A stretch of DNA of 64,000 nucleotides from Streptomyces gossypii (GTDB taxonomy: Bacteria > Actinomycetota > Actinomycetes > Streptomycetales > Streptomycetaceae), in the NCBI RefSeq assembly GCF_025165795.1, contig NZ_JAJAGO010000018.1:62001-126000 (forward strand). The letters run 5' to 3'. Every line of letters begins with the position of its first letter. Position 1 is the first letter of the stretch. Made by a program: the position numbers and the translations under genes. Under the pieces are notes generated by a model, which was given only the letters and a program-made list of their open reading frames with translations, was not told where the DNA came from and ran no database searches. Shown in pieces: positions 1 through 64,000 of the stretch.

Positions 1-791
1 CTTGAGCTGTTCGGCCTCCAGGTGGCCGGAGACGATGCGGTACTGGTGGATGAGGAAACCGGCCATGGTGCCGGCGCGGACCTCATCGGCCGTGTTGCGC
101 TCGGTGGTATAGCAGCGGAAGACCGAACGGAGCCGGGAGTCGGCAGGGTTGCGGTGGTGGGCAGCGTGCTCGATCCGTGCCCCCGTACTGCGCCCCAGGC
201 GCACGGGATGACCGAGGCGACGAGCAGGGGCAGCATCATCGGGTGCAGGACGGTGACGACGGTTGCGGCGGCGGCCATCTGGGCGGCGGCCGAGGTCAGC
301 AGCTGGGCTTCGAGGATGAGTTCGCCGGTCTTCTCCGCACCGTCGGACGCGGCGGCGAGGGCATCCTCGAAGCCGGGGTCCTCGTATGCGGCCAGCTCGG
401 CGGCGGTGGCCGCGGCGATCACCTTCAGGTCGGCCTCCCGTACGGCTCTTGGGGCGAGCCGGGCGGCGGGCGCGCGGGCGGCGGCATCCAGCAGGTAGCG
501 GCCAGACGCGGCGAGGGCGAGCACCACCACGGCGGTCAGGTTGTCGCCAAGACCGGCAGCGATGTCGTCTCCGGTGAACACGGCCGCCAGCACCCGGGTG
601 GTGGCCGCCAGCGCCGTCGAGGTGAAGGCTGCGGCGCCGAGCTGGCAGAGGGCCAGGGCAATGACGGCCCGGCGGTCGGTGCGCCAGCCGAGCCGGATCG
701 CTTCCATGAGGGTGTGGGGCAGACGGCGGGCCATCGCCCAGGTGGCCAGGTTGACGCTTGCCTCGAAGTGCGGATCGGAGGCAAGACGCAT
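1..791 (-). pseudogene. ABC exporter (membrane domain) fragment, frameshifted, cut by window edge
   Basis: Read leftward from an ATG at 791, the frame begins MRLASDPHFEASVNLATWAM and looks like the N-terminal membrane domain of an actinobacterial ABC transporter with fused ATPase. Hydrophobic segments are visible near residues 40-60, 75-90 and 165-180. Near 184 the frame goes wrong: up to there it reads VIPCAWGAVR, and the family-like continuation ARIEHAAHHRN then DEVRAGTMAGFL lies in another frame. One missing base in the C run at 180-184 would join the two. The rest, including the ATPase, lies outside the window. It may be a true pseudogene or a sequencing error in a homopolymer. The identity as an ABC membrane domain is by resemblance only. 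Confidence 0.55.
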
Positions 792-1139
792 CACGGGCGG
801 CGAGGATACGGAAGAATTCACGAGCCCATCACGGGCCCAACGGGGTGTCCGGGCAACGGGATTGTTGCGTCGCGCTGGGGATCGTCCCTGGTCGCCCGCG
901 GTCGCAGGCCAGCACCACGGCCCGGGGTTTCACCCGTTCGGGTGAGGCTGTGGTCCGGGGTGAGAGGCGCGGCCCCAGCTGTGGACTGCGCAAGTTCAGA
1001 GCGGTCTACGGCACGGCGAGGACTGGTAGCCAGGGCCGGTCGACGGCGTCGCCGATGTCCCGGCCGACCGCACCCTCGGGAACCTCCGCCCAGGCGTGAG
1101 CGGCATCGGGGAGAAGCGGGCACCGAGCACCGTCAGGGC
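792..1139. other. Decayed intergenic DNA, no intact gene
   Basis: No convincing gene in either strand. On the minus strand a short frame ending with a stop near 1006 reads AEVPEGAVGRDIGDAVDRPW and has normal Streptomyces codon bias. It could be the C-terminal scrap of a lost gene of unknown function. Together with the kinase remnant to its right this suggests an old deletion. Confidence 0.4.
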
Positions 1140-1300
1140 TCTGCCGCCGAAAGGAACCGTGGCCAGGAGGCGTGTGCCGTCGCCGGGGGCGCTGGTGGCG
1201 GTGAGTTGGCCGCCGAGTTCGGCCAGGCGCTTGCGCAGGCCGTCGAGTCGCGAAGACCGTGCGACTCCTCGGCCACGAAGCCACGTGCGCCCGTTCCGGC
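1140..1300 (-). pseudogene. Sensor histidine kinase remnant (HATPase C-terminal end)
   Basis: The minus strand carries the end of a NarL-type sensor kinase: LDGLRKRLAELGGQLTATSA followed by PGDGTRLLATVPF. A piece of the preceding segment, GFVAEESHG, is in a different frame, so the remnant is frameshifted within itself. There is no start, no dimerisation domain and no membrane part. The residues and the DNA are close to the end of the intact kinase at 3487-4671, where the same stretch reads LDGMRKRLAELGGQLTVTSA. It is therefore a relic of a paralogue, probably left by duplication and deletion. Confidence 0.75.
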
Positions 1301-1483
1301 CTGGACGGCCGATGCCCCGCGCGATCACTCCGGTGGTGCGGGGGCGGTAGCGTCCCGGCCGAACTAAGATGCGGTGTTCGGCGCGGGCATCGAGGACTAT
1401 CTGTAGCTGTCACGGATGGGTCCGAGTCAGAGGGCATGGCCGCATGGCCGCCTCCAGGCACGTTTGGCACGATCTCGGTCGGT

Positions 1484-1518
1484 GGGTAGCCCGAGGGGAT
1501 CTCGCCCTCGGGCTACCC
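1484..1518 (-). terminator. Hairpin terminator after the GlxA-type regulator
   Basis: Perfect 14-bp inverted repeat (GGGTAGCCCGAGGG at 1484-1497 with its complement at 1505-1518) around a 7-base loop. It sits 5 bp past the stop codon of the minus-strand regulator. There is no clear U tract, as is common in Streptomyces. Confidence 0.75.
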
Positions 1519-1523
1519 GACCA

Positions 1524-2474
1524 TCAGGTTTGACTGAAGGTGCGTCGGTAGGCGCCGGGCGTGGTGCCCAGATGCGCCCGGAAGCGGCGGCGCAGGTTGA
1601 CTGCCGAGGTGAGTCCGACGCGGGTGGCGATGGCTTCGACCGGAAGGTCGGTCTGCTCCAGCAATACTCGTGCTGCGTTGATGCGTTGGCCGAGCAGCCA
1701 GTGTCCGGGGCTGGTGCCGAGCTGTTCTGTGAACCGCCGGGCGAGGGTACGGCTGGACAGTCCGGCGCGTTCGGCGAGGCGGTCGAGGGTGAGTCGGGTG
1801 TCGAGCCGGGAGGTGGCCCACTCCAGCAGTGGCGCCAGTGACGCGTCCGCCTTGGCTGGTGCGGGCTGTGCTGCGTACTGGAGTTGGCTGCCCTCCCGGT
1901 GTGGCGGCAGGACCATGTTTCTGGCGATCTGGGTGGCGTAGGCCGCGCCGTGGTCGGAGCGTACGAGGTGCAGGCACAGGTCGATGCCCGCGCCGGTTCC
2001 GGCGCTGGTCGCCACGTCGCCGTGGTCTACGAAGAGCACGTCTTGGTCCAACTGCACCTCGGGGAAGGCGGCGGCGAGCCGGGCGGTGTCGCGCCAGTGG
2101 GTGGTGGCGCGGCGGCCGTCGAGCAGTCCGGCTTGGGCGAGGACGAAGGCCCCCGTACAGATGGCGACGATCCTCGCCCCGCGCCGGTGGGCGGCCCGCA
2201 GCGCCGCGGTGACGGCCGGTGGCACGGGTGCGCCCGGCGGCTGCCAGCCGGGGACGACCACGGTGTCCGCCTGCTCCAGGGCCTCAGGGCCGGTGTCGAC
2301 GAGCATCGCGTAGCCAGCGGTGGTCTGCACAGGGCCGGGGTGCTCGGCGCAGATCCGGAAGCTGTAGCGGGGCGGCTCGTCCTGCGGGGCGGCGCCGAAG
2401 ACCTCGGTGGCGCAGGCGAGTTCGAAGGGCGACTGCGGCGGGTTGAGCAGGGCCACCACCCGATGAGGACGCAT
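1524..2474 (-). CDS. GlxA-family transcriptional regulator (DJ-1/PfpI-like domain plus AraC HTH)
   Basis: A 316-residue protein with the GlxA/FtrA layout. Residues about 5-170 form a DJ-1/PfpI-like amidotransferase fold, with the elbow motif IVAICTGAFVLAQAGLLDGR and the following TTHW typical of this group. Residues about 215-310 form an AraC HTH pair (LDRLAERAGLSSRTLARRF, then VGLTSAVNLRRRFRAHLG). Such proteins are DNA-binding activators, and the PfpI-like part is thought to sense a ligand rather than cleave peptides. It is divergent from the alpha/beta hydrolase at 2545, which is its most likely target. A strong hairpin follows its stop. Confidence 0.9.
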   Translation of the reverse strand: MRPHRVVALLNPPQSPFELACATEVFGAAPQDEPPRYSFRICAEHPGPVQTTAGYAMLVDTGPEALEQADTVVVPGWQPPGAPVPPAVTAALRAAHRRGARIVAICTGAFVLAQAGLLDGRRATTHWRDTARLAAAFPEVQLDQDVLFVDHGDVATSAGTGAGIDLCLHLVRSDHGAAYATQIARNMVLPPHREGSQLQYAAQPAPAKADASLAPLLEWATSRLDTRLTLDRLAERAGLSSRTLARRFTEQLGTSPGHWLLGQRINAARVLLEQTDLPVEAIATRVGLTSAVNLRRRFRAHLGTTPGAYRRTFSQT

Positions 2475-2544
2475 GGCAAGATTGTACCCTCAGGTGTCTT
2501 TCAGGACTCTCGGCCGGATGACCCGCACAGGACACAGTGGACCC

Positions 2545-3378
2545 ATGAGCGAAACCACCGAAACGACAGTGCTGAGGACCGCGGTCCAGGTCGGCGGCGA
2601 GCCGGCCAGCTACTTGACCGCAGGGCGGCAGGACGCCCCGCCCGTGCTGATGCTGCACGGAACGTACTGGAGCCGGGTCTGGCTCCCCGTGCTCGGCCAC
2701 CTCGCTGACGCGGGGCTGCGGCCCCTCGCGGTCGACCTCCCCGGACTGGGACGCTCAGGAGGCCAACTCGCCCCGGAAACGGCCACGGTTCCAGCCCTCG
2801 CCGACTGGGTGACTCGATTCGTCGCCGCGTTGAACCTCTCCGGCCCCATCGCCCTGGCAGGCCACGACATCGGCGGCGCCATCGCCCAGCACCTCCTTGC
2901 CCACAACCGGCTCGACGTGTCCCGGTTCGCCTTGGTCAACTCGGTCCTCTACGACTCCTGGCCCGCGCCCCACGTGGCCCAATTCCGGGACTCGGACTCG
3001 GACACGGGCGAGGGCGTGCTCGCCGCCCGACGGAAGGCGATTGCGAGGGTGCTGCCCGGTGTCGCCACTGAGTCGTTGATCGCGGACTACGCGGATCCGT
3101 GGACCGATGAGCGGGTGCGCCGCTCCTGGATGGCCCTGGCGGGCGCGGCCGACAATCGCTACACCCTCGACCTCGTTCCCGCGCTGCGGAGGTCCATCGT
3201 GCCCAAGCTGCTGATCTGGGGCGAGGACGATCTCCATGAGAAGGTGGCGTACGCCGAGCGGTTCGCCGCCGAGATGCCTCACACCACGCTCCTCCGTATC
3301 CCGAATGCGGATCACATCCCCACGGAGAACGCCCCCGGCCAGATCGGCCGCGCGCTCACCGACTTCTTCACGACGTAG
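2545..3378 (+). CDS. Alpha/beta hydrolase (epoxide hydrolase / haloalkane dehalogenase-like)
   Basis: Full alpha/beta hydrolase of 277 residues from ATG 2545. Longer in-frame starts at 2473 and 2518 exist but would overlap the divergent regulator's start region. The oxyanion-hole HGTYW is at residues 39-43. The nucleophile elbow is GHDIGG with Asp108, not Ser, which places it with epoxide hydrolases, haloalkane dehalogenases and related fluoroacetate dehalogenases. A catalytic Asp candidate is in WGEDD and the His in ADHIPTE near the C-terminus. The substrate cannot be told. It is divergently paired with the GlxA-type regulator, which suggests induction by a small molecule. Confidence 0.85.
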   Translation: MSETTETTVLRTAVQVGGEPASYLTAGRQDAPPVLMLHGTYWSRVWLPVLGHLADAGLRPLAVDLPGLGRSGGQLAPETATVPALADWVTRFVAALNLSGPIALAGHDIGGAIAQHLLAHNRLDVSRFALVNSVLYDSWPAPHVAQFRDSDSDTGEGVLAARRKAIARVLPGVATESLIADYADPWTDERVRRSWMALAGAADNRYTLDLVPALRRSIVPKLLIWGEDDLHEKVAYAERFAAEMPHTTLLRIPNADHIPTENAPGQIGRALTDFFTT

Positions 3379-3486
3379 AGGCAGTACGGCCGTTCAGCTT
3401 TGCTGCCGCTGACCAGCGGATACCGGGGCAGCACGCTGCTCAGTCCGCGCAGTGGGGCTGCTTCTGTGCGGCGGTACGCGGAGCCG

Positions 3487-4671
3487 TCAGTCCGCCGTCG
3501 CCGTCGCCGTCGCCGTGGAGATCGTCGCGAGGACGCGGGTGCCGTCGCCCGGCGCGCTGGTGACGGTGAGTTGGCCGCCGAGTTCGGCCAGGCGCTTGCG
3601 CATGCCGTCGAGTCCGAAGCCGTGCGAGTCCTCGACGACGAAGCCGCGTCCGTCGTCGGTGAGCTCCAGCTCGATGCCGTACGGGTGTTGGGCAAGGATG
3701 ACGCCGACCGTGCTGGCGTGCGCGTGTTTGCGCACGTTGGCCAGCGACTCCTGCGTGCAGCGCAGCAACGCGATCCGCGTCTGCTGGTCGCACTCGACGT
3801 CCGGCAGGTCCGCGTCGACGGTGAGCCCGGTGTCCTCGGCGAACCGGTCCAGGGTCCGGCGCAGGGTGGCCGCGACCGAGCCGGGTGCGAGGCCGCTGCG
3901 CGGGGCGGAGCCGACCAGCACCCGTGCCTCGGCGAAGTTCTCCCGCGCGGTGTGCTCGATCGAGCGCAGCTGCTGGGCGCTCTTGGCCGGGTCGGCCTCC
4001 AGGCCGGAGCGGGCCGACTCCGCGAGCACGATGATGGAGGCGAAGCCCTGGGCGAGGGTGTCGTGGATCTCCCGTGCGAGCCGTTCCCGTTCGTCCGCCG
4101 CGCCCTGGCGCTGGTGTGCCTCGGCCAGGCGCTGCTGGGCGGTCTCCAGCTCCGCGCTCAGGCGGCGGGCGCGCTCGTCGCTCTGCTCGACGAGCCGGTG
4201 CACCCACACTCCGATCAGCACGCTGGCGGCGTAGCCGATGAGGGTGAGCACGAGCCTTCCGGTGTGGAACTCCTCGTTCCCGCCCTGCCGGAGGATGTTT
4301 CCGGCAACGGAGGCCACGGCGGCGGCGCCGCTGAGGACGATCGAGGACCGCGGGCTTCGCGCGAAGATCCAGAACTGCGGCATCGCCACCACGAACACCG
4401 GCACACCGCTGCTCAGCACGGACAGCGCGCCGAGCCCCAGGACGAGCACGTACGGATAGCCGCGTTGCACCAAGGCGTTGCCGGGAAGCCCTCGCAGCAG
4501 CGCGTAGCACACGGCGAGTACGGCCAGCAGCGCCCACGACCAGTACCGCGTCGACTCGTCCCAGGCACCGATGGCCGGGGGCCAGAGGCCGAAGACGATC
4601 CAGAGGGCGTCGTTCCACCGGCGGAGCGCCCGCATTCCGTACCGGTCGTGGGGCTGCGGCCGTTGATCCAT
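3487..4671 (-). CDS. NarL-type sensor histidine kinase, no adjacent response regulator
   Basis: Membrane sensor kinase of 394 residues from ATG 4671. The N-terminal half has about five to six hydrophobic helices (for example YWSWALLAVLAVCYALL and LVLTLIGYAASVLIGVWV). A coiled-coil linker follows (RRLSAELETAQQRLAEAHQR), then the HisKA_3 H-box REIHDTLAQGFASIIVLAES and a HATPase_c domain with DDGRGF and the C-terminal GLDGMRKRLAELGG. It starts 5 bp after the stop of the MMPL transporter, so the two are almost certainly co-transcribed. The usual LuxR-type response regulator is missing on both sides. A decayed relative lies at 1140-1300. Confidence 0.9.
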   Translation of the reverse strand: MDQRPQPHDRYGMRALRRWNDALWIVFGLWPPAIGAWDESTRYWSWALLAVLAVCYALLRGLPGNALVQRGYPYVLVLGLGALSVLSSGVPVFVVAMPQFWIFARSPRSSIVLSGAAAVASVAGNILRQGGNEEFHTGRLVLTLIGYAASVLIGVWVHRLVEQSDERARRLSAELETAQQRLAEAHQRQGAADERERLAREIHDTLAQGFASIIVLAESARSGLEADPAKSAQQLRSIEHTARENFAEARVLVGSAPRSGLAPGSVAATLRRTLDRFAEDTGLTVDADLPDVECDQQTRIALLRCTQESLANVRKHAHASTVGVILAQHPYGIELELTDDGRGFVVEDSHGFGLDGMRKRLAELGGQLTVTSAPGDGTRVLATISTATATATAD

Positions 4672-4676
4672 GCTGG

Positions 4677-6902
4677 TCAGCCTACTTTTTCCAGCGGCGG
4701 GGCGGCGGGCGTGCGGTCGGTGCCCTGTGCCCGCGCCATGCTCCGGGAGGGCCACCAGCTCGCCTTGCCGAGCAGCAGCATCATCGCGGGCAGAATGGTG
4801 ATCCGGATGATGACGGCATCCAGCAGTACGGCGGCCGCCAGGCTGAAGCCCATCTGCTTCATCTCCATGATGTGCAGGCCGACGAAGCTGCCGAAGACGG
4901 TCACCATCACGAGGGCGGCGCTGGTCACCACCCTCGCCGAGCTGCCGACGCCTTCGAGTACGGCTTCGCGGGTCGGCACACCGCGCAGCGCGGCCTCCCT
5001 GATCCGGCTGATGACGAACACCTGGTAGTCCATCGACAGGCCGAAGAGGATCACGAGCAGGAGCAGCGGCACGCGGGAGCCGATCGAGCCGGTGGAGTCG
5101 AAGCCGAGCAGCCCCTCGGCCCAGCTGCCCTGGAAGACGAACACCAGCAGTCCGAGCGAGGCGGCGGCGGAGAGCAGGTTCAGCACCACGCCGACCAGGC
5201 CGAGGACCACGGAGCGGAAGGCCCATACCGTCATGGCGAAGGTGACCAGCAGCAGGGCTCCGATGATCAGTGGCAGCTTCCGCTTCTGGTGGTCGGGGTA
5301 GTCGGCATAGCGGGCGACGTCTCCGGTCACCGCGACGTCGGTGCCGGTCAACGCGCCGACGGTGGCGGGGACATAGGTGTCGCGGACGCGGTCAAGGGAT
5401 TCCTGGGCCTCGTCGGTGCTCACATGGTGCGGCACGGGCAACTCCAGCAGACTGATCCGCTGGTTGGGCGAGGTGGCCAGCTTCGCCTTGCCCGCGAGCA
5501 GCGGGTCGTCCTCGGCACGCTGTCGCAGCTCGCCCAACGCGTCGGCCACCTCGTCGGCTTGGCCGGGCTCCGCGCGTACGAGCACCTGGTGCATGGACTT
5601 CAGTTCCGGGTACGCGGCGTTGAGCCGGTCGTACGTCTGCATGGCGGGGATCTCGCGGGAGTGGATCTCGCGGCCCATGTCGGTCAGGTTGAGACTCAGC
5701 AGCGGAGCGGCGAGAGCGAGCATGAAGGCGACGGCGAGGCCCAGCATGGTGCCCGGCCGCCTGCTCGTGACGCGCAGCGTGGCTGCGGTGAACCGGCCCG
5801 TGTCGCGGCGGGGCCGGGCCGGCTGCTCCGGCTTTCCCCGCTGTTCCGCGCGGGCGGCCTTCCGCTCCGCCCGGCGCTCCGCCCGTATGCCGAGCTTCGC
5901 CAGCAACGCGGGCAGCACCGTCAGCGAACTGGCCACGGCGACGAGGGTGACGACGATCGCGCCGGTCGCGATCGAGGAGAAGATCACGTCGCCCGCGAGG
6001 TACAGCGTCGCGCTGGAGGCGGCGACCGCCATCCCGGAGACGACCACGGCCCGGCCCGAGGTGGCTGCCGCCAGCTCCACCACGGCCTCCGACGTCAGCC
6101 CTCCGCCGGAACGGGACCGCTCTTCCCGGTCCCGCTTGAGATAGAAGAGGGTGTAGTCGACACCGACCGCCAGGCCGATCAGCAGGATGACGTTGGTGCC
6201 GACTCCGTTGTCCGGGAAGGCGTGCGAGGCCAGCATGGACAGGCCGATGGCCCCGGCGATCGAGGAGAGCGCGAGCAGCAGCGGCACCATGGCCATCGCC
6301 ACCGAGCGGAAGACGATCAGCAGCACGATCAGTGTGACGGGCAGCGCGACCATCTCGGTGCGCGCGAGGTCGCTCCCCCGCTGCTCCTCGACACCCTGGC
6401 TGATGGACGGACTGCCGGTCTCCTCCACTCGCACACCGGGATGGCGCTCCCGCACCTCTTCGGTCTGCGCGCGCAGGGGATCGACATGCTTCTTGCCTTC
6501 GAGTTCGGGGCCCTTGAGGGTGACGTCGACGCGGAGGGCCGTGCCGTCGTCCGAACGCACCGGCGGGGCCACTGACCGGACTTCGGGCAGCTTCTCCATC
6601 CGTCGGGTGACGTCCCGCGCGGCGGCGTCGGCGGCGGCTCTGTCCAGTGTGCCGGTGTGGGGCGGCGCGGTGATGAGCACGCGTTCCAGCGGCTTCTGCT
6701 CCAGGCCGCCCTCGGCCGCCAGGGCCTCTCCCCTGCCTGCTTCACCGATGCGGAAGTCCTCGCCGGTGGCGGCGTTCCCGCCGACCGTGATCCCGGCTCC
6801 GAGGCAGAGCGCGACGAAGAGGAACCATCCGGCGATCGCGCGCCAAGGGTGCCCGGCACTCCAGCGGGCCATGCGTACAGGGATATTCGTCATGGCATCC
6901 AT
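4677..6902 (-). CDS. MMPL/RND-family membrane transporter
   Basis: 741-residue MMPL protein with two repeats, each with one N-terminal helix, a large outer loop and five further helices. The family motifs are visible: VGVDYTLFYLKRDREE in the first half and LSMDYQVFVISRIREA in the second. Members export lipids, drugs or siderophores across the cytoplasmic membrane using the proton gradient. The start may be ATG 6902 or 6893 (MTNIPVRMARW); neither has a clear ribosome site. It forms a transcription unit with the kinase at 3487-4671 downstream, so membrane stress or drug sensing is a reasonable guess for the pair. Confidence 0.9.
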   Translation of the reverse strand: MDAMTNIPVRMARWSAGHPWRAIAGWFLFVALCLGAGITVGGNAATGEDFRIGEAGRGEALAAEGGLEQKPLERVLITAPPHTGTLDRAAADAAARDVTRRMEKLPEVRSVAPPVRSDDGTALRVDVTLKGPELEGKKHVDPLRAQTEEVRERHPGVRVEETGSPSISQGVEEQRGSDLARTEMVALPVTLIVLLIVFRSVAMAMVPLLLALSSIAGAIGLSMLASHAFPDNGVGTNVILLIGLAVGVDYTLFYLKRDREERSRSGGGLTSEAVVELAAATSGRAVVVSGMAVAASSATLYLAGDVIFSSIATGAIVVTLVAVASSLTVLPALLAKLGIRAERRAERKAARAEQRGKPEQPARPRRDTGRFTAATLRVTSRRPGTMLGLAVAFMLALAAPLLSLNLTDMGREIHSREIPAMQTYDRLNAAYPELKSMHQVLVRAEPGQADEVADALGELRQRAEDDPLLAGKAKLATSPNQRISLLELPVPHHVSTDEAQESLDRVRDTYVPATVGALTGTDVAVTGDVARYADYPDHQKRKLPLIIGALLLVTFAMTVWAFRSVVLGLVGVVLNLLSAAASLGLLVFVFQGSWAEGLLGFDSTGSIGSRVPLLLLVILFGLSMDYQVFVISRIREAALRGVPTREAVLEGVGSSARVVTSAALVMVTVFGSFVGLHIMEMKQMGFSLAAAVLLDAVIIRITILPAMMLLLGKASWWPSRSMARAQGTDRTPAAPPLEKVG

Positions 6903-6989
6903 GCTGGTCGGCGCGGGTGCGCCGCCGACAGCATCGGCCGGTTGAACCTCCCGTCCACCAGGTGGTGGACTGGCAGGGTCGGGCTGGCC

Positions 6990-9347
6990 CTACCGGCTGC
7001 CTACCGGAGGCCCCGCCGGGTGGTCCGGTCGGGCGGTCCGGTCGACGGTGCGGCGCAGGTGAAGAGCCGTCAGGGAGGTGGGGTGGCCGAGCAGTTCGCC
7101 TGGTGTGCCGGTGAAGACGATCTCGCCTCCCCGCATGCCGCCGCCGGGGCCCAGGTCGACGACCCAGTCCGCGTGCTTGACGACCTGCGGGTCGTGCTCG
7201 ATCACGACCACCGTGTTGCCGCTGCCGACCAGGCGGTCGAGGAGTGCCAGCAGGGCGTCGACGTCCGTCATGTGCAGTCCGGTCGTCGGCTCGTCCAGTA
7301 CGTACAGGCTGCCCGTCAGGTGCAGTCTGGTCGCCAGCTTCAGCCGTTGCCGTTCACCACCTGAGAGGGTGGACACCGGCTGACCGAGCGTCAGATAGCC
7401 GAGGCCGACCTCCACCAGGGCGCGCAGCCGTCGCTCCAACTCCCCTTGGGCTGCCTGCCCCTCGTCGGCCGCGAAGAACTCCACCGCGTCCCCCGCCGTC
7501 AGCTCCAGCACGTCCGCGATCGACTTCCCCCGCAGCTTCATCGCCAGTACGGCGTCCGTGAAGCGCCGTCCGCCGCAGGCTTCGCAGGTCGTGGTCACCG
7601 GGTCCATGAACGCCAGATCGGTCTGGATCTCGCCGCGCCCCCGGCAACCGGGGCAGGCACCGGCGGAGTTGAAGCTGAAGTGGCCGGGGGCGACTGCGTT
7701 CGCCTTCCCGAAGGCCCGGCGGATCGCGTCCAGCACGCCGAGATACGACGCCGGTGTGGAGCGCACCGAGCCGCCTATCGCCGACTGGTCGACCACGATC
7801 GCCTCGGGGTGCGCCGCCACGAACACCTCCGACACCAAAGTGCTCTTACCGGACCCCGCCGGGCCCGTGACGACGGTCAGGACCCCGGTCGGTACCGAGA
7901 GGGTGACGTCCTTGAGGTTGTGCACGGGTGCGGCGGACGACGCGGAGGAGACCGTCAGCCACTCCCCCAGCTCCCGTACCTCGCGCTTCACCCCGGTCAC
8001 CCGCCGCAGCCCGCGCCCGGTCGGGGTGTCGGCCGCCGCCAGCTGCTCGGGGGTCCCCTCGAACATGACGTGTCCGCCCCGCGTCCCCGCGCCCGGCCCC
8101 ATGTCGACGACATGGTCCGCGACGGCGATCACGTCCGGGTCGTGCTCGACGACGAGCACCGTGTTGCCCTTGTCCCGCAGCCGCAGCAGCAGGTCGCCCA
8201 GCCGCGCCACGTCGCCCGGGTGCAGGCCGGTGGTGGGTTCGTCGAAGATGTACGTCATCCCCGTCAGGCTGCTGCCCAGATGACGGACCATGCGCAGCCG
8301 CTGGCCCTCCCCGCCGGAGAGGGTCGAGGTCTCCCGGTCCAGGCTCAGATAGCCGAGCCCGATGCCCTCGACCCGTTCCAGGGAGGCCACCGCCTGTGCC
8401 GCCACCGCCTCACCGACCGGCCCCTCGACTGCCTTCAGCACCCCGATCAGGTGGCCGATCTCCAGTGCCGCCATCTCGGCGATGTTCCGGCCCAGCAGCC
8501 GCGAGGCCAGCGCGGGCGCGGCAAGCCGCGCGCCGGCGCACCGCGGACACACCCCGTGGTGCGTGTAGCGCCGGGCCATCTCCCGGACGCGCTCTGTGCG
8601 CGTGGAGAGGTCACGGTGCACATAGAGCCGTTCGAAGCCGACGACCAGCCCGTCGTAGACGTTGTTGTACGTGCCGGTACTGCCCCTGCGCTTCACGCTG
8701 AACCCCTTGCCGTGCAGCAGGAGTTGCCACTCGCGGTCGTCGTACCGTGCGAGCGGCTTGTCGGGGTCGAACAGGCCGGACTCACCGTAGATCTGCCACC
8801 ATGCGGTGCCGATGGCGGCCGGGGGGAAGAGGATCGCGCCCCCGTTGAGGGACTTCGAGGTGTCCAGCGCACGGTCCAGGTCCAGCCGCACAACCCGCCC
8901 GAGGCCGTCGCAGCCAGGGCACATGCCGCCCGGATCGTTGAACGAGTACGCCGAGGCCTCCCCTGCGCTCGGTGTGCCGCAGCGCGAGAACAGCACGCGC
9001 AGCACGGCGTGGATGTCCGTCACCGTGCCGACCGTCGAACGCGCGCCGCCGCCCAGGCGCCGCTGGTCGACGACGATCGCCGGGGAGAGCCGCTCGATCG
9101 CGTCCGCCTTCGGCCGCTCCTGCCGGGGCAGGCGGTTGCGGACGAACCAGGTGAAGGTCTCGGCCAGCTGCCGCTGCGACTCCACCGCGACCGTGTCGAA
9201 GACGACCGAGGACTTCCCGGACCCGGACACACCCGTGAAGACCGTGATCTTTCCCCGGGGGATCCGCAGTGACACGTCCTGGAGGTTGTGCTCGCGGGCG
9301 CCGCTGATCCGGATGCCGTCTTCCGTGTGCATGCGAGAGGTGTGCAT
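6990..9347 (-). CDS. UvrA-like ABC ATPase (drug-resistance type UvrA paralogue)
   Basis: About 785 residues from ATG 9347 (ATG 9332 is equally possible), shorter than housekeeping UvrA (about 950). It has the UvrA opening GAREHNLQDVSL and two ATPase halves: Walker A GVSGSGKSS with signature LSGGEGQRL, and GPAGSGKST with LSGGERQRL. Zinc-site cysteines are in CPGCDGLGR and CPGCRGRGE...CEACGGRRF. Short UvrA paralogues of this kind occur next to antibiotic clusters and are linked to self-resistance (DrrC type). A TAGCGT-like -10 lies just upstream of the start. It is divergent from the WYL regulator at 9411, the likely controller. Confidence 0.88.
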   Translation of the reverse strand: MHTSRMHTEDGIRISGAREHNLQDVSLRIPRGKITVFTGVSGSGKSSVVFDTVAVESQRQLAETFTWFVRNRLPRQERPKADAIERLSPAIVVDQRRLGGGARSTVGTVTDIHAVLRVLFSRCGTPSAGEASAYSFNDPGGMCPGCDGLGRVVRLDLDRALDTSKSLNGGAILFPPAAIGTAWWQIYGESGLFDPDKPLARYDDREWQLLLHGKGFSVKRRGSTGTYNNVYDGLVVGFERLYVHRDLSTRTERVREMARRYTHHGVCPRCAGARLAAPALASRLLGRNIAEMAALEIGHLIGVLKAVEGPVGEAVAAQAVASLERVEGIGLGYLSLDRETSTLSGGEGQRLRMVRHLGSSLTGMTYIFDEPTTGLHPGDVARLGDLLLRLRDKGNTVLVVEHDPDVIAVADHVVDMGPGAGTRGGHVMFEGTPEQLAAADTPTGRGLRRVTGVKREVRELGEWLTVSSASSAAPVHNLKDVTLSVPTGVLTVVTGPAGSGKSTLVSEVFVAAHPEAIVVDQSAIGGSVRSTPASYLGVLDAIRRAFGKANAVAPGHFSFNSAGACPGCRGRGEIQTDLAFMDPVTTTCEACGGRRFTDAVLAMKLRGKSIADVLELTAGDAVEFFAADEGQAAQGELERRLRALVEVGLGYLTLGQPVSTLSGGERQRLKLATRLHLTGSLYVLDEPTTGLHMTDVDALLALLDRLVGSGNTVVVIEHDPQVVKHADWVVDLGPGGGMRGGEIVFTGTPGELLGHPTSLTALHLRRTVDRTARPDHPAGPPVGSR

Positions 9348-9410
9348 GCGTGTCACGCTAGGAGCGAAGCAGGTCAGGACATGGCCGCCTTCCGGTGCAG
9401 CATGGGGAGC

Positions 9411-10382
9411 ATGAGCGACACTCCTGGCCGGTTGCTGAGGCTTCTCTCCCTCCTCCAGACCGGACGCGAGCGCACCGGCACCGAGCTGTCCCAACTGCTC
9501 GGTGTCAGCCCGCGCACCGTGCGCCGCGACATCGACCGGCTGCGGGAACTCGGCTATCCCGTCGACGCGACGATCGGCGCCCTCGGCGGCTACCGCCTCG
9601 CCGCGGGCACCGCCATGCCTCCGCTGCTGCTGGACGACGACGAGGCGGTGGCCATCGCCGTCGGACTGCACACCGCCGCGCACGGCGGTGTCACCGGCAT
9701 CGAGGAGACCTCACTGCGCGCCCTGGCCAAGCTCGAACAGGTGCTGCCCGCGCGGCTGCGCCGACGCGTCCGGGCCCTCCAGGACACGACCGTCCCGCTG
9801 TACGGGGTGCTGACCACGGGCGGACCGGCACCGGAGACCGACCCCGCCGTACTGAGCGTCCTGGCCGCCGCGTGCCGTCACGGCGAGCGGCTGCGCTGCT
9901 CGTACGCCGCACGGGACGGCGCGGTGAGCCGACGGCACACCGAGCCGCACCGCCTGGTCAGCGCGGACCAGCGGTGGTACCTCGTCGCCTACGACCTGGA
10001 CCGCGACGACTGGCGCACCTTCCGCGCCGACCGTGTCTTTGACCCGCGGCCCACCGGGGTACGGGCACAAGCCCGCACGCTCCCCGCGGAGGACGCGGCG
10101 GCCTTCGTCACGGCGTCGATCGTCGGGCCCCGCGCCCGGCACCGTGCCGTGGTCACACTCCGCACCACGCTGGAGGACGCCGCCGCCCGCCTCCCGCCGG
10201 GCACCGGCGTCCTGGAGGCGGACGGCCCTGACCGCTGCCTGCTGCGCACCGGCGGTGACGCGCTGGACTGGCTGGCGTACCGGCTGGCGCTGCTCGGGGT
10301 GCCGTTCGAGGTCCACGAGCCGCAGGCACTCGTGGACCACCTGCGCACGGTGGGCACGCGGATGCTGGACGCGGCACGCTGA
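9411..10382 (+). CDS. YafY/WYL-domain transcriptional regulator
   Basis: 323 residues from ATG 9411, preceded by GGGGAGC. The N-terminal DeoR-like winged helix is clear (LSQLLGVSPRTVRRDIDRLRELGYPVDA, residues about 20-50). The WYL sensor domain is in the middle (PHRLVSADQRWYLVAYDLDR), followed by the WCX extension. The 63-bp gap to the divergent UvrA-like gene must hold both promoters. WYL regulators often respond to DNA damage or nucleotides, which fits a UvrA-type neighbour. The gene converges on the ABC permease at 10389 with only 6 bp between the stops. Confidence 0.88.
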   Translation: MSDTPGRLLRLLSLLQTGRERTGTELSQLLGVSPRTVRRDIDRLRELGYPVDATIGALGGYRLAAGTAMPPLLLDDDEAVAIAVGLHTAAHGGVTGIEETSLRALAKLEQVLPARLRRRVRALQDTTVPLYGVLTTGGPAPETDPAVLSVLAAACRHGERLRCSYAARDGAVSRRHTEPHRLVSADQRWYLVAYDLDRDDWRTFRADRVFDPRPTGVRAQARTLPAEDAAAFVTASIVGPRARHRAVVTLRTTLEDAAARLPPGTGVLEADGPDRCLLRTGGDALDWLAYRLALLGVPFEVHEPQALVDHLRTVGTRMLDAAR

Positions 10383-10388
10383 GACTGC

Positions 10389-12928
10389 CTACGGCAGGTG
10401 CCTGAGCTTCCCGGCGGGCTTCGGCCGCTGCGCCTCCCGGTCGCGGAGGGCCGCTCGCGCCGGGAGCGTGACGGCGAGCAGGGCGAGGCCCACCGCAGCC
10501 GCGGCGAAGGAGCCGTACACGAGCGGGGGTACGTACGGGCCCTCGCCGGTCAGGCCGCGCATCATCGGGACCAGGGTGGCCGCGGCGATGGCCGTGCCCA
10601 GGACGGTGCCTGCCACCGCCACCAGCAGACCTTCCCAGCGCAGCATGTCCATCACCTGGCGCCTGGTGGCGCCGACGAGGCGGAGCATGCCGAGTTCGCG
10701 GCGGCGGTCGAGGACGGTCATCACGAGGGTGTTGACGGCGGCGACGGCGGCGAAGCCGCCCAGGACTCCGGCCATCGTGTAGTTGGCCCAGGCGTTGAGC
10801 TCGCGGTCGGTCGTCCGCTCGACCGCGTAGCCGGACGCGTCGGCGACCTTGCCCAGCGGGGCGAGGGCCTTCGCGTCTCCGCCACGTACCAGCAGCGTGG
10901 TCTCGAAGCCCGAGGTGACGTGGGCGGCGAGGGACGCGCGGTCCATGGTCACGGCGGCGAGGCCGAGCCCGCGGCCGTACACGGCGACGACTTCGGGGCT
11001 GGTCTCGGTGCCGTCCGGGAGGTACATCGGCAGCTTGTCGCCGACCTTGACCTTCGCCGAGGTGGCGAGCGTCCTGTCGATGGCGATACGGCCCTTGCCG
11101 ACACCGTCCAGGCTGCCGCTGCGCACGTCGAGATCCTGCACCTTCGCGAGCTGCGCGCCGGAGCCGGAGATGCCCTGGGTTGACGAGCCCTGCAGCCACC
11201 GGTCACCGCCCGACCCGACGGGCACCAGCACCTGCGTGTCGAGCAGGCCAACGGCCGCGTCGACGCCGGGTGCGCGGGCGGCCCGGTCGGCGGCCCCGGC
11301 GGGCAGCCCGTCGGGGTGCGTGATGACGTGATCCGCGGTGACGCCGGCGCGCAGCTGCTCCGCGGCGACGTGGCTTTCGCTCGTGTGCATGAACACGAGC
11401 GTCGAGGCGAAGGCGATGGCCAGTACGATCGGGGTGATCGCGGAGGCCAGCCGGCGGGCGTTCGTACGGGAGTTGGCGGCAGCGAGGGAGGCCTCGGCGC
11501 CGCCGGCGCGCAGCGCCAGCCCGAACAGCGCCGCGCACAGCCGCGCCACCAGCGGGCCGAGCAGCGCGACGGCGAGCATGAACAGCATGACGACGCCGAG
11601 GGCGGCGTTGGCCGCGTCATCCCCGGCCGAACGGGCGGCGAGGACGGTGAGGAACCCGCCGCCGACGACAGCACCCAGGCCCAGCACGGTACGGATCACG
11701 CCCGGCCGCAGCCGCTCCACCGACGCCTCGGTGAGCGCCTGCCCCGGCTTGGTCTTCGCAGGCCGCCGCCCGGCCGCCCAGCCGGCGGTGAGCGCGGTCA
11801 GCAGCCCCATGCCGACGGCGACGAGGAGCGGGATCCAGGAGACGTGCAGGTCCACGGGCTCGGGGATGGCCCCCCGGTCGTCCAGCTGCCCGAACCACCA
11901 GTGCGCGAGCCCGATCCCGGGCAGGCAGCCGACCAGCCCGGCGAGCGGCGCGACGAGCAGCGCCTCCGCGGCGACCGCGCGGCGGACCTGCCGCGGAGTG
12001 GCGCCGACGGCACGCAGCAGCGCGAACTCGCGGGCGCGCTGGGCGACGGACAGCGCCACCGTGCCGGACGCAGTGAAGACGGCGACCACGGCGGCGATCC
12101 CGCCGAAGGACCCGCCGAGTCCTGTGAGTGCTTCCTTGGCGTATCCGAGCCCGCGGTCCTCGACGCCGCCGCGGCTGTCACCGGTGTGCACCTTGGCGCC
12201 GGAGCCGGCGAGCGCCTTCTTCACGGCGGCGGCGAGGGCCGCGTCGTCTGCGGGGGACGCCCCGTCCTTCGCCAGTACGGCGATGGCGTCGGCCTTTCCG
12301 GGATGCCCGGCGAGCGCGGGAGACTGGGTGTCGGCGAACCAGCCTGTGGCTCCCTCAAGCACGTCGCCGGGTCCGTCCTTCGCCAGTCCGGAGACGCGGA
12401 AGCCGGCGCGGCCGGCGGCGGTTTCGAGCGCGACGGTGTCTCCGACACCGGCCTTCGCGGCCCGTGCGGCGGCGGCGTCGAGCACGACCTCGCCGGTACG
12501 GGGCGCGGCCCCGGAGGTGAGTGCGGCTCCGGTGAAGGCGTGCGATCCCCAGCCGTGACCGGTCAGCGCGCCGTCGCCCTGGCGCGCCGGGAACGTGAAG
12601 TCCGGCACCGCCGCCTCCGCGCCGGGCACACGGGCCGCCTTCTCGGCCAGCGCGGCGTCCACGGGTGCCGTGTCCGGCAGCGGGTCCGCCGACTCGGAGC
12701 GGCTGTCGCCGCTGCCCGTGACGAGGCGGGCGTACTGGTCCGCCGCCACGACGACCGGCGCCTTCGCGTACCGCTCCGCCGGCACCGACGCGCGGGCGCC
12801 CGTCTCCAGGAGGATGCCGCAGGCGGAGACGATCAGCGCCGCCATCATCAGCGCGACGAAGGTGCCCGCGAACGACGCGGGTTTGAAGCGCACGGCCGCG
12901 CGGGCGAGGCCGTTGGGGGCGAAGCTCC

Positions 12929-12932
<4 letters not shown>
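10389..12932 (-). CDS. ABC transporter permease, FtsX/MacB type
   Basis: 847-residue permease with the actinobacterial double-FtsX layout. There is an N-terminal helix, a large outer domain (residues about 45-270), three helices (about 275-400), a further block of helices, a second outer domain and three C-terminal helices. FtsX signatures are visible twice: FALLRAVGATPRQVRRAVAA and LGMLRLVGATRRQVMDMLR. Such exporters move peptides, lipids or antibiotics, or act on cell-wall hydrolases. Its start overlaps the stop of the ATPase gene by 4 bp (ATGA), so the two are translationally coupled. Confidence 0.92.
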
Positions 12933-13744
<812 letters not shown>

Positions 13745-13868
13745 GTCCGTCCTCTCGCGATCTTCTCCGAGCCGATGACTCGAAGCTACGGATCGCGGCC
13801 GTTGCGGACCATGACGGCTGCTGGCGGACCAGTGGTGGGGATAACCCCAGGCCGGACGGCGGTACGGG

Positions 13869-15374
13869 TCAGGCGTGCACGGGCGGCCGGTCCGTGGGGG
13901 CGGGTAGCGCCGGGTCGCGCCAGGCCTCGTGCATCAGGGCGACGAGCCGCTTCACGGTCCGGGGGTGTTCGGCGGCGACGTTCCGCCGCTCGCCCGGGTC
14001 GTCGCGCAGGTTGTAGAGCTCTACGTCCCAGCTGTCGTCCGGCGCGGAGCGGTCGCGGGCGGGGGCGAAGCGTACGGCCTTCCAGTCGCCCTGCCGCAGC
14101 GCCTCGCACGCCCGGCGGCCCCGGCCCCGGTCGGCGGCCTGGGCGCGCGGGGAGGTGTGCGGATCGTTGCGGTACCAGTAGAGGTACGGGTGCGGCGGCG
14201 ACCGGTCGCCGCCGATGAGTCCGGCGAGTGACAGTCCGTCGAGGCCGCCCGGCACCTTGGCACCGGCCAGTTCGGCGAGGGTGGGCAGCATGTCCGTGAG
14301 CGGCGTGCGGCGGCCGGTCTCGCTGCCGGGCGCGATCCGGGAGGGTGCCCAGGCGATCAGCGGTACGCGGATGCCGCCCTCGTACAGGTTCCGCTTGTAG
14401 CCGCGCAGTGAGCCGTTGGCGTCGAAGCGTTCGGGATCGGTGCCGCCTTCCTCGTGCGCGCCGTTGTCGCTGCTGACCAGCAGGACGGTGTCCTCGGCCA
14501 GGCCCTCGGCGCGCAGCAGGTCGACGAGGTCGCCGACGAGCGCGTCGAGATGGCTCACCTGGGCGGCGTGGCCCCGGTCGGCCTCGGGCCAGGGGTGGCC
14601 GGCGTAGTCGCCGTGGTCGACTTCGCGGCTGGGCGCGTGCGGGGTGGTGGGGGCGAGGTAGAGCAGGAAGGGCTTGTCGTCGGCTGCTTGCCGGGAGACG
14701 AAGTCCAGGGCCCGCTGCCGGAAGAGTTCCGGCGCGTAACTGCCTCGTTCATCCCCTCGGTTGGCCGGGACCGGGACCGGTCTCCCGTTGTCCCAGAGTT
14801 CGGCGGGGTAGTAGTCGTGCGCCGCGCCGTGCGAGATGTAGCCGTAGAACTCCTGGAAGCCGCGCCGGTTGGGGTGGCTCGGCTGGTCGGCTTCCTCGGG
14901 ACCGAAGCCCCACTTTCCGATGCAGGCGGTGCGGTAGCCGCGTTCGCTCAGCAGTTCGGCGAAGGTGGTGTCGTCGTCGCCGAGTCCGGGCTGGCCGCCG
15001 CGGAAGGGGTTGGTCCGTACGGTGGCGTGACCGCTGTGCAGGCCGGTGAGCATTGAGCAGCGGGAGGGCGCGCAGACCGGGGCGGGTGCGTAGGCCTGGG
15101 TGAACCGCAGTCCGCCGGCGGCTATTTCGTCCAGGCGGGGGGTGGCGATGAGCCGTTGTCCGTAGGCGCCGACCTCGCCGTGCCCGAGATCGTCGGCAAG
15201 CACGAGGACGAAGTTGGGAGTGCGGCGCGACTGTTTGCCGCGGTCGGGCTCGAGTGCGCCGGCGGTGCGGCCTTCGTCGCCGAAGGCGGTGGCTGCCGCG
15301 CCCATTCCGGCGAGGCCCACGACGGCGGACCCGCCGGCGAGCAGCCGACGGCGGCTGGTGGTGGTGACGTGCAA
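13869..15374 (-). CDS. Tat-exported arylsulfatase-family sulfatase
   Basis: 501 residues. A Tat signal is visible (SRRRLL at residues 7-12, then a hydrophobic stretch ending AAATAF). The sulfatase domain starts with the metal-binding DDLGHGEVGAYG (Asp61, Asp62). The formylglycine motif is CAPSRCSMLTG with Cys101 as the residue to be converted by the formylglycine-generating enzyme. Later motifs include GKWGFG, the lid lysine and His region, and VSSDNGAHEEGG. It should remove sulfate esters from sugars or aromatics outside the cell. It stands alone, with a perfect 7-3-7 palindrome 79 bp upstream. Confidence 0.93.
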   Translation of the reverse strand: MHVTTTSRRRLLAGGSAVVGLAGMGAAATAFGDEGRTAGALEPDRGKQSRRTPNFVLVLADDLGHGEVGAYGQRLIATPRLDEIAAGGLRFTQAYAPAPVCAPSRCSMLTGLHSGHATVRTNPFRGGQPGLGDDDTTFAELLSERGYRTACIGKWGFGPEEADQPSHPNRRGFQEFYGYISHGAAHDYYPAELWDNGRPVPVPANRGDERGSYAPELFRQRALDFVSRQAADDKPFLLYLAPTTPHAPSREVDHGDYAGHPWPEADRGHAAQVSHLDALVGDLVDLLRAEGLAEDTVLLVSSDNGAHEEGGTDPERFDANGSLRGYKRNLYEGGIRVPLIAWAPSRIAPGSETGRRTPLTDMLPTLAELAGAKVPGGLDGLSLAGLIGGDRSPPHPYLYWYRNDPHTSPRAQAADRGRGRRACEALRQGDWKAVRFAPARDRSAPDDSWDVELYNLRDDPGERRNVAAEHPRTVKRLVALMHEAWRDPALPAPTDRPPVHA

Positions 15375-15452
15375 GAGGTTGGCTCCTTCGGGGCTTTACT
15401 GCTCAGAAGGATTGTCGGCGGCGGGCCGGGGCGGGCCGGCCGGCGTCGTATC

Positions 15453-15469
15453 GATACCGCTTCGGTATC
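15453..15469. promoter_or_regulatory. Operator-like palindrome upstream of the sulfatase
   Basis: Perfect palindrome GATACCGCTTCGGTATC (7-bp arms, 3-bp centre), 79 bp before the sulfatase ATG. Size and shape fit a dimeric regulator of TetR or MerR type. No such regulator is adjacent, so the binder is unknown. Confidence 0.45.
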
Positions 15470-15518
15470 CGGTGTGCGAGTGGGGTGGCGGGAGCCTCGC
15501 GAGAGGCTGAACACGAGC

Positions 15519-15571
15519 TGAACGGCGGCTGTCCGCAGGGTGGTTGACGCCCTGCGGACAGCCGCCGTTCA
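15519..15571 (-). terminator. Strong hairpin terminator after the NCS2 permease
   Basis: Perfect 22-bp inverted repeat (15519-15540 and 15550-15571) around a 9-base loop, 42 bp beyond the permease stop. It closes the leftward purine operon and separates it from the sulfatase gene. It is the longest simple hairpin in the window. Confidence 0.85.
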
Positions 15572-15612
15572 CCGGTGGCTCAGATCCCGGCAGACTCTGG
15601 GGACACGGGTTC

Positions 15613-17160
15613 TCAGCCGGAGGCCGCCGGTGCGCCCTTCTGGTCCGGGTGCGGCAGCGGGTGCTCACCGTGCGGATGCGGTACGTGGGGCTGGGCGGGC
15701 TCTTTGCGTGAGCCGGAATCGGCGGTTGCGGTGACCTCGGTGGCGGATGCGGTGGGCTCCCCGTCGCGGCCCCCGCCGAGGTGGTTGAAGAGGAAGTTGA
15801 GCACGATCGCGGCGATACAGCCCGTGGAGATGCCCGAGTCGAGGACGATCCGCGCGCTCTCCGGGAAGGAGTGGTAGAAGCCCTCCGCCGTGATCGGGAT
15901 GATCCCGACGGCGAGCGAAACGGCAACCACCATCACGTTGTTGTCCTGGTCCAGCCGGGCCCTGACCAGCGTCTGGATGCCGCTGGCGGCAACCGACCCG
16001 AAGAGCACGACTCCGGCGCCGCCCAGTACGGGCAGCGGCACGGTCGCGATCAGCGCCGCGGCGACGGGACACAGGCCCATCAGGATCAGGATGCCGCCGC
16101 CGGTCGCCACCACGAACCGGCTGCGTACCCGCGTCATCGCGACGAGCCCGATGTTCTGTGCGAAGGCGCTGCACGTGAAGCCGTTGAAGAAGGGGCTGAC
16201 GAACGAGCCGAGGGTGTCGGCCCGCAGACCGGCGGCGATCGTCTTCTCGTCGGCGGGCCGGTCGACGATCTCGCCGAGTGCCAGCATGTCGGCGGTGGAC
16301 TCCGTCATGGAGACGATCATGACGATGCACATCGACAGGATCGCGGCGGCGGCGAACTGCGGCGCCCCGAAGTGGAAGGGTGAGGGGAATCCGACGACGT
16401 CCGCCTCCCCCAGCGCGCCGAAGTCCGTGATGCCGACCGGTATGGCGATGAGCGTGCCCACCACCAGGCCCAGCAGCACGGCGATCTGCTTCATGAAGCC
16501 GCCGGTGAAGCGGCGCAGCAGCAGGACGATGACGAGGGTCGCTCCCGCCATGGCGATGTTCTTCACGGAGCCGTGGTCGGATGCCGAAGCATCGCCGCCC
16601 TGAGCCCAGTTGAAGGCGACCGGCAGCAGCGACAGGCCGATCAGGGTGATGACGGTGCCGGTGACGACCGGCGGGAAGAACCGTACGAGTTTGCTGAAGT
16701 AGGGGGCGATGAGAAAGCCGAGTGCCCCCGCGACCATCACCGAGCCGAAGATGACGGGGAGCGCGTCCTCGGGGCCCTCCGAGTTGACGATGGCCAGCAT
16801 CGGGGCGACACCGGCGAAGGTCACGCCGTTGACGAAGGGCAGCTTGGCGCCGATCTTCCAGATGCCCAGGGTCTGCAGCAGCGTGGCGATGCCCGCCGTG
16901 AACAGGCTGGCGCCCATCAGGAAGGTCAGTTCGGTGACCGAGAGTCCCACGGCCGTGCCGACGACCAGCGGCGGGGCCACGACGCCCGCGTACATGGCCG
17001 CCACGTGCTGGAGTCCGGCGGCGACGAGCTTTCCGGCGGGCAGGGTCTGGTCGACGGGGTGTTTGGGCGGTGGTGACCCGCTGTCCGGCCGGTCTCCGGA
17101 TCGCTCCGGGGATTCCTCCGGGGTACTGCCTTGCGCGGTGAACCTGGGCGTCTCGGCCAC
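15613..17160 (-). CDS. NCS2-family purine permease (urate/xanthine symporter)
   Basis: 515 residues from GTG 17160, chosen because AGGAGG lies just upstream on the coding strand. About 12-14 helices are visible after a roughly 45-residue hydrophilic tail. The NCS2 motif region reads MIVSMTESTADMLALGEIVD, which resembles the QN/ET motif region of xanthine and urate carriers. Also typical are the N-terminal QHVAAMYAGVVAPP and FNGFTCSAFAQNIGL. The C-terminus is His/Pro-rich and probably cytoplasmic. It is the last gene of the uricase operon, so urate or xanthine uptake is likely. The upstream gap contains a 12-bp palindrome TCGATTTATCGA (17242-17253) that might mark a promoter of its own. Confidence 0.9.
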   Translation of the reverse strand: MAETPRFTAQGSTPEESPERSGDRPDSGSPPPKHPVDQTLPAGKLVAAGLQHVAAMYAGVVAPPLVVGTAVGLSVTELTFLMGASLFTAGIATLLQTLGIWKIGAKLPFVNGVTFAGVAPMLAIVNSEGPEDALPVIFGSVMVAGALGFLIAPYFSKLVRFFPPVVTGTVITLIGLSLLPVAFNWAQGGDASASDHGSVKNIAMAGATLVIVLLLRRFTGGFMKQIAVLLGLVVGTLIAIPVGITDFGALGEADVVGFPSPFHFGAPQFAAAAILSMCIVMIVSMTESTADMLALGEIVDRPADEKTIAAGLRADTLGSFVSPFFNGFTCSAFAQNIGLVAMTRVRSRFVVATGGGILILMGLCPVAAALIATVPLPVLGGAGVVLFGSVAASGIQTLVRARLDQDNNVMVVAVSLAVGIIPITAEGFYHSFPESARIVLDSGISTGCIAAIVLNFLFNHLGGGRDGEPTASATEVTATADSGSRKEPAQPHVPHPHGEHPLPHPDQKGAPAASG

Positions 17161-17327
17161 GGCGGTTCCTCCTGTCGTTTGAACGGTGTCGCCGTCGACA
17201 CGCGGTTTCAGGGAGGTGCGTTGTGCAAGGTTGCAAGGTGATCGATTTATCGACATGCCGGTATGCAGTTGTGCGGTGCCTGCCTGTCACGCCCAGGTAC
17301 TGGTGTTCTGTGTACCGATCATTCCCG

Positions 17328-17362
17328 CCCCCGGGGTGCGACGGTGTGCCGCACCCCGGGGG
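17328..17362 (-). terminator. GC-rich hairpin between amidohydrolase and permease
   Basis: Perfect 13-bp arms (CCCCCGGGGTGCG at 17328-17340, complement at 17350-17362) with a 9-base loop, 56 bp beyond the stop of the minus-strand amidohydrolase. It may end or partly attenuate transcription into the permease gene, which would then use its own promoter in 17161-17327. Confidence 0.7.
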
Positions 17363-17417
17363 CAGTGCCGGTCCGGGGCCGTCCCCCCGGGCCGGAGTCT
17401 GTGGCCGCCGCGCGGGT

Positions 17418-18803
17418 TCAGCCCGCGTCGGCGGCGATCCTGGCGAGACGCCGCGCTTCGTCGCGCGCGCTCCTGGCGATCTCGCCCTCGTCCGCCGTGG
17501 TCAGCCGCCCGCCTTCGACCACCGGTCTGCCGCTGACCAGCGAAAGGGTGACCGGGGCCGCGGCACCGAGGACCAGGGCCGCGACCGGGTCTTCGATCGT
17601 CGAGTGACCGATGCCGTCGAGCTTCCACAGCACCAGGTCGGCGAGCTTGCCCGCCTCCAGCGAGCCGATCTCCCTCGAACGGCCGAGAACCTGCGCTCCA
17701 CCGTACGTCCCCAGCCGCAGCGCCTGGCGGACGTCGAGGGCGCTCTCCTTGTGGCCGCCGAGGCGGTTGACCAGCAGCGCGTTGCGCAGTTCGGTGTGCA
17801 GCTCCCCCGACTCGTTGGAGGCGGTGCCGTCGACGCCGAGGCCGACGGGCACCCCGCCCGCCAGCATGTCGGGGACGCGGGCGATTCCGGCCGCGAGGCG
17901 GGCGTTGGAGGAGGGGCAGTGCGCCACGCCGGTGCCGGTGCGGCCGAACGCGGCGATGTCCGAGTCGTTCATGTGGACGCAGTGCGCCATCCACACGTCC
18001 TCGCCGAGCCAGCCCGTCGACTCGAAGTAGTCGGTAGGGCCCATGCCGAACAGTTCGTGGCAGAACCGCTCCTCCTCCACCGTCTCGGAGCCGTGCGTGT
18101 GCAGCCGTACCCCCTTGCGGCGGGCCAGCAGGGCGCCCTGGCTGAGCAGTTCGGTGGAGACCGAGAAGGGCGAGCAGGGCGCGACCGCGATGTGCAGCAT
18201 CGAGCCGAAGGACGCGTCGTGGTAGCGGTCCACCGCTTCCTCGGTGGCCAGCAGGGCGCCCTCGGTGGTCTCCACGGCGAAGTCCGGCGGCAGTCCGCCC
18301 TGCGACGCGCCGCGGTCCATGGAGCCGCGGGCGGCGGTGAAGCGTACGCCCATCTCGCGGGCGGCACGGACCTCCGCGCCCAGCAGATCGCCCGCGCCGC
18401 GCGGAAAGACATAGTGATGGTCGAAGGCCGTGGTGACGCCGCCGCGTGCCATCATCCCCAGGGAGCCGCGGGCAGCCGCGTAGACCATCGGCTCGTCGAT
18501 GCGCGCCCAGGTCGGATAGAGGGCGGTGAGCCACTGGAAGAGGTTGGAGTCCTGCGCGAGTCCACGGGTGAGCCACTGGTAGAAGTGATGGTGGGTGTTG
18601 ACCAGCCCCGGGGTCGCCAGGTGGCCGCTGCCGTCGACGCGCCGCGCGACCTGCTCCAGCCCCCTGGGCGCCGGCCCGGCGCCCACGGATTCGATCAGCT
18701 CACCGGCGACGACCACATGCCCGGTGGTGTATTCGGTGTCCTGGGCGTCGACGGTCGCGATCGCACAGTTCTCGATGACGGTGCGCTGCACTGGGTCTGC
18801 CAT
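17418..18803 (-). CDS. 8-oxoguanine deaminase-like amidohydrolase
   Basis: 461 residues from ATG 18803, with GAGGAACC upstream; a longer start at 18836 is less likely. It has the TrzN/AtzA/SsnA-type fold: the metal site TPGLVNTHHHFYQWLTRGL near residue 70, HTHGSETVEEE, AHCVHM, and the last metal Asp in GLGVDGTASNESG. The HHHFYQWLTR segment and the context match enzymes annotated as 8-oxoguanine deaminase, which turn 8-oxoguanine into urate and ammonia. Lying right after uricase, it would feed oxidised guanine into the urate pool. Guanine or isocytosine deaminase activity cannot be excluded. Confidence 0.85.
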   Translation of the reverse strand: MADPVQRTVIENCAIATVDAQDTEYTTGHVVVAGELIESVGAGPAPRGLEQVARRVDGSGHLATPGLVNTHHHFYQWLTRGLAQDSNLFQWLTALYPTWARIDEPMVYAAARGSLGMMARGGVTTAFDHHYVFPRGAGDLLGAEVRAAREMGVRFTAARGSMDRGASQGGLPPDFAVETTEGALLATEEAVDRYHDASFGSMLHIAVAPCSPFSVSTELLSQGALLARRKGVRLHTHGSETVEEERFCHELFGMGPTDYFESTGWLGEDVWMAHCVHMNDSDIAAFGRTGTGVAHCPSSNARLAAGIARVPDMLAGGVPVGLGVDGTASNESGELHTELRNALLVNRLGGHKESALDVRQALRLGTYGGAQVLGRSREIGSLEAGKLADLVLWKLDGIGHSTIEDPVAALVLGAAAPVTLSLVSGRPVVEGGRLTTADEGEIARSARDEARRLARIAADAG

Positions 18804-18870
18804 CGCGGTTCCTCGTTCTCTTCGGCGGATGGGCACGGCAGGGGCCCTCGGTGATTTGAGTGCCGGAGCC

Positions 18871-18901
18871 GGCGGGGACGGCTGACAGGACCGTCCCCGC
18901 C
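18871..18901 (-). terminator. Hairpin after uricase
   Basis: Perfect 11-bp arms (GGCGGGGACGG at 18871-18881, complement at 18891-18901) with a 9-base loop, 84 bp past the uricase stop and 68 bp before the deaminase start. It may act as a partial terminator inside the purine operon. Confidence 0.65.
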
Positions 18902-18984
18902 GTGCGCGCTCCGGGTGCCGAGTGATGCGGTCTTCACTGGCCGTTCATTGACGTGCCGTCAGCAGACTGCCGTCGCACGCCGGA

Positions 18985-19920
18985 TCAGGGAGCCGTCAGG
19001 TCCACGGGGATGCGCGCCTCCGCGCCGTCCCGCAGCACGGTGCCCTCGATCAGGCCGTACGGGCGGTCCGCCGCGTAGTAGACGGCGCCGTCGGCTGCTT
19101 CGTTCTTGAGCCCGAAAGGCTCCAGATCGACCCGGAAGTGGTGCTTGTTGGGCATCGAGAACCGGATCTCGTCGATCTCCGGACGGTTTTCGATCACCCG
19201 CACGCCCATCTGGTAGAGCGTCTGCTGGAGGGAGAGCGAGTACGTCTCGGCGAAGGCCCGCAGCAGATGGCCTCTGGCCTCGGCGTACGACTCGTTCCAG
19301 TCCGGCTCCGGCACACCCTCTCCCGCCCACTGGTACCGCCAGGCGGCGGCCACCTCGGTGGCGAGTATCCGGTCGTAGTCCTCGCGCAGCGTCGTGTACT
19401 TGTCCTTGAGGAAGCCCCAGAACTCCGAATCGGTGGAGTTGAGCACGGTCAGCTCCTTGAGCCCGCCCAGCACCTCCACGCTCTCGCCGTCGAAGGTGAC
19501 CTGCGCGGTGCGGATCTCCTGCCCCTCCCGCACGAAGGAGTGCCGGTGCTCACCGGCGCCGCCCCCGGACGCGGCGCCGCCGGCCGATGCCGGGATGCGC
19601 TGCCAGCTGTACTCCTCGATCCGGATGCGGGCCCTGCCGATCGGCTCCTGGCTGTTCACGAAGTGGCGGGCCAGCTCGATGCCGAACTGCTCGGGCGACT
19701 CGATCCCGTACTCCTTGGCGAAGGCGAATACGGTGTTCTTCGTCGTGTCGGTCGGCAGCACATGGGTGTTGGAGCCCGAGTAGTGGACGTCGTCCATGTC
19801 GCCGGAGAGCGCGACGGAGACGTTGAGGTCCTTGATGTGGTGGGTGTCCCCGTCGCGGATGACCTTGACGACGCGGTTCTCCGCCTTGCCGTACTGGTTC
19901 TGGCCGAGAATCGTGGGCAT
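18985..19920 (-). CDS. pucL: Urate oxidase (factor-independent urate hydroxylase)
   Basis: 311-residue uricase, full length. It oxidises urate to 5-hydroxyisourate and hydrogen peroxide without a cofactor. Typical segments are GQNQYGKAENRVVKV at the N-terminus, the catalytic Thr/Lys block VLPTDTTKNTVFAFAKEYG (residues about 54-72), HRHSFVR, LTVLNSTDSEFWGFLKDKYTTL, and MPNKHHFRVDLEPFGLKN near the C-terminus. A Gly/Ala/Ser-rich stretch after residue 110 (ASAGGAASGGGAGE) looks like a flexible loop insertion. The gene follows HIU hydrolase by 7 bp. Confidence 0.97.
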   Translation of the reverse strand: MPTILGQNQYGKAENRVVKVIRDGDTHHIKDLNVSVALSGDMDDVHYSGSNTHVLPTDTTKNTVFAFAKEYGIESPEQFGIELARHFVNSQEPIGRARIRIEEYSWQRIPASAGGAASGGGAGEHRHSFVREGQEIRTAQVTFDGESVEVLGGLKELTVLNSTDSEFWGFLKDKYTTLREDYDRILATEVAAAWRYQWAGEGVPEPDWNESYAEARGHLLRAFAETYSLSLQQTLYQMGVRVIENRPEIDEIRFSMPNKHHFRVDLEPFGLKNEAADGAVYYAADRPYGLIEGTVLRDGAEARIPVDLTAP

Positions 19921-19927
19921 GTGGGTG

Positions 19928-20416
19928 TCAGCTCCCTCGGTACACGGAGTAGCCGTACGGGTTGAGCAGCAGCGGCACGTGGTAGTGCTCGCCCGGGCTG
20001 ACCGTGAAGGTGATGGTCACCTCGGGGAAGAAACTTCCGCTCCCCGGCTTCTCCGGTCCTGCCGGTTTCGCCGGGCCGCTGTCCCTTGCGCGGGGGGCGT
20101 CCTGCTGTTCCTCGGCTCGCCTGTGGCGGGTGAAGTACGAATCGACCTCGAAGGTGAGCCGTACGTGGGTGGTCCCCTCCGGCAGCGCCGGAAGGTTCTT
20201 GCAGCGCCCGTCCGCGTCGGTCTCCGAGAGCACGTGCCCCTTCCACAGGGTGTCCGTGCCGGCACGTACGGAGAGCTGCACGGCCACGCCCTCCGCCGGA
20301 CGGCCGACGCTGGTGTCCAGGATGTGCGTGGACACGGTCGTGCCGCGCTCGCTGCCGCCTGCGTGACCGGCGGGGCTTTCGGTGCTGCCTTGGGGGGGCG
20401 CGTGTTCGGTGCTCAT
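19928..20416 (-). CDS. uraH: 5-hydroxyisourate hydrolase (transthyretin-like)
   Basis: 162 residues, longer than the usual 110-120. The core is clear: THILDTSVGRPAEGVAVQL at the start of the domain, and the C-terminal HYHVPLLLNPYGYSVYRGS that carries the catalytic His and the YRGS signature. The extra length comes from a roughly 25-residue N-terminal tail and a Pro/Ala/Gly/charged insertion (around residues 100-128) inside the transthyretin fold after EVDSYFTRH. The enzyme hydrolyses the uricase product to OHCU. The start follows the decarboxylase stop by 2 bp. Confidence 0.95.
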   Translation of the reverse strand: MSTEHAPPQGSTESPAGHAGGSERGTTVSTHILDTSVGRPAEGVAVQLSVRAGTDTLWKGHVLSETDADGRCKNLPALPEGTTHVRLTFEVDSYFTRHRRAEEQQDAPRARDSGPAKPAGPEKPGSGSFFPEVTITFTVSPGEHYHVPLLLNPYGYSVYRGS

Positions 20417-20418
20417 GG

Positions 20419-20934
20419 TCAGGCTCCTTCGTGCTGCTGCGTGAGGCGGGTCAGCCGGATGCGATTAATCTTCACCAGCTCATCGCGAACTGCCTCCCGC
20501 TCCCGCTCCGGCGTGTTGCCGATGCGTGCACGGACCGCGTCCCGCAGCTGCTCGGCACTCAGGCCGGTGGCGCAGATCAGGAAGACATGACCGAACCGCT
20601 CCTGGTAGTCCAGGTTGAGTGCGAGCATCTCCGCCTTCAACTCCGCCGAGGCACCCGACATCCCCCGCTGCTCGCGGGCCGAGGCCGGATCACCGGGCTT
20701 GGGCCGCCCGATGGGCGGGTGCCCCGACATGGCCTCGGCCAAGTCCCCGGCGCTGAGCTCCGCCATGGCGGCGTCGCTCGCGTCGAACAGGGCCGAGACA
20801 TCCGCGTACGGCCGCCGGGCGAGTACCTTCTCGGCCCAGACCAACGACGCGCACACCTCCCGGAGCGCGCCGTGCGCCTCACCCTCGTCTGAGCTGTTCA
20901 ACCAGGTCAGGCCTGGTGGGGGACGCGACGTCAC
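20419..20934 (-). CDS. uraD: OHCU decarboxylase
   Basis: 171 residues, normal length. It removes CO2 from 2-oxo-4-hydroxy-4-carboxy-5-ureidoimidazoline to give (S)-allantoin. The catalytic motif HPPIG is at residues 71-75, followed by QRGMSGAS and the C-terminal block LNLDYQERFGHVFLICATGLSAEQL, then EREAVRDELVKINRIRL, all typical. It is the first gene of the leftward urate operon, behind a good vegetative-type promoter with an overlapping palindrome at 20975-21014. Confidence 0.95.
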   Translation of the reverse strand: MTSRPPPGLTWLNSSDEGEAHGALREVCASLVWAEKVLARRPYADVSALFDASDAAMAELSAGDLAEAMSGHPPIGRPKPGDPASAREQRGMSGASAELKAEMLALNLDYQERFGHVFLICATGLSAEQLRDAVRARIGNTPEREREAVRDELVKINRIRLTRLTQQHEGA

Positions 20935-20974
20935 GGGGGCCTCCGGGGCCGTTGTGCGGTTCGGGCTGGGGAAC

Positions 20975-21014
20975 AGCTAAGCCCTCGCCGGACATCGCGT
21001 CAACACTTTGTTGA
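20975..21014 (-). promoter_or_regulatory. Promoter and operator of the urate-catabolic operon
   Basis: On the minus strand, TTGACG (20998-21003) and TTAGCT (20975-20980) are separated by 17 bp, 41 bp before the OHCU decarboxylase ATG. A perfect palindrome TCAACACTTTGTTGA (21000-21014) overlaps the -35 box, which suits repression by a dimeric regulator. A half-match (GCTGAAA) follows a few bases upstream. Confidence 0.65.
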
Positions 21015-21093
21015 AAGTCTGCTGAAATCTCGGCACCGGCTCATCACCACCCGGGTGCGGCCCGGGAATCCGGCACGATCCGAACGAGAGACC

Positions 21094-21474
21094 CTAGCCC
21101 TCCGCGCGCCGTGCCGACTCGCGGTTCAGGTAGTTGTAGACCGTGAAGCGGCTGACGCCGAGCGCTCCGGCGACGGTCTCCACCCCGTGCCGCACGGTGA
21201 AGGCGCCGCGCACCTCGAGTATCCGCACCACCGACTGCTTGGTCCTGCGGTCCAGCTGGGCCAGCGGTATGCCGTGGCGGCGCTCCAACTCGGCGAGGAT
21301 GTGATCGAGCGAGTCGGAGAGATGCGGCAGCCGTACGGCCACCACCTCCTCGCCCTCCCACTTGAGCACGACGTCGTCGCCCGCCGCCTCCGACGGCACG
21401 ACCATCTCCGCACCCATGGCGTCGACCAGTGGTCGCACGGCGGCGATGAAGGGGTGCTCCGGCTCGCCGCTCAC
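21094..21474 (-). CDS. Small helix-turn-helix protein with YheO-like C-terminal HTH
   Basis: 126 residues from GTG 21474, overlapping the previous gene's stop by 4 bp (GTGA). The C-terminal third has a clear helix-turn-helix (VETVAGALGVSRFTVYNYLNRE) preceded by KQSVVRILEVRGAFTVRHGV. The N-terminal part (residues about 1-75) has no motif I can name. Because it lies directly upstream of the urate operon promoter, it is a natural candidate to regulate that operon, but this is inferred from position only. It is co-translated with the thiamine-binding-like gene. Confidence 0.8.
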   Translation of the reverse strand: MSGEPEHPFIAAVRPLVDAMGAEMVVPSEAAGDDVVLKWEGEEVVAVRLPHLSDSLDHILAELERRHGIPLAQLDRRTKQSVVRILEVRGAFTVRHGVETVAGALGVSRFTVYNYLNRESARRAEG

Positions 21475-21755
21475 GCGCCCGCCTCCGGTGCCTCGCCCTG
21501 GGCCTGGCCAGTGCCCTCGGGCAGCACGTTCACCTGGACCGAGACCCGGGTGGCACCCGCCGACAGGCTGCGGCTCAGCATGTCCCGCACCGCGTCGAGC
21601 ACCGCATCGGCAGAGCCCTCCGCGGTATTGCCGAACGGGCCGACGTCGACCGCGTCCAGCCCGGCTTCCTGCACGGTCTCCCGGGCCACGACGGCATGGG
21701 GCGGCGCCTCGTCCAAGTCGAACGGCTCCGTCGTGAACTCCACTCGCAATCGCAC
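21471..21755 (-). CDS. Small MTH1187/thiamine-binding-like protein
   Basis: 94 residues from GTG 21755, with AGGGAG about 10 bases upstream. Sequence features fit the MTH1187/YkoF-like thiamine-binding family: an N-terminal VRLRVEFTTEPF strand, then the DVGPFGNTAEG turn, helix AVLDAVRDMLSRSLSAGATR and strand VSVQVNVL, making one ferredoxin-like repeat. Ligand binding is not proven for this subgroup. It is coupled by a 4-bp overlap to the HTH gene, so the two may form a small sensor/regulator pair. Confidence 0.6.
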   Translation of the reverse strand: MRLRVEFTTEPFDLDEAPPHAVVARETVQEAGLDAVDVGPFGNTAEGSADAVLDAVRDMLSRSLSAGATRVSVQVNVLPEGTGQAQGEAPEAGA

Positions 21756-21885
21756 CCTGGAAACTCCCTGTTCCTCTGCACTGCACGTGCCCCCAGCTTG
21801 CCCGCTGCCCACCCGCCGGGCACCACCGCCCCGGCAGCACCGGGCGAAGGATCTCAAGCGGTCGACGGGCCGACCCCTTGACAGT

Positions 21886-21953
21886 TTCCGGATGGCGGTT
21901 GCAGTCTTCCACTTGTATTCCATTACACAGAAACTCACTTCCGTATTGCGGAA
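21886..21953 (+). promoter_or_regulatory. Twin operator-like sites before the glyoxylate operon
   Basis: A perfect palindrome TTCCGTATTGCGGAA lies at 21939-21953, and a second, imperfect copy TTCCGGATGGCGGTT at 21886-21900, 53 bp (about five helical turns) apart. The stretch between is unusually AT-rich. The sites are 33 bp before the Hyi ATG and would suit an IclR/AllR-type repressor of glyoxylate genes; the regulator is not in this window. Confidence 0.55.
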
Positions 21954-21985
21954 AATGAAATGACAGGGAAGGGAGTGCGATCTCC

Positions 21986-22834
21986 ATGGCCCCCCTCGCA
22001 GGGATCGGCAGCACGGAGCACCGGTTCACCGTCAATCTGTCGATCCTCTTCACCGAACTGCCGCTGCTGGAGCGCCCGGCCGCTGCCGCCGCCGCCGGGT
22101 TCAGCGCCGTCGAGCTGTGGTGGCCCTGGGTTGACGCGCCCGTGCCGGAGCAGTCCGATCTCGACGCGCTGCGCAAGGCGCTGAACAGCGCGGGCACCAA
22201 GCTGACCGGGCTGAACTTCTACGCCGGGCAGCTGCCCGGACCCGATCGCGGCGCGCTGTCCGTGCCCGGTGCGGAATCGGCGAAGTTCCGCGCGAACATC
22301 GACGTCGCCGCCGACTTCGCCCAGTCCACGGGCTGCACGGCACTCAACGCGCTCTACGGGAACCGGGTCGACGGCGCCTCCGAGGCCGAGCAGGACGCGC
22401 TCGCACTGGAGAACCTCGCACTCGCCGCCCGCGCCGCCGACCGGGTGGGAGCCGTGGTGCTCGTCGAGGCGCTCAACGCGCCCGAGTCACCCCGCTGCCC
22501 GATCGTCAGCGCGCCCCGGGCGGTCGAGGTCGTCGAGAAGGTCAACGCGGCGACCGGCCTGGACAACGCCCGGTTCCTGATGGACCTCTACCACCTGTCC
22601 ATGAACGGCGAGGACCTGCACCAGGTCATCGCCTCGTACGCGGACCGCACCGGCCATGTGCAGATCGCGGACAACCCCGGCCGCGGCGCTCCCGGCACCG
22701 GTGACCTGGACTTCCCCGATCTCCTCGGCCACCTGAAGCAGGCCGGCTACGACGGCTGGATCGGCCTCGAATACAAGCCCGGTGACACCCCCAGCGCCGA
22801 GTCCTTCGACTGGCTCCCCACCCCGCTGCGCTGA
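21986..22834 (+). CDS. hyi: Hydroxypyruvate isomerase (TIM-barrel)
   Basis: 282 residues, xylose-isomerase-like TIM barrel of the Hyi family. It interconverts hydroxypyruvate and tartronate semialdehyde. Visible marks are the N-terminal RFTVNLSILFTELPLLERP, the catalytic Glu in VVLVEALN, the metal-site Asp/His in FLMDLYHLSMNGED, GHVQIADNPGRGAPGTGDLDF, and the final WIGLEYKPG Glu. ATG 21986 is the only start that keeps the preceding operator region free. It is the first gene of the rightward glyoxylate operon with glxR and gcl. Confidence 0.93.
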   Translation: MAPLAGIGSTEHRFTVNLSILFTELPLLERPAAAAAAGFSAVELWWPWVDAPVPEQSDLDALRKALNSAGTKLTGLNFYAGQLPGPDRGALSVPGAESAKFRANIDVAADFAQSTGCTALNALYGNRVDGASEAEQDALALENLALAARAADRVGAVVLVEALNAPESPRCPIVSAPRAVEVVEKVNAATGLDNARFLMDLYHLSMNGEDLHQVIASYADRTGHVQIADNPGRGAPGTGDLDFPDLLGHLKQAGYDGWIGLEYKPGDTPSAESFDWLPTPLR

Positions 22835-23011
22835 TACTCCTCCCTCGCCTCCGGGCGCTCGGACCCGATGCCGACACTCCTCGGCACCGCACTCACTCGT
22901 ACCTCGCTCACTTGACCTCGTCACTCTCGACACCGGCGCGCCCTTCGGCTCCGGAGGGGGAGCCCCCTCCAGGCCGGGCAAGTCCTCCCTCGCCCCGAAA
23001 GGCAGTACCTC

Positions 23012-23902
23012 ATGAGCAAGCTTCCGAAGATCGCCTGGGTCGGTCTGGGCATCATGGGCTCCCCCATGGCCGAGAACCTGATCAAGGCCGGATACGACGT
23101 CACCGGCTTCACCCTGGAACAGGAGAAGATGGACCGGCTCACCCGGAACGGCGGTACGGCGGCGCCGTCGATCGCCGCGGCCGTCGGTGACGCCGACATC
23201 GTGATCACCATGGTCCCCGCCTCTCCCCAGGTCGAGGCCATCGCCTACGGCGAGAGCGGCATCCTGGAGAACGCCAGGCCCGGCACGCTGCTGATCGACA
23301 TGTCCTCGATCACCCCGCAGACTTCGGTGGAGCTGGCCGAGGCCGCCGCCGCGAGGGGACTCCGGGTGCTGGACGCCCCCGTCTCGGGCGGTGAGGCGGG
23401 GGCGGTCGAGGCGGTGCTGTCGATCATGGTCGGCGGTGCGCAGGCAGACTTCGACCAGGCGAGGCCGGTACTGGAGGCGCTGGGCAAGACCCTGGTGCTG
23501 TGCGGTCCGCACGGCTCGGGGCAGACGGTGAAGGCCGCCAACCAGCTGATCGTCGCCGTCAACATCCAGGCCTGCGCCGAGGCCGTGGTCTTCCTGGAGA
23601 AGTCCGGGGTGGACCTGGCCGCCGCACTGGACGTACTGGGCGGCGGACTGGCCGGATCCACGGTGCTGGAGCGCAAGAAGGACAACTTCAAGAAGCGCGA
23701 CTTCGCCCCCGGCTTCCGCATCGACCTCCACCACAAGGACATGGGCATCGTCACCGAGGCCGCCCGCGAGGTCGGCGCGGCCCTTCCCGTCGGCGCCGTG
23801 GTGGCCAACCTGGTCTCCTCGCTGCGGGCCCAGGGTGACGGCGGGCTGGACCACTCCGCCCTGCTGCGCGGCGTCGAGCGCCTGTCCGGCCCCCAGGGCT
23901 GA
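23012..23902 (+). CDS. glxR: Tartronate semialdehyde reductase (2-hydroxy-3-oxopropionate reductase)
   Basis: 296 residues, beta-hydroxyacid dehydrogenase family. The NAD(P) site is [19 protein letters not shown] (residues 9-27). The substrate motif is [14 protein letters not shown], and the catalytic Lys is in [15 protein letters not shown]. The C-terminal helix has [12 protein letters not shown]. It reduces the Gcl product tartronate semialdehyde to D-glycerate. The gap of 177 bp after hyi shows no hairpin, so co-transcription is likely. Confidence 0.95.
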
Positions 23903-24033
23903 CAGCAGCTGTGACCGGAGACGGCCGAGCCCGTCTCCCCCCAGTCGTCCGGGCGGCGGCGCCGACACCTGTCCTGTCGCGCCCAAGGCGCCGCCGCCCG
24001 GACCCCATCCACCTGTTCGAACAGGAGCACGCA

Positions 24034-25812
<1,779 letters not shown>

Positions 25813-25963
25813 GCGCGGGGACGCGGCTCGGTGCACTACAGCCCGGTGGGGCGGAGCGCAAACGATTCCCCCCGGTTCTGCGATCCGCTTCGTAAATCCG
25901 ACCCCATCGGGGACGATGTGACGAACCCGCCGTCATGACGAAACCCCCGCTGGAGCCCCCGAG

Positions 25964-26839
25964 ATGGCCGAGAGCGTCTCCGTGCGCTGTCCCACCTGCC
26001 GCCGCGAGCACACCTACGCACCGCCCAGCTATCCGTGCTCCTGCGGCGCGCCCGTCAGCCTGCCGCTGTTGAGTGGCGGGGTTCCCGTCCAGGTACAGCA
26101 CCGTACGTGGGCGGGGTCCTGGGTGCCGGTGCGGTGCGGGAGCTGCGGCAAGCTGGACGAGTGGCCGCAGCCGGAGTTCGGCTGCGTGTGCGGGGCGATC
26201 GTGCGCGTGCCGGTCGCCTCGCCCGGCCCGCCGCCGACGGCTGCCGCCGAACCGACCGGGCCGACCGCCCCGCACGGCGGCCGGGGCAGTGGCGGTGGCC
26301 CGGCACGGCCCGCCGCACCACGCGGCCCGGCCGACCGTACGCCGGACGGCTCTGGCTCGGGCTCGGGAACCGGCAGGGGTTCGGAACCGCCGCGCGCGAC
26401 CCGTGAGGCGGCCGCCGCCCGCCCGTCCCCGGCCCGCCCCACCGGTCCTCCGGCCCGTCGCCCCGCCTTCCGCCCCGTCACCATCCGCACCGCGCAGGAC
26501 GCCAAGACCGCCGCCGCGCAGTATCTGCGCTGGCTGGGCTTCACGGAGGTGCGGATCGCGGGCAACCGGCCCGCATCCGGGGTGGATCTGCGGGGGCCGG
26601 AGGTGGTCGCCCACGTCGATCCGACGACCACCCCCACCACGCTGCGCGACATCGAGACCCTCTGGCTGAACGGCCTGAACGAGTCGGCGACGGCGGTGTG
26701 CTTCTCCCTCGCCGGTTATTCGCACGACGCCCGCAACCGCGCGGACGAGCTGGCGCTCCCGTTGTTCGTACTGGATCTGACGGGCACCCCTCAACCGGTC
26801 AACGACCCGGCGGACGCGCTGATACGCACGGTCGCCTGA
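25964..26839 (+). CDS. Zinc-ribbon protein with a degenerate Mrr-like restriction-endonuclease domain
   Basis: 291 residues. The N-terminus has two short Cys clusters: CPTCRREH...CSCG (residues about 7-26) and CGSCGK...CVCG (about 53-72), suggesting zinc ribbons. A Pro/Gly/Ala-rich linker of about 90 residues follows. The C-terminal domain (from about residue 180) resembles a restriction-endonuclease fold: DAKTAAAQYLRWLGFTEVRI, then GVDLRGPEVVAHVDPT. The Asp is kept, but the usual (E/Q)-x-K that should follow is replaced by HVD, so nuclease activity is doubtful. It stands alone. Function unknown. Confidence 0.7.
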   Translation: MAESVSVRCPTCRREHTYAPPSYPCSCGAPVSLPLLSGGVPVQVQHRTWAGSWVPVRCGSCGKLDEWPQPEFGCVCGAIVRVPVASPGPPPTAAAEPTGPTAPHGGRGSGGGPARPAAPRGPADRTPDGSGSGSGTGRGSEPPRATREAAAARPSPARPTGPPARRPAFRPVTIRTAQDAKTAAAQYLRWLGFTEVRIAGNRPASGVDLRGPEVVAHVDPTTTPTTLRDIETLWLNGLNESATAVCFSLAGYSHDARNRADELALPLFVLDLTGTPQPVNDPADALIRTVA

Positions 26840-26858
26840 ACTGCGGCCACCGCGCCCG

Positions 26859-28568
26859 CTATTCGCGGTACTCCCGGTGTTCCGGGGTCTCCGTCGACGC
26901 CCGCTCCCCCGACGCCCGCTCCCCCGCCGCGTGCTCACGCAGCTCCACCCGCCGGATCTTCCCCGAGATCGTCTTCGGAAGGTCGGAGAATTCCAGCACC
27001 CGCACCCGCTTGTACGGCGCGAGGACCGCGCGCGAGTGCGCGAAGAGTGCCTTGGCGGTCTCCTCTCCCGCCTCCCAGCCTTCGGCCAGCACCACATACG
27101 CCTTCGGTACCGCCAGCCGCACCGGATCGGGTGAGGGCACCACCGCCGCCTCGGCCACCGCCTCGTGTTCCAGCAGGGCACTCTCCAGCTCGAACGGGGA
27201 GATCTTGTAGTCGGACGCCTTGAAGACATCGTCCGAGCGGCCGACATAGGTGATGTAGCCCTCCGCGTCCCGAGTCCCGATGTCGCCGGTGCGGTAGTAG
27301 CCGTCCGCCATCGCCTCAGCCGTACGCTCCGGGTCTCCCTGGTAGCCCGTCATCAGGCCCACCGGACGGCCGTCGGGGCCCGTCAGGTCGAGACAGATCT
27401 CGCCCTCCTCGCCCGGCTCGCCGCTGACCGGATCGAGGAGCACCACCTCGAACCCCGGCGTGGGGCGCCCCATGGAACCGGGCTTGAGCCGCTGGCCCGG
27501 GGTGTTGGCGACCTGCACGGCCGTCTCCGTCTGCCCGAAGCCGTCCCGGATGGTCACCCCCCAGTGCCGCTGCACATGCTCGATCACCTCCGGGTTCAGC
27601 GGCTCACCGGCGGCGACGACCTCGCGCGGCACGTGCTTCAGCTGGCCCAGGTCGGCCTGGATCAGCATGCGCCACACGGTCGGCGGCGCGCAGAAGCTGG
27701 TGACCCCCGCCCGGTCCATCTCGGCCATCAGCCGGGTGGCGTCGAAGCGCGTGTAGTGGTGGATGAAGATCGTCGCCTCGGCGTTCCAGGGGGCGAAGAA
27801 GTTGGAGTAGGCGTGTTTTGCCCAGCCCGGCGAGGAGATGTTGAGATGCACGTCGCCCGGCCGCAGACCGATCCAGTACATGGTGGCCAGATGCCCGACG
27901 GGGTAGGAGACGTGGCTGTGCTCCACCAGCTTGGGCTGGGCGGTGGTGCCGGAGGTGAAGTAGAGCAGCAGGGTGTCCTCGGCCCGGGTAGGCCCGTCGG
28001 GCTCGAACGCGGCGGGCGCGTCGTAGGCCTCCTCGTAGGCGAGCCAGCCGCCCGTGGCCCCGCCCACGGCGATGCGTGTGTACTCGCCGGGCACCCCGTC
28101 GAACTTCCCCGCGTCCTCCGTCCTCACGAGCACATGGCGGGCGCCGCCGCGGCCGATCCGGTCGGCGAGGTCGGCCGGGCCGAGCAGCGGGGTGGCCGGG
28201 ATGACGACCGCGCGCAGCTTCATGGCGGCGAGCAGCGTCTCCCACAGTTCGGCCTGGTTGCCGAGCATCACCACGATGCGGTCGCCCGCCCGTACGCCCG
28301 CCGTCGTCCGCAGCCAGTTGGCCACCCGGTCCGAGCGCTCGCGCATCGCCGCGTAGGAGATCCGCTCCTCGGTGCCGTCCTCTTCGACGATGTGCAGGGC
28401 GGTGCGGTCGTTGCCCTCCGCGATCCGGTCGAACCAGTCCAGCGCCCAGTTGAAGTGTGCGGGCCGCGGCCAGACGAAGCGCGCGCGGGCCGTTTCGTAG
28501 TCCTCGCGGTGGCTCAGCAGGGTGTCCCGGGCGGTGCGGAAGGATTCGGTCGGGCTGGGCAGGGTCAT
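26859..28568 (-). CDS. Acyl-CoA synthetase (AMP-forming, medium-chain type)
   Basis: 569 residues, ANL superfamily. The P-loop motif is LYFTSGTTAQPKLVEHSH, the A5-like motif is DGFGQTETAVQVAN, the hinge and ATP-ribose site is YRTGDIGTRDAEGY, and the C-terminal catalytic Lys is in LPKTISGKIRRVELREH. GRSDDVFKASDYKISPFELESAL is typical of medium-chain acyl-CoA and acetyl-CoA synthetase-like enzymes. The reaction is carboxylate plus ATP plus CoA to acyl-CoA. Three 13-bp direct repeats lie in its 5' region. It is a single gene with no other fatty-acid genes around it. Confidence 0.9.
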   Translation of the reverse strand: MTLPSPTESFRTARDTLLSHREDYETARARFVWPRPAHFNWALDWFDRIAEGNDRTALHIVEEDGTEERISYAAMRERSDRVANWLRTTAGVRAGDRIVVMLGNQAELWETLLAAMKLRAVVIPATPLLGPADLADRIGRGGARHVLVRTEDAGKFDGVPGEYTRIAVGGATGGWLAYEEAYDAPAAFEPDGPTRAEDTLLLYFTSGTTAQPKLVEHSHVSYPVGHLATMYWIGLRPGDVHLNISSPGWAKHAYSNFFAPWNAEATIFIHHYTRFDATRLMAEMDRAGVTSFCAPPTVWRMLIQADLGQLKHVPREVVAAGEPLNPEVIEHVQRHWGVTIRDGFGQTETAVQVANTPGQRLKPGSMGRPTPGFEVVLLDPVSGEPGEEGEICLDLTGPDGRPVGLMTGYQGDPERTAEAMADGYYRTGDIGTRDAEGYITYVGRSDDVFKASDYKISPFELESALLEHEAVAEAAVVPSPDPVRLAVPKAYVVLAEGWEAGEETAKALFAHSRAVLAPYKRVRVLEFSDLPKTISGKIRRVELREHAAGERASGERASTETPEHREYRE

Positions 28569-28594
28569 GTGTTCTCCCAGGTGGGCGGCCCGCA

Positions 28595-28633
28595 GGGTCG
28601 GTCGAAGGGGTCGGTCGAGGGGGTCGGTCGGCG
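28595..28633. repeat. Three 13-bp tandem repeats
   Basis: Units GGGTCGGTCGAAG, GGGTCGGTCGAGG and GGGTCGGTCGGCG follow without gaps in the upstream region of the acyl-CoA synthetase gene (27-65 bp before its ATG). They could be slippage products or tandem regulator sites. Confidence 0.7.
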
Positions 28634-28685
28634 GGTGCGGCCATCATCGGACGCGGAGGCCGCCGGACGCCAGCCCTTGTGACGC

Positions 28686-29906
28686 TCAGTCCTGGTAGGC
28701 GCCCCTTCCCGTGACGCCGCCGTCGCCCTCCCCGTCGTCGGCCCCGTCGGCGCCGTCCTCCGTCCCGTCCTCCTCCTCGTCCCACTGCTCCCAGCTCACG
28801 TCGTGCTCCGCGCCGGGTGTGTGGAAGGCGAGCAGCTCGGCTCCCTCCTGCTCCAGCTCCTCCCGCCGTGCCTCGGGGAGCCCGCCGAACGGCCGGATCA
28901 CCAGGGTGGCCCGGGTGCGCTTCCTGTCCGCTTCCAGCCGCCAGGTGCCCCGGATGAATCCGTCGGAGAGGAAGACGGGCAGGGCCTCGAAGCCCTTCCA
29001 GAAGTGCCGCAGGGCGGCGTCGCTCACCACCCGGCTGCGGTCCTGGTAGCCGATGAAGACGTTGTCGAACTCCGGGAGGAACCGGGCGGGGGCCGGGGAG
29101 TCCGGGTCGGGCCGGGGTGCGTCCGGCAGATCGAACAGCTCGGTTCCCGCCTCGTCCCGGAAGACGGTCACCTCGGCGCGCAGCCGGTCCAGTACCTCGC
29201 GCAGCCGGGTGAGCCCGCTCCAGGTCTGCACGTCCTTCACGGACGCCGGGCCGAAGGCGGCGAGATAGCGCAGCACCAGGCCGTCCAGGGCGGCGGCGGA
29301 GGCGTCCGGGCGGCCGAGGTCGGCGGGTTCCGCGCCGAGGTAGTGCTCCATGGTGGTGTGCCGGGCCAGCCCGCCCCGGTGCCACAGCCCCCGTGGCGGC
29401 ACCTGGACGAGCGCCAGGAGGTGGCGCGCGACCATGCCGAGCGCCTGCACGTCGCCCTCCGGGTACTCCTCGATCAGCAGCTTCCCCAGCTCGCTGGCGG
29501 AGAGCGGCTGCTCCTCCAGCAGCTCGCGGGAGCGCGCCACGACGCTGTCCACGTCGATGCCGGTCAGCCGCTTGGCGAAGTTCGAGCGGAAGCTGCGGTC
29601 GTGCGTCACCTGGAAGAGCGGGCGCAGCGCGAGGGCGTCCCGTGCGGTGACGGTGTGCACGGTGGCGCGCATCATGCTGAGCCGTACGAACTCGCGCTGC
29701 TCGTAGCGCCGCGAGAACTCCTCCGCGTCGAATCCGGCGACGCGCGACCACAGCGACGTGTAGTGGTTGGTGGGCACCTGGGCCTGGAGCCCGACGAGAT
29801 GCTCGACGGCCCGCTCCGTGGTGACGGGCGCGCGACGCAGCAGCAGTTGCCGGTCGAGGGTGGCACGGTTGAGCGCGCGGGTGGTCAGCACGGGTGCGGT
29901 CGTCAT
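28686..29906 (-). CDS. Winged-helix DNA-binding domain protein (HTH_42 / AlkZ-like)
   Basis: 406 residues from ATG 29906. It matches the winged helix DNA-binding family (HTH_42, formerly DUF1006), whose studied members include AlkZ-type DNA glycosylases that unhook crosslinks. Typical segments are LVGLQAQVPTNHYTSLWSRV (with the QAQ-like region characteristic of AlkZ relatives), RLSMMRATVHTVTARDAL, and FIGYQDRSRVV. The C-terminal 40 residues are an acidic Asp/Glu/Gly-rich tail. No Shine-Dalgarno is seen before ATG 29906. Whether this member is a glycosylase or only binds DNA cannot be told from sequence alone. Confidence 0.8.
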   Translation of the reverse strand: MTTAPVLTTRALNRATLDRQLLLRRAPVTTERAVEHLVGLQAQVPTNHYTSLWSRVAGFDAEEFSRRYEQREFVRLSMMRATVHTVTARDALALRPLFQVTHDRSFRSNFAKRLTGIDVDSVVARSRELLEEQPLSASELGKLLIEEYPEGDVQALGMVARHLLALVQVPPRGLWHRGGLARHTTMEHYLGAEPADLGRPDASAAALDGLVLRYLAAFGPASVKDVQTWSGLTRLREVLDRLRAEVTVFRDEAGTELFDLPDAPRPDPDSPAPARFLPEFDNVFIGYQDRSRVVSDAALRHFWKGFEALPVFLSDGFIRGTWRLEADRKRTRATLVIRPFGGLPEARREELEQEGAELLAFHTPGAEHDVSWEQWDEEEDGTEDGADGADDGEGDGGVTGRGAYQD

Positions 29907-30031
29907 GGGGAGGAGGTTACTGGCGCTTGCGGACGAATCCAGTCCGCAGATGCCGGATTCCGCCCACGTCGACATGCGGGTACGGGACCCGTGATCGCGT
30001 CGCGGGCCGGTGATGGGGCAGTATCGGGTGG

Positions 30032-31081
30032 ATGCACACGGGGGAAGAGCAGTACCGGGGCGAGGTTCCGCCCGAGATCAGGCGCACCGCGGACACGGCC
30101 CCCGCGCCCGCCGTACCGGACTCCGCCGCGCGGCGGGCCCGGCGGCGCCGGGTGCTCGGCTGGTGCGCGGCGCTGCTGCTGTTCCCCGTCAGCGTGCCGC
30201 TGGTGTTCCGCGGCATCGACGCCGACGGCGCCACTCCCATCCCCCAACTGCTCGCCTTCCTCCCCTGGTTCCTGGCCCCCGCCTGGCTGGCGCTGGCGCT
30301 GGCCGTACTGGGGCGGCGCTGGCTGGTGACGGTCTGGTCGGTGGCCGTGCTGGCGACGACGGGCTGGTTCATCCAGCCCTATGGTGCCGACGCGCCGCCG
30401 CCGCGGGAGCATCCGCCGACGGCCCGCTTCCGCGTGCTGACGGCGAACCTCCAGTACGGCCAGGCCACCGAGGCGCTGCTGCGGGAGGTCCAGCGGGAGC
30501 GGCCGCAGCTGGTTTCCGTACAGGAGTGCGAGAGCACGTGCGTCGAGGCGCTGCGCGGCGCCGAACTGCGGGAGGCCTACCCCCATCGGGTCATCACCGA
30601 GGCCGGCGGCGCGGGCGGCTCCGCCCTGCTGAGCACCTACCCGCTGCACACCCGGACACCGGTGCCCGGGCAGCTGACGATGCCCAGCGCCGTCGCGGAG
30701 ATAGGCGGCAGGGAGGTACGGATCCAGGTCGCGCACCCGATGCCGCCGGAACCCAGCTCGATGGGCGCCTGGAAGCGCGAACTGGGCAATCTGCGCGACT
30801 GGGCCGCACGCGGTGACCAGCCCCGGGTCATCGCGGGCGACTTCAACGCCACCCAGGACCATGCCGCGTTCCGGGACATCCTGGAGACCGGTCTGCGGGA
30901 CGCCGCCCGGCTCCAGGGCCAGTCCCGCACACCCACCTGGCCGACGGCCACCTCCCCGCCGCTGGGCGCGCAGATCGACCACGTACTGCTCAGCCGCCAC
31001 TTCGAGGCGGCCGACGCCCAGTTCCTCGACCTGCCGGGCTCCGACCACCGGGGCCTGCTGGTCGACCTCAAGATGTACTGA
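30032..31081 (+). CDS. Membrane-anchored endonuclease/exonuclease/phosphatase family protein
   Basis: 349 residues. Three N-terminal membrane helices (residues about 45-65, 72-98 and 102-120) are followed by an extracytoplasmic EEP domain: RVLTANLQYGQ (metal Asn), SVQEC (catalytic Glu), VIAGDFNAT (Asp/Asn pair), QIDHVLLS and the final GSDHRGLLVDL (catalytic His). The same layout is found in many Streptomyces surface nucleases and phosphodiesterases. The substrate (nucleic acid, phospholipid or inositol phosphate) is open. It is a single gene. Confidence 0.88.
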   Translation: MHTGEEQYRGEVPPEIRRTADTAPAPAVPDSAARRARRRRVLGWCAALLLFPVSVPLVFRGIDADGATPIPQLLAFLPWFLAPAWLALALAVLGRRWLVTVWSVAVLATTGWFIQPYGADAPPPREHPPTARFRVLTANLQYGQATEALLREVQRERPQLVSVQECESTCVEALRGAELREAYPHRVITEAGGAGGSALLSTYPLHTRTPVPGQLTMPSAVAEIGGREVRIQVAHPMPPEPSSMGAWKRELGNLRDWAARGDQPRVIAGDFNATQDHAAFRDILETGLRDAARLQGQSRTPTWPTATSPPLGAQIDHVLLSRHFEAADAQFLDLPGSDHRGLLVDLKMY

Positions 31082-31128
31082 CGGCGCGCAGGCCCCCGAC
31101 CGCGGCCCTTCGCGGCGCCTGACAGGCC

Positions 31129-32361
31129 CTAGCCGGGCGGTCCGGCGCTCAGGCGGGCCGCGCGGGACTGGAGGTAGCGGCGCTCCGGGAGGCTGAGTGC
31201 GAGGCGCGCCGCCTCGGTGTCGCCCGCGCGCTCCAGCAGGTGGCCGCGCGTTGCCGCGAGCCGGTGGTGCCCGGCCAGGTGCGGGTCCTCGTCCAGCCTC
31301 TCCAGCAGCGCCAGGCCGAACCGGGGACCGCGCACCATCGCGACGGCGACCGCATGGCTGAGAGAGACCATCGGGCCGGGCCAGAAGCGGTCGAGCAGGT
31401 CGTACAGGGCCAGGATCTGCGGCCAGTCGGTGCGCTCGGCATCCGCCGCCTCATCGTGGACCGCGGCGATCGCCGCCTGCACCTGGTAGGGCCCCAGTTC
31501 GAAGTGACGCAGGGCGTGCTCGACCAGCTCGACCCCCTCCTTGATGGCGGCCTGGTCCCACCTGCCGCGGTCCTGCGCGGCGAGCGGGATCAGCTCGCCG
31601 CCCGGCCCCGTACGGGCCGCCCGCCGCGCGTCGCTGAGCAGCATCAGTGCCAGCAGCCCGGTGACCTCCCCGTCGTCGGGGAGCAGCCGCCGTACGGCAC
31701 GCGTGAGGCGGATCGCCTCGCCGGAGAGGTCGGTGCGGTGCAGCTGTTCGCCGGCGGAGGCCGTGTAGCCCTCGTTGAAGATCAGGTAGAGCACCTGGAG
31801 GACGGCGTCCAGCCGCTCCGCGCGCTCCTTCGGGGGCGGTGTGCGAAAGCGGGCCCCGGCGGCCTTGACCCGCTGCTTGGCGCGGCTGATGCGCTGGGCC
31901 ATCGTCGCCTCGGGCACCAGGTAGGCACGGGCGATCTCCGCCGTCGTCAGTCCGCCGACCGCCCGCAGGGTGAGCGCGACCTGCGAGGGTGCGGACAGCT
32001 GCGGGTGGCAGCAGAGGAAGAGCAGGGTCAGGGTGTCGTCCTCGGACGGGGCGCGTGCCTCGCCGGGCGGCGGCGCCACGAAGTCGTCGCGCGGCGTCAT
32101 CGCGGCGGCCGTCTCCTCCCGGCGGCGCCGGGCCTCCTCGCTGCGCAGCTGGTCCGTCAGCCGCCGGGAGGCGACCCGGATCAGCCAGCCGCGAGGGTTC
32201 TCCGGTATGCCCTCGCCGCGCCACTGGACGGCGGCGGCGAGCAGCGCCTCCTGCACCGCGTCCTCGGCGGCGGAGAAGTGCCCGTAGCGGCGTACGAGCG
32301 CGCCGAGGACCTGCGGCGCGTGGCGGCGCAGCAGGTCCTCGGCTGGCGGCTGTCCGGTCAT
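31129..32361 (-). CDS. ECF42-like RNA polymerase sigma factor with long C-terminal TPR extension
   Basis: 410 residues. The sigma2 region is at residues about 8-75 (YGHFSAAEDAVQEALLAA, then PRGWLIRVASRRLTDQLR). The sigma4 region follows (LTLRAVGGLTTAEIARAYLVPEATMAQRISRAKQR). The remaining roughly 230 residues are a helical TPR-like extension (LNEG-like IFNEGYTASAG, then repeats to the end). This structure, together with the YciI/DGPF gene directly upstream, is the hallmark of the ECF42 group, which lacks an anti-sigma factor and is thought to be held by its own C-terminal part. It is transcribed with the YciI gene 39 bp upstream. Confidence 0.92.
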   Translation of the reverse strand: MTGQPPAEDLLRRHAPQVLGALVRRYGHFSAAEDAVQEALLAAAVQWRGEGIPENPRGWLIRVASRRLTDQLRSEEARRRREETAAAMTPRDDFVAPPPGEARAPSEDDTLTLLFLCCHPQLSAPSQVALTLRAVGGLTTAEIARAYLVPEATMAQRISRAKQRVKAAGARFRTPPPKERAERLDAVLQVLYLIFNEGYTASAGEQLHRTDLSGEAIRLTRAVRRLLPDDGEVTGLLALMLLSDARRAARTGPGGELIPLAAQDRGRWDQAAIKEGVELVEHALRHFELGPYQVQAAIAAVHDEAADAERTDWPQILALYDLLDRFWPGPMVSLSHAVAVAMVRGPRFGLALLERLDEDPHLAGHHRLAATRGHLLERAGDTEAARLALSLPERRYLQSRAARLSAGPPG

Positions 32362-32400
32362 CGTCCGCTCACTGTCCGGTCAGGCGCTGGGCTGGTCCGG

Positions 32401-32817
32401 TCACACATCGGCGGGCGGGCCGTCGGCGATCGGGTGGACGACCACCGGGTAGCGCGCCGCGCCCTCGGGGACCGGGCAGTCGCCGACGCGGGCGGCGATC
32501 TCGGTGGCCCGGTCGATGCTCTCGCATTCGAGTACCCAGTATCCGGCGAGGACCTCCTTGGTCTCTCCGTACGGCCCGTCCGAGACCACCGGCTGCCCGT
32601 CCCGGGTCCCGTTCACGAGCCGCGCCTGCGAGGGCTCGGCCAGCCCCTGCCCGTCGATGAGTTCACCGGATTCGGCGAGATCGTTGTTGACCGCGCCCAT
32701 GAACTCGAACATGGTCTTGAGGTCCGCCTCGGTCCACACCGGTCCGTCGGCGGACTTGGTGCCGCTCATGGCGTCGTAGTCGGACTGCCTGCCGAGAATC
32801 ATCAGCATGTACTTCAT
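32401..32817 (-). CDS. YciI/DGPF-domain protein
   Basis: 138 residues, ferredoxin-like YciI fold of the DGPF type. The conserved motif appears as VVSDGPYGETKEVLAGYWVLECES, where DGPY stands for DGPF. KYMLMILG opens the first strand. DGPF proteins are the usual targets and partners of ECF42 sigma factors, but their biochemical role is not known. The start is 52 bp from a good ECF42-type promoter. Confidence 0.9.
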   Translation of the reverse strand: MKYMLMILGRQSDYDAMSGTKSADGPVWTEADLKTMFEFMGAVNNDLAESGELIDGQGLAEPSQARLVNGTRDGQPVVSDGPYGETKEVLAGYWVLECESIDRATEIAARVGDCPVPEGAARYPVVVHPIADGPPADV

Positions 32818-32868
32818 GGTGGCGCTCCCTGTGCCGGTGACGCCCTTCGTGGGCGCCTCTCACAGGAA

Positions 32869-32897
32869 ACATCGGAACCGCGGCGGCCGCCTCGACA
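32869..32897 (-). promoter_or_regulatory. Putative ECF42-dependent promoter
   Basis: On the minus strand, TGTCGA (32892-32897) and CGATGT (32869-32874) are 17 bp apart, 52 bp before the YciI start. TGTCGA with a CGA-containing -10 is, to my knowledge, the motif reported for ECF42 targets, so the sigma factor probably drives its own operon. Confidence 0.6.
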
Positions 32898-33161
32898 TCC
32901 CGGACAGAAAACTTCTGAGTTTTTTCCGGGCGGACCGCCCAGGCGGGTCGCCCAGGCTGGTCACCCCGGCTGGCCACCTGGTCACGTACGTGCCCGCACC
33001 GCAGGGAGAGGAGGGCTGTTCCGTTGCTTTCCGACGATTTCCCTTCTCTGCCAGGTCCACCCCGGGGAGGGTGAAGTCGACCGGCCAGATCAGGCGAACA
33101 CGGGGGGTGTGCTCCACCTCCCCCTCACAGCCTTGGTGCATGCCCAGCAGAAGGCGGCGGG

Positions 33162-33300
33162 CGGTCGCACTTCGCCGAGCTGAAGGCCGACCCGGGGGCG
33201 CCGGGGCTGGAGAGCCTGCTGGCGTAGGTGAACAAGCTGGAGCGGGTGCGGCGGCTGGAGTGGCCCGCGGACTTGTTTGCGGACGTGTCGGCGGGGCCGA
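33162..33300 (+). pseudogene. Tn3-family transposase remnant
   Basis: The plus strand reads RSHFAELKADPGAPGLESLL, stop, then VNKLERVRRLEWPADLFADV. This looks like part of the N-terminal domain (DUF4158) of Tn3-family transposases, where a helix similar to KLxxVRxLGLPxDLF is typical. An in-frame TAG at 33223-33225 and loss of everything on both sides show that it is dead. The rest of the gap (32898-33341) has no gene I can support. Confidence 0.6.
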
Positions 33301-33341
33301 CCGCCCATCGACCAGGCATGCCGATTCAGGACCGGGGGCTT

Positions 33342-34316
33342 TCAGGCTCCGTGCGGTGAGTCCGATGAGCGTTGTTCTTCTTGCAGGGGAGCCTCCCAGG
33401 TGGCGGTAATGTCGCGGGCGACATCGCGTAGGAGGTCGATCAGCATGTCTGCGAGTGGTGTGAGGCTGGCGTCGGTTTTGGTCAGGGCGTAGAGCTGGCG
33501 GTAGGGCCTGGGGTGGGCCAGTTCGCGATGGGTGGTGCCGGGCGCATGGGTCAGGGCCAGGCGCGATACCAGAGCCACAGCGCTGCCTGTGCCGACGAGG
33601 GCCTGGACGACGTCGTAGGACTCGGTCTCGAACCGCACGGTGGGAGTGAAGCCGGCCACGCCGGCAGCGTCGTGGAACTGCTCGCGGGCGGCGTGGCCGG
33701 CCAGGATGGAAACCCACGATTCGTCGCGCAGTTGTTTCAGTCGCAGTTCGGTGTCCGCGGGCTGCCCGGTGGCCAGAGGGTGGTCGTCGGGGAGAACCAC
33801 GACCATCGGGTCCAGCAGGAGCGGGTGGGCGCGTAGGTGCGGGGGCGGCGCGAGCGGTGTGCCCCAGGAGGCGACGATGGCGAGGTCCAGGCGCCCTGCG
33901 CTGATCTCGTCCGCTCCGCGTCCGGACACCACGTCCACGACGGAGACGTCGGCGTCCGGATGGCGGTGCCGCAGGGCCGTCAGGGCGGGTGGCAGCAGGT
34001 GCAGGGCAGCCGCCTGGAAGGTTCCGATCCGCAGCCGTAGGGAGAGGTGACCGAGCAGTGCGGCCAGTTGCGCCTCGGCCTTGTCCGACGCCTCCTCCAC
34101 GGTTCGACCGTGGCAGGCGAGCAGCGCACCGGCCGCGGTGAGCGTTGCTCCGCGAGGACCACGACTGACCAGGGGCACCTGCCAGTCGCGCTCGGCCTTG
34201 ACCACCTGCTGTGTGACCGCCGCGGGCGTGAGCTGGAGGGCGTGAGCCGCCGCCGTCAAGGAGCCGTGCCGCTCGATCAACGCGAGAAGCCGGAGCTGTC
34301 CCGGGTCCACCACCAT
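33342..34316 (-). CDS. LysR-family transcriptional regulator
   Basis: 324 residues. The N-terminal winged helix reads LALIERHGSLTAAAHALQLTPAAVTQQVVKAE (residues about 10-42), and the periplasmic-binding-like effector domain spans about 90-300 (LRIGTFQAAALHLLPPALTAL, then DLAIVASWGTP). It is divergent from a LysE-type exporter at 34426, the standard arrangement in which the LysR protein activates the exporter when its substrate builds up (LysG/LysE, ArgP/ArgO). The C-terminal tail is Glu/Ser-rich and runs past the family norm. Confidence 0.92.
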   Translation of the reverse strand: MVVDPGQLRLLALIERHGSLTAAAHALQLTPAAVTQQVVKAERDWQVPLVSRGPRGATLTAAGALLACHGRTVEEASDKAEAQLAALLGHLSLRLRIGTFQAAALHLLPPALTALRHRHPDADVSVVDVVSGRGADEISAGRLDLAIVASWGTPLAPPPHLRAHPLLLDPMVVVLPDDHPLATGQPADTELRLKQLRDESWVSILAGHAAREQFHDAAGVAGFTPTVRFETESYDVVQALVGTGSAVALVSRLALTHAPGTTHRELAHPRPYRQLYALTKTDASLTPLADMLIDLLRDVARDITATWEAPLQEEQRSSDSPHGA

Positions 34317-34339
34317 TCACCAACCCTAACGCTGCACCC

Positions 34340-34361
34340 TTCTCTTTTAACTTCTCTTATA
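34340..34361. promoter_or_regulatory. AT-rich repeats in the lysR-lysE gap
   Basis: Direct repeats TTCTCTTTTA (34340-34349) and TTCTCTTATA (34352-34361), the second running into CTTATAAG, sit in the divergent gap. They are the only AT-rich part of the gap and probably contain a promoter and LysR contact sites. Confidence 0.4.
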
Positions 34362-34425
34362 AGTGCGGGAGAGGAAGCCTGGTGGTGCACCCATCGACTG
34401 CGACCCCTGGAAGGGTTCTCTCCCC

Positions 34426-35049
34426 ATGCCTACGCATGTGCCCGCTTTCATCGCCACCACATTGCTGCTGGCGATGCTGCCAGGCGCGAGTCAAGCCATG
34501 ATGATCCGGCAGGTTCTGGAAGGCGGGCAGCGCACATTCCGAGGCACGCTCGCGGGCAACGCCACCGGCTTCCTGCTGTGGTCCACGGCCGCCGCGGCCG
34601 GGCTGTCCGCTGCCCTGCTGGCCAGCCCGCACGCGTACGCGGTGCTCCGGATCGCAGGCGGCATCGTGCTGATGATCCTCGGGGTGAACACGCTGCGGAC
34701 CGCGCTCACCACCGCCTCCACCCGTCCGCCCCGCGAAGGCGGGCGCCGCACCGGCTTCGCGGGCGGATACCTCACCGGCCTGAGCACCAACCTCGGCAAC
34801 CCGAAGGCCGGCGTGTTCGCCGTCTCGGTGCTGCCCCAATTCGTGACGGCGAAGGGGCCGGTGTTCCTGTCGACCGTCGCCCTGGGAGCTCTGTGGGCGC
34901 TCGTCAGTGCCTCCTGGTACCTGTTGCTCACCTGGGCCGTCGGCCGAGGGCGCGCCTTGATATCGCGGCCGACTGTCCTGCGGGGGCTCAGTGTGACGAC
35001 CGGCCTCGTCCTGCTGGGGATGGGCGCCGCGGTGGCAGCGGGTGTCTGA
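34426..35049 (+). CDS. LysE/RhtB-family amino-acid exporter
   Basis: 207 residues from ATG 34426, the normal length for the family; the longer in-frame start at 34363 would add an unlikely polar tail. Six hydrophobic helices are visible. The LysE motif region PGASQAMMIRQVLEGGQRTFRGTLAGNATGF corresponds to the usual PGPxxxxxxxxxxxGxRxGxxxxxGxxxG, with PGA for PGP. GLSTNLGNPKAGVFAVSVLPQF is the other family mark. The substrate is unknown, perhaps an amino acid or homoserine lactone-like compound. Controlled most likely by the divergent LysR protein. Confidence 0.9.
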   Translation: MPTHVPAFIATTLLLAMLPGASQAMMIRQVLEGGQRTFRGTLAGNATGFLLWSTAAAAGLSAALLASPHAYAVLRIAGGIVLMILGVNTLRTALTTASTRPPREGGRRTGFAGGYLTGLSTNLGNPKAGVFAVSVLPQFVTAKGPVFLSTVALGALWALVSASWYLLLTWAVGRGRALISRPTVLRGLSVTTGLVLLGMGAAVAAGV

Positions 35050-35178
35050 GGGCCGGGCCGGTACTTCTTCCAGAGGCCGCCCTGCACGGCTGGTGGCGAC
35101 GAAGCACACCAAGACGGTCGCCCCGGCTCCACCGCCCACTCGGGCCCGGACAGATCCCCCGCGGGAGCGGGGAAGCCG

Positions 35179-35967
35179 ATGACGCACGCGATGGCACCGG
35201 ACGGAACCCGCGTCGCCTACCAGCTCCAGGGCCAGGGGACGCCGCTGGTCCTGCTGGCGGGCCAGGCCAACAACCACCACTGGTGGGACGCGACTCGCGC
35301 CGACTTCCACCCCGCTCGCAGCACCCTCACGCTCGACTACCGCGGCACCGGCGACAGCGACAAGCCCGACACCCCCTACAGCACCCAACTGTTCGCCCAG
35401 GACGTCATCGCCGTCCTCGACGAACTCGGCATCGACCGGGCCGACGTCTACGGCGCGTCCATGGGCGGACGGGTGGCCCAGCAGCTCGCGGCCCGCCACC
35501 CCCACCGGGTGGGCGCCCTGGTTCTCGGCTGCACCTCACCCGGCGGCCCGCACAGCGTCGAACGGGGCAACGACGTCCGCCAAGCCCTGGCGCAACCTCA
35601 GCCCGGAGCCGCGCGACAGGCCCTGCTGGAGCTGATGTACACCCCCCGGTGGCTCGCCTCCCATCCCGGCTCGCACCACACCCTCGGCGACCCCGCTATG
35701 CCTGCCCACGCCCGGCGCCACCACCTCGCGGCCAGCAACCGGCACGACGCCTGGGACATCCTGCCGGACATCAGCGCACCCACCCTGGTCGTCCACGGAA
35801 GCGACGACCTGCTCAACCCCACCGCCAACGCACACCTGCTCTCCGACCGCATCCCCAACGCCCGACTCCATCTGATCCCCGAAGCCCGGCACGCCTACTT
35901 CGAGGAGTTCCGCACCCACGCCAGCCCCCTCGTCCTGGACTTCCTCACCACCGCGTACGAGCCGTAA
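35179..35967 (+). CDS. Alpha/beta hydrolase (serine type)
   Basis: 262 residues. The nucleophile elbow YGASMGGRVAQQL carries Ser94. The acid is probably in VHGSDDLLNP and the His in EARHAYFEEF near the C-terminus. DYRGTGDSDKP precedes the elbow as in RsbQ-, 3-oxoadipate enol-lactonase- and BchO-like hydrolases. The oxyanion segment reads LLAGQANNHHWW rather than HG, which is unusual. It lies 129 bp downstream of the LysE gene in the same direction and may be co-transcribed. Confidence 0.85.
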   Translation: MTHAMAPDGTRVAYQLQGQGTPLVLLAGQANNHHWWDATRADFHPARSTLTLDYRGTGDSDKPDTPYSTQLFAQDVIAVLDELGIDRADVYGASMGGRVAQQLAARHPHRVGALVLGCTSPGGPHSVERGNDVRQALAQPQPGAARQALLELMYTPRWLASHPGSHHTLGDPAMPAHARRHHLAASNRHDAWDILPDISAPTLVVHGSDDLLNPTANAHLLSDRIPNARLHLIPEARHAYFEEFRTHASPLVLDFLTTAYEP

Positions 35968-36286
35968 GAGCCGGACCCCGCGCCCTGAAACCCTGGGCGC
36001 CGGACTCGGCGGCGCGGGCAGCTTGCCGCACTGTCCGGCTCCGCTCGGTGAGCCGGGTGCGGCGTACAGCGATCTCCCGCGCAGTCGCCAGCCCGTGGCT
36101 GTCGGCTGTCCTTGACCGGTCACTCATGCGAATCGGCCGGGTGCTCCCGGCCCTGCCCCTCGGCCGAAAGCGGACCATGCGTTCAGCGGGCCCCCAACTG
36201 CCCTTCATCTGGCGTTCGTGTCGGATCGATACGTTCCGGCTGCCCCGCAAGGCTTCGCGCCGGCAATGAGTGACCAGGAGGACAGA
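35968..36286. other. Intergenic stretch without a recognisable gene
   Basis: 319 bp between the hydrolase and the WXG-like operon. Open frames here are short and match no family I recognise. It must hold the promoter of the following three-gene operon; AGGAGG is seen at the end (36276-36281), but no clear -35/-10 pair. Confidence 0.4.
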
Positions 36287-36745
36287 GTGACATTCGACGA
36301 GGAGTGGGCGCAGCTGACGGCAGCCCACCAGTCACCCGGGTCCACGAGCATGCGGCTGAACGGCGGCGGAGGAGGCGGGGGCCACCCGAGCACGGGAGGC
36401 GGGCCGGGCGGGGGGAAGACCCTGAACGTGACGGAGTCCGTACTGCGGGGCAGGGCGGGCAAGGCCGAGACCGTGCGCGGGCAGTTCCTCAAGGCCGACG
36501 ACGAGGTGATGACGGAGACCGGGCAGGTGACCGGCTCCCTCAAGGGCTTCGCCACCGCCAAGGCGATCACCACCTTCCAGGAGCGCTGGAGGGACCAGAT
36601 GTCCTACGTGAAGGAGGAGTTCACCGGTACCGCGAAGGCACTGCGCAGCGGAGCGGACGCCTTCACGGCCGAGGACAAGAAGCGCGCACAGTCCCTCGGC
36701 GGCTCCAGGAGCAGCAGCGGCGGAAAGTCCGGGGGGAACCCGTGA
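36287..36745 (+). CDS. WXG100-like small helical protein (putative ESX/T7-type partner)
   Basis: 152 residues from GTG 36287, chosen for the AGGAGG six bases upstream; ATG 36266 is possible. After a Gly-rich N-terminal linker (residues about 25-50, GGGGGGG), a helical part reads LRGRAGKAETVRGQFLKADDEVMTETGQVTGSLKGFATAKAITTFQERWRDQMSYVKEEF. The W/F-x-G spacing and pairing with a larger helical protein resemble EsxA-like WXG100 partners. The C-terminus is Ser/Gly/Lys-rich. It overlaps the next gene by 4 bp (GTGA). Confidence 0.65.
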   Translation: MTFDEEWAQLTAAHQSPGSTSMRLNGGGGGGGHPSTGGGPGGGKTLNVTESVLRGRAGKAETVRGQFLKADDEVMTETGQVTGSLKGFATAKAITTFQERWRDQMSYVKEEFTGTAKALRSGADAFTAEDKKRAQSLGGSRSSSGGKSGGNP

Positions 36746-39021
36746 CCGGGCAGCTCACCTACACCGAGGTGAAGAACGTCGACCTCACCGCGCTCCGCGA
36801 AGCGGTCACCAAGTGGGGCCAGGCACCGGGAAAGTTCAGCCAGGTCGGGACGAACTTCAACACGGAGGTCGCCAAGGGGCTCGCCGACTCCAACTGGGAG
36901 GGCGAGACCGCCGACGCCGCGGAGCGCAGGTTCCGCAAGGTCCGGGCGCAGCTGACGGCGGCGGCGGAGGAGTCACGCCGGGTGCACTCCGTACTCAGCG
37001 AGGGAGTGGAGCAGTTCTCCCAGGCGAAGGGTGTGCTGGACGCCATCGAGAAGGAGTTGGAGGGCCACAAGTACCTCCGCCTGAACAAGGCGGACGGCTC
37101 CGTGTACCTCGATCTGCCGGACGACGAGGAGAAGCACCGCGCCTCGATGACGAAGTCCTACCAGGAGGCGTTCGCGGCCTACCGGGAGCGCACCCGCAAC
37201 GCGATCACCAAGGCGAACGAGGCGGACGCCGCGCTGGTGCAGGCCCTCACCGCGGATGTCAACGGCACGGCCCGCGGCTTCAACAGCGGCGCCTACAACA
37301 GCCTGGGCGAGGCCCGAAAGGCGGCCGCCGAGGATCTGCGGACCGTGCTGGACCTGGCCGGGATCGAACAGGGCAAGGTGACCTCCACGCAACTGGCGCA
37401 GATGAACGCCGTGCTGGCCCGGCACAGCCAGGACCCGCTGTTCGCCGAGCAGTTCGCCACCCGGCTCGGTCCGGAGAAGACCCTCCAGCTCTGGTACAAC
37501 GCCACGCACCCGAACAATCCGCTGTATCCCGACACGAAGATCGACGAGAAGGCGTGGTGGAAGACCGCCAAGAGCCTCCAGGAGTCCCTCGGCACGACGC
37601 TGGCCACCGCCTCGCACTCGGGCAGCCCGGAGATGAAGGAGTGGAAGCAGGAGGTCCTCCGGATGGGCCCGCAGCGGGTGGAGACCGGCGGCAGCAGCAA
37701 CCCGTACGGCTACCAGATCATGAGCAACCTGATGCGCTTCGGGAAGTACGAGTCGGGTTTCCTCACCAAGTACAGCGACGAACTCACCGCCTGGGACAAG
37801 AAGAACAACACCGAGGGGCGCCCCTACTGGGGTAACCAGGCCGACATCGGAGTGCTGAACCTGCACCACGGCAAGGGCGAGTACGACACCGGCCACGACC
37901 CCGTCACGGGCATGCTGGAGGCGCTGGGCCACAACCCTGAAGTCGCCACCGACTACTTCCGGCCCGACAAGGTGAACGGCCACCTGGACAGCGACGGCGA
38001 GCTCAACGACAACTTCAGGTACCTCACCACCGAGCGGGACTGGTTCTACACCGGCGACAACGGCAAGCCGATACCGATCGGCGGCCACGAGGCACTCGGA
38101 CACGCGCTCACCGCGGCGACGACGGGTTACGCCTGGGATGACGAGGCGCTCGCCAGCGGCGAGAACCGGCGCTCGGCCGCCACCGCGGACGTGATGGAGC
38201 AGGTCGTCCACACCTACGGCGGCGACGACGGCCCCAAGCTGCTCAACGAGCAGCCCGCGATGGCGGAAGCCCTGGGCGCCATGGGCGGGGCCTACGTGGA
38301 CGACCTCAACCGGGACCTGTCCGGCCTGGGCGAGACCAAGATGGGCGAGTACTTCCCGCCCGGATACAAGGGGCACGCCGAGTTCGGCCGCGAACAGGCG
38401 GTCGACTTCCTCAGCGTGCTCGGCCAGAACGAGACCTCGCACGGCCTCATGAACCAGGCGGAACACCTCTACACCCTGGGCCGGTTCGCCGAGAACCCTC
38501 CCTCCGAGGGGGACGAGAACTACGTGACGGGCAAGGGCGCGCTGCTGGCCGAGGCCGAGGCGCGCGGCATCCTCGACGCGTCCCGCATGCGGGCCATCGA
38601 AGCGCAGTACGGCGCCGACTCCGCGGCCGCGCAGGACGCCTATCTGAAATCCGACGACTGGCGGCGGGTGGGGATCAGCGCGGGAACGCCGGCGGCCCAG
38701 AACGTGCTGCTCAACATCGCGGGTAAATCAGGGCCCTGGGGGGTGGCCATCCCCATCGCCACGGGCGCGCTTGCCGAGTTCGGCAAGCAGTTCGGCGGGG
38801 AGACGCTGTTCGGCGGCGCGGATCTTCCGGAGAAACCCAACACGGAGGACATCTTCCAGATGGGTGAGCGCGACCTGGGCGGCACGGCGGAAAGGCACCT
38901 CCTGAATCAGGGGAGCGACACCGACGCGAACGGCACCCTGATCAGGGAACTCAAGAACGCCTATCTCGGATACGGGCCGGGAGCATCCGACCGCGAAGGC
39001 CAGGGACCGCACACAGGATGA
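36742..39021 (+). CDS. Large LXG/DUF6571-like protein of unknown function
   Basis: 759 residues from GTG 36742. The N-terminal 140 residues are a long-helix pair like LXG/WXG proteins (LTALREAVTKWGQAPGKFSQ, then DSNWEGETADAAERRFRKVR with the W-x-G). A second helical block ends about residue 230. The remaining about 530 residues are soluble, without signal peptide or membrane helices. They resemble Streptomyces proteins of the DUF6571 type (for example IGGHEALGHALTAATTGYAW, then AMAEALGAMGGAYVDDLNRD). The HEALGH segment is not a zinc-protease motif because the spacing is wrong. No toxin or nuclease domain is recognisable. It is co-translated with both neighbours. Confidence 0.75.
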   Translation: MTGQLTYTEVKNVDLTALREAVTKWGQAPGKFSQVGTNFNTEVAKGLADSNWEGETADAAERRFRKVRAQLTAAAEESRRVHSVLSEGVEQFSQAKGVLDAIEKELEGHKYLRLNKADGSVYLDLPDDEEKHRASMTKSYQEAFAAYRERTRNAITKANEADAALVQALTADVNGTARGFNSGAYNSLGEARKAAAEDLRTVLDLAGIEQGKVTSTQLAQMNAVLARHSQDPLFAEQFATRLGPEKTLQLWYNATHPNNPLYPDTKIDEKAWWKTAKSLQESLGTTLATASHSGSPEMKEWKQEVLRMGPQRVETGGSSNPYGYQIMSNLMRFGKYESGFLTKYSDELTAWDKKNNTEGRPYWGNQADIGVLNLHHGKGEYDTGHDPVTGMLEALGHNPEVATDYFRPDKVNGHLDSDGELNDNFRYLTTERDWFYTGDNGKPIPIGGHEALGHALTAATTGYAWDDEALASGENRRSAATADVMEQVVHTYGGDDGPKLLNEQPAMAEALGAMGGAYVDDLNRDLSGLGETKMGEYFPPGYKGHAEFGREQAVDFLSVLGQNETSHGLMNQAEHLYTLGRFAENPPSEGDENYVTGKGALLAEAEARGILDASRMRAIEAQYGADSAAAQDAYLKSDDWRRVGISAGTPAAQNVLLNIAGKSGPWGVAIPIATGALAEFGKQFGGETLFGGADLPEKPNTEDIFQMGERDLGGTAERHLLNQGSDTDANGTLIRELKNAYLGYGPGASDREGQGPHTG

Positions 39022-39701
39022 GCATCTTGCCGCGATCACGCAGCGGAGAATCCGCATCCCGCCGCGGGCTGCTGCTGCCCGCTCTCGCACTGGCGACGGC
39101 AGTCGTCGCTTCCGCGTGCACGGGCGGGGAGAAGGAGGAGGACAGCACGCCCGCAGCCCAGCTCTGTCACTCCTCGCTCAACGCGGAGGCCCAGCGGGCC
39201 CTGGACACCCTGAGCCGGGACGACAGCTTCCAGGCTCCCGAGGGCGCCTCCTTCGAGACCGCCCGGGACAGAATCGTCGGCTCCGAGGAGATCATCACGT
39301 CGCGCACCAAGGTGTGCCTCGTCTACAGCTCGCGCAGCACTCCCGAACACCCGCTCATCGAGATCGAGTTCGCCCATCTCCCGGAAGGGGCGGGACGGGC
39401 GGGAGAGGAAGAGGAGACGGCGACGGACACCGGCTACCCGCTGGGGGAAGCGGCCCGCGCGAGCGCCTCGGGCGCGGACCTCACCTTCCTGTGCGGCAAG
39501 GCGCTCGCCGGAAGCGCGTCGCCCAGGGTGGGCGGACATGTGAACGTGCCGCGCACGGACGGCCACGCGAAGATGAGTGACGCCGCCCGCGCCAAGGCGG
39601 CCATGACGATCCTGCACTCGGTGTCCCGGGCGATGGCGACGGCGATGGGCTGCGGCGAGGAGGCGAATCTGCCGGAGCGTCTTCCGGCGCCCTCCTCGTA
39701 G
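39018..39701 (+). CDS. Putative lipoprotein of the WXG-like operon
   Basis: 227 residues. The signal sequence (RRGLLLPALALATAVVASAC) ends in a lipobox with Cys34. The mature part begins with a charged linker (GGEKEEDS), then a compact domain with Cys residues at about 49, 99 and 155 that may form disulfides, and a Thr/Asp/Glu-rich region in the middle. No family recognised. Its start overlaps the previous stop by 4 bp (ATGA), so it should be made in step with the two WXG-like proteins. It could be a surface receptor or immunity-like partner, but this is a guess. Confidence 0.75.
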   Translation: MSILPRSRSGESASRRGLLLPALALATAVVASACTGGEKEEDSTPAAQLCHSSLNAEAQRALDTLSRDDSFQAPEGASFETARDRIVGSEEIITSRTKVCLVYSSRSTPEHPLIEIEFAHLPEGAGRAGEEEETATDTGYPLGEAARASASGADLTFLCGKALAGSASPRVGGHVNVPRTDGHAKMSDAARAKAAMTILHSVSRAMATAMGCGEEANLPERLPAPSS

Positions 39702-39719
39702 GGTCTGTCGACGAGACCC
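39701..39719. terminator. Small hairpin between convergent genes
   Basis: GGGTCT and AGACCC (6 bp) flank GTCGACG, starting at the stop codon of the lipoprotein gene and ending 5 bp before the XdhC stop. It may serve as a weak two-way terminator. Confidence 0.45.
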
Positions 39720-39723
39720 GTCC

Positions 39724-40929
39724 TCACGCCACCGAGCCGATCCTTCCCGGCGGCGTGGCCCCGTCATGGTGGATCGGGGTGTGCGCCCCGGTCAGCGGTG
39801 CGCCGGTGCCGCCCCGGCGGTTGGCGACGATCTCCGCGGCGATGGACAGCGCGGTCTCCTCGGGCGTGCGCGCCCCGAGGTCGAGCCCGATCGGGGAGCG
39901 CAGCCTGGCCAGCTCGAGTTCGCCGAGCCCCGCCGCACGGAGCCGTCCGAGACGGTCCTCGTGGGTGCGGCGGGAGCCCATCGCGCCCACATAGGCGACG
40001 GGCAGTCGCAGCGCCCGCTCCAGCAGCGGCACGTCGAACTTCGCTTCGTGGGTCAGCACGCACACCACGGTGCGCCCGTCCACCTCGGTGGAGTCGAGAT
40101 AGCGGTGCGGCCAGTCGACGACCACCTGATGCGCCTCCGGGAAGCGGGCAGGGGTGGCGAAGACGGGCCGGGCATCGCAGACGGTGACCCGGTAGCCGAG
40201 GAAGACGCCCGTACGGACCAGGGCGGCGGCGAAGTCGACGGCGCCGAAGACCAGCATGCGCGGGGGCGGGACGCTGGATTCGACAAGCAGGGTGAGCGGC
40301 TGACCGCACCGCCCGCCCTCGGCGCCGGTCTCCACGGTGCCGGTGCGGCCGGCGTCGAGCAGGGCGGCGGCCTCGGCGGCGGCCGTACGGTCCAGCTCCG
40401 GGTGGCCGCCGAGCGTGCCACCGCCGTTTCCGGGGCCGTTTCCGGGGCCCGCTCCGGGACCCTTCTCGGTCTCCGCTCCCTGCTGCGGGCCGCCTTCGAC
40501 GTACAGCATCCGGCCGAGCAGTTCGGCGGGCCCCGAGGTGACCCGCACCAGGGCGACCGCACCGCCGGAGGCGGCGGCGGCCAGCGCCGTGGCGAGAGCT
40601 GCCCGCCCCGGCGCGGTTGCCCGCACCGGGGTGACCAGGATGTCGATGACACCGCCGCAGGTCAGTCCCACGGCGAAGGCGTCCTCGTCGCTGTAGCCGA
40701 ACCGCTCCAGGACGGTGCCGCCGTCCTGGAGCGCCTCGCGGCACAGCTCGTACACCGCCCCCTCCACACAGCCGCCCGAGACGCTTCCGATCACGGTGCC
40801 GTCGGCGTCGACGGCGAGCGCCGCGCCGGGGGCACGGGGAGCGCTGCCGCTGACCGCCACGACCGTGGCCACGGCGAAGTCGCGGCCCTGCTCGCACCAC
40901 CGGTTCAGTTCTTCGGCGATGTCCAGCAT
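39724..40929 (-). CDS. xdhC: XdhC-family molybdenum-cofactor maturation protein
   Basis: 401 residues from ATG 40929, preceded by GGAGAAAG. The N-terminal XdhC/CoxI domain has VVAVSGSAPRAPGAALAVDADG and SGGCVEGAVYELC with the conserved Cys, then LTCGGVIDILV. The C-terminal XdhC Rossmann part has RMLVFGAVDFAAALVRTG, PVAYVGAMGSRRTHEDRL and LRSPIGLDLGARTPEETALSIAAEI. A Gly/Asn/Pro-rich insertion sits around residue 150. XdhC binds molybdenum cofactor, helps to sulfurate it, and inserts it into xanthine dehydrogenase. It is the last gene of the leftward xdh operon. Confidence 0.94.
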   Translation of the reverse strand: MLDIAEELNRWCEQGRDFAVATVVAVSGSAPRAPGAALAVDADGTVIGSVSGGCVEGAVYELCREALQDGGTVLERFGYSDEDAFAVGLTCGGVIDILVTPVRATAPGRAALATALAAAASGGAVALVRVTSGPAELLGRMLYVEGGPQQGAETEKGPGAGPGNGPGNGGGTLGGHPELDRTAAAEAAALLDAGRTGTVETGAEGGRCGQPLTLLVESSVPPPRMLVFGAVDFAAALVRTGVFLGYRVTVCDARPVFATPARFPEAHQVVVDWPHRYLDSTEVDGRTVVCVLTHEAKFDVPLLERALRLPVAYVGAMGSRRTHEDRLGRLRAAGLGELELARLRSPIGLDLGARTPEETALSIAAEIVANRRGGTGAPLTGAHTPIHHDGATPPGRIGSVA

Positions 40930-41006
40930 CTGCTTTCTCCTTGTCGGACGGAGGGGACGGGAAGGGCGGAAGGCGGAAGTGCGCGGGAGTGCGCGGAAGG
41001 GCGGGG

Positions 41007-42488
41007 CTACTTCACTCCGAGCCAACCCTCGATCGGGCCGAGCGAGAAGTAGCAGAGGAAGACGGCGGAGAGCACCCACATCAGCCAACCGGGCTCCCGC
41101 CACCTGCCCTGTGCGGCCTTGATGACGACGTAGCTGATGACGCCCGCCGCGATCCCCGCGGTGATGGAGTAGGTGAACGGCATCAGGACGGTCGTCAGGA
41201 AGACCGGGATCGAGGTGGCCGGGTCGTTCCAGTCGATGTGCTGTGCGTTGCTCATCATCATCGCGCCGATGACGACCAGCGCGCCCGCCGCGACCTGGGT
41301 GGGAATGACCTGGGCCAACGGAGTGAAGAACAGGCACAGGGTGAAGCCGAGGCCGGTGATCACACTGGCGAAGCCCGTACGGGCGCCGTCGCCCACCCCG
41401 GCTGTCGACTCCACGAAGACGGTCTGTCCGGAGGCGCCGGCGAGACCGCCGACCACCCCGCCCGCGCCGTCGATCGCGAGGGCCTTGCTGAGGCCGGGCA
41501 TCCGGCCGTCCCTCTCCACGAGTCCGGCCTGCTGGCCGACGCCGATGATGGTGCCCATCGCGTCGAAGAACCCGGCCAGCACCAGCGTGAAGACGATGAC
41601 GGCCACGGTGATGCCGCCGACGTCGGCCATGCCGTCGAAGGACACGTCCCCGAAGAGGCCGAAGTCGGGGGCGCTGACGACCGAGCCGGTGATCTCTGGC
41701 GCGTTCAGTCCACCCCAGTCCTTCTTGCTCATACCGGTGAACTGGTGCACGGCGGCGGCGAGCAGTGTGCCGCCGACGATGCCGATCAGGATGGCACCGG
41801 GGACCTTGCGCACCTGGAGCAGGAAGATCAGCAGGACGGTGACGGCGAAGCACAGCACCGGCCAGCCGCTGAGCTGGTCGTGGGTGCCGAGCTGGATCGG
41901 CTTGGCACCTGCCTCCCCGCCGGGGCCTCCCATGCTGGTCACGAAACCCGCCTGGACCAGCCCGATGAGGCAGACGAACAGGCCGATGCCCATCGTGATC
42001 GCATGTTTCATCGCCAGCGGGATCGCCCGCATGATCAGTTCCCGCAGGCCGGTGACGACCAGCAGGATGATCACGGCGCCGTAGACCAGGCACATGGCCA
42101 TCGCGTTGGCCCAGGTCATCTCGGGGGCGACCTGGAAGGCCATCACGGCGGACACGCTCAGCCCCGCCGCGAGCGCGAGCGGGACGTTGCCGAGCAGGCC
42201 CATCGCGAGGGTGGTCGCGGCGGCGGCGAGCGCCGTGGCGGTGGCCACCTCGCCCGCGTCCAGGCGGGCGTCGGTGACATCGGGGACGGAGAGGATCACC
42301 GGGTTGAGCAGCAGGATGTAGCACATCGCCATGAAGGTGGTGACGCCGCCGCGCACCTCCCGCGCGACGGTGGATCCTCGGTCGGATATGTGGAAGTACC
42401 TGTCGAGCCAGGACCGCCCGGCGGGGGGACGCGAGCCGGTGCCCGCGTCCTCCACCGTGGTTTTCGGCCCCGCTGTCGGCTGGGTCAT
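41007..42488 (-). CDS. AzgA-type purine permease (NCS2 family)
   Basis: 493 residues from ATG 42488. AzgA-family marks are plain: DRYFHISDRGSTVAREVRGGVTTFMAMCYILLLNPVIL at the N-terminus, DAMGTIIGVGQQAGLV in the middle, and SGQTVFVESTAGVGDGARTG. About 12-13 helices. This group carries adenine, guanine and hypoxanthine, so it would feed substrate to the xanthine dehydrogenase encoded by the same operon. It differs from the NCS2 carrier at 15613-17160, which fits urate or xanthine. A 369-bp structured gap separates it from the xdh genes. Confidence 0.93.
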   Translation of the reverse strand: MTQPTAGPKTTVEDAGTGSRPPAGRSWLDRYFHISDRGSTVAREVRGGVTTFMAMCYILLLNPVILSVPDVTDARLDAGEVATATALAAAATTLAMGLLGNVPLALAAGLSVSAVMAFQVAPEMTWANAMAMCLVYGAVIILLVVTGLRELIMRAIPLAMKHAITMGIGLFVCLIGLVQAGFVTSMGGPGGEAGAKPIQLGTHDQLSGWPVLCFAVTVLLIFLLQVRKVPGAILIGIVGGTLLAAAVHQFTGMSKKDWGGLNAPEITGSVVSAPDFGLFGDVSFDGMADVGGITVAVIVFTLVLAGFFDAMGTIIGVGQQAGLVERDGRMPGLSKALAIDGAGGVVGGLAGASGQTVFVESTAGVGDGARTGFASVITGLGFTLCLFFTPLAQVIPTQVAAGALVVIGAMMMSNAQHIDWNDPATSIPVFLTTVLMPFTYSITAGIAAGVISYVVIKAAQGRWREPGWLMWVLSAVFLCYFSLGPIEGWLGVK

Positions 42489-42857
42489 TGTGTGGCTTCT
42501 CCCAAGGTTCACAGGGGCACCCGTGGACACCTGGCCGCCGCGTTGGGCAAGACTCGCCGACGCGGCGCCGGATGCACGGGATTCGGGATCGCACGACACG
42601 GGGGACGGCCCGAGACGTCTGCGGCTCCGCGGGAGGGAGCCGCTTCGGGTGTGCACCGGTCTTCCGGGGACCGGCGGGTCCGGACGGGGGCGTGTGACAC
42701 CCCCACCCGGGGGACTGTGTGGCGGTGGAACTGTGTGGCGGTGCGGCGTGGTGCGGCGGCCTCCGCCGAGGCCCGCCGCAGGCTTCCGGCGCGGGCCGGA
42801 GCCCTGCCGCCGCCTGCGCCGGTTCCTGTGACATGTCGGCCTGCCGCTGGTACGGCG
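42489..42857 (-). other. Structured 369-bp leader between xdh genes and the purine permease
   Basis: No gene is supported here. The stretch contains GCGGCTCC/GGAGCCGC (42621-42628 with 42636-42643, 7-base loop) and CCCCC/GGGGG (42700-42704 with 42709-42713), plus runs of GTGTGGCGGTG. These may be a terminator for the xdh genes and a leader controlling the permease. I see no match to a known purine riboswitch. Confidence 0.45.
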
Positions 42858-45248
42858 CTACGTCCCGGTCAGGTGTTCGGGCCGCACCGGCACCCGCTTC
42901 AGGGCCAGCCCCGTCGCCTGCCGGATGGCGGACAGCACCGCGGGGGTCGAGGAGAGCGTGGGTGCCTCGCCGACGCCGCGCAGTCCGTACGGGGCGTGCT
43001 CGTCGGCAAGCTCGAGGATGTCGACGGGAATGGTCGGCGTGTCGAGGATCGTCGGGATCAGATAGTCGGTGAAGGACGGGTTGCACACCTTCGCCCCCGG
43101 GCTCACCACGATCTCCTCCATGACCGCGAGGCCGAGCCCCTGCGTCGTCCCGCCCTGTATCTGGCCGATCACCGACTGCGGGTTGAGCGCCTTGCCGACG
43201 TCCTGCGCGCAGGCGAGCTCGACGACCTTGACCAGGCCGAGTTCGGTGTCGACCTCGACGACCGCGCGGTGTGCGGCGAAGGAGTACTGGACGTGCCCGA
43301 AGCCCTGGCCCGTGCGCACGTCGAGTGCCTCGGTGGGGCGGTGGCGCCACTCCAGATCGGCCTCCACCGTCTCGTCCTCCAGCACCTCCGCCAGCGGGGC
43401 CAGCACCTCACCGCCGTCGGTGACCACCTTGCCGTCCTCCAGCAGCAGTTCGGCGGTGTTCCAGGCCGGGTGGTAGGTGCCGAACCGGGCGCGGCCGATC
43501 TGCAGCACCTGTTCGCGCACGGCCTCGCAGGCGTTCTTGATCGCGCCGCCGGTCACATAGGTCTGACGGGAGGCGGAGGTGGATCCCGCCGAGCCGACCT
43601 TCGTATCGGCCGGTGCGATGCTCACCTGGGTGACGCCCAGCTCGGTCCGGGCGATCTGGGCGTGCACGGTGACGCCGCCCTGCCCGACCTCGGCCATCGC
43701 GGTGTGCACGGTGGCGACCGGTTCGCCGCCGACCACCTGGAGCCGTACCCGGGCGGTGGAGTAGTCGTCGAAGCCCTCGGAGAAGCCGACGTTCTTTATC
43801 CCGACCGCGTAGCCGACCCCGCGTACGACGCCTTCGCCGTGGGTGGTGTTGGAGAGGCCGCCGGGCAGCGCCCGCACGTCGGTGGCCGTGCCCGAGCGGC
43901 CCGCGGACTCCCACTGGCGCTCGGGCGGCAGCGGCATCGCCTTGAGCCGCCGCAGTATCTCGGCGACCGGTGCCGGGGAGTCGACCCGCTGGCCGGTGGG
44001 CATGAAGGTGCCCTGCGACATGGCGTTGCGGCGGCGGAACTCCACCGGGTCCAGTCCGAGTTCCGCCGCGAGCCGGTCCATCTGCGACTCGTAGGCGAAG
44101 CATGCCTGGACCGCGCCGAAGCCGCGCATGGCACCGCAGGGCGGGTTGTTCGTGTAGAGGGCGAGAGCCTCGATGTCCACGTCGTCGATCGCGTACGGGC
44201 CGACGGCGAGGGAGGCGGCGTTGCCGACGACGGCCGGGGAGGTGGAGGCGTAGGCCCCGCCGTCCAGGACGATCCGGCACTTCATGTGCGTGATGCGGCC
44301 GTCCTTGGTGGCGCCGTGCTCGTACCAGAGCTTCGCCGGGTGCCGGTGCACATGGCCGAAGAAGGACTCGAACCGGTTGTAGACGATCTTGACGGGCCTG
44401 CCGGTGCGCAGGGCCAGCAGACAGGAGTGGATCTGCATCGACAGATCCTCCCGGCCGCCGAAGGCGCCGCCGACACCGGCGAGCGTCATCCGGATCTTGT
44501 CCTCGGGCAGGCCGAGGACGGGGGCGATCTGGCGCAGGTCGGCGTGCAGCCACTGGGTGGCGACATAGAGGTCGACGCCGCCGTCCTCGGCGGGCACGGC
44601 GAGGCCGGACTCCGGGCCGAGGAACGCCTGGTCCTGCATGCCGACCTCGTACTCGCCGGAGACGACGACGTCGGCCGTCTCCTTTGCCGCCGCGGCGTCG
44701 CCGCGGACGATGGGCTGGCGGTGCACGATGTTGGGATGCGGCACATGCCGCCCGTGGTCGTCTGCGCGGTTCGGGTGCAGCAGCGGCGCACCGGGGGCGG
44801 TGGCGGATGCCTCGTCGTGCACGACCGGGAGTTCGGCGTACTCGACCCTGATCTTCGCGGCGGCCCGGCGCGCGGTCTCCGGGTGGTCGGCGGCGATGAT
44901 GGCCACCGGCTCGCCGTGATGGCGGACCCGGCCGTGCGCCAGCACCGGGGTGTCCGGGACCTCCAGGCCGTACGTCTTCACCTCGGTGGGCAGGTCGTCG
45001 TAGGTGAGGACCGCGCGGACGCCGGGCTGGGCGAGCGCCTCGGAGGTGTCGACGGAGACGATCTCGGCGTGCGCGTGCGGGCTGCGCAGGGTGTAGCCCC
45101 AGAGCATGTCCTCGTGCCACATGTCGGAGGCGTAGGCGAACTCGCCGGTGACCTTGAGAGTGCCGTCGGGGCGGAGGGTGGATTCGCCGATGCCGCCCCG
45201 GGTGCGGCTGCCCTGGCTGAGGCTGGTGGGTGTCCTCGTCACGCCCAT
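42858..45248 (-). CDS. Xanthine dehydrogenase, molybdopterin-binding subunit
   Basis: 796 residues, XdhB/CoxL-like. An N-terminal a/b hammerhead (GEFAYASDMWHEDMLWGYTLRSPHAHA) is followed by molybdopterin domains. Recognisable are QDQAFLGPESGLA, GVGGAFGGREDLSMQIHSCLLA (which contacts the cofactor), PCGAMRGFGAVQACFAYE (the substrate Arg region) and the C-terminal YGLRGVGEAPTLSSTPAVLSAI with the catalytic Glu. The enzyme oxidises hypoxanthine and xanthine to urate. It starts 5 bp after the Fe-S subunit stop. Confidence 0.95.
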   Translation of the reverse strand: MGVTRTPTSLSQGSRTRGGIGESTLRPDGTLKVTGEFAYASDMWHEDMLWGYTLRSPHAHAEIVSVDTSEALAQPGVRAVLTYDDLPTEVKTYGLEVPDTPVLAHGRVRHHGEPVAIIAADHPETARRAAAKIRVEYAELPVVHDEASATAPGAPLLHPNRADDHGRHVPHPNIVHRQPIVRGDAAAAKETADVVVSGEYEVGMQDQAFLGPESGLAVPAEDGGVDLYVATQWLHADLRQIAPVLGLPEDKIRMTLAGVGGAFGGREDLSMQIHSCLLALRTGRPVKIVYNRFESFFGHVHRHPAKLWYEHGATKDGRITHMKCRIVLDGGAYASTSPAVVGNAASLAVGPYAIDDVDIEALALYTNNPPCGAMRGFGAVQACFAYESQMDRLAAELGLDPVEFRRRNAMSQGTFMPTGQRVDSPAPVAEILRRLKAMPLPPERQWESAGRSGTATDVRALPGGLSNTTHGEGVVRGVGYAVGIKNVGFSEGFDDYSTARVRLQVVGGEPVATVHTAMAEVGQGGVTVHAQIARTELGVTQVSIAPADTKVGSAGSTSASRQTYVTGGAIKNACEAVREQVLQIGRARFGTYHPAWNTAELLLEDGKVVTDGGEVLAPLAEVLEDETVEADLEWRHRPTEALDVRTGQGFGHVQYSFAAHRAVVEVDTELGLVKVVELACAQDVGKALNPQSVIGQIQGGTTQGLGLAVMEEIVVSPGAKVCNPSFTDYLIPTILDTPTIPVDILELADEHAPYGLRGVGEAPTLSSTPAVLSAIRQATGLALKRVPVRPEHLTGT

Positions 45249-45253
45249 GGCGG

Positions 45254-45967
45254 TCAGGCTCCCGTTCCGGCGGCCGGGGCCGCGGGACTTCCGGTGCCGG
45301 TGCCCTCGCCGGGGCCGGTGCCGCCGTCGGTTGCGGTGCCGCCGTCAGTGCTGCGCGCGGCGGCGAGGCGGACGGCATCGAGGATCGCCTCGTAGCCGGT
45401 GCAGCGGCAGAGGTTGCCGGACAGCGCCTCGCGGATGTCCGCGTCCGAGGGCTGCCCGGTGCGCTCGATCAGCTCGTCCGCGGCGACCAGCAGGCCGGGC
45501 GTGCAGAAGCCGCACTGGACGGCTCCCGCGTCGATGAACGCCTGCTGCACGGGGGCCAGCGCTGCGGACTCGCCGGTGCGTGCGCCGGACTCCGCGCCCG
45601 CCGGTCGCGCCTCCCAGCGCCGGGCCTCGTCCACGGAGGTGCCGCGCGCCGCGGTGCTCCGTGCTCCGCCGCCCCGGCTGCCGCAGGCTCCGGTCCCGCA
45701 GCCGCCCTCCGCGCGTTCCCGGGCGAGGTCGGCCAGCCCCTCGACGGTGACCACCTCGCGGCCCTCGACCTGGCCTGCCGCGACGAGACAGGCGCAGACC
45801 GGGTCACCGTCGAGACGGACCGTGCAGGAGCCGCACTCGCCCTGCTCGCAGGCGTTCTTGGAACCGGGCAGGCCCATGCGCTCCCGCAGTACGTAGAGCA
45901 GCGACTCGCCCTCCCACACGTCGTCGGCCTCGTAGGGACGTCCGTTGACCTGGAATGTCACACGCAT
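45254..45967 (-). CDS. Xanthine dehydrogenase, [2Fe-2S] subunit with Cys-rich insertion
   Basis: 237 residues, well above the usual 160-ish. The N-terminal ferredoxin motif is CEQGECGSCTVRLDGDPVCAC, and the C-terminal helical [2Fe-2S] motif is VQCGFCTPGLL...NLCRCTGYE. Between the two lies an extra segment of about 45 residues that includes GGCGTGACGSRGGG, with two additional cysteines, then a charged disordered part. The C-terminal 25 residues are Gly/Thr/Pro-rich. The subunit passes electrons from the Mo site to FAD. It overlaps the FAD-subunit gene by 10 bp. Confidence 0.93.
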   Translation of the reverse strand: MRVTFQVNGRPYEADDVWEGESLLYVLRERMGLPGSKNACEQGECGSCTVRLDGDPVCACLVAAGQVEGREVVTVEGLADLARERAEGGCGTGACGSRGGGARSTAARGTSVDEARRWEARPAGAESGARTGESAALAPVQQAFIDAGAVQCGFCTPGLLVAADELIERTGQPSDADIREALSGNLCRCTGYEAILDAVRLAAARSTDGGTATDGGTGPGEGTGTGSPAAPAAGTGA

Positions 45968-46890
45968 GACGCGTCTCCTTCCGGAGTGTGGCCGTTGTGT
46001 CCGGTGCCGCCGGTGCCGCCCGTGTGTCCGGCGCGGTAGCTCTCCCAGGTCCAGCCGAGGGTCCGGCGGGCCATCACCGACACCGCGTGGCGGCGGTACT
46101 TCGCACTGCCGCGCACGTCGTCGATGGGGTTGCAGGCCCCGGACGCCAGGGTGGCGAACTCCGCGGCGAGCGAAGGCGGAAGGGTCTTGCCGCTGTCCCA
46201 GAAGCCGCCCTCCTCCAGCGCGGCGTCCAGGAAGTCCTCGGCGGCGCGGGCCCGTACCGGAGTGGGCGCGGCGGAGCCGATCCCGGTGCGGACCGTACGG
46301 GTGTCCGGGTGCAGGGCGATACCGAAGGCGCAGACGGCGATGACCATCGCGTTGCGGGTGCCGACCTTGGAGAACTGCTGCGGTCCGGACGCCTTCTTGA
46401 TGTGTACGGCGCGGATCAGTTCGTCCTCGGCGAGCGCGTTCCGCTTGACCCCGGTGAAGAACTCCTCCACCGGGATGCGGCGGCTGCCGCGCACCGACTC
46501 CACCTCGACCTCGGAGCCCGCCGCGAGCAGCGCGGGGTGTGAGTCTCCGGCGGGCGAGGCCGCACCGAGGTTGCCGCCGACGCTGCCCCGGTTGCGGATC
46601 TGCGGGGAGCCGACGGTGTGACCGGCCAGGGCGAGGCCGGAGAGTTCGGTGCTGAGGCTCTCCATGATCCTGGTGTAGGAGACGGAGGCGCCGAGTCGTA
46701 CGTACTCCGTGTCCGTCTGCCACTCGCCGAGCTCGGCGATGCGGTTGAGGTCGAGCAGGTACTCGGGCCGGCGGTGGTCGAAGTTGATCTCGACCATCAC
46801 GTCGGTGCCGCCCGCGAGGGGAACGGCCGAGGGATGCTCGGCCTTGGCGGCCAGCGCTTCCCCCCAGTCGGCAGGGCGCAGGAACTCCAT
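45958..46890 (-). CDS. Xanthine dehydrogenase, FAD-binding subunit
   Basis: 310 residues, CoxM/XdhC-like FAD domain. The first FAD motif is AVPLAGGTDVMVEINF (usual pattern AGGTD), and the second is RNRGSVGGNLGAASPAGDS. The C-terminal CO-dehydrogenase flavoprotein domain is present (FSKVGTRNAMVIAVCAFGIAL, then KYRRHAVSVMARRTL). The end is Gly/Thr/His-rich. It is the first gene of the operon FAD, Fe-S, Mo, permease, XdhC, and is divergent from pucR across a 325-bp gap. Confidence 0.95.
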   Translation of the reverse strand: MEFLRPADWGEALAAKAEHPSAVPLAGGTDVMVEINFDHRRPEYLLDLNRIAELGEWQTDTEYVRLGASVSYTRIMESLSTELSGLALAGHTVGSPQIRNRGSVGGNLGAASPAGDSHPALLAAGSEVEVESVRGSRRIPVEEFFTGVKRNALAEDELIRAVHIKKASGPQQFSKVGTRNAMVIAVCAFGIALHPDTRTVRTGIGSAAPTPVRARAAEDFLDAALEEGGFWDSGKTLPPSLAAEFATLASGACNPIDDVRGSAKYRRHAVSVMARRTLGWTWESYRAGHTGGTGGTGHNGHTPEGDASCV

Positions 46891-47215
46891 GCGTTTCTCT
46901 TCTCGGGTCGCTCTGGGGCCGGGCTTCGGACTGCGGTGAGCCGGGGCGGTTCATGTTGCGTTCACGAGCTGTGGGGCAAGTAGACCGACGCGCGCGCCAT
47001 CGGGTGCAGTCACCGAAACCATGAACCGGCTGGCTGCCCCGGGGCCGCGTCTTGTAGATTCGAACGAAAGCCGGGGGGCCATCAGCACACGGTGTCCGCG
47101 CCGTCGCACACCGCACTCGGCTCTGCACTGGTCACCGGGTACCGGTCACTGACCGCTGGCACTGGCACTGGCACTGGGCACGGCATCATTCGGGCAACGG
47201 AACGGCGGCGACGAC
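46891..47215. promoter_or_regulatory. Divergent control region of xdh and pucR
   Basis: 325 bp without a gene. It contains a matching inverted pair CGGTTCATG (46947-46955) and CATGAACCG (47020-47028), centres 73 bp apart (seven turns). These could be half-sites bridged by PucR. The region near 47155-47175 is a simple GGCACT repeat (CTGGCACTGGCACTGGCACT). Confidence 0.5.
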
Positions 47216-48952
47216 ATGCGGCTGCGCGCACTGCTGGACACACCGGAGCTCGGCCTGCGGCTGCTCGGCGGCGTAGAGGAACTGGACCGCACCGTGCGCG
47301 GGGTGATGACCACCGACCTGCGCGATCCGAGCCGCTACCTCTCCGGCGGGGAACTGGTCCTCACCGGTCTCGCCTGGCACCGCACGGCGGAGGACTCCGA
47401 GCCCTTCGTCCGCATCCTGGCCGCCGCCGGGGTGGCCGCGCTGGCGGCCGGCGAGGCCGAGCTGGGCGCGGTTCCGGAGGATCTGACGATCGCCTGCGCC
47501 CGCCACCGGCTGCCGCTCTTCGCAGTCGTCGAGGATGTCGCCTTCGCGACGATCACCGAGCATGTGGTGCGGCAGGTGTCGACGGAGCGGGCCGGTGATC
47601 TGGCTGCCGTCGTGGAGCGCCACCGCAGGCTGATGTCCTCCGGCCCTGGCGGCGGCGGCCTCGACGCGGTGCTCGATCTGCTCGTCTCCGACCTGGATCT
47701 GCGCGCCTGGGTGCTCTCCCCCACCGGCCGGCTGATGGCCGGTTCGGGCGGCGGCGCCCAGCGGCTGCCCGAAACGGTCCGCACCCGGCTGGCGGGCGCC
47801 CATCTCGCGGCCGTACGGGCGGGGCAGCGCAGCCCGTACCGCGTCACCGGCGGGGACGGGGCCGACTACGCGCTCTTCCCCGTCCGGACCGGCGCCGCTG
47901 ATGCGCGCGCCGCCGTGCTGTCCGACTGGCTGCTGGCCGTGCGTGCGGACCCGGCCGACTGGCCCGGTGAGCGCCTCGACCTGCTGGAGGGCGTCACCCA
48001 GCTGATCGCCGCCGAGCGCGAACACGGGGACTCGTCCCTGACGATGCGCAGGCGGCTCGCCCAGGAGGTACTGGAACTCGTGCAGTCCGGCGCGCCGCCC
48101 GCCGAGACCGCCGCGCGGCTGCGGGCCGCGGGCCAGGTGCTGGTGCCGGAGCTGCAGCCGGGGGCGATGCCGTGCTGGCAGGTGGTGGTGGCCCAAGTGG
48201 AGTGGGAGGAGCCGGGCGAGGGCGCCAGCGGTGACGGCAGCGCCACCCAGTCGCTGCTGGAGGAGATCCTCGCCGGGCAGATCCTCCCGGCCCCGGAAGC
48301 CCAGGCCTCCGACGCCGACGCCGTCGACGCGCCCGACGCGGCTTACCGGATCGCCGTCGCCCACGCCGCCGACGAAGCCGTCGCCCTGGTGCCGCTGCCC
48401 CCGACCGGCGGCGGAGGAATGGGTGGGGCGGGCGACCGGGCGGCCCGGGACTCCACCGAGCTGGACGCCGCCGAGCTCGTCGCCTCAATCCGTGAGCCTC
48501 TGGAGCGCGGCCTGGCACAGGACGGGCGGCTCTCGGTGGGCGTGAGCGCCGCCGTGCACTCGGCGGAGGGTCTGCGCGGCGCGCTGGAGGAGGCCCGGCA
48601 CGCCCGGCGGGTGGCCGCCGCCCACAGTGGCCGCGTCCGCGCGGCGGGGCACGCGGAACTGGCCTCACACGTGCTGCTGCTGCCCTTCGTACCGGACGAC
48701 GTGCGGCGGGCCTTCACCGCGCGGCTGCTCCAGCCGCTGCGCGACTACGACCAGCGGCACCGGGCGGAACTGCTGCCCACCCTGGAGGCGTTCCTCGCCT
48801 CCGACGGTTCCTGGACGAGGTGCGCGTCGCGGCTGCATCTTCACGTCAACACGCTCCGCTACCGGATGGGGCGTATCGAACAGCTGACGGGGCGCGATCT
48901 GTCCCGCCTCGAGGACAAGCTGGACTTCTTCCTCGCCCTCCGCATGAGCTGA
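47216..48952 (+). CDS. pucR: PucR-family transcriptional regulator of purine catabolism
   Basis: 578 residues. The N-terminal PucR domain (residues about 1-125) reads MRLRALLDTPELGLRLLGGVEELDRTVRGVMTTDLRDPSRYLSGGELVLTG-like in full, and is thought to sense a purine breakdown product. A GGDEF-like central domain lies at about 300-450, and the C-terminal HTH_30 reads WTRCASRLHLHVNTLRYRMGRIEQLTG. B. subtilis PucR both activates and represses purine genes, with allantoin-type effectors. Divergence from the xanthine dehydrogenase operon makes that operon the likely target here. Confidence 0.93.
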   Translation: MRLRALLDTPELGLRLLGGVEELDRTVRGVMTTDLRDPSRYLSGGELVLTGLAWHRTAEDSEPFVRILAAAGVAALAAGEAELGAVPEDLTIACARHRLPLFAVVEDVAFATITEHVVRQVSTERAGDLAAVVERHRRLMSSGPGGGGLDAVLDLLVSDLDLRAWVLSPTGRLMAGSGGGAQRLPETVRTRLAGAHLAAVRAGQRSPYRVTGGDGADYALFPVRTGAADARAAVLSDWLLAVRADPADWPGERLDLLEGVTQLIAAEREHGDSSLTMRRRLAQEVLELVQSGAPPAETAARLRAAGQVLVPELQPGAMPCWQVVVAQVEWEEPGEGASGDGSATQSLLEEILAGQILPAPEAQASDADAVDAPDAAYRIAVAHAADEAVALVPLPPTGGGGMGGAGDRAARDSTELDAAELVASIREPLERGLAQDGRLSVGVSAAVHSAEGLRGALEEARHARRVAAAHSGRVRAAGHAELASHVLLLPFVPDDVRRAFTARLLQPLRDYDQRHRAELLPTLEAFLASDGSWTRCASRLHLHVNTLRYRMGRIEQLTGRDLSRLEDKLDFFLALRMS

Positions 48953-49103
48953 CCCTCCGCTCCCGTGCGGGCGCTGCGGGCAGGCGCGCCCGGCTGCCCT
49001 GCTGCGCTCGCCCCGCTCACCCGCTCCTCGCGCCCTCCCCGCTCACCCCCGCGCCGGGGCGCTCTCGCCCCCGCACGCGCAGTTCTGATAGAACTGAGTA
49101 AAT

Positions 49104-49140
49104 CCGCTCAGCTTCGAGCACAATGTTGCTCAACTTGCGC
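49104..49140 (+). promoter_or_regulatory. DeoR-type operator candidates before the isomerase operon
   Basis: Repeated half-sites GCTCAGCTTCGAG (49106-49118) and GCTCAACTTGCGC (49128-49140) flank GAGCACAATGTTGCTC, an inverted pair GAGCA/TGCTC with a 6-bp centre. A very similar half-site, TGCTCAAGTTCGAAC, lies before the DeoR gene (53006-53020). Spacing to the ATG at 49168 fits an operator overlapping the promoter. Confidence 0.55.
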
Positions 49141-49167
49141 ATTATCCGCCAGAGCCTAGGAGAGGCC

Positions 49168-50055
49168 ATGTCGCACACCGCAGACGAGATCGCATCCCAG
49201 CCCGACTGCTGGCGGCAGGCCATCGCGCTGCTGCCGCGCCACGCCGCCGCGCTGCCGAAGTCCGGAGAGCGGGTGGCGGTCATCGGCTGCGGCACCTCAT
49301 GGTTCATGGCCCAGTCGTACGCCGCCCTGCGCGAGGCCGCGGGCCACGGCGTGACCGACGCCTTCGCCGCCTCCGAAGCCCCGCTGGAGCGGGAGTACGA
49401 CCGGGTGGTCGCGCTGACGCGTTCCGGTACCACGACCGAGGTGCTGCACGCCTTGGAGCAGGTACGGGGCCGCATCCGCAGCACCGCCCTGACCGCCGTC
49501 CCGGACTCCCCCGTGACCGCGCTGGCCGACGACACCGTCGTACTCGACTTCGCCGACGAGCGCTCCGTCGTCCAGACGCGCTTCCCCACCACCCAGCTCG
49601 TCCTGCTCCGAGCGCACCTGGGCGAGGACTTGGGCCAGGCGCTTGCGGACGCCTCCACCGCCGTCCGCGAAGCACTGGACCCCGAGGTGCTGGCGGCCTC
49701 GCAGATCACCTTCCTCGGCACCGGCTGGACGAACGGCCTGGCCCTGGAGGCCGCGCTGAAGGTACGCGAGGCCGCCGCCTGGTGGACCGAGGCGTATCCG
49801 GCGATGGAGTACCGGCACGGCCCGATCGGCGTCGCGGCGCCCGGCCGCGCCGTCTGGGCGCTGGGCGGCCTGCCGGACGGACTGGCCGAACAGATCGGGG
49901 CCACCGGTGCCCGCCTGCTGAGGTCCGGGCTCGACCCGCTCGCCGAGATGATCAAGGCGCAGCGGGTTGCGGCGGAGCTGGCGGACGGCCTCGGCCGTGA
50001 CGTCGACAACCCGCCGAACCTCACCCGCTCCGTGGTCCTGGCCCAGGCGTCATGA
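49168..50055 (+). CDS. SIS-domain sugar isomerase/deaminase (AgaS-like)
   Basis: 295 residues from ATG 49168, with AGGAGA upstream. Two SIS repeats: VIGCGTSWFMAQSYAALREA and ALTRSGTTTEVLHALEQV in the first half, and LGTGWTNGLALEAALKVREAAAWWTEAYPAMEYRHGPIG in the second, where the Glu/His segment resembles the AgaS and GlmS active sites. AgaS converts galactosamine-6-phosphate to tagatose-6-phosphate and ammonia. Its genetic link to a tagatose-bisphosphate-type aldolase and a GH114 enzyme supports this role over GlmS or fructosamine functions. It is coupled to the next gene by ATGA. Confidence 0.85.
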   Translation: MSHTADEIASQPDCWRQAIALLPRHAAALPKSGERVAVIGCGTSWFMAQSYAALREAAGHGVTDAFAASEAPLEREYDRVVALTRSGTTTEVLHALEQVRGRIRSTALTAVPDSPVTALADDTVVLDFADERSVVQTRFPTTQLVLLRAHLGEDLGQALADASTAVREALDPEVLAASQITFLGTGWTNGLALEAALKVREAAAWWTEAYPAMEYRHGPIGVAAPGRAVWALGGLPDGLAEQIGATGARLLRSGLDPLAEMIKAQRVAAELADGLGRDVDNPPNLTRSVVLAQAS

Positions 50056-50960
50056 CGCTGCTGGGCACGGCGCGGCTGATGGACGCCGCCGAGGCGGGCG
50101 GCCACGGCACGGGCGCCTTCAACGCCGTACTGCTGGAGCAGCTGGAGGCGGTGCTCGACGGCGCCGCACGGGCCCGGGCGCCGGTGGTCGTGCAGGTCAG
50201 CGAGAACGCGGTCGGCTACCGGGGCGCCCTGCGCCCGCTGGCCGCCGCCGCACTGGAGGCCATCGCCGCCACGGACACCCCCGCCTCCCTGCACCTCGAC
50301 CACGCGACCGAGCCGGAGCTGATCCGTGCGGCCGTCTCCTGCGGCGTGGCCTCGGTGATGTACGACGGCGCGCGGCTGCCGTGGGGCGAGAACCTCGCCA
50401 CCACGCGCGAGATCACCGACTGGTGCCACGAGCGCGGCGTCTGGGTGGAGGCGGAGCTGGGTGAGGTCGGCGGCAAGGACGGCGCCCACGCCCCCGGGGT
50501 GCGCACCGATCCGGGCGAGGCGGCGCGCTTCGTCGCCGAGACGGGGGTGGACGCGCTCGCCGTCGCCGTCGGTTCCTCGCACGCGATGACCGAGCGGCGG
50601 GCGCAGCTCGATCTGGAGCTGATCGGTGCGCTGCGCGAGGCCGTGCCGGTGCCGCTGGTGCTGCACGGCTCCTCCGGCGTGCCCGACCCGGTGCTCGCGG
50701 CGGCCGTCCGGGCCGGTATCCGCAAGGTGAACCTCTCCACGCATCTCAACTCGGTGTTCACCGGCGCGGTGCGGGGCGTCCTCGCGGACCGGCCGGAGCT
50801 TGTCGACCCGAGGCGCTACCTGGGCCCCGCCCGGGAGGCGATGGCGCAGGAGGTGTCGCGGATCCTGGGTGTCCTGGGGGCCGCGCAGTCCGCCGCACGG
50901 GTGGCCGCGCCGTTCGAGGCGCCGGCGGCCGGGGGATCGGCCGGGAAGGCCGCCGGGTGA
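50052..50960 (+). CDS. Class II ketose-bisphosphate aldolase (KbaY/GatY-like)
   Basis: 302 residues, zinc-dependent TIM barrel. The N-terminal GTGAFNAVLLEQLEAVL, first zinc His pair SLHLDHATEPELI, VEAELGEVGGKDGAH (Glu and glycine-rich zinc region), SSHAMTERRAQLD, and phosphate sites LVLHGSSGVPDPVL and IRKVNLSTHLN are in order. Some blocks differ from typical FBP/TBP aldolases (AVGSSHAM where AIGTVHG is usual), so the substrate may be an unusual ketose phosphate. It would split tagatose-1,6-bisphosphate to triose phosphates. Overlaps both neighbours by 4 bp. Confidence 0.85.
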   Translation: MTLLGTARLMDAAEAGGHGTGAFNAVLLEQLEAVLDGAARARAPVVVQVSENAVGYRGALRPLAAAALEAIAATDTPASLHLDHATEPELIRAAVSCGVASVMYDGARLPWGENLATTREITDWCHERGVWVEAELGEVGGKDGAHAPGVRTDPGEAARFVAETGVDALAVAVGSSHAMTERRAQLDLELIGALREAVPVPLVLHGSSGVPDPVLAAAVRAGIRKVNLSTHLNSVFTGAVRGVLADRPELVDPRRYLGPAREAMAQEVSRILGVLGAAQSAARVAAPFEAPAAGGSAGKAAG

Positions 50961-52033
50961 GCGGGCCCCTGGGGGGCGGCGAACTCGCCCGGCTCCGCGC
51001 CCTGCCGCTCGCCGACTACGCCCCACGCCCGGTGCTGTCCGGCCCGGTCACCGAGGTGGAGCGGCCGTGGACGGAGTGCGTGGACGTCCATAACCACCTG
51101 GGCCGCTGGCTGTCCGGGGACGGCGGCTGGATGGTGCCCGACGTGGCGGAGCTGCTGGCGGTGATGGACGGCTGCGGGGTGCGCTGTGTGGTCAATCTGG
51201 ACGGCCGCGTGGGGCGGGACCTGGAGGAGAACCTCGAGCGGTACGACCAGGCCCACCCCGGCCGGTTCCTGACCTTCGCCCAGCTGGACTGGGGCAGGCT
51301 CCGGGAGCCGGACGGTACGGACCTGCTGGTGGCGGATCTGCGGCGGGCCGCCGCCGCCGGCGCCCGGGGGCTCAAGGTCTGGAAGGACCTCGGGCTGACC
51401 GTCACCGACGGCGGCGGTGCGCTGGTGCGGCCCGATGACCCCAGGCTCGCCCCGGTCTTCGCGGAGGCCGGGGCGCTGGGGCTGCCGGTCCTCATCCACA
51501 CGGCCGATCCGCTCGCCTTCTTCGAGCCGCCCGATGCCGCGAACGAGCGGCTGGAGGAGATCCTCGCCAACCCCGACTGGTCGTTCGCCGCCCCGCACCA
51601 CCCGTCCGCCCGTACGCTGCTGGGCGCGCTGGAGTCGCTGGTGGCCGCCCAGCCGGACACGGTGTTCATCGGTGCGCACGCGGGCTGCGCCGAGGATCTG
51701 GGCTGGGTGGGTTCGCTGCTGGAGCGGTATCCGAACTTCCATATCGACATCGCGGGACGGATGGCCGAGCTGGGACGCCGACCGCGCGCCGCCCGCGCGC
51801 TGATCCGGCGGTTCCCGGAGCGGGTGCTGTTCGGCACGGACGCGTTCCCGGTGCACGCGGCGGACTACCGGCTCTACTACCGGTTCCTGGAGAGCGGCGA
51901 CGAGTGCTTCCCGTACGCGCCCGGGGAGCGGGTGCCCCCGCAGGGGCGATGGGACGTCTCCGCGCTGGAACTGCCCGAGGAGGTGCTCGGCGGCCTCTAC
52001 CACGGCAACGCGGCCCGGCTGCTCGGCCTCTGA
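50957..52033 (+). CDS. Amidohydrolase_2-family metal hydrolase
   Basis: 358 residues from GTG 50957. TIM-barrel amidohydrolase: the metal motif VDVHNHLGRW (HxH, residues about 43-52), HTADPLAFF, FIGAHAGCAEDLGW, and GTDAFPVHAADYRLYYRFLE with the last metal Asp. This group (COG2159-like) includes decarboxylases, lactonases and deacetylases, so the reaction is uncertain. Being co-translated with AgaS- and KbaY-like genes, it may act on an amino-sugar derivative (deacetylation or lactone opening). It is not similar to NagA/AgaA. Confidence 0.78.
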   Translation: MSGPLGGGELARLRALPLADYAPRPVLSGPVTEVERPWTECVDVHNHLGRWLSGDGGWMVPDVAELLAVMDGCGVRCVVNLDGRVGRDLEENLERYDQAHPGRFLTFAQLDWGRLREPDGTDLLVADLRRAAAAGARGLKVWKDLGLTVTDGGGALVRPDDPRLAPVFAEAGALGLPVLIHTADPLAFFEPPDAANERLEEILANPDWSFAAPHHPSARTLLGALESLVAAQPDTVFIGAHAGCAEDLGWVGSLLERYPNFHIDIAGRMAELGRRPRAARALIRRFPERVLFGTDAFPVHAADYRLYYRFLESGDECFPYAPGERVPPQGRWDVSALELPEEVLGGLYHGNAARLLGL

Positions 52034-52114
52034 CACCCGGTGCTGTGCCGCCGGACCCGCCCGGCGGCAGCACCCCCCGCCCGGCGGCACGGCACCCGTC
52101 CTTCGGCTGACCCG

Positions 52115-52867
52115 CTACGCGGTGTGCACCCGCACCCCCAGCGCGCGGAGGGCGGCGGTGTCGGCCTCGTCCGCCGCGCTGTCGGTGACGACGGCGCTGA
52201 TCTCGCTGAGCGGGCAGATCTTGGCGAAGGTGACCTTGCCGATCTTGGTGCTGTCCGCGACCACGACGGTGCGGGTGCTGTTGCGCAGGAAAGCGCGGTC
52301 GGTGTGCGCCTCCATCTGGTCGTGCGTGCTGCACCCGCCCCCGGTCGTGAGCCCGTCGACGCCGATGAAGCTGATGTCGATGTGGTACTCGTCCAGCATG
52401 CGTTCGGCGACCGGGCCCACCAGTTCGTAGCTCTGCGAGCGCGCGTTGCCCCCGATGACGACGAGCTGGAGATCCGGCCGCACCACCAGGTCCGCCGCGA
52501 TGTTCACCGCGTTGGTCACCACGGTGATGCCGCTGCGCCCGGCCAGCGCCCGCGCGACCTCGGTGACCGTGGTGCCCCCCGTCATGCCGACCACCGCGCC
52601 GTCCGGCACCAGTTCGGCCGCGGCGGCCGCGATGCGCTGCTTCTGCGCCTGCTGCCTGCCCGCGCGATGCCGCATCGGCAGCTCGGACGGGGCGGTCACC
52701 GCGCCGCCGTGGGTGCGCCGCAACAGGCCCTGTTCGTGCAGCGACCGCAGATCGCGGCGTACCGTCGCACCGGAGACACCCAGCAGGACGGCCAGCTGAT
52801 GGACGTCCGCACTGCCTTCGGAGGACACATGGTCGATGATCCGGTTCAACCGATCACTCTTGAGCAT
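52115..52867 (-). CDS. DeoR-family repressor of the sugar locus
   Basis: 250 residues. The N-terminal HTH reads VHQLAVLLGVSGATVRRDLRSLHEQGLLRRTHGGAV, and the C-terminal DeoRC sensor domain has GMTGGTTVTEVARAL, FIGVDGLTTGGGCST and VVADSTKIGKVTFAKICPL, typical of repressors that bind phosphorylated sugars. It lies between the isomerase/aldolase operon and the GH114/ABC/GH4 operon, so it probably controls both. A TACACT -10 box ends 6 bp before its ATG, so the transcript is likely leaderless. Confidence 0.93.
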   Translation of the reverse strand: MLKSDRLNRIIDHVSSEGSADVHQLAVLLGVSGATVRRDLRSLHEQGLLRRTHGGAVTAPSELPMRHRAGRQQAQKQRIAAAAAELVPDGAVVGMTGGTTVTEVARALAGRSGITVVTNAVNIAADLVVRPDLQLVVIGGNARSQSYELVGPVAERMLDEYHIDISFIGVDGLTTGGGCSTHDQMEAHTDRAFLRNSTRTVVVADSTKIGKVTFAKICPLSEISAVVTDSAADEADTAALRALGVRVHTA

Positions 52868-52873
52868 GCCCGG

Positions 52874-52879
52874 AGTGTA
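52874..52879 (-). promoter_or_regulatory. -10 box of a probably leaderless deoR transcript
   Basis: TACACT on the minus strand with only 6 bases to ATG 52867. No good -35 is seen (AGCCAT at 17 bp). This predicts transcription starting at or near the A of ATG. Confidence 0.5.
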
Positions 52880-53001
52880 GCTCCGATCAGCTGCGCATGG
52901 CTCGGAAAAGCGGGATTGACCAGGCTTTCTCCGGTCTCTCTACGGTTCGGTCGCGGGTCGTGGCAGTCTGCTGCACACCGACGACGCTGCGCATATCAGC
53001 G

Positions 53002-53020
53002 AATGTGCTCAAGTTCGAAC
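53002..53020. promoter_or_regulatory. DeoR-type half-site upstream of deoR and GH114
   Basis: AATGTGCTCAAGTTCGAAC matches the AATGTTGCTCAACTTGCG block before the isomerase operon, apart from a one-base indel and a few changes. It lies in the 331-bp divergent gap (52868-53198) between deoR and GH114, where no gene is seen. A site here would let one repressor control both directions. Confidence 0.5.
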
Positions 53021-53198
53021 TCTTGACGTGCGCGAAATGACGCGCTTGGATCCTGCCAGTGCCTGGGGTGGGAAACCCGGCACCGAAGAGGTGCGCCCAG
53101 CCGGTAGCGGATGCGGTCCGAAGCCCGGCCTGAGTCGCCAGGAGCGCGTAGAGCGTCGTCCGAGGCGGGGCCGTACCCCCGATTGATGGAGCAGTTCC

Positions 53199-54026
53199 AT
53201 GCCTGTCAACCATGCTCTGCGGGGCTGGCGCCCCTGGGCGGCAGCCGCACTGGCGACGGCTGCCCTCGTCACCGCCGGTCTCACCGGCACGTCCTCGAAG
53301 GCCGACGCCGCGGCCAACCCTTCGCTGCCCCCGCCCGGGGCAGGGTTCGACTACCAGATCGGCGGCCCGTACGACCCGCCCGCCGATGTCGAGATCGTCA
53401 GCCGGGACCGCGCGGCGGAGCCCGCCGACGGCCTCTACAACATCTGCTACGTGAACGCCTTCCAGGTCCAGCCCGGCGAGACCCGCGAGTGGCCCACCGA
53501 CCTGCTGCTGCGGGACGAGAACGGTGACGTCGTCATGGACCCGGACTGGAACGAGCCGCTCCTGGACATCGGCACCGCCGGCAAGCGCGAGCGGATCGCC
53601 GACAAGGTCAACGGCTGGACGGACGGCTGTGCCGACAAGGGCTTCGACGCGGTGGAGCCCGACAACTACGACAGCTACACGCGCTCCGAGAACCTGCTCA
53701 CCCCCAGGGACGCCAAGGCGTTCATCACGCTGCTGTCGGCGCACGCGCACTCCCGTGGCCTGGCGATCGGCCAGAAGAACACGGTGGAGCTCGCGGACAG
53801 CCGGGACGAGACCGGCCTGGACTTCGCGGTCGCGGAGGAGTGCGGCGAGTACGAGGAGTGCGGCGGTTACGCGGAGGCCTTCGACGACCACGTCGTGGTG
53901 ATCGAGTACACGGACCGGGGCCTGGAGCGGGCCTGCGCTGACTGGGACGACCGGCTGAGCATCGTCCGCCGGGACGTCGGCGTCACCACGCCGGACAGCG
54001 ACAAGTACGTCCACGCGATCTGCTAG
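53199..54026 (+). CDS. Secreted GH114 endo-alpha-1,4-polygalactosaminidase
   Basis: 275 residues. Signal peptide: basic start (HALRGWRPW), hydrophobic AAAALATAALVTAGLTG, cleavage probably after ADA near residue 37. The GH114 TIM-barrel follows: FDYQIGGPYD, NICYVNAFQ, and the hallmark GFDAVEPDNYDSY with acidic residues 150, 153 and 155. A second acidic site candidate is in VAEECGEYEECGGY (Glu213/Glu214), then IEYTDRG. The family cleaves alpha-1,4-linked galactosamine polymers and fungal galactosaminogalactan. The stop codon lies within the left arm of an inserted inverted-repeat element. Confidence 0.9.
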   Translation: MPVNHALRGWRPWAAAALATAALVTAGLTGTSSKADAAANPSLPPPGAGFDYQIGGPYDPPADVEIVSRDRAAEPADGLYNICYVNAFQVQPGETREWPTDLLLRDENGDVVMDPDWNEPLLDIGTAGKRERIADKVNGWTDGCADKGFDAVEPDNYDSYTRSENLLTPRDAKAFITLLSAHAHSRGLAIGQKNTVELADSRDETGLDFAVAEECGEYEECGGYAEAFDDHVVVIEYTDRGLERACADWDDRLSIVRRDVGVTTPDSDKYVHAIC

Positions 54027-54162
54027 TGCCGTGACCGGCAAGGTCTGCCCGCCAAGGAGCGTCGTCCGACACGGCGAGCATGGGGTCTCCCCGGGCCCGC
54101 AGGGCCGAGGGGACGCGTGCAGGGCGGCGCGACGGAGCAGACCTTGCCGGTCACGGCACTAG
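54023..54162. mobile_element. MITE-like element with 26-bp perfect terminal inverted repeats
   Basis: Arms 54023-54048 (starting CTAGTGCCGTGACC) and 54137-54162 are exact reverse complements. They enclose 88 bp without coding potential; the whole is 140 bp. Both outer ends are CTAG, which may be a 4-bp target duplication. The left CTAG supplies the TAG stop of the GH114 gene. No transposase is inside, so it is a non-autonomous element or an unusual long-range RNA hairpin. Confidence 0.65.
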
Positions 54163-54444
54163 GAGCCGGTCCCTGGCCCAGGCCCAGGCCATGCCCCTTG
54201 GCTGGGCCGACTCCCGGGGAACGGGACCCTGCCGCCCGAGGGCGGTGAACTCACCACTTCGCGACCTCGCCTTTGCGGCCTCGCGACCTTACTGACCGCG
54301 TCGCGCCGGACAGCACGAGCGCCGGACAGCACCCCACAGCACCCACATGGCGGAGACCTCACCCACCCCACGTCCTCCGTCTCCCTTCCCGTCGCCCCCG
54401 TCCCTTCCCTCCCCTCCCCTCCCCTCTTCGTCAAGGAGATCTCG

Positions 54445-55779
54445 ATGACCCGTATCCGGGGTACTCAGCCTCCCCTCCCCCGGCGCCGCCTGCTGCGGGG
54501 TGGCGCGGCCCTCGCGGCCGGGGGCGCCGGAGCCGCCCTCCTCCCCGGCTGCGCGCCGGGCGCCTCCGACGGCGTCAGCGCCGACGGCACCGTGACCGTC
54601 GAGCTCTGGCACGGTCAGAGCGACACCGGCAAGAAGGCCATCGAGAAGCTGGTGGGCGAGTTCAACCGCACGCACCCCCGCATCCGCGTGGACGCGGGCG
54701 GGGGCGGGGTGCTGTCCGACGCCATGCTCCAGAAGGTCACAGCGGCGCTGGCGTCCGGCTCGTATCCGGACATCGCCTATGTCTTCGGCTCCGACCTGGC
54801 GAGCGTCGCCCGCAGCCCCAGCGTCGTGGACCTCGGCTCGGCGCTGCGCGACGGGGAGACCCCCTGGACCAGCTACTGGCAGGCGGCCCGGGACGCGGTC
54901 ACCCTCAACGGCCGGATACGCGCCGCGCCCGCGCTCCTGGACGCGCTAGCCGTCGTCTACAACAAGAAGCTGTTCCGCGAGGCCGGCGTGCCCTTCCCCG
55001 AGGAGGGCTGGACCTGGCCGGAGTTCGTGCGGACCGCCGAGAAGCTCACCGACAGCGGCCGCGGCGTGTTCGGCACCGGCTGGCCCGGCACGGGCGACGA
55101 GGACACCGTGTGGCGGCTCTGGCCGATGATCTGGGACCAGGGCGGCGACGTGATCGCCGACGACGGCAAGGGCATCGGCTTCGCCGACGAGGGCGTACGC
55201 GCGCTGGAGACGCTCGAAGCGCTGGCCGGGGACTCGAGCGTCTACATCGACCCCAAGCCGGGCAGCGAGCAGATGTACCAGGTCTTCCTGGGCGGCCGGA
55301 TGGCGATGGTCGCCACCGGCCCCTGGCAGCTCCCCGACATCCTCGGCGCCGGCATCGACTACGGCGTGGTGCCGCTGCCCACCTACAGCGGAAAGCCCGT
55401 CACCATCTCCGGCCCGGACACCTGGACCGTCTTCGACAACGGCGACGCCCGCTCGCGCGCCGCCGTGGAGTTCGTCAGCTGGATGATCCAGCCGGAACGC
55501 GACGTCCGCTGGGACATCGCCGCCGGCAGCCTCCCGCTGAGCACCGCCACCGAGAGACGGCCGGAATGGCGCGAGCACTCGGAGCGCACGGCGGGCCTGC
55601 CCGTCTTCACCAAGGCCCTCGACAACGCGCGGGTGCGGCCGGTGCACGCCGCCTACCCGCAGATCTCGCAGGCGCTGGGCCAGGCCGTCGTCGCCGTGCT
55701 GCTGGGCCGCAAGAGCCCCGAGGCGGCCCTGCGCGACTGCGCGGACAAGGCCAACGCCGCCCTGCTGATCCCCAGATGA
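54445..55779 (+). CDS. Sugar ABC transporter substrate-binding lipoprotein
   Basis: 444 residues. The N-terminus has twin arginines and a lipobox ALLPGC with Cys36, so it is a lipoprotein, possibly exported by Tat. The mature domain is a family-1 sugar-binding protein (VTVELWHGQSDTGKKAIEKLVGEFNRTHP, then MAMVATGPWQLPDI and FVSWMIQPERDVRWDIAAGSLPL). It is the first gene of the importer operon. In front of it the gap (54163-54444) holds a long pyrimidine-rich tract on the plus strand (CCCTCCCCTCCCCTCCCC). Likely cargo: galactosamine-containing oligosaccharides made by the GH114 enzyme. Confidence 0.92.
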   Translation: MTRIRGTQPPLPRRRLLRGGAALAAGGAGAALLPGCAPGASDGVSADGTVTVELWHGQSDTGKKAIEKLVGEFNRTHPRIRVDAGGGGVLSDAMLQKVTAALASGSYPDIAYVFGSDLASVARSPSVVDLGSALRDGETPWTSYWQAARDAVTLNGRIRAAPALLDALAVVYNKKLFREAGVPFPEEGWTWPEFVRTAEKLTDSGRGVFGTGWPGTGDEDTVWRLWPMIWDQGGDVIADDGKGIGFADEGVRALETLEALAGDSSVYIDPKPGSEQMYQVFLGGRMAMVATGPWQLPDILGAGIDYGVVPLPTYSGKPVTISGPDTWTVFDNGDARSRAAVEFVSWMIQPERDVRWDIAAGSLPLSTATERRPEWREHSERTAGLPVFTKALDNARVRPVHAAYPQISQALGQAVVAVLLGRKSPEAALRDCADKANAALLIPR

Positions 55780-55790
55780 GGAAGGCCGTC

Positions 55791-56801
55791 ATGTCGACAG
55801 TGCCCCGCGCGGTCACCCTTGAGGCGCGCACCGCTCCACCGGACAAGAACCGCCCGGACGACCTGGACGCCCCGGACGGTTCCGGCCGCCCGGCCCGGCC
55901 CTCCGGCCCGACGCGCCGCCGGATCCGCCGGGAGAGCGCCACCGCCTGGGCGTTCGTCGGCCCGTCGGTGCTGATCATCCTCGGGCTGGCGATCGTCCCC
56001 GTCGTCTGGTCCCTGCTGCTGTCCTTCCGTGCCGACGACCTGGTCACACCCGGCCGCTGGGTCGGACTGGACAACTACCGGGCCCTGGCCGAGGACCCCA
56101 ACTTCCACACCGCCGTGGGGAACACCCTGCTCTACGCGGCGCTTTTCGTACCGCTGAGCCTGGTGGGCGGTCTCGCGCTCGCGCTGGCGCTGAACCGCCG
56201 CATCCGCCTCATCGGCTTCTACCGCACCCTGATCTTCATCCCGTTCGTCGTCTCCGCGACCGCGCAGGGCGTGCTGTTCTCGTTCATCCTCGACCCCGAG
56301 TTCGGCGCGGCCAACTCGCTGCTGCACAAGCTGGGCATCTCGCGCCAGGGCTTCCTGAGCGACCCGGACCAGGCGCTGTACCTGCTGGTGGGGATCTCGC
56401 TGTGGAGCGGGATCGGCTTCTGTGTCGTCGTGTACCTCGCCGCGCTCCAGGACGTGCCGCCGGAGCTCGTCGAATCCGCCCGGCTGGACGGCGCCGGACG
56501 GTGGCGGGTGCTGCGCCACATCACCCTGCCCACCCTCACCCCGGTCAGCGTGTTCCTGGTGCTGTGGCAGCTCATCCAGGCGCTCCAGGTCTTCGACCTG
56601 ATCTATGTGACCACCAAGGGCGGCCCGCTCGGGTCGACGACCGTCATCGTCTACTTCGTCTGGGAGCAGGCGTTCCGCACCTTCACCGCGGGGTACGGCG
56701 CGGCGGCCGCGTACGTCCTCGCCCTCGCCCTGCTGATCGCCGGTGCCGCGCTCCAAGTGCAGCGGCGCTACCGGGCCCGTACGGAAGGAGCCGTCCGATG
56801 A
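55791..56801 (+). CDS. Sugar ABC transporter permease 1 (MalF/UgpA type)
   Basis: 336 residues from ATG 55791 (AGGAAGG six bases upstream; ATG 55776 overlapping the previous stop is an alternative). A roughly 50-residue hydrophilic tail precedes six membrane helices (AWAFVGPSVLIILGLAIVPVVW is the first). The EAA loop that docks on the ATPase reads ELVESARLDGAGRWRVLRHI. No ATPase gene is in the operon, so the shared MsiK-type ATPase common in Streptomyces must drive it. Confidence 0.93.
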   Translation: MSTVPRAVTLEARTAPPDKNRPDDLDAPDGSGRPARPSGPTRRRIRRESATAWAFVGPSVLIILGLAIVPVVWSLLLSFRADDLVTPGRWVGLDNYRALAEDPNFHTAVGNTLLYAALFVPLSLVGGLALALALNRRIRLIGFYRTLIFIPFVVSATAQGVLFSFILDPEFGAANSLLHKLGISRQGFLSDPDQALYLLVGISLWSGIGFCVVVYLAALQDVPPELVESARLDGAGRWRVLRHITLPTLTPVSVFLVLWQLIQALQVFDLIYVTTKGGPLGSTTVIVYFVWEQAFRTFTAGYGAAAAYVLALALLIAGAALQVQRRYRARTEGAVR

Positions 56802-57688
56802 CCGCCTCCATGGCAGTGGCCGACACCCCGGTGGAACCGTCGGCGGCTCAGCGGCGGGGCGGGAAACGGCGGCGGTGGCTGCCGTTCAGCCCCTGGCATC
56901 TGCTGCTCGCGCCGCTGGCGCTCGGCTTCGCCCTGCCGCTGCTGTGGCTGCTGCTCACCTCGGTGATGAGCGACGCCGAGATCAACCGCTTCCCGCCCGC
57001 GCTCTGGCCCGACGGCATCGACCTGGGCGGCTACCGCTACGTGCTGGGCAACGCGATGTTCCCCCGCTGGTTCGCCAACTCGTTCATCGTCTCGTCGGTG
57101 GCGGTGGCGTCGAATCTGCTGCTCGGGGCGCTGGGCGGTTACGCGTTCGCCCGGATGCGGTTCGCGGGGTCTCGGCTGCTGCTCGGGCTGATGCTGGCGA
57201 CCATGATCATCCCGTTCCAGCTCACGATGATCCCCACCTTCCTGGTGATGAAGGAGCTGGGGCTGATCGACACCCTGGGCGCGCTCATCGTGCCCGCCCT
57301 GGTCACCCCGTTCGCCGTGTTCCTCTTCCGGCAGTTCTTCCTCTCGCTCCCACGTGAGATGGAGGAGGCGGCGTGGATCGACGGCTGCTCCCGGCTCCGG
57401 GTGCTGGTCTCCATCATCATGCCGCTGGCCCGTCCGGCGCTGGCCACCGTCGCCGTGCTGACCTTCCTGGCCACCTGGAACGACCTGACCTGGCCGCTCA
57501 TCGCCATCAACCACGACACCCAGTACACGCTCCAGCTGGGGCTGACGACCTTCCAGGGGCAGCACCACACCCGCTGGTCGGCGGTCATGGCGGGCAACGT
57601 GCTCACGGTACTGCCGGTACTCGCCGCGTTCCTGTTCGCCCAGAAGACCTTCATCCAGTCGCTGACCTCCAGCGGGCTGAAGGGCTAG
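56798..57688 (+). CDS. Sugar ABC transporter permease 2 (MalG/UgpE type)
   Basis: 296 residues from ATG 56798, overlapping permease 1 by 4 bp (ATGA). Six helices, with the first near WHLLLAPLALGFALPLLWLLL. The EAA loop is EMEEAAWIDGCSRLRVLVSI, and the C-terminus ends IQSLTSSGLKG as in the MalG group, where GAVKG-like ends are typical. It pairs with permease 1 to form the channel. Confidence 0.94.
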   Translation: MTASMAVADTPVEPSAAQRRGGKRRRWLPFSPWHLLLAPLALGFALPLLWLLLTSVMSDAEINRFPPALWPDGIDLGGYRYVLGNAMFPRWFANSFIVSSVAVASNLLLGALGGYAFARMRFAGSRLLLGLMLATMIIPFQLTMIPTFLVMKELGLIDTLGALIVPALVTPFAVFLFRQFFLSLPREMEEAAWIDGCSRLRVLVSIIMPLARPALATVAVLTFLATWNDLTWPLIAINHDTQYTLQLGLTTFQGQHHTRWSAVMAGNVLTVLPVLAAFLFAQKTFIQSLTSSGLKG

Positions 57689-57754
57689 TGCCTGTTTCTC
57701 GGACCGTCCCGTCCCTCCCCCTGTTTCGCCCTCCCTCGCACCAGGAAGCGCACC

Positions 57755-58834
57755 ATGTCTCCCCCTTTTGATCTGCTCGTGATCGGCGACGCCAATCCGG
57801 ACGTGGTGCTCGGCCCCGTGCCCCGCACCCTCGCCTTCGGCCAGCGCGAACAGCTGGTCGAGCACGCGAGCCTCGTCCTCGGCGGCTCGGCCGCGATCAT
57901 GGCCTGCGGCGCCGCCCGGCTCGGGCTGCGCGTGGCGTTCGCCGGACGGGTCGGCGACGACCCGGCGGGCGCGTTCGTCCGCCGGTCCCTCACGGACCGG
58001 GGTGTCGACGTCACGGCCCTGGCCACCGACCCCGTACTGCCCACCCCGCTCACCACCGTCGTCCTCGCGGACGGCGGCGACCGTGCCATCCTCACCGCGC
58101 CCGGCACGCTGGCCTCCACCGGCCCCGCGGACGTGCCCGCCGCACTGCTGGCCGAGGTGCGGCACGTGCACGCGGCGTCCTTCTTCCTGCTGCCCCGGCT
58201 CGCCGCACGGCTGCACGAGGTGTTCGCCCTCGCCCACACACATGGTGCGAGCACCTCGCTGGACACCAACGACGATCCGGACCAGCGGTGGGACGCGGCG
58301 CTGCTCGGGCCGGTGCTCGGCGTCACCGACGTCCTGCTGCCGAACGCGGCCGAGGCCCGTGCGCTGGCCGCTGCCCTGGCGGAGGGTCCGGCGGGCGGGG
58401 CGGCGGGCGGCTCGGGAGGTGACACGACGGGTGACGCGGCGGGTGACGCGGCGGGTGACGCGGCGCAGGAACTGTCCGAGGTGGCCGCCGCGCTGTCCGC
58501 CCGCGGGCCGCTGACCGTCGTCAAGGACGGCGCCGACGGCGCACTCGCGCACGACGGCACCCGTACGCTGCGCGCCGCGCCGCCCGCCGTCGAGGCGGTC
58601 GACACCGTCGGCGCGGGGGACAGCTTCGATGCCGGATATGTCGCCGCCGTCCTGCGCGGCCTGGACCCCTCGTCCGCACTGGAGTTCGCCGCCGCCTGCG
58701 GAGCCCTCTCCACCCGCGCCCACGGCGGCACGGCCGCCCAGCCCACCTGGGACGAAGCCTCCTCCGCCGCCTCAGCCACCGTCGCCACCGCCGCCGCCAC
58801 CGCCACCGCTTCGAACCGAAGGATCTCCCGATGA
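57755..58834 (+). CDS. PfkB-family carbohydrate kinase
   Basis: 359 residues. Motif 1 is VLGGSAAIMACGAARLGLRVAFAGRVGDD (with GG at residue about 43), and motif 2 is DTVGAGDSFDAGYVAAVL with the catalytic Asp. LDTNDDPDQRW and LLPNAAEARAL are typical of this family. A Gly/Asp/Ala-rich loop encoded by a 12-bp tandem repeat lies at about residues 222-238, and the C-terminus is an Ala/Thr/Ser-rich tail. In context it may phosphorylate galactosamine or tagatose-6-phosphate. ATGA overlap with the GH4 gene. Confidence 0.88.
   Translation: MSPPFDLLVIGDANPDVVLGPVPRTLAFGQREQLVEHASLVLGGSAAIMACGAARLGLRVAFAGRVGDDPAGAFVRRSLTDRGVDVTALATDPVLPTPLTTVVLADGGDRAILTAPGTLASTGPADVPAALLAEVRHVHAASFFLLPRLAARLHEVFALAHTHGASTSLDTNDDPDQRWDAALLGPVLGVTDVLLPNAAEARALAAALAEGPAGGAAGGSGGDTTGDAAGDAAGDAAQELSEVAAALSARGPLTVVKDGADGALAHDGTRTLRAAPPAVEAVDTVGAGDSFDAGYVAAVLRGLDPSSALEFAAACGALSTRAHGGTAAQPTWDEASSAASATVATAAATATASNRRISR
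58418..58465 (+). repeat. Four 12-bp tandem repeats inside the PfkB gene
   Basis: Unit GGTGACGCGGCG, three exact copies (58430-58465) preceded by one variant (GGTGACACGACG, 58418-58429). In frame they encode a GDAA-type repeat, so copy-number change would lengthen or shorten a surface loop by four residues without a frameshift. Confidence 0.85.
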
Positions 58835-60141
58835 CCAGTACCAGGATCACCTTTGTGGGCGCGGGCAGCGTCGTCTTCACCCAGGGCCTGCTGGCCGACC
58901 TGTTCGCCTTCCCCGAACTGCGCGGCGCCCACATCGCCCTGCACGACATCGACCCCGAACGGCTCGCCACGGCCGAGGGCGCCGCCCGCCGGATCGCCGC
59001 CGAACTCGGCGCCGAACCCGTCATCAGCGCCCACCCGGACCGGCGGGGCGCCCTGGAGGGCGCCGACTTCGTCATCAACATCATCCAGGTCGGCATGAAC
59101 GAGGCGACCCGCACCGACTTCGCCGTCCCGGCCCGCTACGGGGTGCGCCAGACGATCGGCGACACGCTGGGCACCGGCGGCATCTTCCGCGCGCTGCGCA
59201 CCTTCCCCGTACTCCGCGCACTGGCCGAGGACATGGCCGAGGTGTGCCCCGACGCGCTGCTGCTGAACTACACGAACCCGATGGCGATGAACGCCCTGTA
59301 CCTGCACCGGATCGCGCCCCAGCTCAAGGTCGTCGGCCTGTGCCACTCGGTGTACTGGACGATGAACGACCTCGCGGAGCTGGTCGGCGTCCCCTTCGAG
59401 GAGGTCTCCTACCTCGCGGCCGGGGTGAATCACCAGGCGTGGGTGCTGCGCTTCGAACGGGACGGGCAGGACCTGTATCCGCTGCTCGACCAGGCGATCG
59501 AGAAGGACGCCGAACTGCGCCGGCGCGTCCGGGTGGACATGTACCGCAGGCTCGGCCACTACCCCACCGAGACCAGCGAGCACTCCTCGGAATACGTCCC
59601 CTGGTATCTGCACCACGACAGCGAGGTGGAGCGGCTGCGGCTGCCCGTCGGCGCGTACCTGGAGATCATCGAGGAGAACGCAGCCAGCTACGAGCGGACC
59701 CGCGAGGCCCTGGCCACCGGCGCCTCACTGCCGGTGGAGGGCACCTTGGAGTACGCCCCGCAGATCATCCACAGCATGGTCACCGGCACCCCGCGCACGG
59801 TCTACGGCAACGTGCCCAACCGGGGGCTGATCGACAACCTGCCGGCCGACTCCGTCGTCGAAGTGCCCTGCCTCGTCGACGCGCTGGGCGTCCAGCCCAC
59901 CAGGACCGGCGCGCTCCCGCCGCAGTGCGCCGCCCTGAACCGGGCCTACATCGGGGTCAACGACCTCGTCGTACGGGCTGCCACCGACGGCGAACCGCGC
60001 CACGTCCGGCACGCCGCCATGGCGGACCCGGCCACCGCCGCGGCGCTGCCGGTCGAACGCATCTGGGAGCTGTGCGACGACCTGGTACGCGCCCACGGCG
60101 ACCTCCTCCAGCCCGAACTGCGGGAGGTACTGGGCAGCTAG
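58831..60141 (+). CDS. GH4-family alpha-galactosidase-like enzyme (MelA type)
   Basis: 436 residues. The NAD site is FVGAGSVVFTQGLLADL. The metal-binding Cys is in VGLCHSVYWT and the His in AGVNHQAWVLRF. NYTNPMAMN and PTETSEHSSEYVPWY complete the MelA-type pattern. CHS rather than CNxP indicates action on unphosphorylated alpha-glycosides, as in MelA, not 6-phosphoglycosides. GH4 works by NAD-dependent oxidation and elimination and includes enzymes for galactosides and N-acetylgalactosaminides. It is cytoplasmic (no signal). It would break down imported oligosaccharides to monosaccharides for the PfkB kinase. Confidence 0.9.
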   Translation: MTSTRITFVGAGSVVFTQGLLADLFAFPELRGAHIALHDIDPERLATAEGAARRIAAELGAEPVISAHPDRRGALEGADFVINIIQVGMNEATRTDFAVPARYGVRQTIGDTLGTGGIFRALRTFPVLRALAEDMAEVCPDALLLNYTNPMAMNALYLHRIAPQLKVVGLCHSVYWTMNDLAELVGVPFEEVSYLAAGVNHQAWVLRFERDGQDLYPLLDQAIEKDAELRRRVRVDMYRRLGHYPTETSEHSSEYVPWYLHHDSEVERLRLPVGAYLEIIEENAASYERTREALATGASLPVEGTLEYAPQIIHSMVTGTPRTVYGNVPNRGLIDNLPADSVVEVPCLVDALGVQPTRTGALPPQCAALNRAYIGVNDLVVRAATDGEPRHVRHAAMADPATAAALPVERIWELCDDLVRAHGDLLQPELREVLGS

Positions 60142-60160
60142 GGTCCTGGGCCGCGTCCAC

Positions 60161-61528
60161 TCAGGTCCGTGGCCGCGCAGGCTCACCGGTCCGCTGCGCG
60201 GGGTGCGCGGCGGACCGGGGTGCGGGCCGGGGTGCGGGCTGCGCGGCGGACCGGGGCGCGCCTTCGCGCGCCGCGCCGGAGGCGGGCCGGGGCAGCCGGG
60301 CCGCCCACGGCGTGCGCCGCGGGCCGGGCCGGTCCCGCTGGAGGCGCTGCCGTACGCCGCCCGTCAGCCGCGAGGCGGTGAAGGCGGTGCCGTGCACGAA
60401 GCGCATCACGGGGCCGAAGGCGGGCGCGGCCAGCGGCCCGGCGAAGTACAGCCCCGGCAGGGAGGACTGGAAGCAGCCGTCCAGCGCGGGTGCCAGGCTG
60501 CCGCGCACCACGCGCAGCCGGGCGCGCAGCGCCGGGTCGAGCACCCGCAGCCGCTCCAGTTCGGGGAGGAACCCGGTCGCGGCGATCACGTGTTCGGTCT
60601 CCAGCACCGTCTCCATGCCGCGGGTGTTGCCCAGATGCAACCGGACGCCGTCCACCGTCGGCACCGCCGACCACAGGCGGGTCGCGGGCCGCACCGTGAC
60701 GGCGGCCTCGAAGCGCTCGCGCAGCCACCAGGCCCCGGCGGGCTGGAGGGCGCGGTCGGTGAGTCGGGTGCGCAGGGTTCCGGGCAGCCCGTGTACCGCC
60801 CAGGGGAGTTCCGACTGGACGCAGTCGGACCAGCCGGTGCCCAGCGCGGAGTGCGGTTCGCGCAGCCGCTGGAGCGGGCGGCGCTCCAGCGGCTGCGGGG
60901 GCTCGTTCCAGCCGATGCGCTCGGCACGGGCCACGAGGCGTACGTCGGCGCCCTGTTCGGCCAGCAGCGCGGCGGTCTCCAAGGCGGACTGGCCCGAACC
61001 GATCACGGTGACGTTCCGGCCCTTGAACCGGGAAAGGTCGTGGTGCCCGCTGCTGTGCGAGGCCAGTTCGGGCGGCAGCTCGCGCAGCGGTACGGGGATC
61101 CGGGCGAAGGGCAGCAGCCCCACGGCGATCGCCACCGTCCGGGTCTCCAGGGCGTCACCGTCGTCGGTCCGCACCAGGAAGGAGTCGTCCCGGGGGCGTA
61201 CGCCGGTGACGGTGCGCTCGTCGACACAGGGCACCGCCCGGTCGGTGAACCAGGCCCCGTATGCGGCGAAGGTGTCCACCGGGAGCGAGCCGCCGCTGTC
61301 CGTGGGCAGATCCCGGGTCGCGCAGTAGTCGGTGAGCGTGCAGGCGCCGTTGGGGTCGGAGAGGCTGGAGGACCAGGGCTCGGATTCGAGGTAGGTCCCC
61401 TCGGGCACATGGTCGCGCCAGAACGCCATCGGTTTGCCCAGTACCCGCGCGTTCAGTCCGGCGGCGGTGGCGTGTGCCGCCACCGAGAGTCCGTAGGGGC
61501 CTGCCCCCACCACTAGCAAGTCGTACAT
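60161..61528 (-). CDS. FAD/NAD(P)-dependent oxidoreductase (flavin monooxygenase-like)
   Basis: 455 residues from ATG 61528. The FAD site is DLLVVGAGPYGLSVAAHATAAG, and the NADPH site is NVTVIGSGQSALETAALLAEQGADVRLV. ATGFLPELERL is the ATG motif near the C-terminal FAD contact. The layout resembles lysine/ornithine N-monooxygenases and related FMO-like enzymes, as in siderophore pathways, but the substrate is open. The last 45-50 residues are an Arg/Ala/Pro-rich tail from a GC-rich, imperfectly repetitive stretch at 60190-60290. Converges on the GH4 gene with 19 bp between. Confidence 0.85.
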   Translation of the reverse strand: MYDLLVVGAGPYGLSVAAHATAAGLNARVLGKPMAFWRDHVPEGTYLESEPWSSSLSDPNGACTLTDYCATRDLPTDSGGSLPVDTFAAYGAWFTDRAVPCVDERTVTGVRPRDDSFLVRTDDGDALETRTVAIAVGLLPFARIPVPLRELPPELASHSSGHHDLSRFKGRNVTVIGSGQSALETAALLAEQGADVRLVARAERIGWNEPPQPLERRPLQRLREPHSALGTGWSDCVQSELPWAVHGLPGTLRTRLTDRALQPAGAWWLRERFEAAVTVRPATRLWSAVPTVDGVRLHLGNTRGMETVLETEHVIAATGFLPELERLRVLDPALRARLRVVRGSLAPALDGCFQSSLPGLYFAGPLAAPAFGPVMRFVHGTAFTASRLTGGVRQRLQRDRPGPRRTPWAARLPRPASGAAREGAPRSAAQPAPRPAPRSAAHPAQRTGEPARPRT

Positions 61529-61826
61529 GGCTGCTTCCCAATTATTTTGGACTAAACAAGTGCAAACCATGACAGATGCGGAACTGAAAATCGCGTAAGC
61601 CGCGCAAGTTATTACCTACTCATTCATATCTGATACGCACTATAACCACGTCATCACACCATCAGGGCCCCTTCGCCTTTACGGGTTGCTCCTGCCTCCC
61701 ACACTTGGCAGATAGCCCCATTGAGTAAAACTTTGTGAACTGCTTCACACTTTCTCTTGGCTAGGCACCCCACTTCGTGCTGAGATGCGGTCACATCCGG
61801 CTCAAAGGCGCGCTAGGGGAGGCACA
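61529..61826. promoter_or_regulatory. AT-rich divergent control region
   Basis: 298 bp between the oxidoreductase and the TPR gene, with no gene. The part 61545-61770 is by far the most AT-rich in the window. It holds a perfect palindrome TGTGAACTGCTTCACA (61734-61749; 6-bp arms, 4-bp centre), an operator or CRP-like site candidate. AGGGGAGG (61815-61822) is the ribosome site of the TPR gene. Confidence 0.55.
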
Positions 61827-62630
61827 GTGGCGGACACCGCCATGTCACGTCCGGTACGGCAGGACGACGAGGGAGGACTGCCGCCCGCATTCGGGGGCGG
61901 GGACACCCCGTCCGAACAGGCCGTGTGGCGGCTGCGGTCCCGCGGCTGCTGGGACGACGCGGCGGCGCTGCTCGAACCCCGCGCGGCTGCGGAGTCCACC
62001 GCGGCGGTACGGCGGGCCGCACTGCTCGTCGAACGCTGCATGTTCACCTCGGACGGCTGGGCGGCGGCGGAGGACGCACTGCGCATCGCGGAGGCCGTCG
62101 CGGGAGACGACGACGAACGCGGCGCGGCGGCCTGCGAACGCGGCCAACTGGCCTACGCCTCCACGGTGCTGGGCGTACGCGACCGGGCCGACGAGGCACG
62201 CGCGGCACTCGGCAGGGCCGCGGCCCTGCTGACACCCACCGCGGAGACACGCCCGCTGCTCGACTTCCGCCGGGGCCTGATCGCCGAGCACCTCAGCGAC
62301 AACACCCAGGCCGCGAAGGCCGCGTACCGCAGGGCGCACGCGGGCGCGACCGCACACGGGAACCCCCTGCTGCTCTCGTTCACCTGGCGGCATCTGGCCG
62401 GTCTGGCCCTGCGGGACGGCGAACTGGCGGAGGCACGGCACGGTTTCACCGAATCCCTGCACCTGCGCGAGAAGCTGGGCTTCCTGGTGGGCATGGCACC
62501 GGCGCTCGTCGCCCTCGCGGACGCCCAGCCGGACGAGGAGGCCGCGCGGCTGCGGGCCGAGGCCACCCGCCTCTTCCGGCTGCTCGGCGGCGTACCGACC
62601 TGGCTGAAGGGGCAGCTCGGCACGGCCTGA
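61827..62630 (+). CDS. TPR-repeat protein
   Basis: 267 residues from GTG 61827, picked for AGGGGAGG upstream; an ATG at 61785 would add a tail that covers the ribosome site. After a disordered start, paired helices of TPR type run to the end (for example VRRAALLVERCMF, AACERGQLAYASTVLGVRDRADEARAALGRAAALL, FTWRHLAGLALRDGELAEARHGFTESLHLREKLG). No catalytic or DNA-binding part. Probably a protein-interaction scaffold; partner unknown. A perfect palindrome GGCCATCCGGATGGCC follows 12 bp beyond the stop and may be part of a terminator. Confidence 0.82.
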   Translation: MADTAMSRPVRQDDEGGLPPAFGGGDTPSEQAVWRLRSRGCWDDAAALLEPRAAAESTAAVRRAALLVERCMFTSDGWAAAEDALRIAEAVAGDDDERGAAACERGQLAYASTVLGVRDRADEARAALGRAAALLTPTAETRPLLDFRRGLIAEHLSDNTQAAKAAYRRAHAGATAHGNPLLLSFTWRHLAGLALRDGELAEARHGFTESLHLREKLGFLVGMAPALVALADAQPDEEAARLRAEATRLFRLLGGVPTWLKGQLGTA

Positions 62631-62728
62631 GGGCCTGCCGTTGGCCATCCGGATGGCCGCCGCGGCGGCATCGGGCACCGGCGGGATTCTTTTGACGGTT
62701 CCGGAGGACGGTTCGCGATCAGTTCGGG

Positions 62729-62747
62729 TAAGGTAAGGCTTGCCTGT
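62729..62747 (+). promoter_or_regulatory. Iron box (IdeR/DmdR-type operator)
   Basis: TAAGGTAAGGCTTGCCTGT matches 13 of 19 positions of the DmdR/IdeR iron box TTAGGTTAGGCTCACCTAA. It lies 29 bp before the ATG of the FhuF-like gene, so repression by iron is likely. Confidence 0.7.
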
Positions 62748-62775
62748 AATCGATCGTCGATCCGGTGGTCCCCCG

Positions 62776-63651
62776 ATGACCCTGCCCACGCTCGTCCCCG
62801 GCGCCGTCCCCGACACGGTCGGCAGCTCTGTGCTCGCCCCCGTCCGCTCGCCGTTCTCGGACGCCTACACCCGGCTGACCGAGGTCTTCCCCAGCCTGCG
62901 GGTACTGGAGAGCGCCACTGTGGAGACGGGCGACGGCTGGGTGACGGCGACCGAGCTGGCACGGGGCGGGCCCGTTCTGGACGCCTTCCTCGCCTGGGAC
63001 GACACCCAGGTGGCCCAGAACTACGGGCAGCGCGCCAGGCCCGACGTGGTCGCGAGTTTCGCGCTCCACCGGTACGCGTGGCCCGTCTGCCTGCTGATGA
63101 CGATCCCCTGGTTCCTGTACCGCCGGGTGCCCCGGCTTCCCGTCGAGGCCGTCTCCTTCCAGCGAGTTCTCGGTCAACTCTCCGTGCGCACAGGCGAGTT
63201 CAGCTGCCTCCCCGGCGATCCCGCCGCCGGTGAGCCCGGTGCCCGGGTGGTCGCCGACGAGGAGGAGCTGCGTGCCGCCCTGCGGTCCGCCGTCGCGGAG
63301 CACCTGGGCCCGATGCTGGAGGCCTTCCGGCCCCGGCTGCGACGCGGCTCCCGTGCCCTGTGGGGCATGGCGACGGACGAGATCACCGAGGGGCTGTGGT
63401 ACGTCGGGCATCTGCTCGGCGAGGAGCAGCGCGCCATGGCCGAGGCCGCACAGCTGCTGCCGGGCGCCACCGCCCCGTACGGACAGGGCGCCGCCTTCCG
63501 CGAGCTGAGCGGCCCCTCGGGCGAGCAGCTGCCCACCCGCGACCGCGCGAGCTGCTGCCTCTTCTACACCCTGCGCCCCGAGGACACCTGTGTGACCTGC
63601 CCGCGCACCTGCGACAGCGAGCGGATCGAGCGCCTGACCGGCATCCGCTAG
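62776..63651 (+). CDS. FhuF-like (2Fe-2S) ferric-siderophore reductase
   Basis: 291 residues from ATG 62776. The C-terminal iron-sulfur motif is ASCCLFYTLRPEDTCVTCPRTC, that is CC-x10-C-x2-C as in FhuF. Upstream is an IucA/FhuF-like region (FALHRYAWPVCLLMTIPWFLYRRVPRLP, then LWGMATDEITEGLWYVGHLLG). FhuF-type proteins reduce ferric hydroxamate siderophores in the cytoplasm to release iron. The iron box directly upstream supports this. No siderophore synthesis or transport genes are in the window. Confidence 0.88.
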   Translation: MTLPTLVPGAVPDTVGSSVLAPVRSPFSDAYTRLTEVFPSLRVLESATVETGDGWVTATELARGGPVLDAFLAWDDTQVAQNYGQRARPDVVASFALHRYAWPVCLLMTIPWFLYRRVPRLPVEAVSFQRVLGQLSVRTGEFSCLPGDPAAGEPGARVVADEEELRAALRSAVAEHLGPMLEAFRPRLRRGSRALWGMATDEITEGLWYVGHLLGEEQRAMAEAAQLLPGATAPYGQGAAFRELSGPSGEQLPTRDRASCCLFYTLRPEDTCVTCPRTCDSERIERLTGIR

Positions 63652-63786
63652 ACCGTTCGACCCAGAACGCCCCCATCCGTGCCCCGGACCGCCCGTTGGC
63701 GGCTTCTTGTGCCGAAACACCCTTACCGCGGGCGGGAGTTCGCCAGGATGCTCGGCGACACCGAAGCAAGGCGAGGGGCACCTCCG

Positions 63787-64000
63787 ATGACTTGGACGGA
63801 AATACCGCTGACCTGGGTGCTGCCGGGCACCGCGCTGCTCGTCGGCGCCCTGGTGGCCGTCGTGATGACCGCGCGCGGGCACCGGAGCGGCAAGGACGGC
63901 GGCGGCAGGGACGGCGGCGGCAAGGACGACACGCAGCCCGACTCCTGGGAGCGGACGGAGGAGCGGCGCCGCCGCAAGGAGACCCTCTACGCGACCGCTT
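63787..64000 (+). CDS. Start of a putative membrane protein, cut by window end
   Basis: The open frame runs from ATG 63787 to the end of the window (71 codons). It begins MTWTEIPLTWVLPGTALLVG, with one hydrophobic helix (residues about 10-28), then a Gly/Lys/Asp-rich linker and a charged part, WERTEERRRRKETLYATA. The last segment resembles the start of the DUF2637 (SpdA-like) membrane region of Streptomyces proteins, but too little is present to be sure. Confidence 0.5.
   Translation, partial: MTWTEIPLTWVLPGTALLVGALVAVVMTARGHRSGKDGGGRDGGGKDDTQPDSWERTEERRRRKETLYATA

Follow-up and report, generated by a model that had tools for sequence, protein, structure and literature searches.

The locus at positions 49168 to 60141 of the window (the whole 64,000-nucleotide stretch of Streptomyces gossypii that was analysed) is probably a galactosamine-polymer utilisation system, with a structured RNA leader before the gene of its secreted enzyme. 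The identities of its genes were computed. Genes for a SIS-domain protein (49168..50055, +; PF01380, 1.1e-11; an earlier start at 49123 is possible), a class II ketose-bisphosphate aldolase (50052..50960, +; PF01116, 3.5e-80) and a PF04909 amidohydrolase (50957..52033, +; 1.2e-25) overlap head to tail. A tRNA-Ala called at 51754-51849 lies inside the amidohydrolase frame and is probably false. The gene for a DeoR-family, AgaR-like repressor (52115..52867, -; PF00455/PF08220) is divergent from that for a secreted GH114 protein (53199..54026, +; PF03537, 1.8e-51). A third run, in one direction throughout, encodes a sugar ABC binding lipoprotein (54445..55779, +; PF01547, 1.7e-38), two ABC permeases whose starts are approximate (55791..56801 and 56759..57688, both +; PF00528, 2.2e-17 and 1.6e-16), a PfkB-family kinase (57755..58834, +; PF00294, 2.3e-46) and a GH4 enzyme of the MelA subfamily (58831..60141, +).

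The gene inventory of the original prediction was confirmed, as the named genes are open, GC3-rich frames in the places given and their families were matched in Pfam. The co-directional runs and the divergent DeoR gene are there. As corrections to the original layout, a structured leader belongs to GH114 itself and a strandless inverted repeat with 29-nt arms (54020..54165; arms 54020-54048 and 54137-54165) stands in the gap before the importer. A stretch of 24 nt from an arm of this repeat was found only in two other loci cut from the same genomic place. No convincing word that might serve as a shared DeoR operator recurred in all three of the window's intergenic regions. The prediction that the locus is complete was not supported, since neither an ABC ATPase nor a second (tagatose-6-phosphate) kinase was seen among the frames of the locus and both must come from elsewhere. 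A LacC-like kinase, 50% identical to that of the related locus L179, is encoded elsewhere in the same genome (G000:C3:160183).

The GH114 protein passes the PF03537 cut-off by a wide margin (175 bits versus 27) and matches Ega3 of Aspergillus fumigatus in sequence comparison (4.5e-14). The putative catalytic pair, D155 and E213, is invariant in 40 homologs and aligns with the catalytic Asp nucleophile and Glu acid/base of Ega3 (residues 189 and 247 according to the accessible portion of PMC12054363), with the same spacing of 58 residues. In the AlphaFold model (pLDDT 96.7) the best fold match is again Ega3 (TMq 0.80, E 2.7e-16), compared to TMq values of 0.64-0.68 for GH191 and 0.63-0.66 for PelA (GH166); the predicted TIM-barrel is thus closest to Ega3 and not to GH191 or GH166. 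We propose from these similarities that the protein is a secreted endo-alpha-1,4-galactosaminidase.

The GH4 protein is well over the cut-off for the MelA subfamily (NF011657, 591.6 bits versus 486). Based on the subfamily match and gene linkage, we propose that it acts as an intracellular exo-alpha-galactosaminidase. We know of no GH4 enzyme that acts on galactosamine, and such an activity would be new for GH4. The PfkB protein is proposed to be an amino-sugar 6-kinase.

The SIS protein had been described as AgaS-like, which the profiles contradict: it scored 32 bits against the AgaS family (TIGR02815, cut-off 529) compared to 89 bits for GlmS and 78 bits for GlmD, both under their cut-offs. 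Its best PDB match is 2cb0 (1e-17). A NagS-like dehydratase was rejected because NagS is placed near MurQ in the portion of PMC12680351 available, while the window protein is GlmD/GlmS-like. The protein is proposed, from its profile matches, to be a GalN-6-phosphate deaminase/isomerase similar to GlmD and the GlmS isomerase. The aldolase passes the generic ketose-bisphosphate aldolase model cbbA (219.6 versus 215.6) and falls below the cut-offs of the NCBIfam models KbaY, GatY and tag_bisphos_ald (176-228 bits versus 383-542). Its best PDB match is the tagatose-bisphosphate aldolase AgaY (1gvf, 1.1e-53), and a putative role as tagatose-1,6-bisphosphate aldolase is proposed. AgaR (NF040755) was the best NCBIfam model for the DeoR protein at 194 bits, under the cut-off of 260. 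The amidohydrolase matched no solved structure at E<=0.001; of 80 named GH4 loci from actinomycetes, nine carry homologs (six that were aligned are 55-63% identical), and among 295 genomes of the genus the window organism's was the only one found at E<=1e-60. Deacetylase and lactonase are guesses as to its role.

From these parts we infer the enzymatic activities and the substrate of the following pathway. Secreted GH114 would cut an alpha-1,4-galactosamine polymer, and the oligomers would be taken up by the ABC importer with an ATPase supplied from elsewhere. Intracellular GH4 would then free galactosamine from oligomer ends, PfkB would phosphorylate it at C6, and the SIS protein would deaminate and isomerise the product to tagatose-6-phosphate. 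A LacC/Pfk-type kinase encoded elsewhere in the genome would make the bisphosphate, which the KbaY-like aldolase would split. Transcription would be repressed by the AgaR-like DeoR protein. A leader of about 100 nt, folded as a three-way junction, would act after transcription start on GH114, and in relatives also on the importer or on the gene of a LacC-like kinase, by binding a metabolite made by the cassette, for example galactosamine-6-phosphate.

Computed linkage ties GH114 to GH4 in the genus and lends the pathway indirect support. GH114 lies within 10 kb of GH4 in 31 of 39 genomes that carry GH4, and a chance neighbourhood was rejected on these grounds. In the other eight, GH114 was absent among the matches listed (five genomes), far away (two) or split between contigs (one). 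Of the GH4 regions fetched, 8 of 38 from the genus, some of them cut by contig ends, showed no GH114, and five further regions of the 38 with GH114 had no PfkB between permease and GH4. When genes were labelled as linked or unlinked on the GH114 tree there were 11 changes, of which at least 9 are forced, indicating that the association with GH4 changed repeatedly. SIS and aldolase genes were rarely nearby: among 39 genus loci (window included) the fetched region held a SIS gene in four and an aldolase gene in three, and the SIS ortholog was missing altogether from 5 of 40 cassette genomes searched (E<=1e-40). Conservation in Streptomyces, expected for the whole neighbourhood, was therefore found for the GH114-GH4 pair but not for the SIS, aldolase and amidohydrolase genes (4/39, 3/39 and 1/295, respectively), and the interpretation of a galactosamine route keeps this linkage and amino-sugar partners elsewhere while losing its complete conserved locus.

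Those partners were seen in other actinomycetes, where they accompany the same GH4 and importer as here. Among 80 named GH4 loci that were kept, 35 carried GH114. Two dissimilar types occur: in 31 loci the protein is Streptomyces-type and in four it is Ega3-like (L157, L180, L189 and L199); L180 was confirmed in Pfam, and the other three match by construction a profile built from all four. The importer, GH4, SIS, aldolase and kinase occurred together in 24 of the 80, nine of which had GH114 as well. Searches by phmmer from one representative each found KbaZ in 10 loci, AgaS-family proteins in 10, a NagK-like BadF kinase in nine and a LacC-like kinase in 17; in 15 of these 17 a window-type PfkB is encoded separately. 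The representative used for KbaZ is over the cut-off of TIGR02810 (638.6 versus 568.8), and the AgaS-family representative scored 455 against a cut-off of 529. These proteins replace window-type parts: across 69 loci, window-type PfkB was found beside NagK-like BadF in none of nine and in 47 of the 60 others, and window-type SIS beside AgaS-family proteins in none of nine and in 28 of the 60 others. The replacements suggest that what enters the tagatose route is an amino sugar of galacto configuration.

This bears on what the cassette consumes. Fungal galactosaminogalactan contains galactose as well as galactosamine, and GH4 passes the MelA subfamily cut-off, so that the core cassette might serve ordinary alpha-galactosides, with GH4 a plain MelA alpha-galactosidase and GH114 loosening a galactose-containing polymer such as galactosaminogalactan. 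We consider this unlikely, as a SIS deaminase/isomerase and a tagatose aldolase would be superfluous for galactose, and the KbaZ, AgaS-family and NagK-like proteins that accompany GH4 in other loci speak for an amino sugar. It is a stronger possibility, although one that we hold at less than an even chance, that the pathway is real and its natural substrate is not fungal but bacterial Pel or the galactosamine polymers of actinomycetes themselves. Galactosamine polysaccharides occur in Streptomyces walls and an endogalactosaminidase was reported from S. griseus (Reissig 1975, as cited in the available parts of PMC7229062), and the accessible text of PMC12054363 describes a GH191 enzyme, Env-GH191, that is active on Pel. 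Sequence favours no polymer: Pel and actinomycete galactosamine polymers fit the pathway as well as the fungal polymer does, and a non-fungal substrate is compatible with the proposed mechanism of galactosamine-polymer breakdown.

The leader RNA (53085..53180, +) is a three-way junction in which P1 pairs 53090-53098 with 53168-53177 and encloses P2 (~53101-53128) and P3 (~53136-53167). It is preceded by a 5' hairpin, P0 (53059..53083, +; GTGCC/GGCAC), and by a putative promoter of the leader/GH114 transcript (53023..53051, +; TTGACG, 17 nt, TTGGAT) recognised by eye from comparison with the conserved TTGACA/TTTACT of other loci. A consensus scan found neither promoter nor terminator. Conservation, covariation and gene association of the RNA were computed, and its covariance model was trained on copies from loci fetched around GH4, GH114 and SIS. 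The only match in the window genome at E<=1 (G000:C10:115074-115184, window 53074-53184) scored 83 bits, this copy being part of the training set. Seven of 20 pairs changed on both sides and 97.1% of cells were paired. On each of five measures the observed value lay above every one of the 500 shuffles and of the six slid controls, a significance that the shuffles overstate since the sequences are related and kinship was not corrected for; with seven distant copies, the observed pairing was reached by 10 (P1) and 6 (P2) of 500 shuffles. Folding energies of single sequences were mostly not unusual (z -1.37, -0.96, -0.60; -0.46, -1.94, -0.10). Across 40 rows the P0 region folded with a mean z of -1.35 relative to its shuffles, and 17 rows were under -1.5. 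The ribosome-binding word is mostly paired in the leader fold (mean unpaired 0.35; 80 of 84 rows).

A genus-wide covariance search found 72 copies of the leader in 54 of 295 genomes, with one in the window organism. GH114 follows within 400 bp in 62 of them, and in seven the next mapped gene encodes the binding protein of the importer. Of the rest, one is at a contig end and two lie beside cassette genes or a remnant: the solitary copy G157 adjoins a GH4 remnant (tblastn, 68% over 88 aa) and G306 has SIS and aldolase genes nearby. A GH4 remnant first read by eye beside G306 was not upheld by tblastn. The leader was present in 34/34 genomes with GH4 and GH114 and in 19/114 with GH114 only. Among 95 GH114 genes, which are not a random sample (the 86 best listed plus nine lower ones chosen for RNA matches or a cassette in their genomes), 33 lacked it. 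It was also missing before GH114 in 9 of the 35 named loci that have this gene, and from all 20 stand-alone SIS regions. A class-wide search of 394 genomes with strict filters returned six genomes, all of the window organism's genus, and searches of fetched loci found the leader in relatives from Amycolatopsis, Nonomuraea, Kribbella and Actinoplanes. A LacC-like (tagatose-6-phosphate kinase-like) gene follows it in three relatives from Actinoplanes.

A known riboswitch was rejected because the leaders of the window and of eight loci gave no Rfam 15 match at the gathering score; permissive matches (E 0.27-9.9) were far under it. A DNA element such as an operator cluster, suggested because in several loci the leader lies close to the promoter region of the divergent DeoR gene, is very improbable: the leader is on the same strand as the next gene in the 62 GH114 and seven binding-protein cases, its stems carry compensatory changes, and it also stands before unlinked GH114 genes in regions with no mapped DeoR. 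The narrow distribution, the restriction to one pathway and the lack of a terminator in the consensus scan would suit an mRNA leader bound by a protein, for example of the pathway, or an element of processing or stability, and the actinobacterial msiK leader is proposed to bind a protein in the portion of PMC2864571 available. We regard such a role as a serious contender but somewhat doubtful. The leader is conserved, structured, covarying and located before genes of one pathway, as expected of a riboswitch. Metabolite-binding RNAs typically have this build, a junction of about 100 nt with invariant unpaired words, and this placement before transcripts that are separate yet belong to one regulon, which argues against a protein-bound leader. 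We read the leader as a candidate riboswitch, apparently undescribed, that may switch expression on or off in response to a galactosamine-derived metabolite. Our boldest suggestion is tentative, with a little less than an even chance of being right as a whole: that the leader represents a new riboswitch class sensing a GalN-derived metabolite, either galactosamine-6-phosphate or a close relative of it, that with the AgaR-like DeoR protein it runs a polygalactosamine regulon, and that GH4 is the first exo-alpha-galactosaminidase of its family.

If this galactosamine reading is correct, the locus would connect bacterial GH114 with an uptake operon, with regulators and with a route of catabolism, and would be a lead to enzymes that attack fungal galactosaminogalactan and the Pel matrices of bacteria. 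The leader is confined, as far as searched, to one regulon; should it bind a ligand, it would define a new class of riboswitch and report directly which sugar the pathway handles. The glmS ribozyme is likewise a leader RNA before sugar genes. The window leader resembles it and the msiK leader (PMC2864571, as available) in this position, and differs from known leader RNAs in lacking any Rfam 15 match at the gathering score.

Among characterised enzymes Ega3 (6OJ1) is nearest to the window GH114, with which it shares family, fold and the spaced catalytic Asp/Glu, but the window protein is bacterial, 24% identical over the fold alignment, and associated with an operon for uptake and a leader RNA. 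The GH114 of Pseudomonas sp. 881 is a fellow bacterial member and, in the accessible text of PMC12054363, the only one partly characterised, from a native preparation; no soluble recombinant bacterial GH114 was obtained in the study as that text describes it. The endogalactosaminidase of S. griseus, an activity reported in 1975 from the window organism's genus without a sequence (as cited in the available parts of PMC7229062 and PMC12054363), is a candidate member of GH114. The window GH4 falls, over a curated cut-off, in the same sequence subfamily as MelA-type alpha-galactosidases but stands in an amino-sugar genetic context. The Aga (GalNAc/GalN) pathway of other bacteria uses AgaR, AgaS, KbaYZ and PfkB. 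The locus shares its logic, in which an amino sugar phosphate is deaminated to tagatose-6-phosphate and passed to a class II aldolase, and has a similar regulator and aldolase. No PF01979 (AgaA-type) deacetylase was present among the ten locus proteins in Pfam. Compared to the Aga pathway, the window SIS protein is GlmD/GlmS-like rather than AgaS, a PfkB or NagK-like kinase is proposed to act first, and the sugar would enter by way of GH114, an ABC importer and GH4.

All of the frames and families named in the original prediction were present as stated when the locus (window 49168-60141) was checked. Alignment of its GH114 protein to Ega3, the GH114 enzyme of Aspergillus fumigatus, placed the catalytic Asp at residue 155 (in VEPDN) and the catalytic Glu at residue 213 (in AEEC), a spacing of 58 that equals that of Ega3 (189/247 in PMC12054363). 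Both residues were unchanged across 40 homologs, and the AlphaFold model (pLDDT 96.7) gave Ega3 as the top fold match (TMq 0.80), followed by GH191 and PelA (GH166). GH4 scored above the MelA subfamily cut-off. The aldolase has AgaY (1gvf) as its closest PDB entry and fell below the cut-offs of the tagatose-specific models; the closest model to DeoR was AgaR, yet its score was below the AgaR cut-off. The SIS protein had been called AgaS-like; it lies outside the AgaS family and its closest relatives are GlmD/GlmS-isomerase proteins. ARAGORN called a tRNA-Ala(cgc) at 51754-51849 within the amidohydrolase frame, which is probably a false call. The window corresponds to G000:C10:62001-126000. Elsewhere in the genome (G000:C3:159067-161139), a PF01979 amidohydrolase is located immediately 5' of a LacC-like kinase.

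The set of genes conserved across the genus was smaller than the complete galactosamine-polymer pathway that had been proposed. GH4 relatives (E<=1e-100) were found in 39 of the 295 genomes and GH114 (E<=1e-20) in 148. Among the matches listed, at least 31 of the 39 GH4-bearing genomes had GH114 within 10 kb of GH4; of the other eight, five had no GH114 among those matches, two had a distant GH114 and G245 carried it on other contigs. Thirty-eight regions were fetched with the window excluded, some of them ending at contig ends; within these limits, 24/38 retained the single-strand order GH114, binding protein, two permeases, PfkB and GH4, 30/38 contained GH114 and 11/38 had DeoR on the opposite strand. 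This portion of the prediction held, while the SIS (3/38: L051, L060 and L066), the aldolase (2/38: L051 and L060) and the amidohydrolase (1/295 genomes, E<=1e-60) were not part of the conserved set. Orthologs somewhere in the genome were common for the SIS (35/40 searched, E<=1e-40), where they often adjoin a DeoR gene, and for the aldolase (40/40 searched). A GH114 tree of 72 rows held 32 linked to GH4 and 40 unlinked, two of the latter being doubtful (L131, at a contig edge in a cassette-bearing genome, and L109, about 16 kb from a cassette GH4). The label changed 11 times, at least nine of these forced by well supported branches, compared to 24 in shuffles; linkage is clustered on the tree yet has often changed.

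Across actinomycetes, a scan with a GH4 alignment confirmed 573 loci, and the best 80 (the named loci) were taken. By profile thresholds applied to the 69 of these that were at least 17 kb, the importer was present in 65, PfkB in 47, DeoR in 39, the aldolase in 32, the SIS in 28 and the amidohydrolase in seven (nine when all 80 are counted). GH114 was found in 35 of the 80; the Streptomyces type accounted for 31 and an Ega3-like type for the other four (L157 5715-6623, L180 7961-9007, L189 8823-9899 and L199 8068-9024). In these four loci, from Nonomuraea, Actinoallomurus and Hamadaea hosts, the same cassette is thus accompanied by a different kind of GH114. Twenty-four of the 80 combined the importer and GH4 with an SIS, an aldolase and a kinase, and nine of these 24 also had GH114. 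Two groups of oxidoreductase-like proteins were seen near cassettes (L134, L138, L139, L143, L148, L151, L156, L165, L174 and L199), and one member of each (L138 and L151) belongs to the Gfo/Idh/MocA family (Pfam).

Searches with phmmer, using one representative per protein (family-library scans covered representatives only), found KbaZ in 10/80 named loci, an AgaS-family protein in 10/80, a NagK-like BadF kinase in 9/80, mainly Mycolicibacterium relatives, and a LacC/1-PFK-like kinase in 17/80, with a separate window-type PfkB in 15 of the 17. Window-type PfkB was present in 0/9 BadF loci compared to 47/60 others (Fisher 8.8e-6) and window-type SIS in 0/9 AgaS loci compared to 28/60 others (p 0.009), although these values ignore relatedness and 7/9 BadF loci are mycobacterial. 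The mutual exclusion is read as unlike proteins that may fill the same role. The free amino sugar would be phosphorylated by PfkB or BadF and deaminated by the SIS or AgaS, and LacC-like kinases would phosphorylate tagatose-6-phosphate.

The interval between DeoR and GH114 (52868-53198) holds a feature absent from the original prediction, a leader RNA at 53085-53180. Similar words 5' of GH114 across many loci first pointed to it. The pattern built from these words matched once in the window and in none of 100 shuffles, which means little because the pattern was made after the fact; it matched 71/213 loci. A looser expression gave 91 matches, one plainly due to chance and several duplicated from the same genomes. 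RNAalifold, applied to 69 of 89 copies (those less than 96% alike), returned a three-way junction (P1, P2 and P3) in which the CCC/GGG, CCG/CGG and CGCC/GGCG pairs are nearly invariant. For the named structure, 97.1% of 1376 cells were paired and both sides had changed in 7/20 pairs; none of the 500 shuffles and none of the slid versions reached these values. With the model-fitted alignment, which is biased towards the model and includes two weak hits, the number of such pairs was 9/20. In anchored counts (n=65), P1 was 96.4% paired compared to 93.2% in shuffles and P2 72.7% compared to 57.8%, with 0/500 shuffles reaching either value. The same was true at n=18; at n=7, 10/500 (P1) and 6/500 (P2) did so. 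In P1, most Streptomyces copies have GGUACG/CGUACC, Kribbella-type loci have GACGC/GCGUC and Actinoplanes-type loci have GAUC/GAUC. Folding energy on its own was mostly not unusual. Downstream, in the gap between GH114 and the importer, lies a 29-nt inverted repeat (arms 54020-54048 and 54137-54165, 97% complementary, 88 nt apart), possibly a terminator or mobile-element trace; 24 nt of one arm were absent from loci cut from other places.

The genome holding the window contained one covariance-model match at E<=1, 5' of GH114. With strict filters, the genus search gave 72 matches in 54 of the 295 genomes. In 62 the match was followed, within 400 bp, by a GH114 gene of the same orientation, and in seven the next mapped gene was that of the cassette binding protein (68-721 bp downstream). 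Of the other three, one was at a contig end (G192), one preceded a GH4 remnant by 74 bp (G157) and one had SIS and aldolase genes nearby (G306). The best 80 named GH4 loci had 34 matches (E<=2e-5) in 31 loci, 26 of them with GH114. The leader preceded a LacC-like kinase gene in three Actinoplanes relatives (L171, L174 and L175), and in L071, from another family of the order, it lay at 6656-6774 (-), upstream of a DeoR-family gene on the same strand and not directly 5' of GH114. Strong matches were present in 22/40 regions around unlinked GH114 genes, and 0/20 stand-alone SIS regions had a match at E<=1. Two unlinked GH114 genes had weak, correctly placed matches (26.7 bits, E 0.001, and 19.3 bits, E 0.065), perhaps decayed copies. 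The leader was found in 34/34 genomes with GH4 and GH114 compared to 19/114 with GH114 only. This contrast is consistent with a ligand made intracellularly only by the cassette, although shared descent and training-set composition weaken that reading.

The leader is a candidate riboswitch, more likely to be one than not, and there is a very high probability that it is a genuine cis-regulatory RNA. It matched no Rfam 15 family. The open-licence literature yielded no riboswitch report tied to GH114, or to a structured RNA of Streptomyces glycoside hydrolases, an absence that is weak evidence, and for riboswitches and galactosamine in actinobacteria yielded only unrelated work, as judged by titles. 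The one paper found to join riboswitches and a galactosaminidase concerned Fusobacterium, and much of the literature on GH114 in Streptomyces consisted of genome descriptions. The locus probably serves catabolism of a galactosamine polymer. A fungal polymer is one candidate target. PMC7922503 places GH114 among the glycoside hydrolase families for fungal wall polysaccharides.
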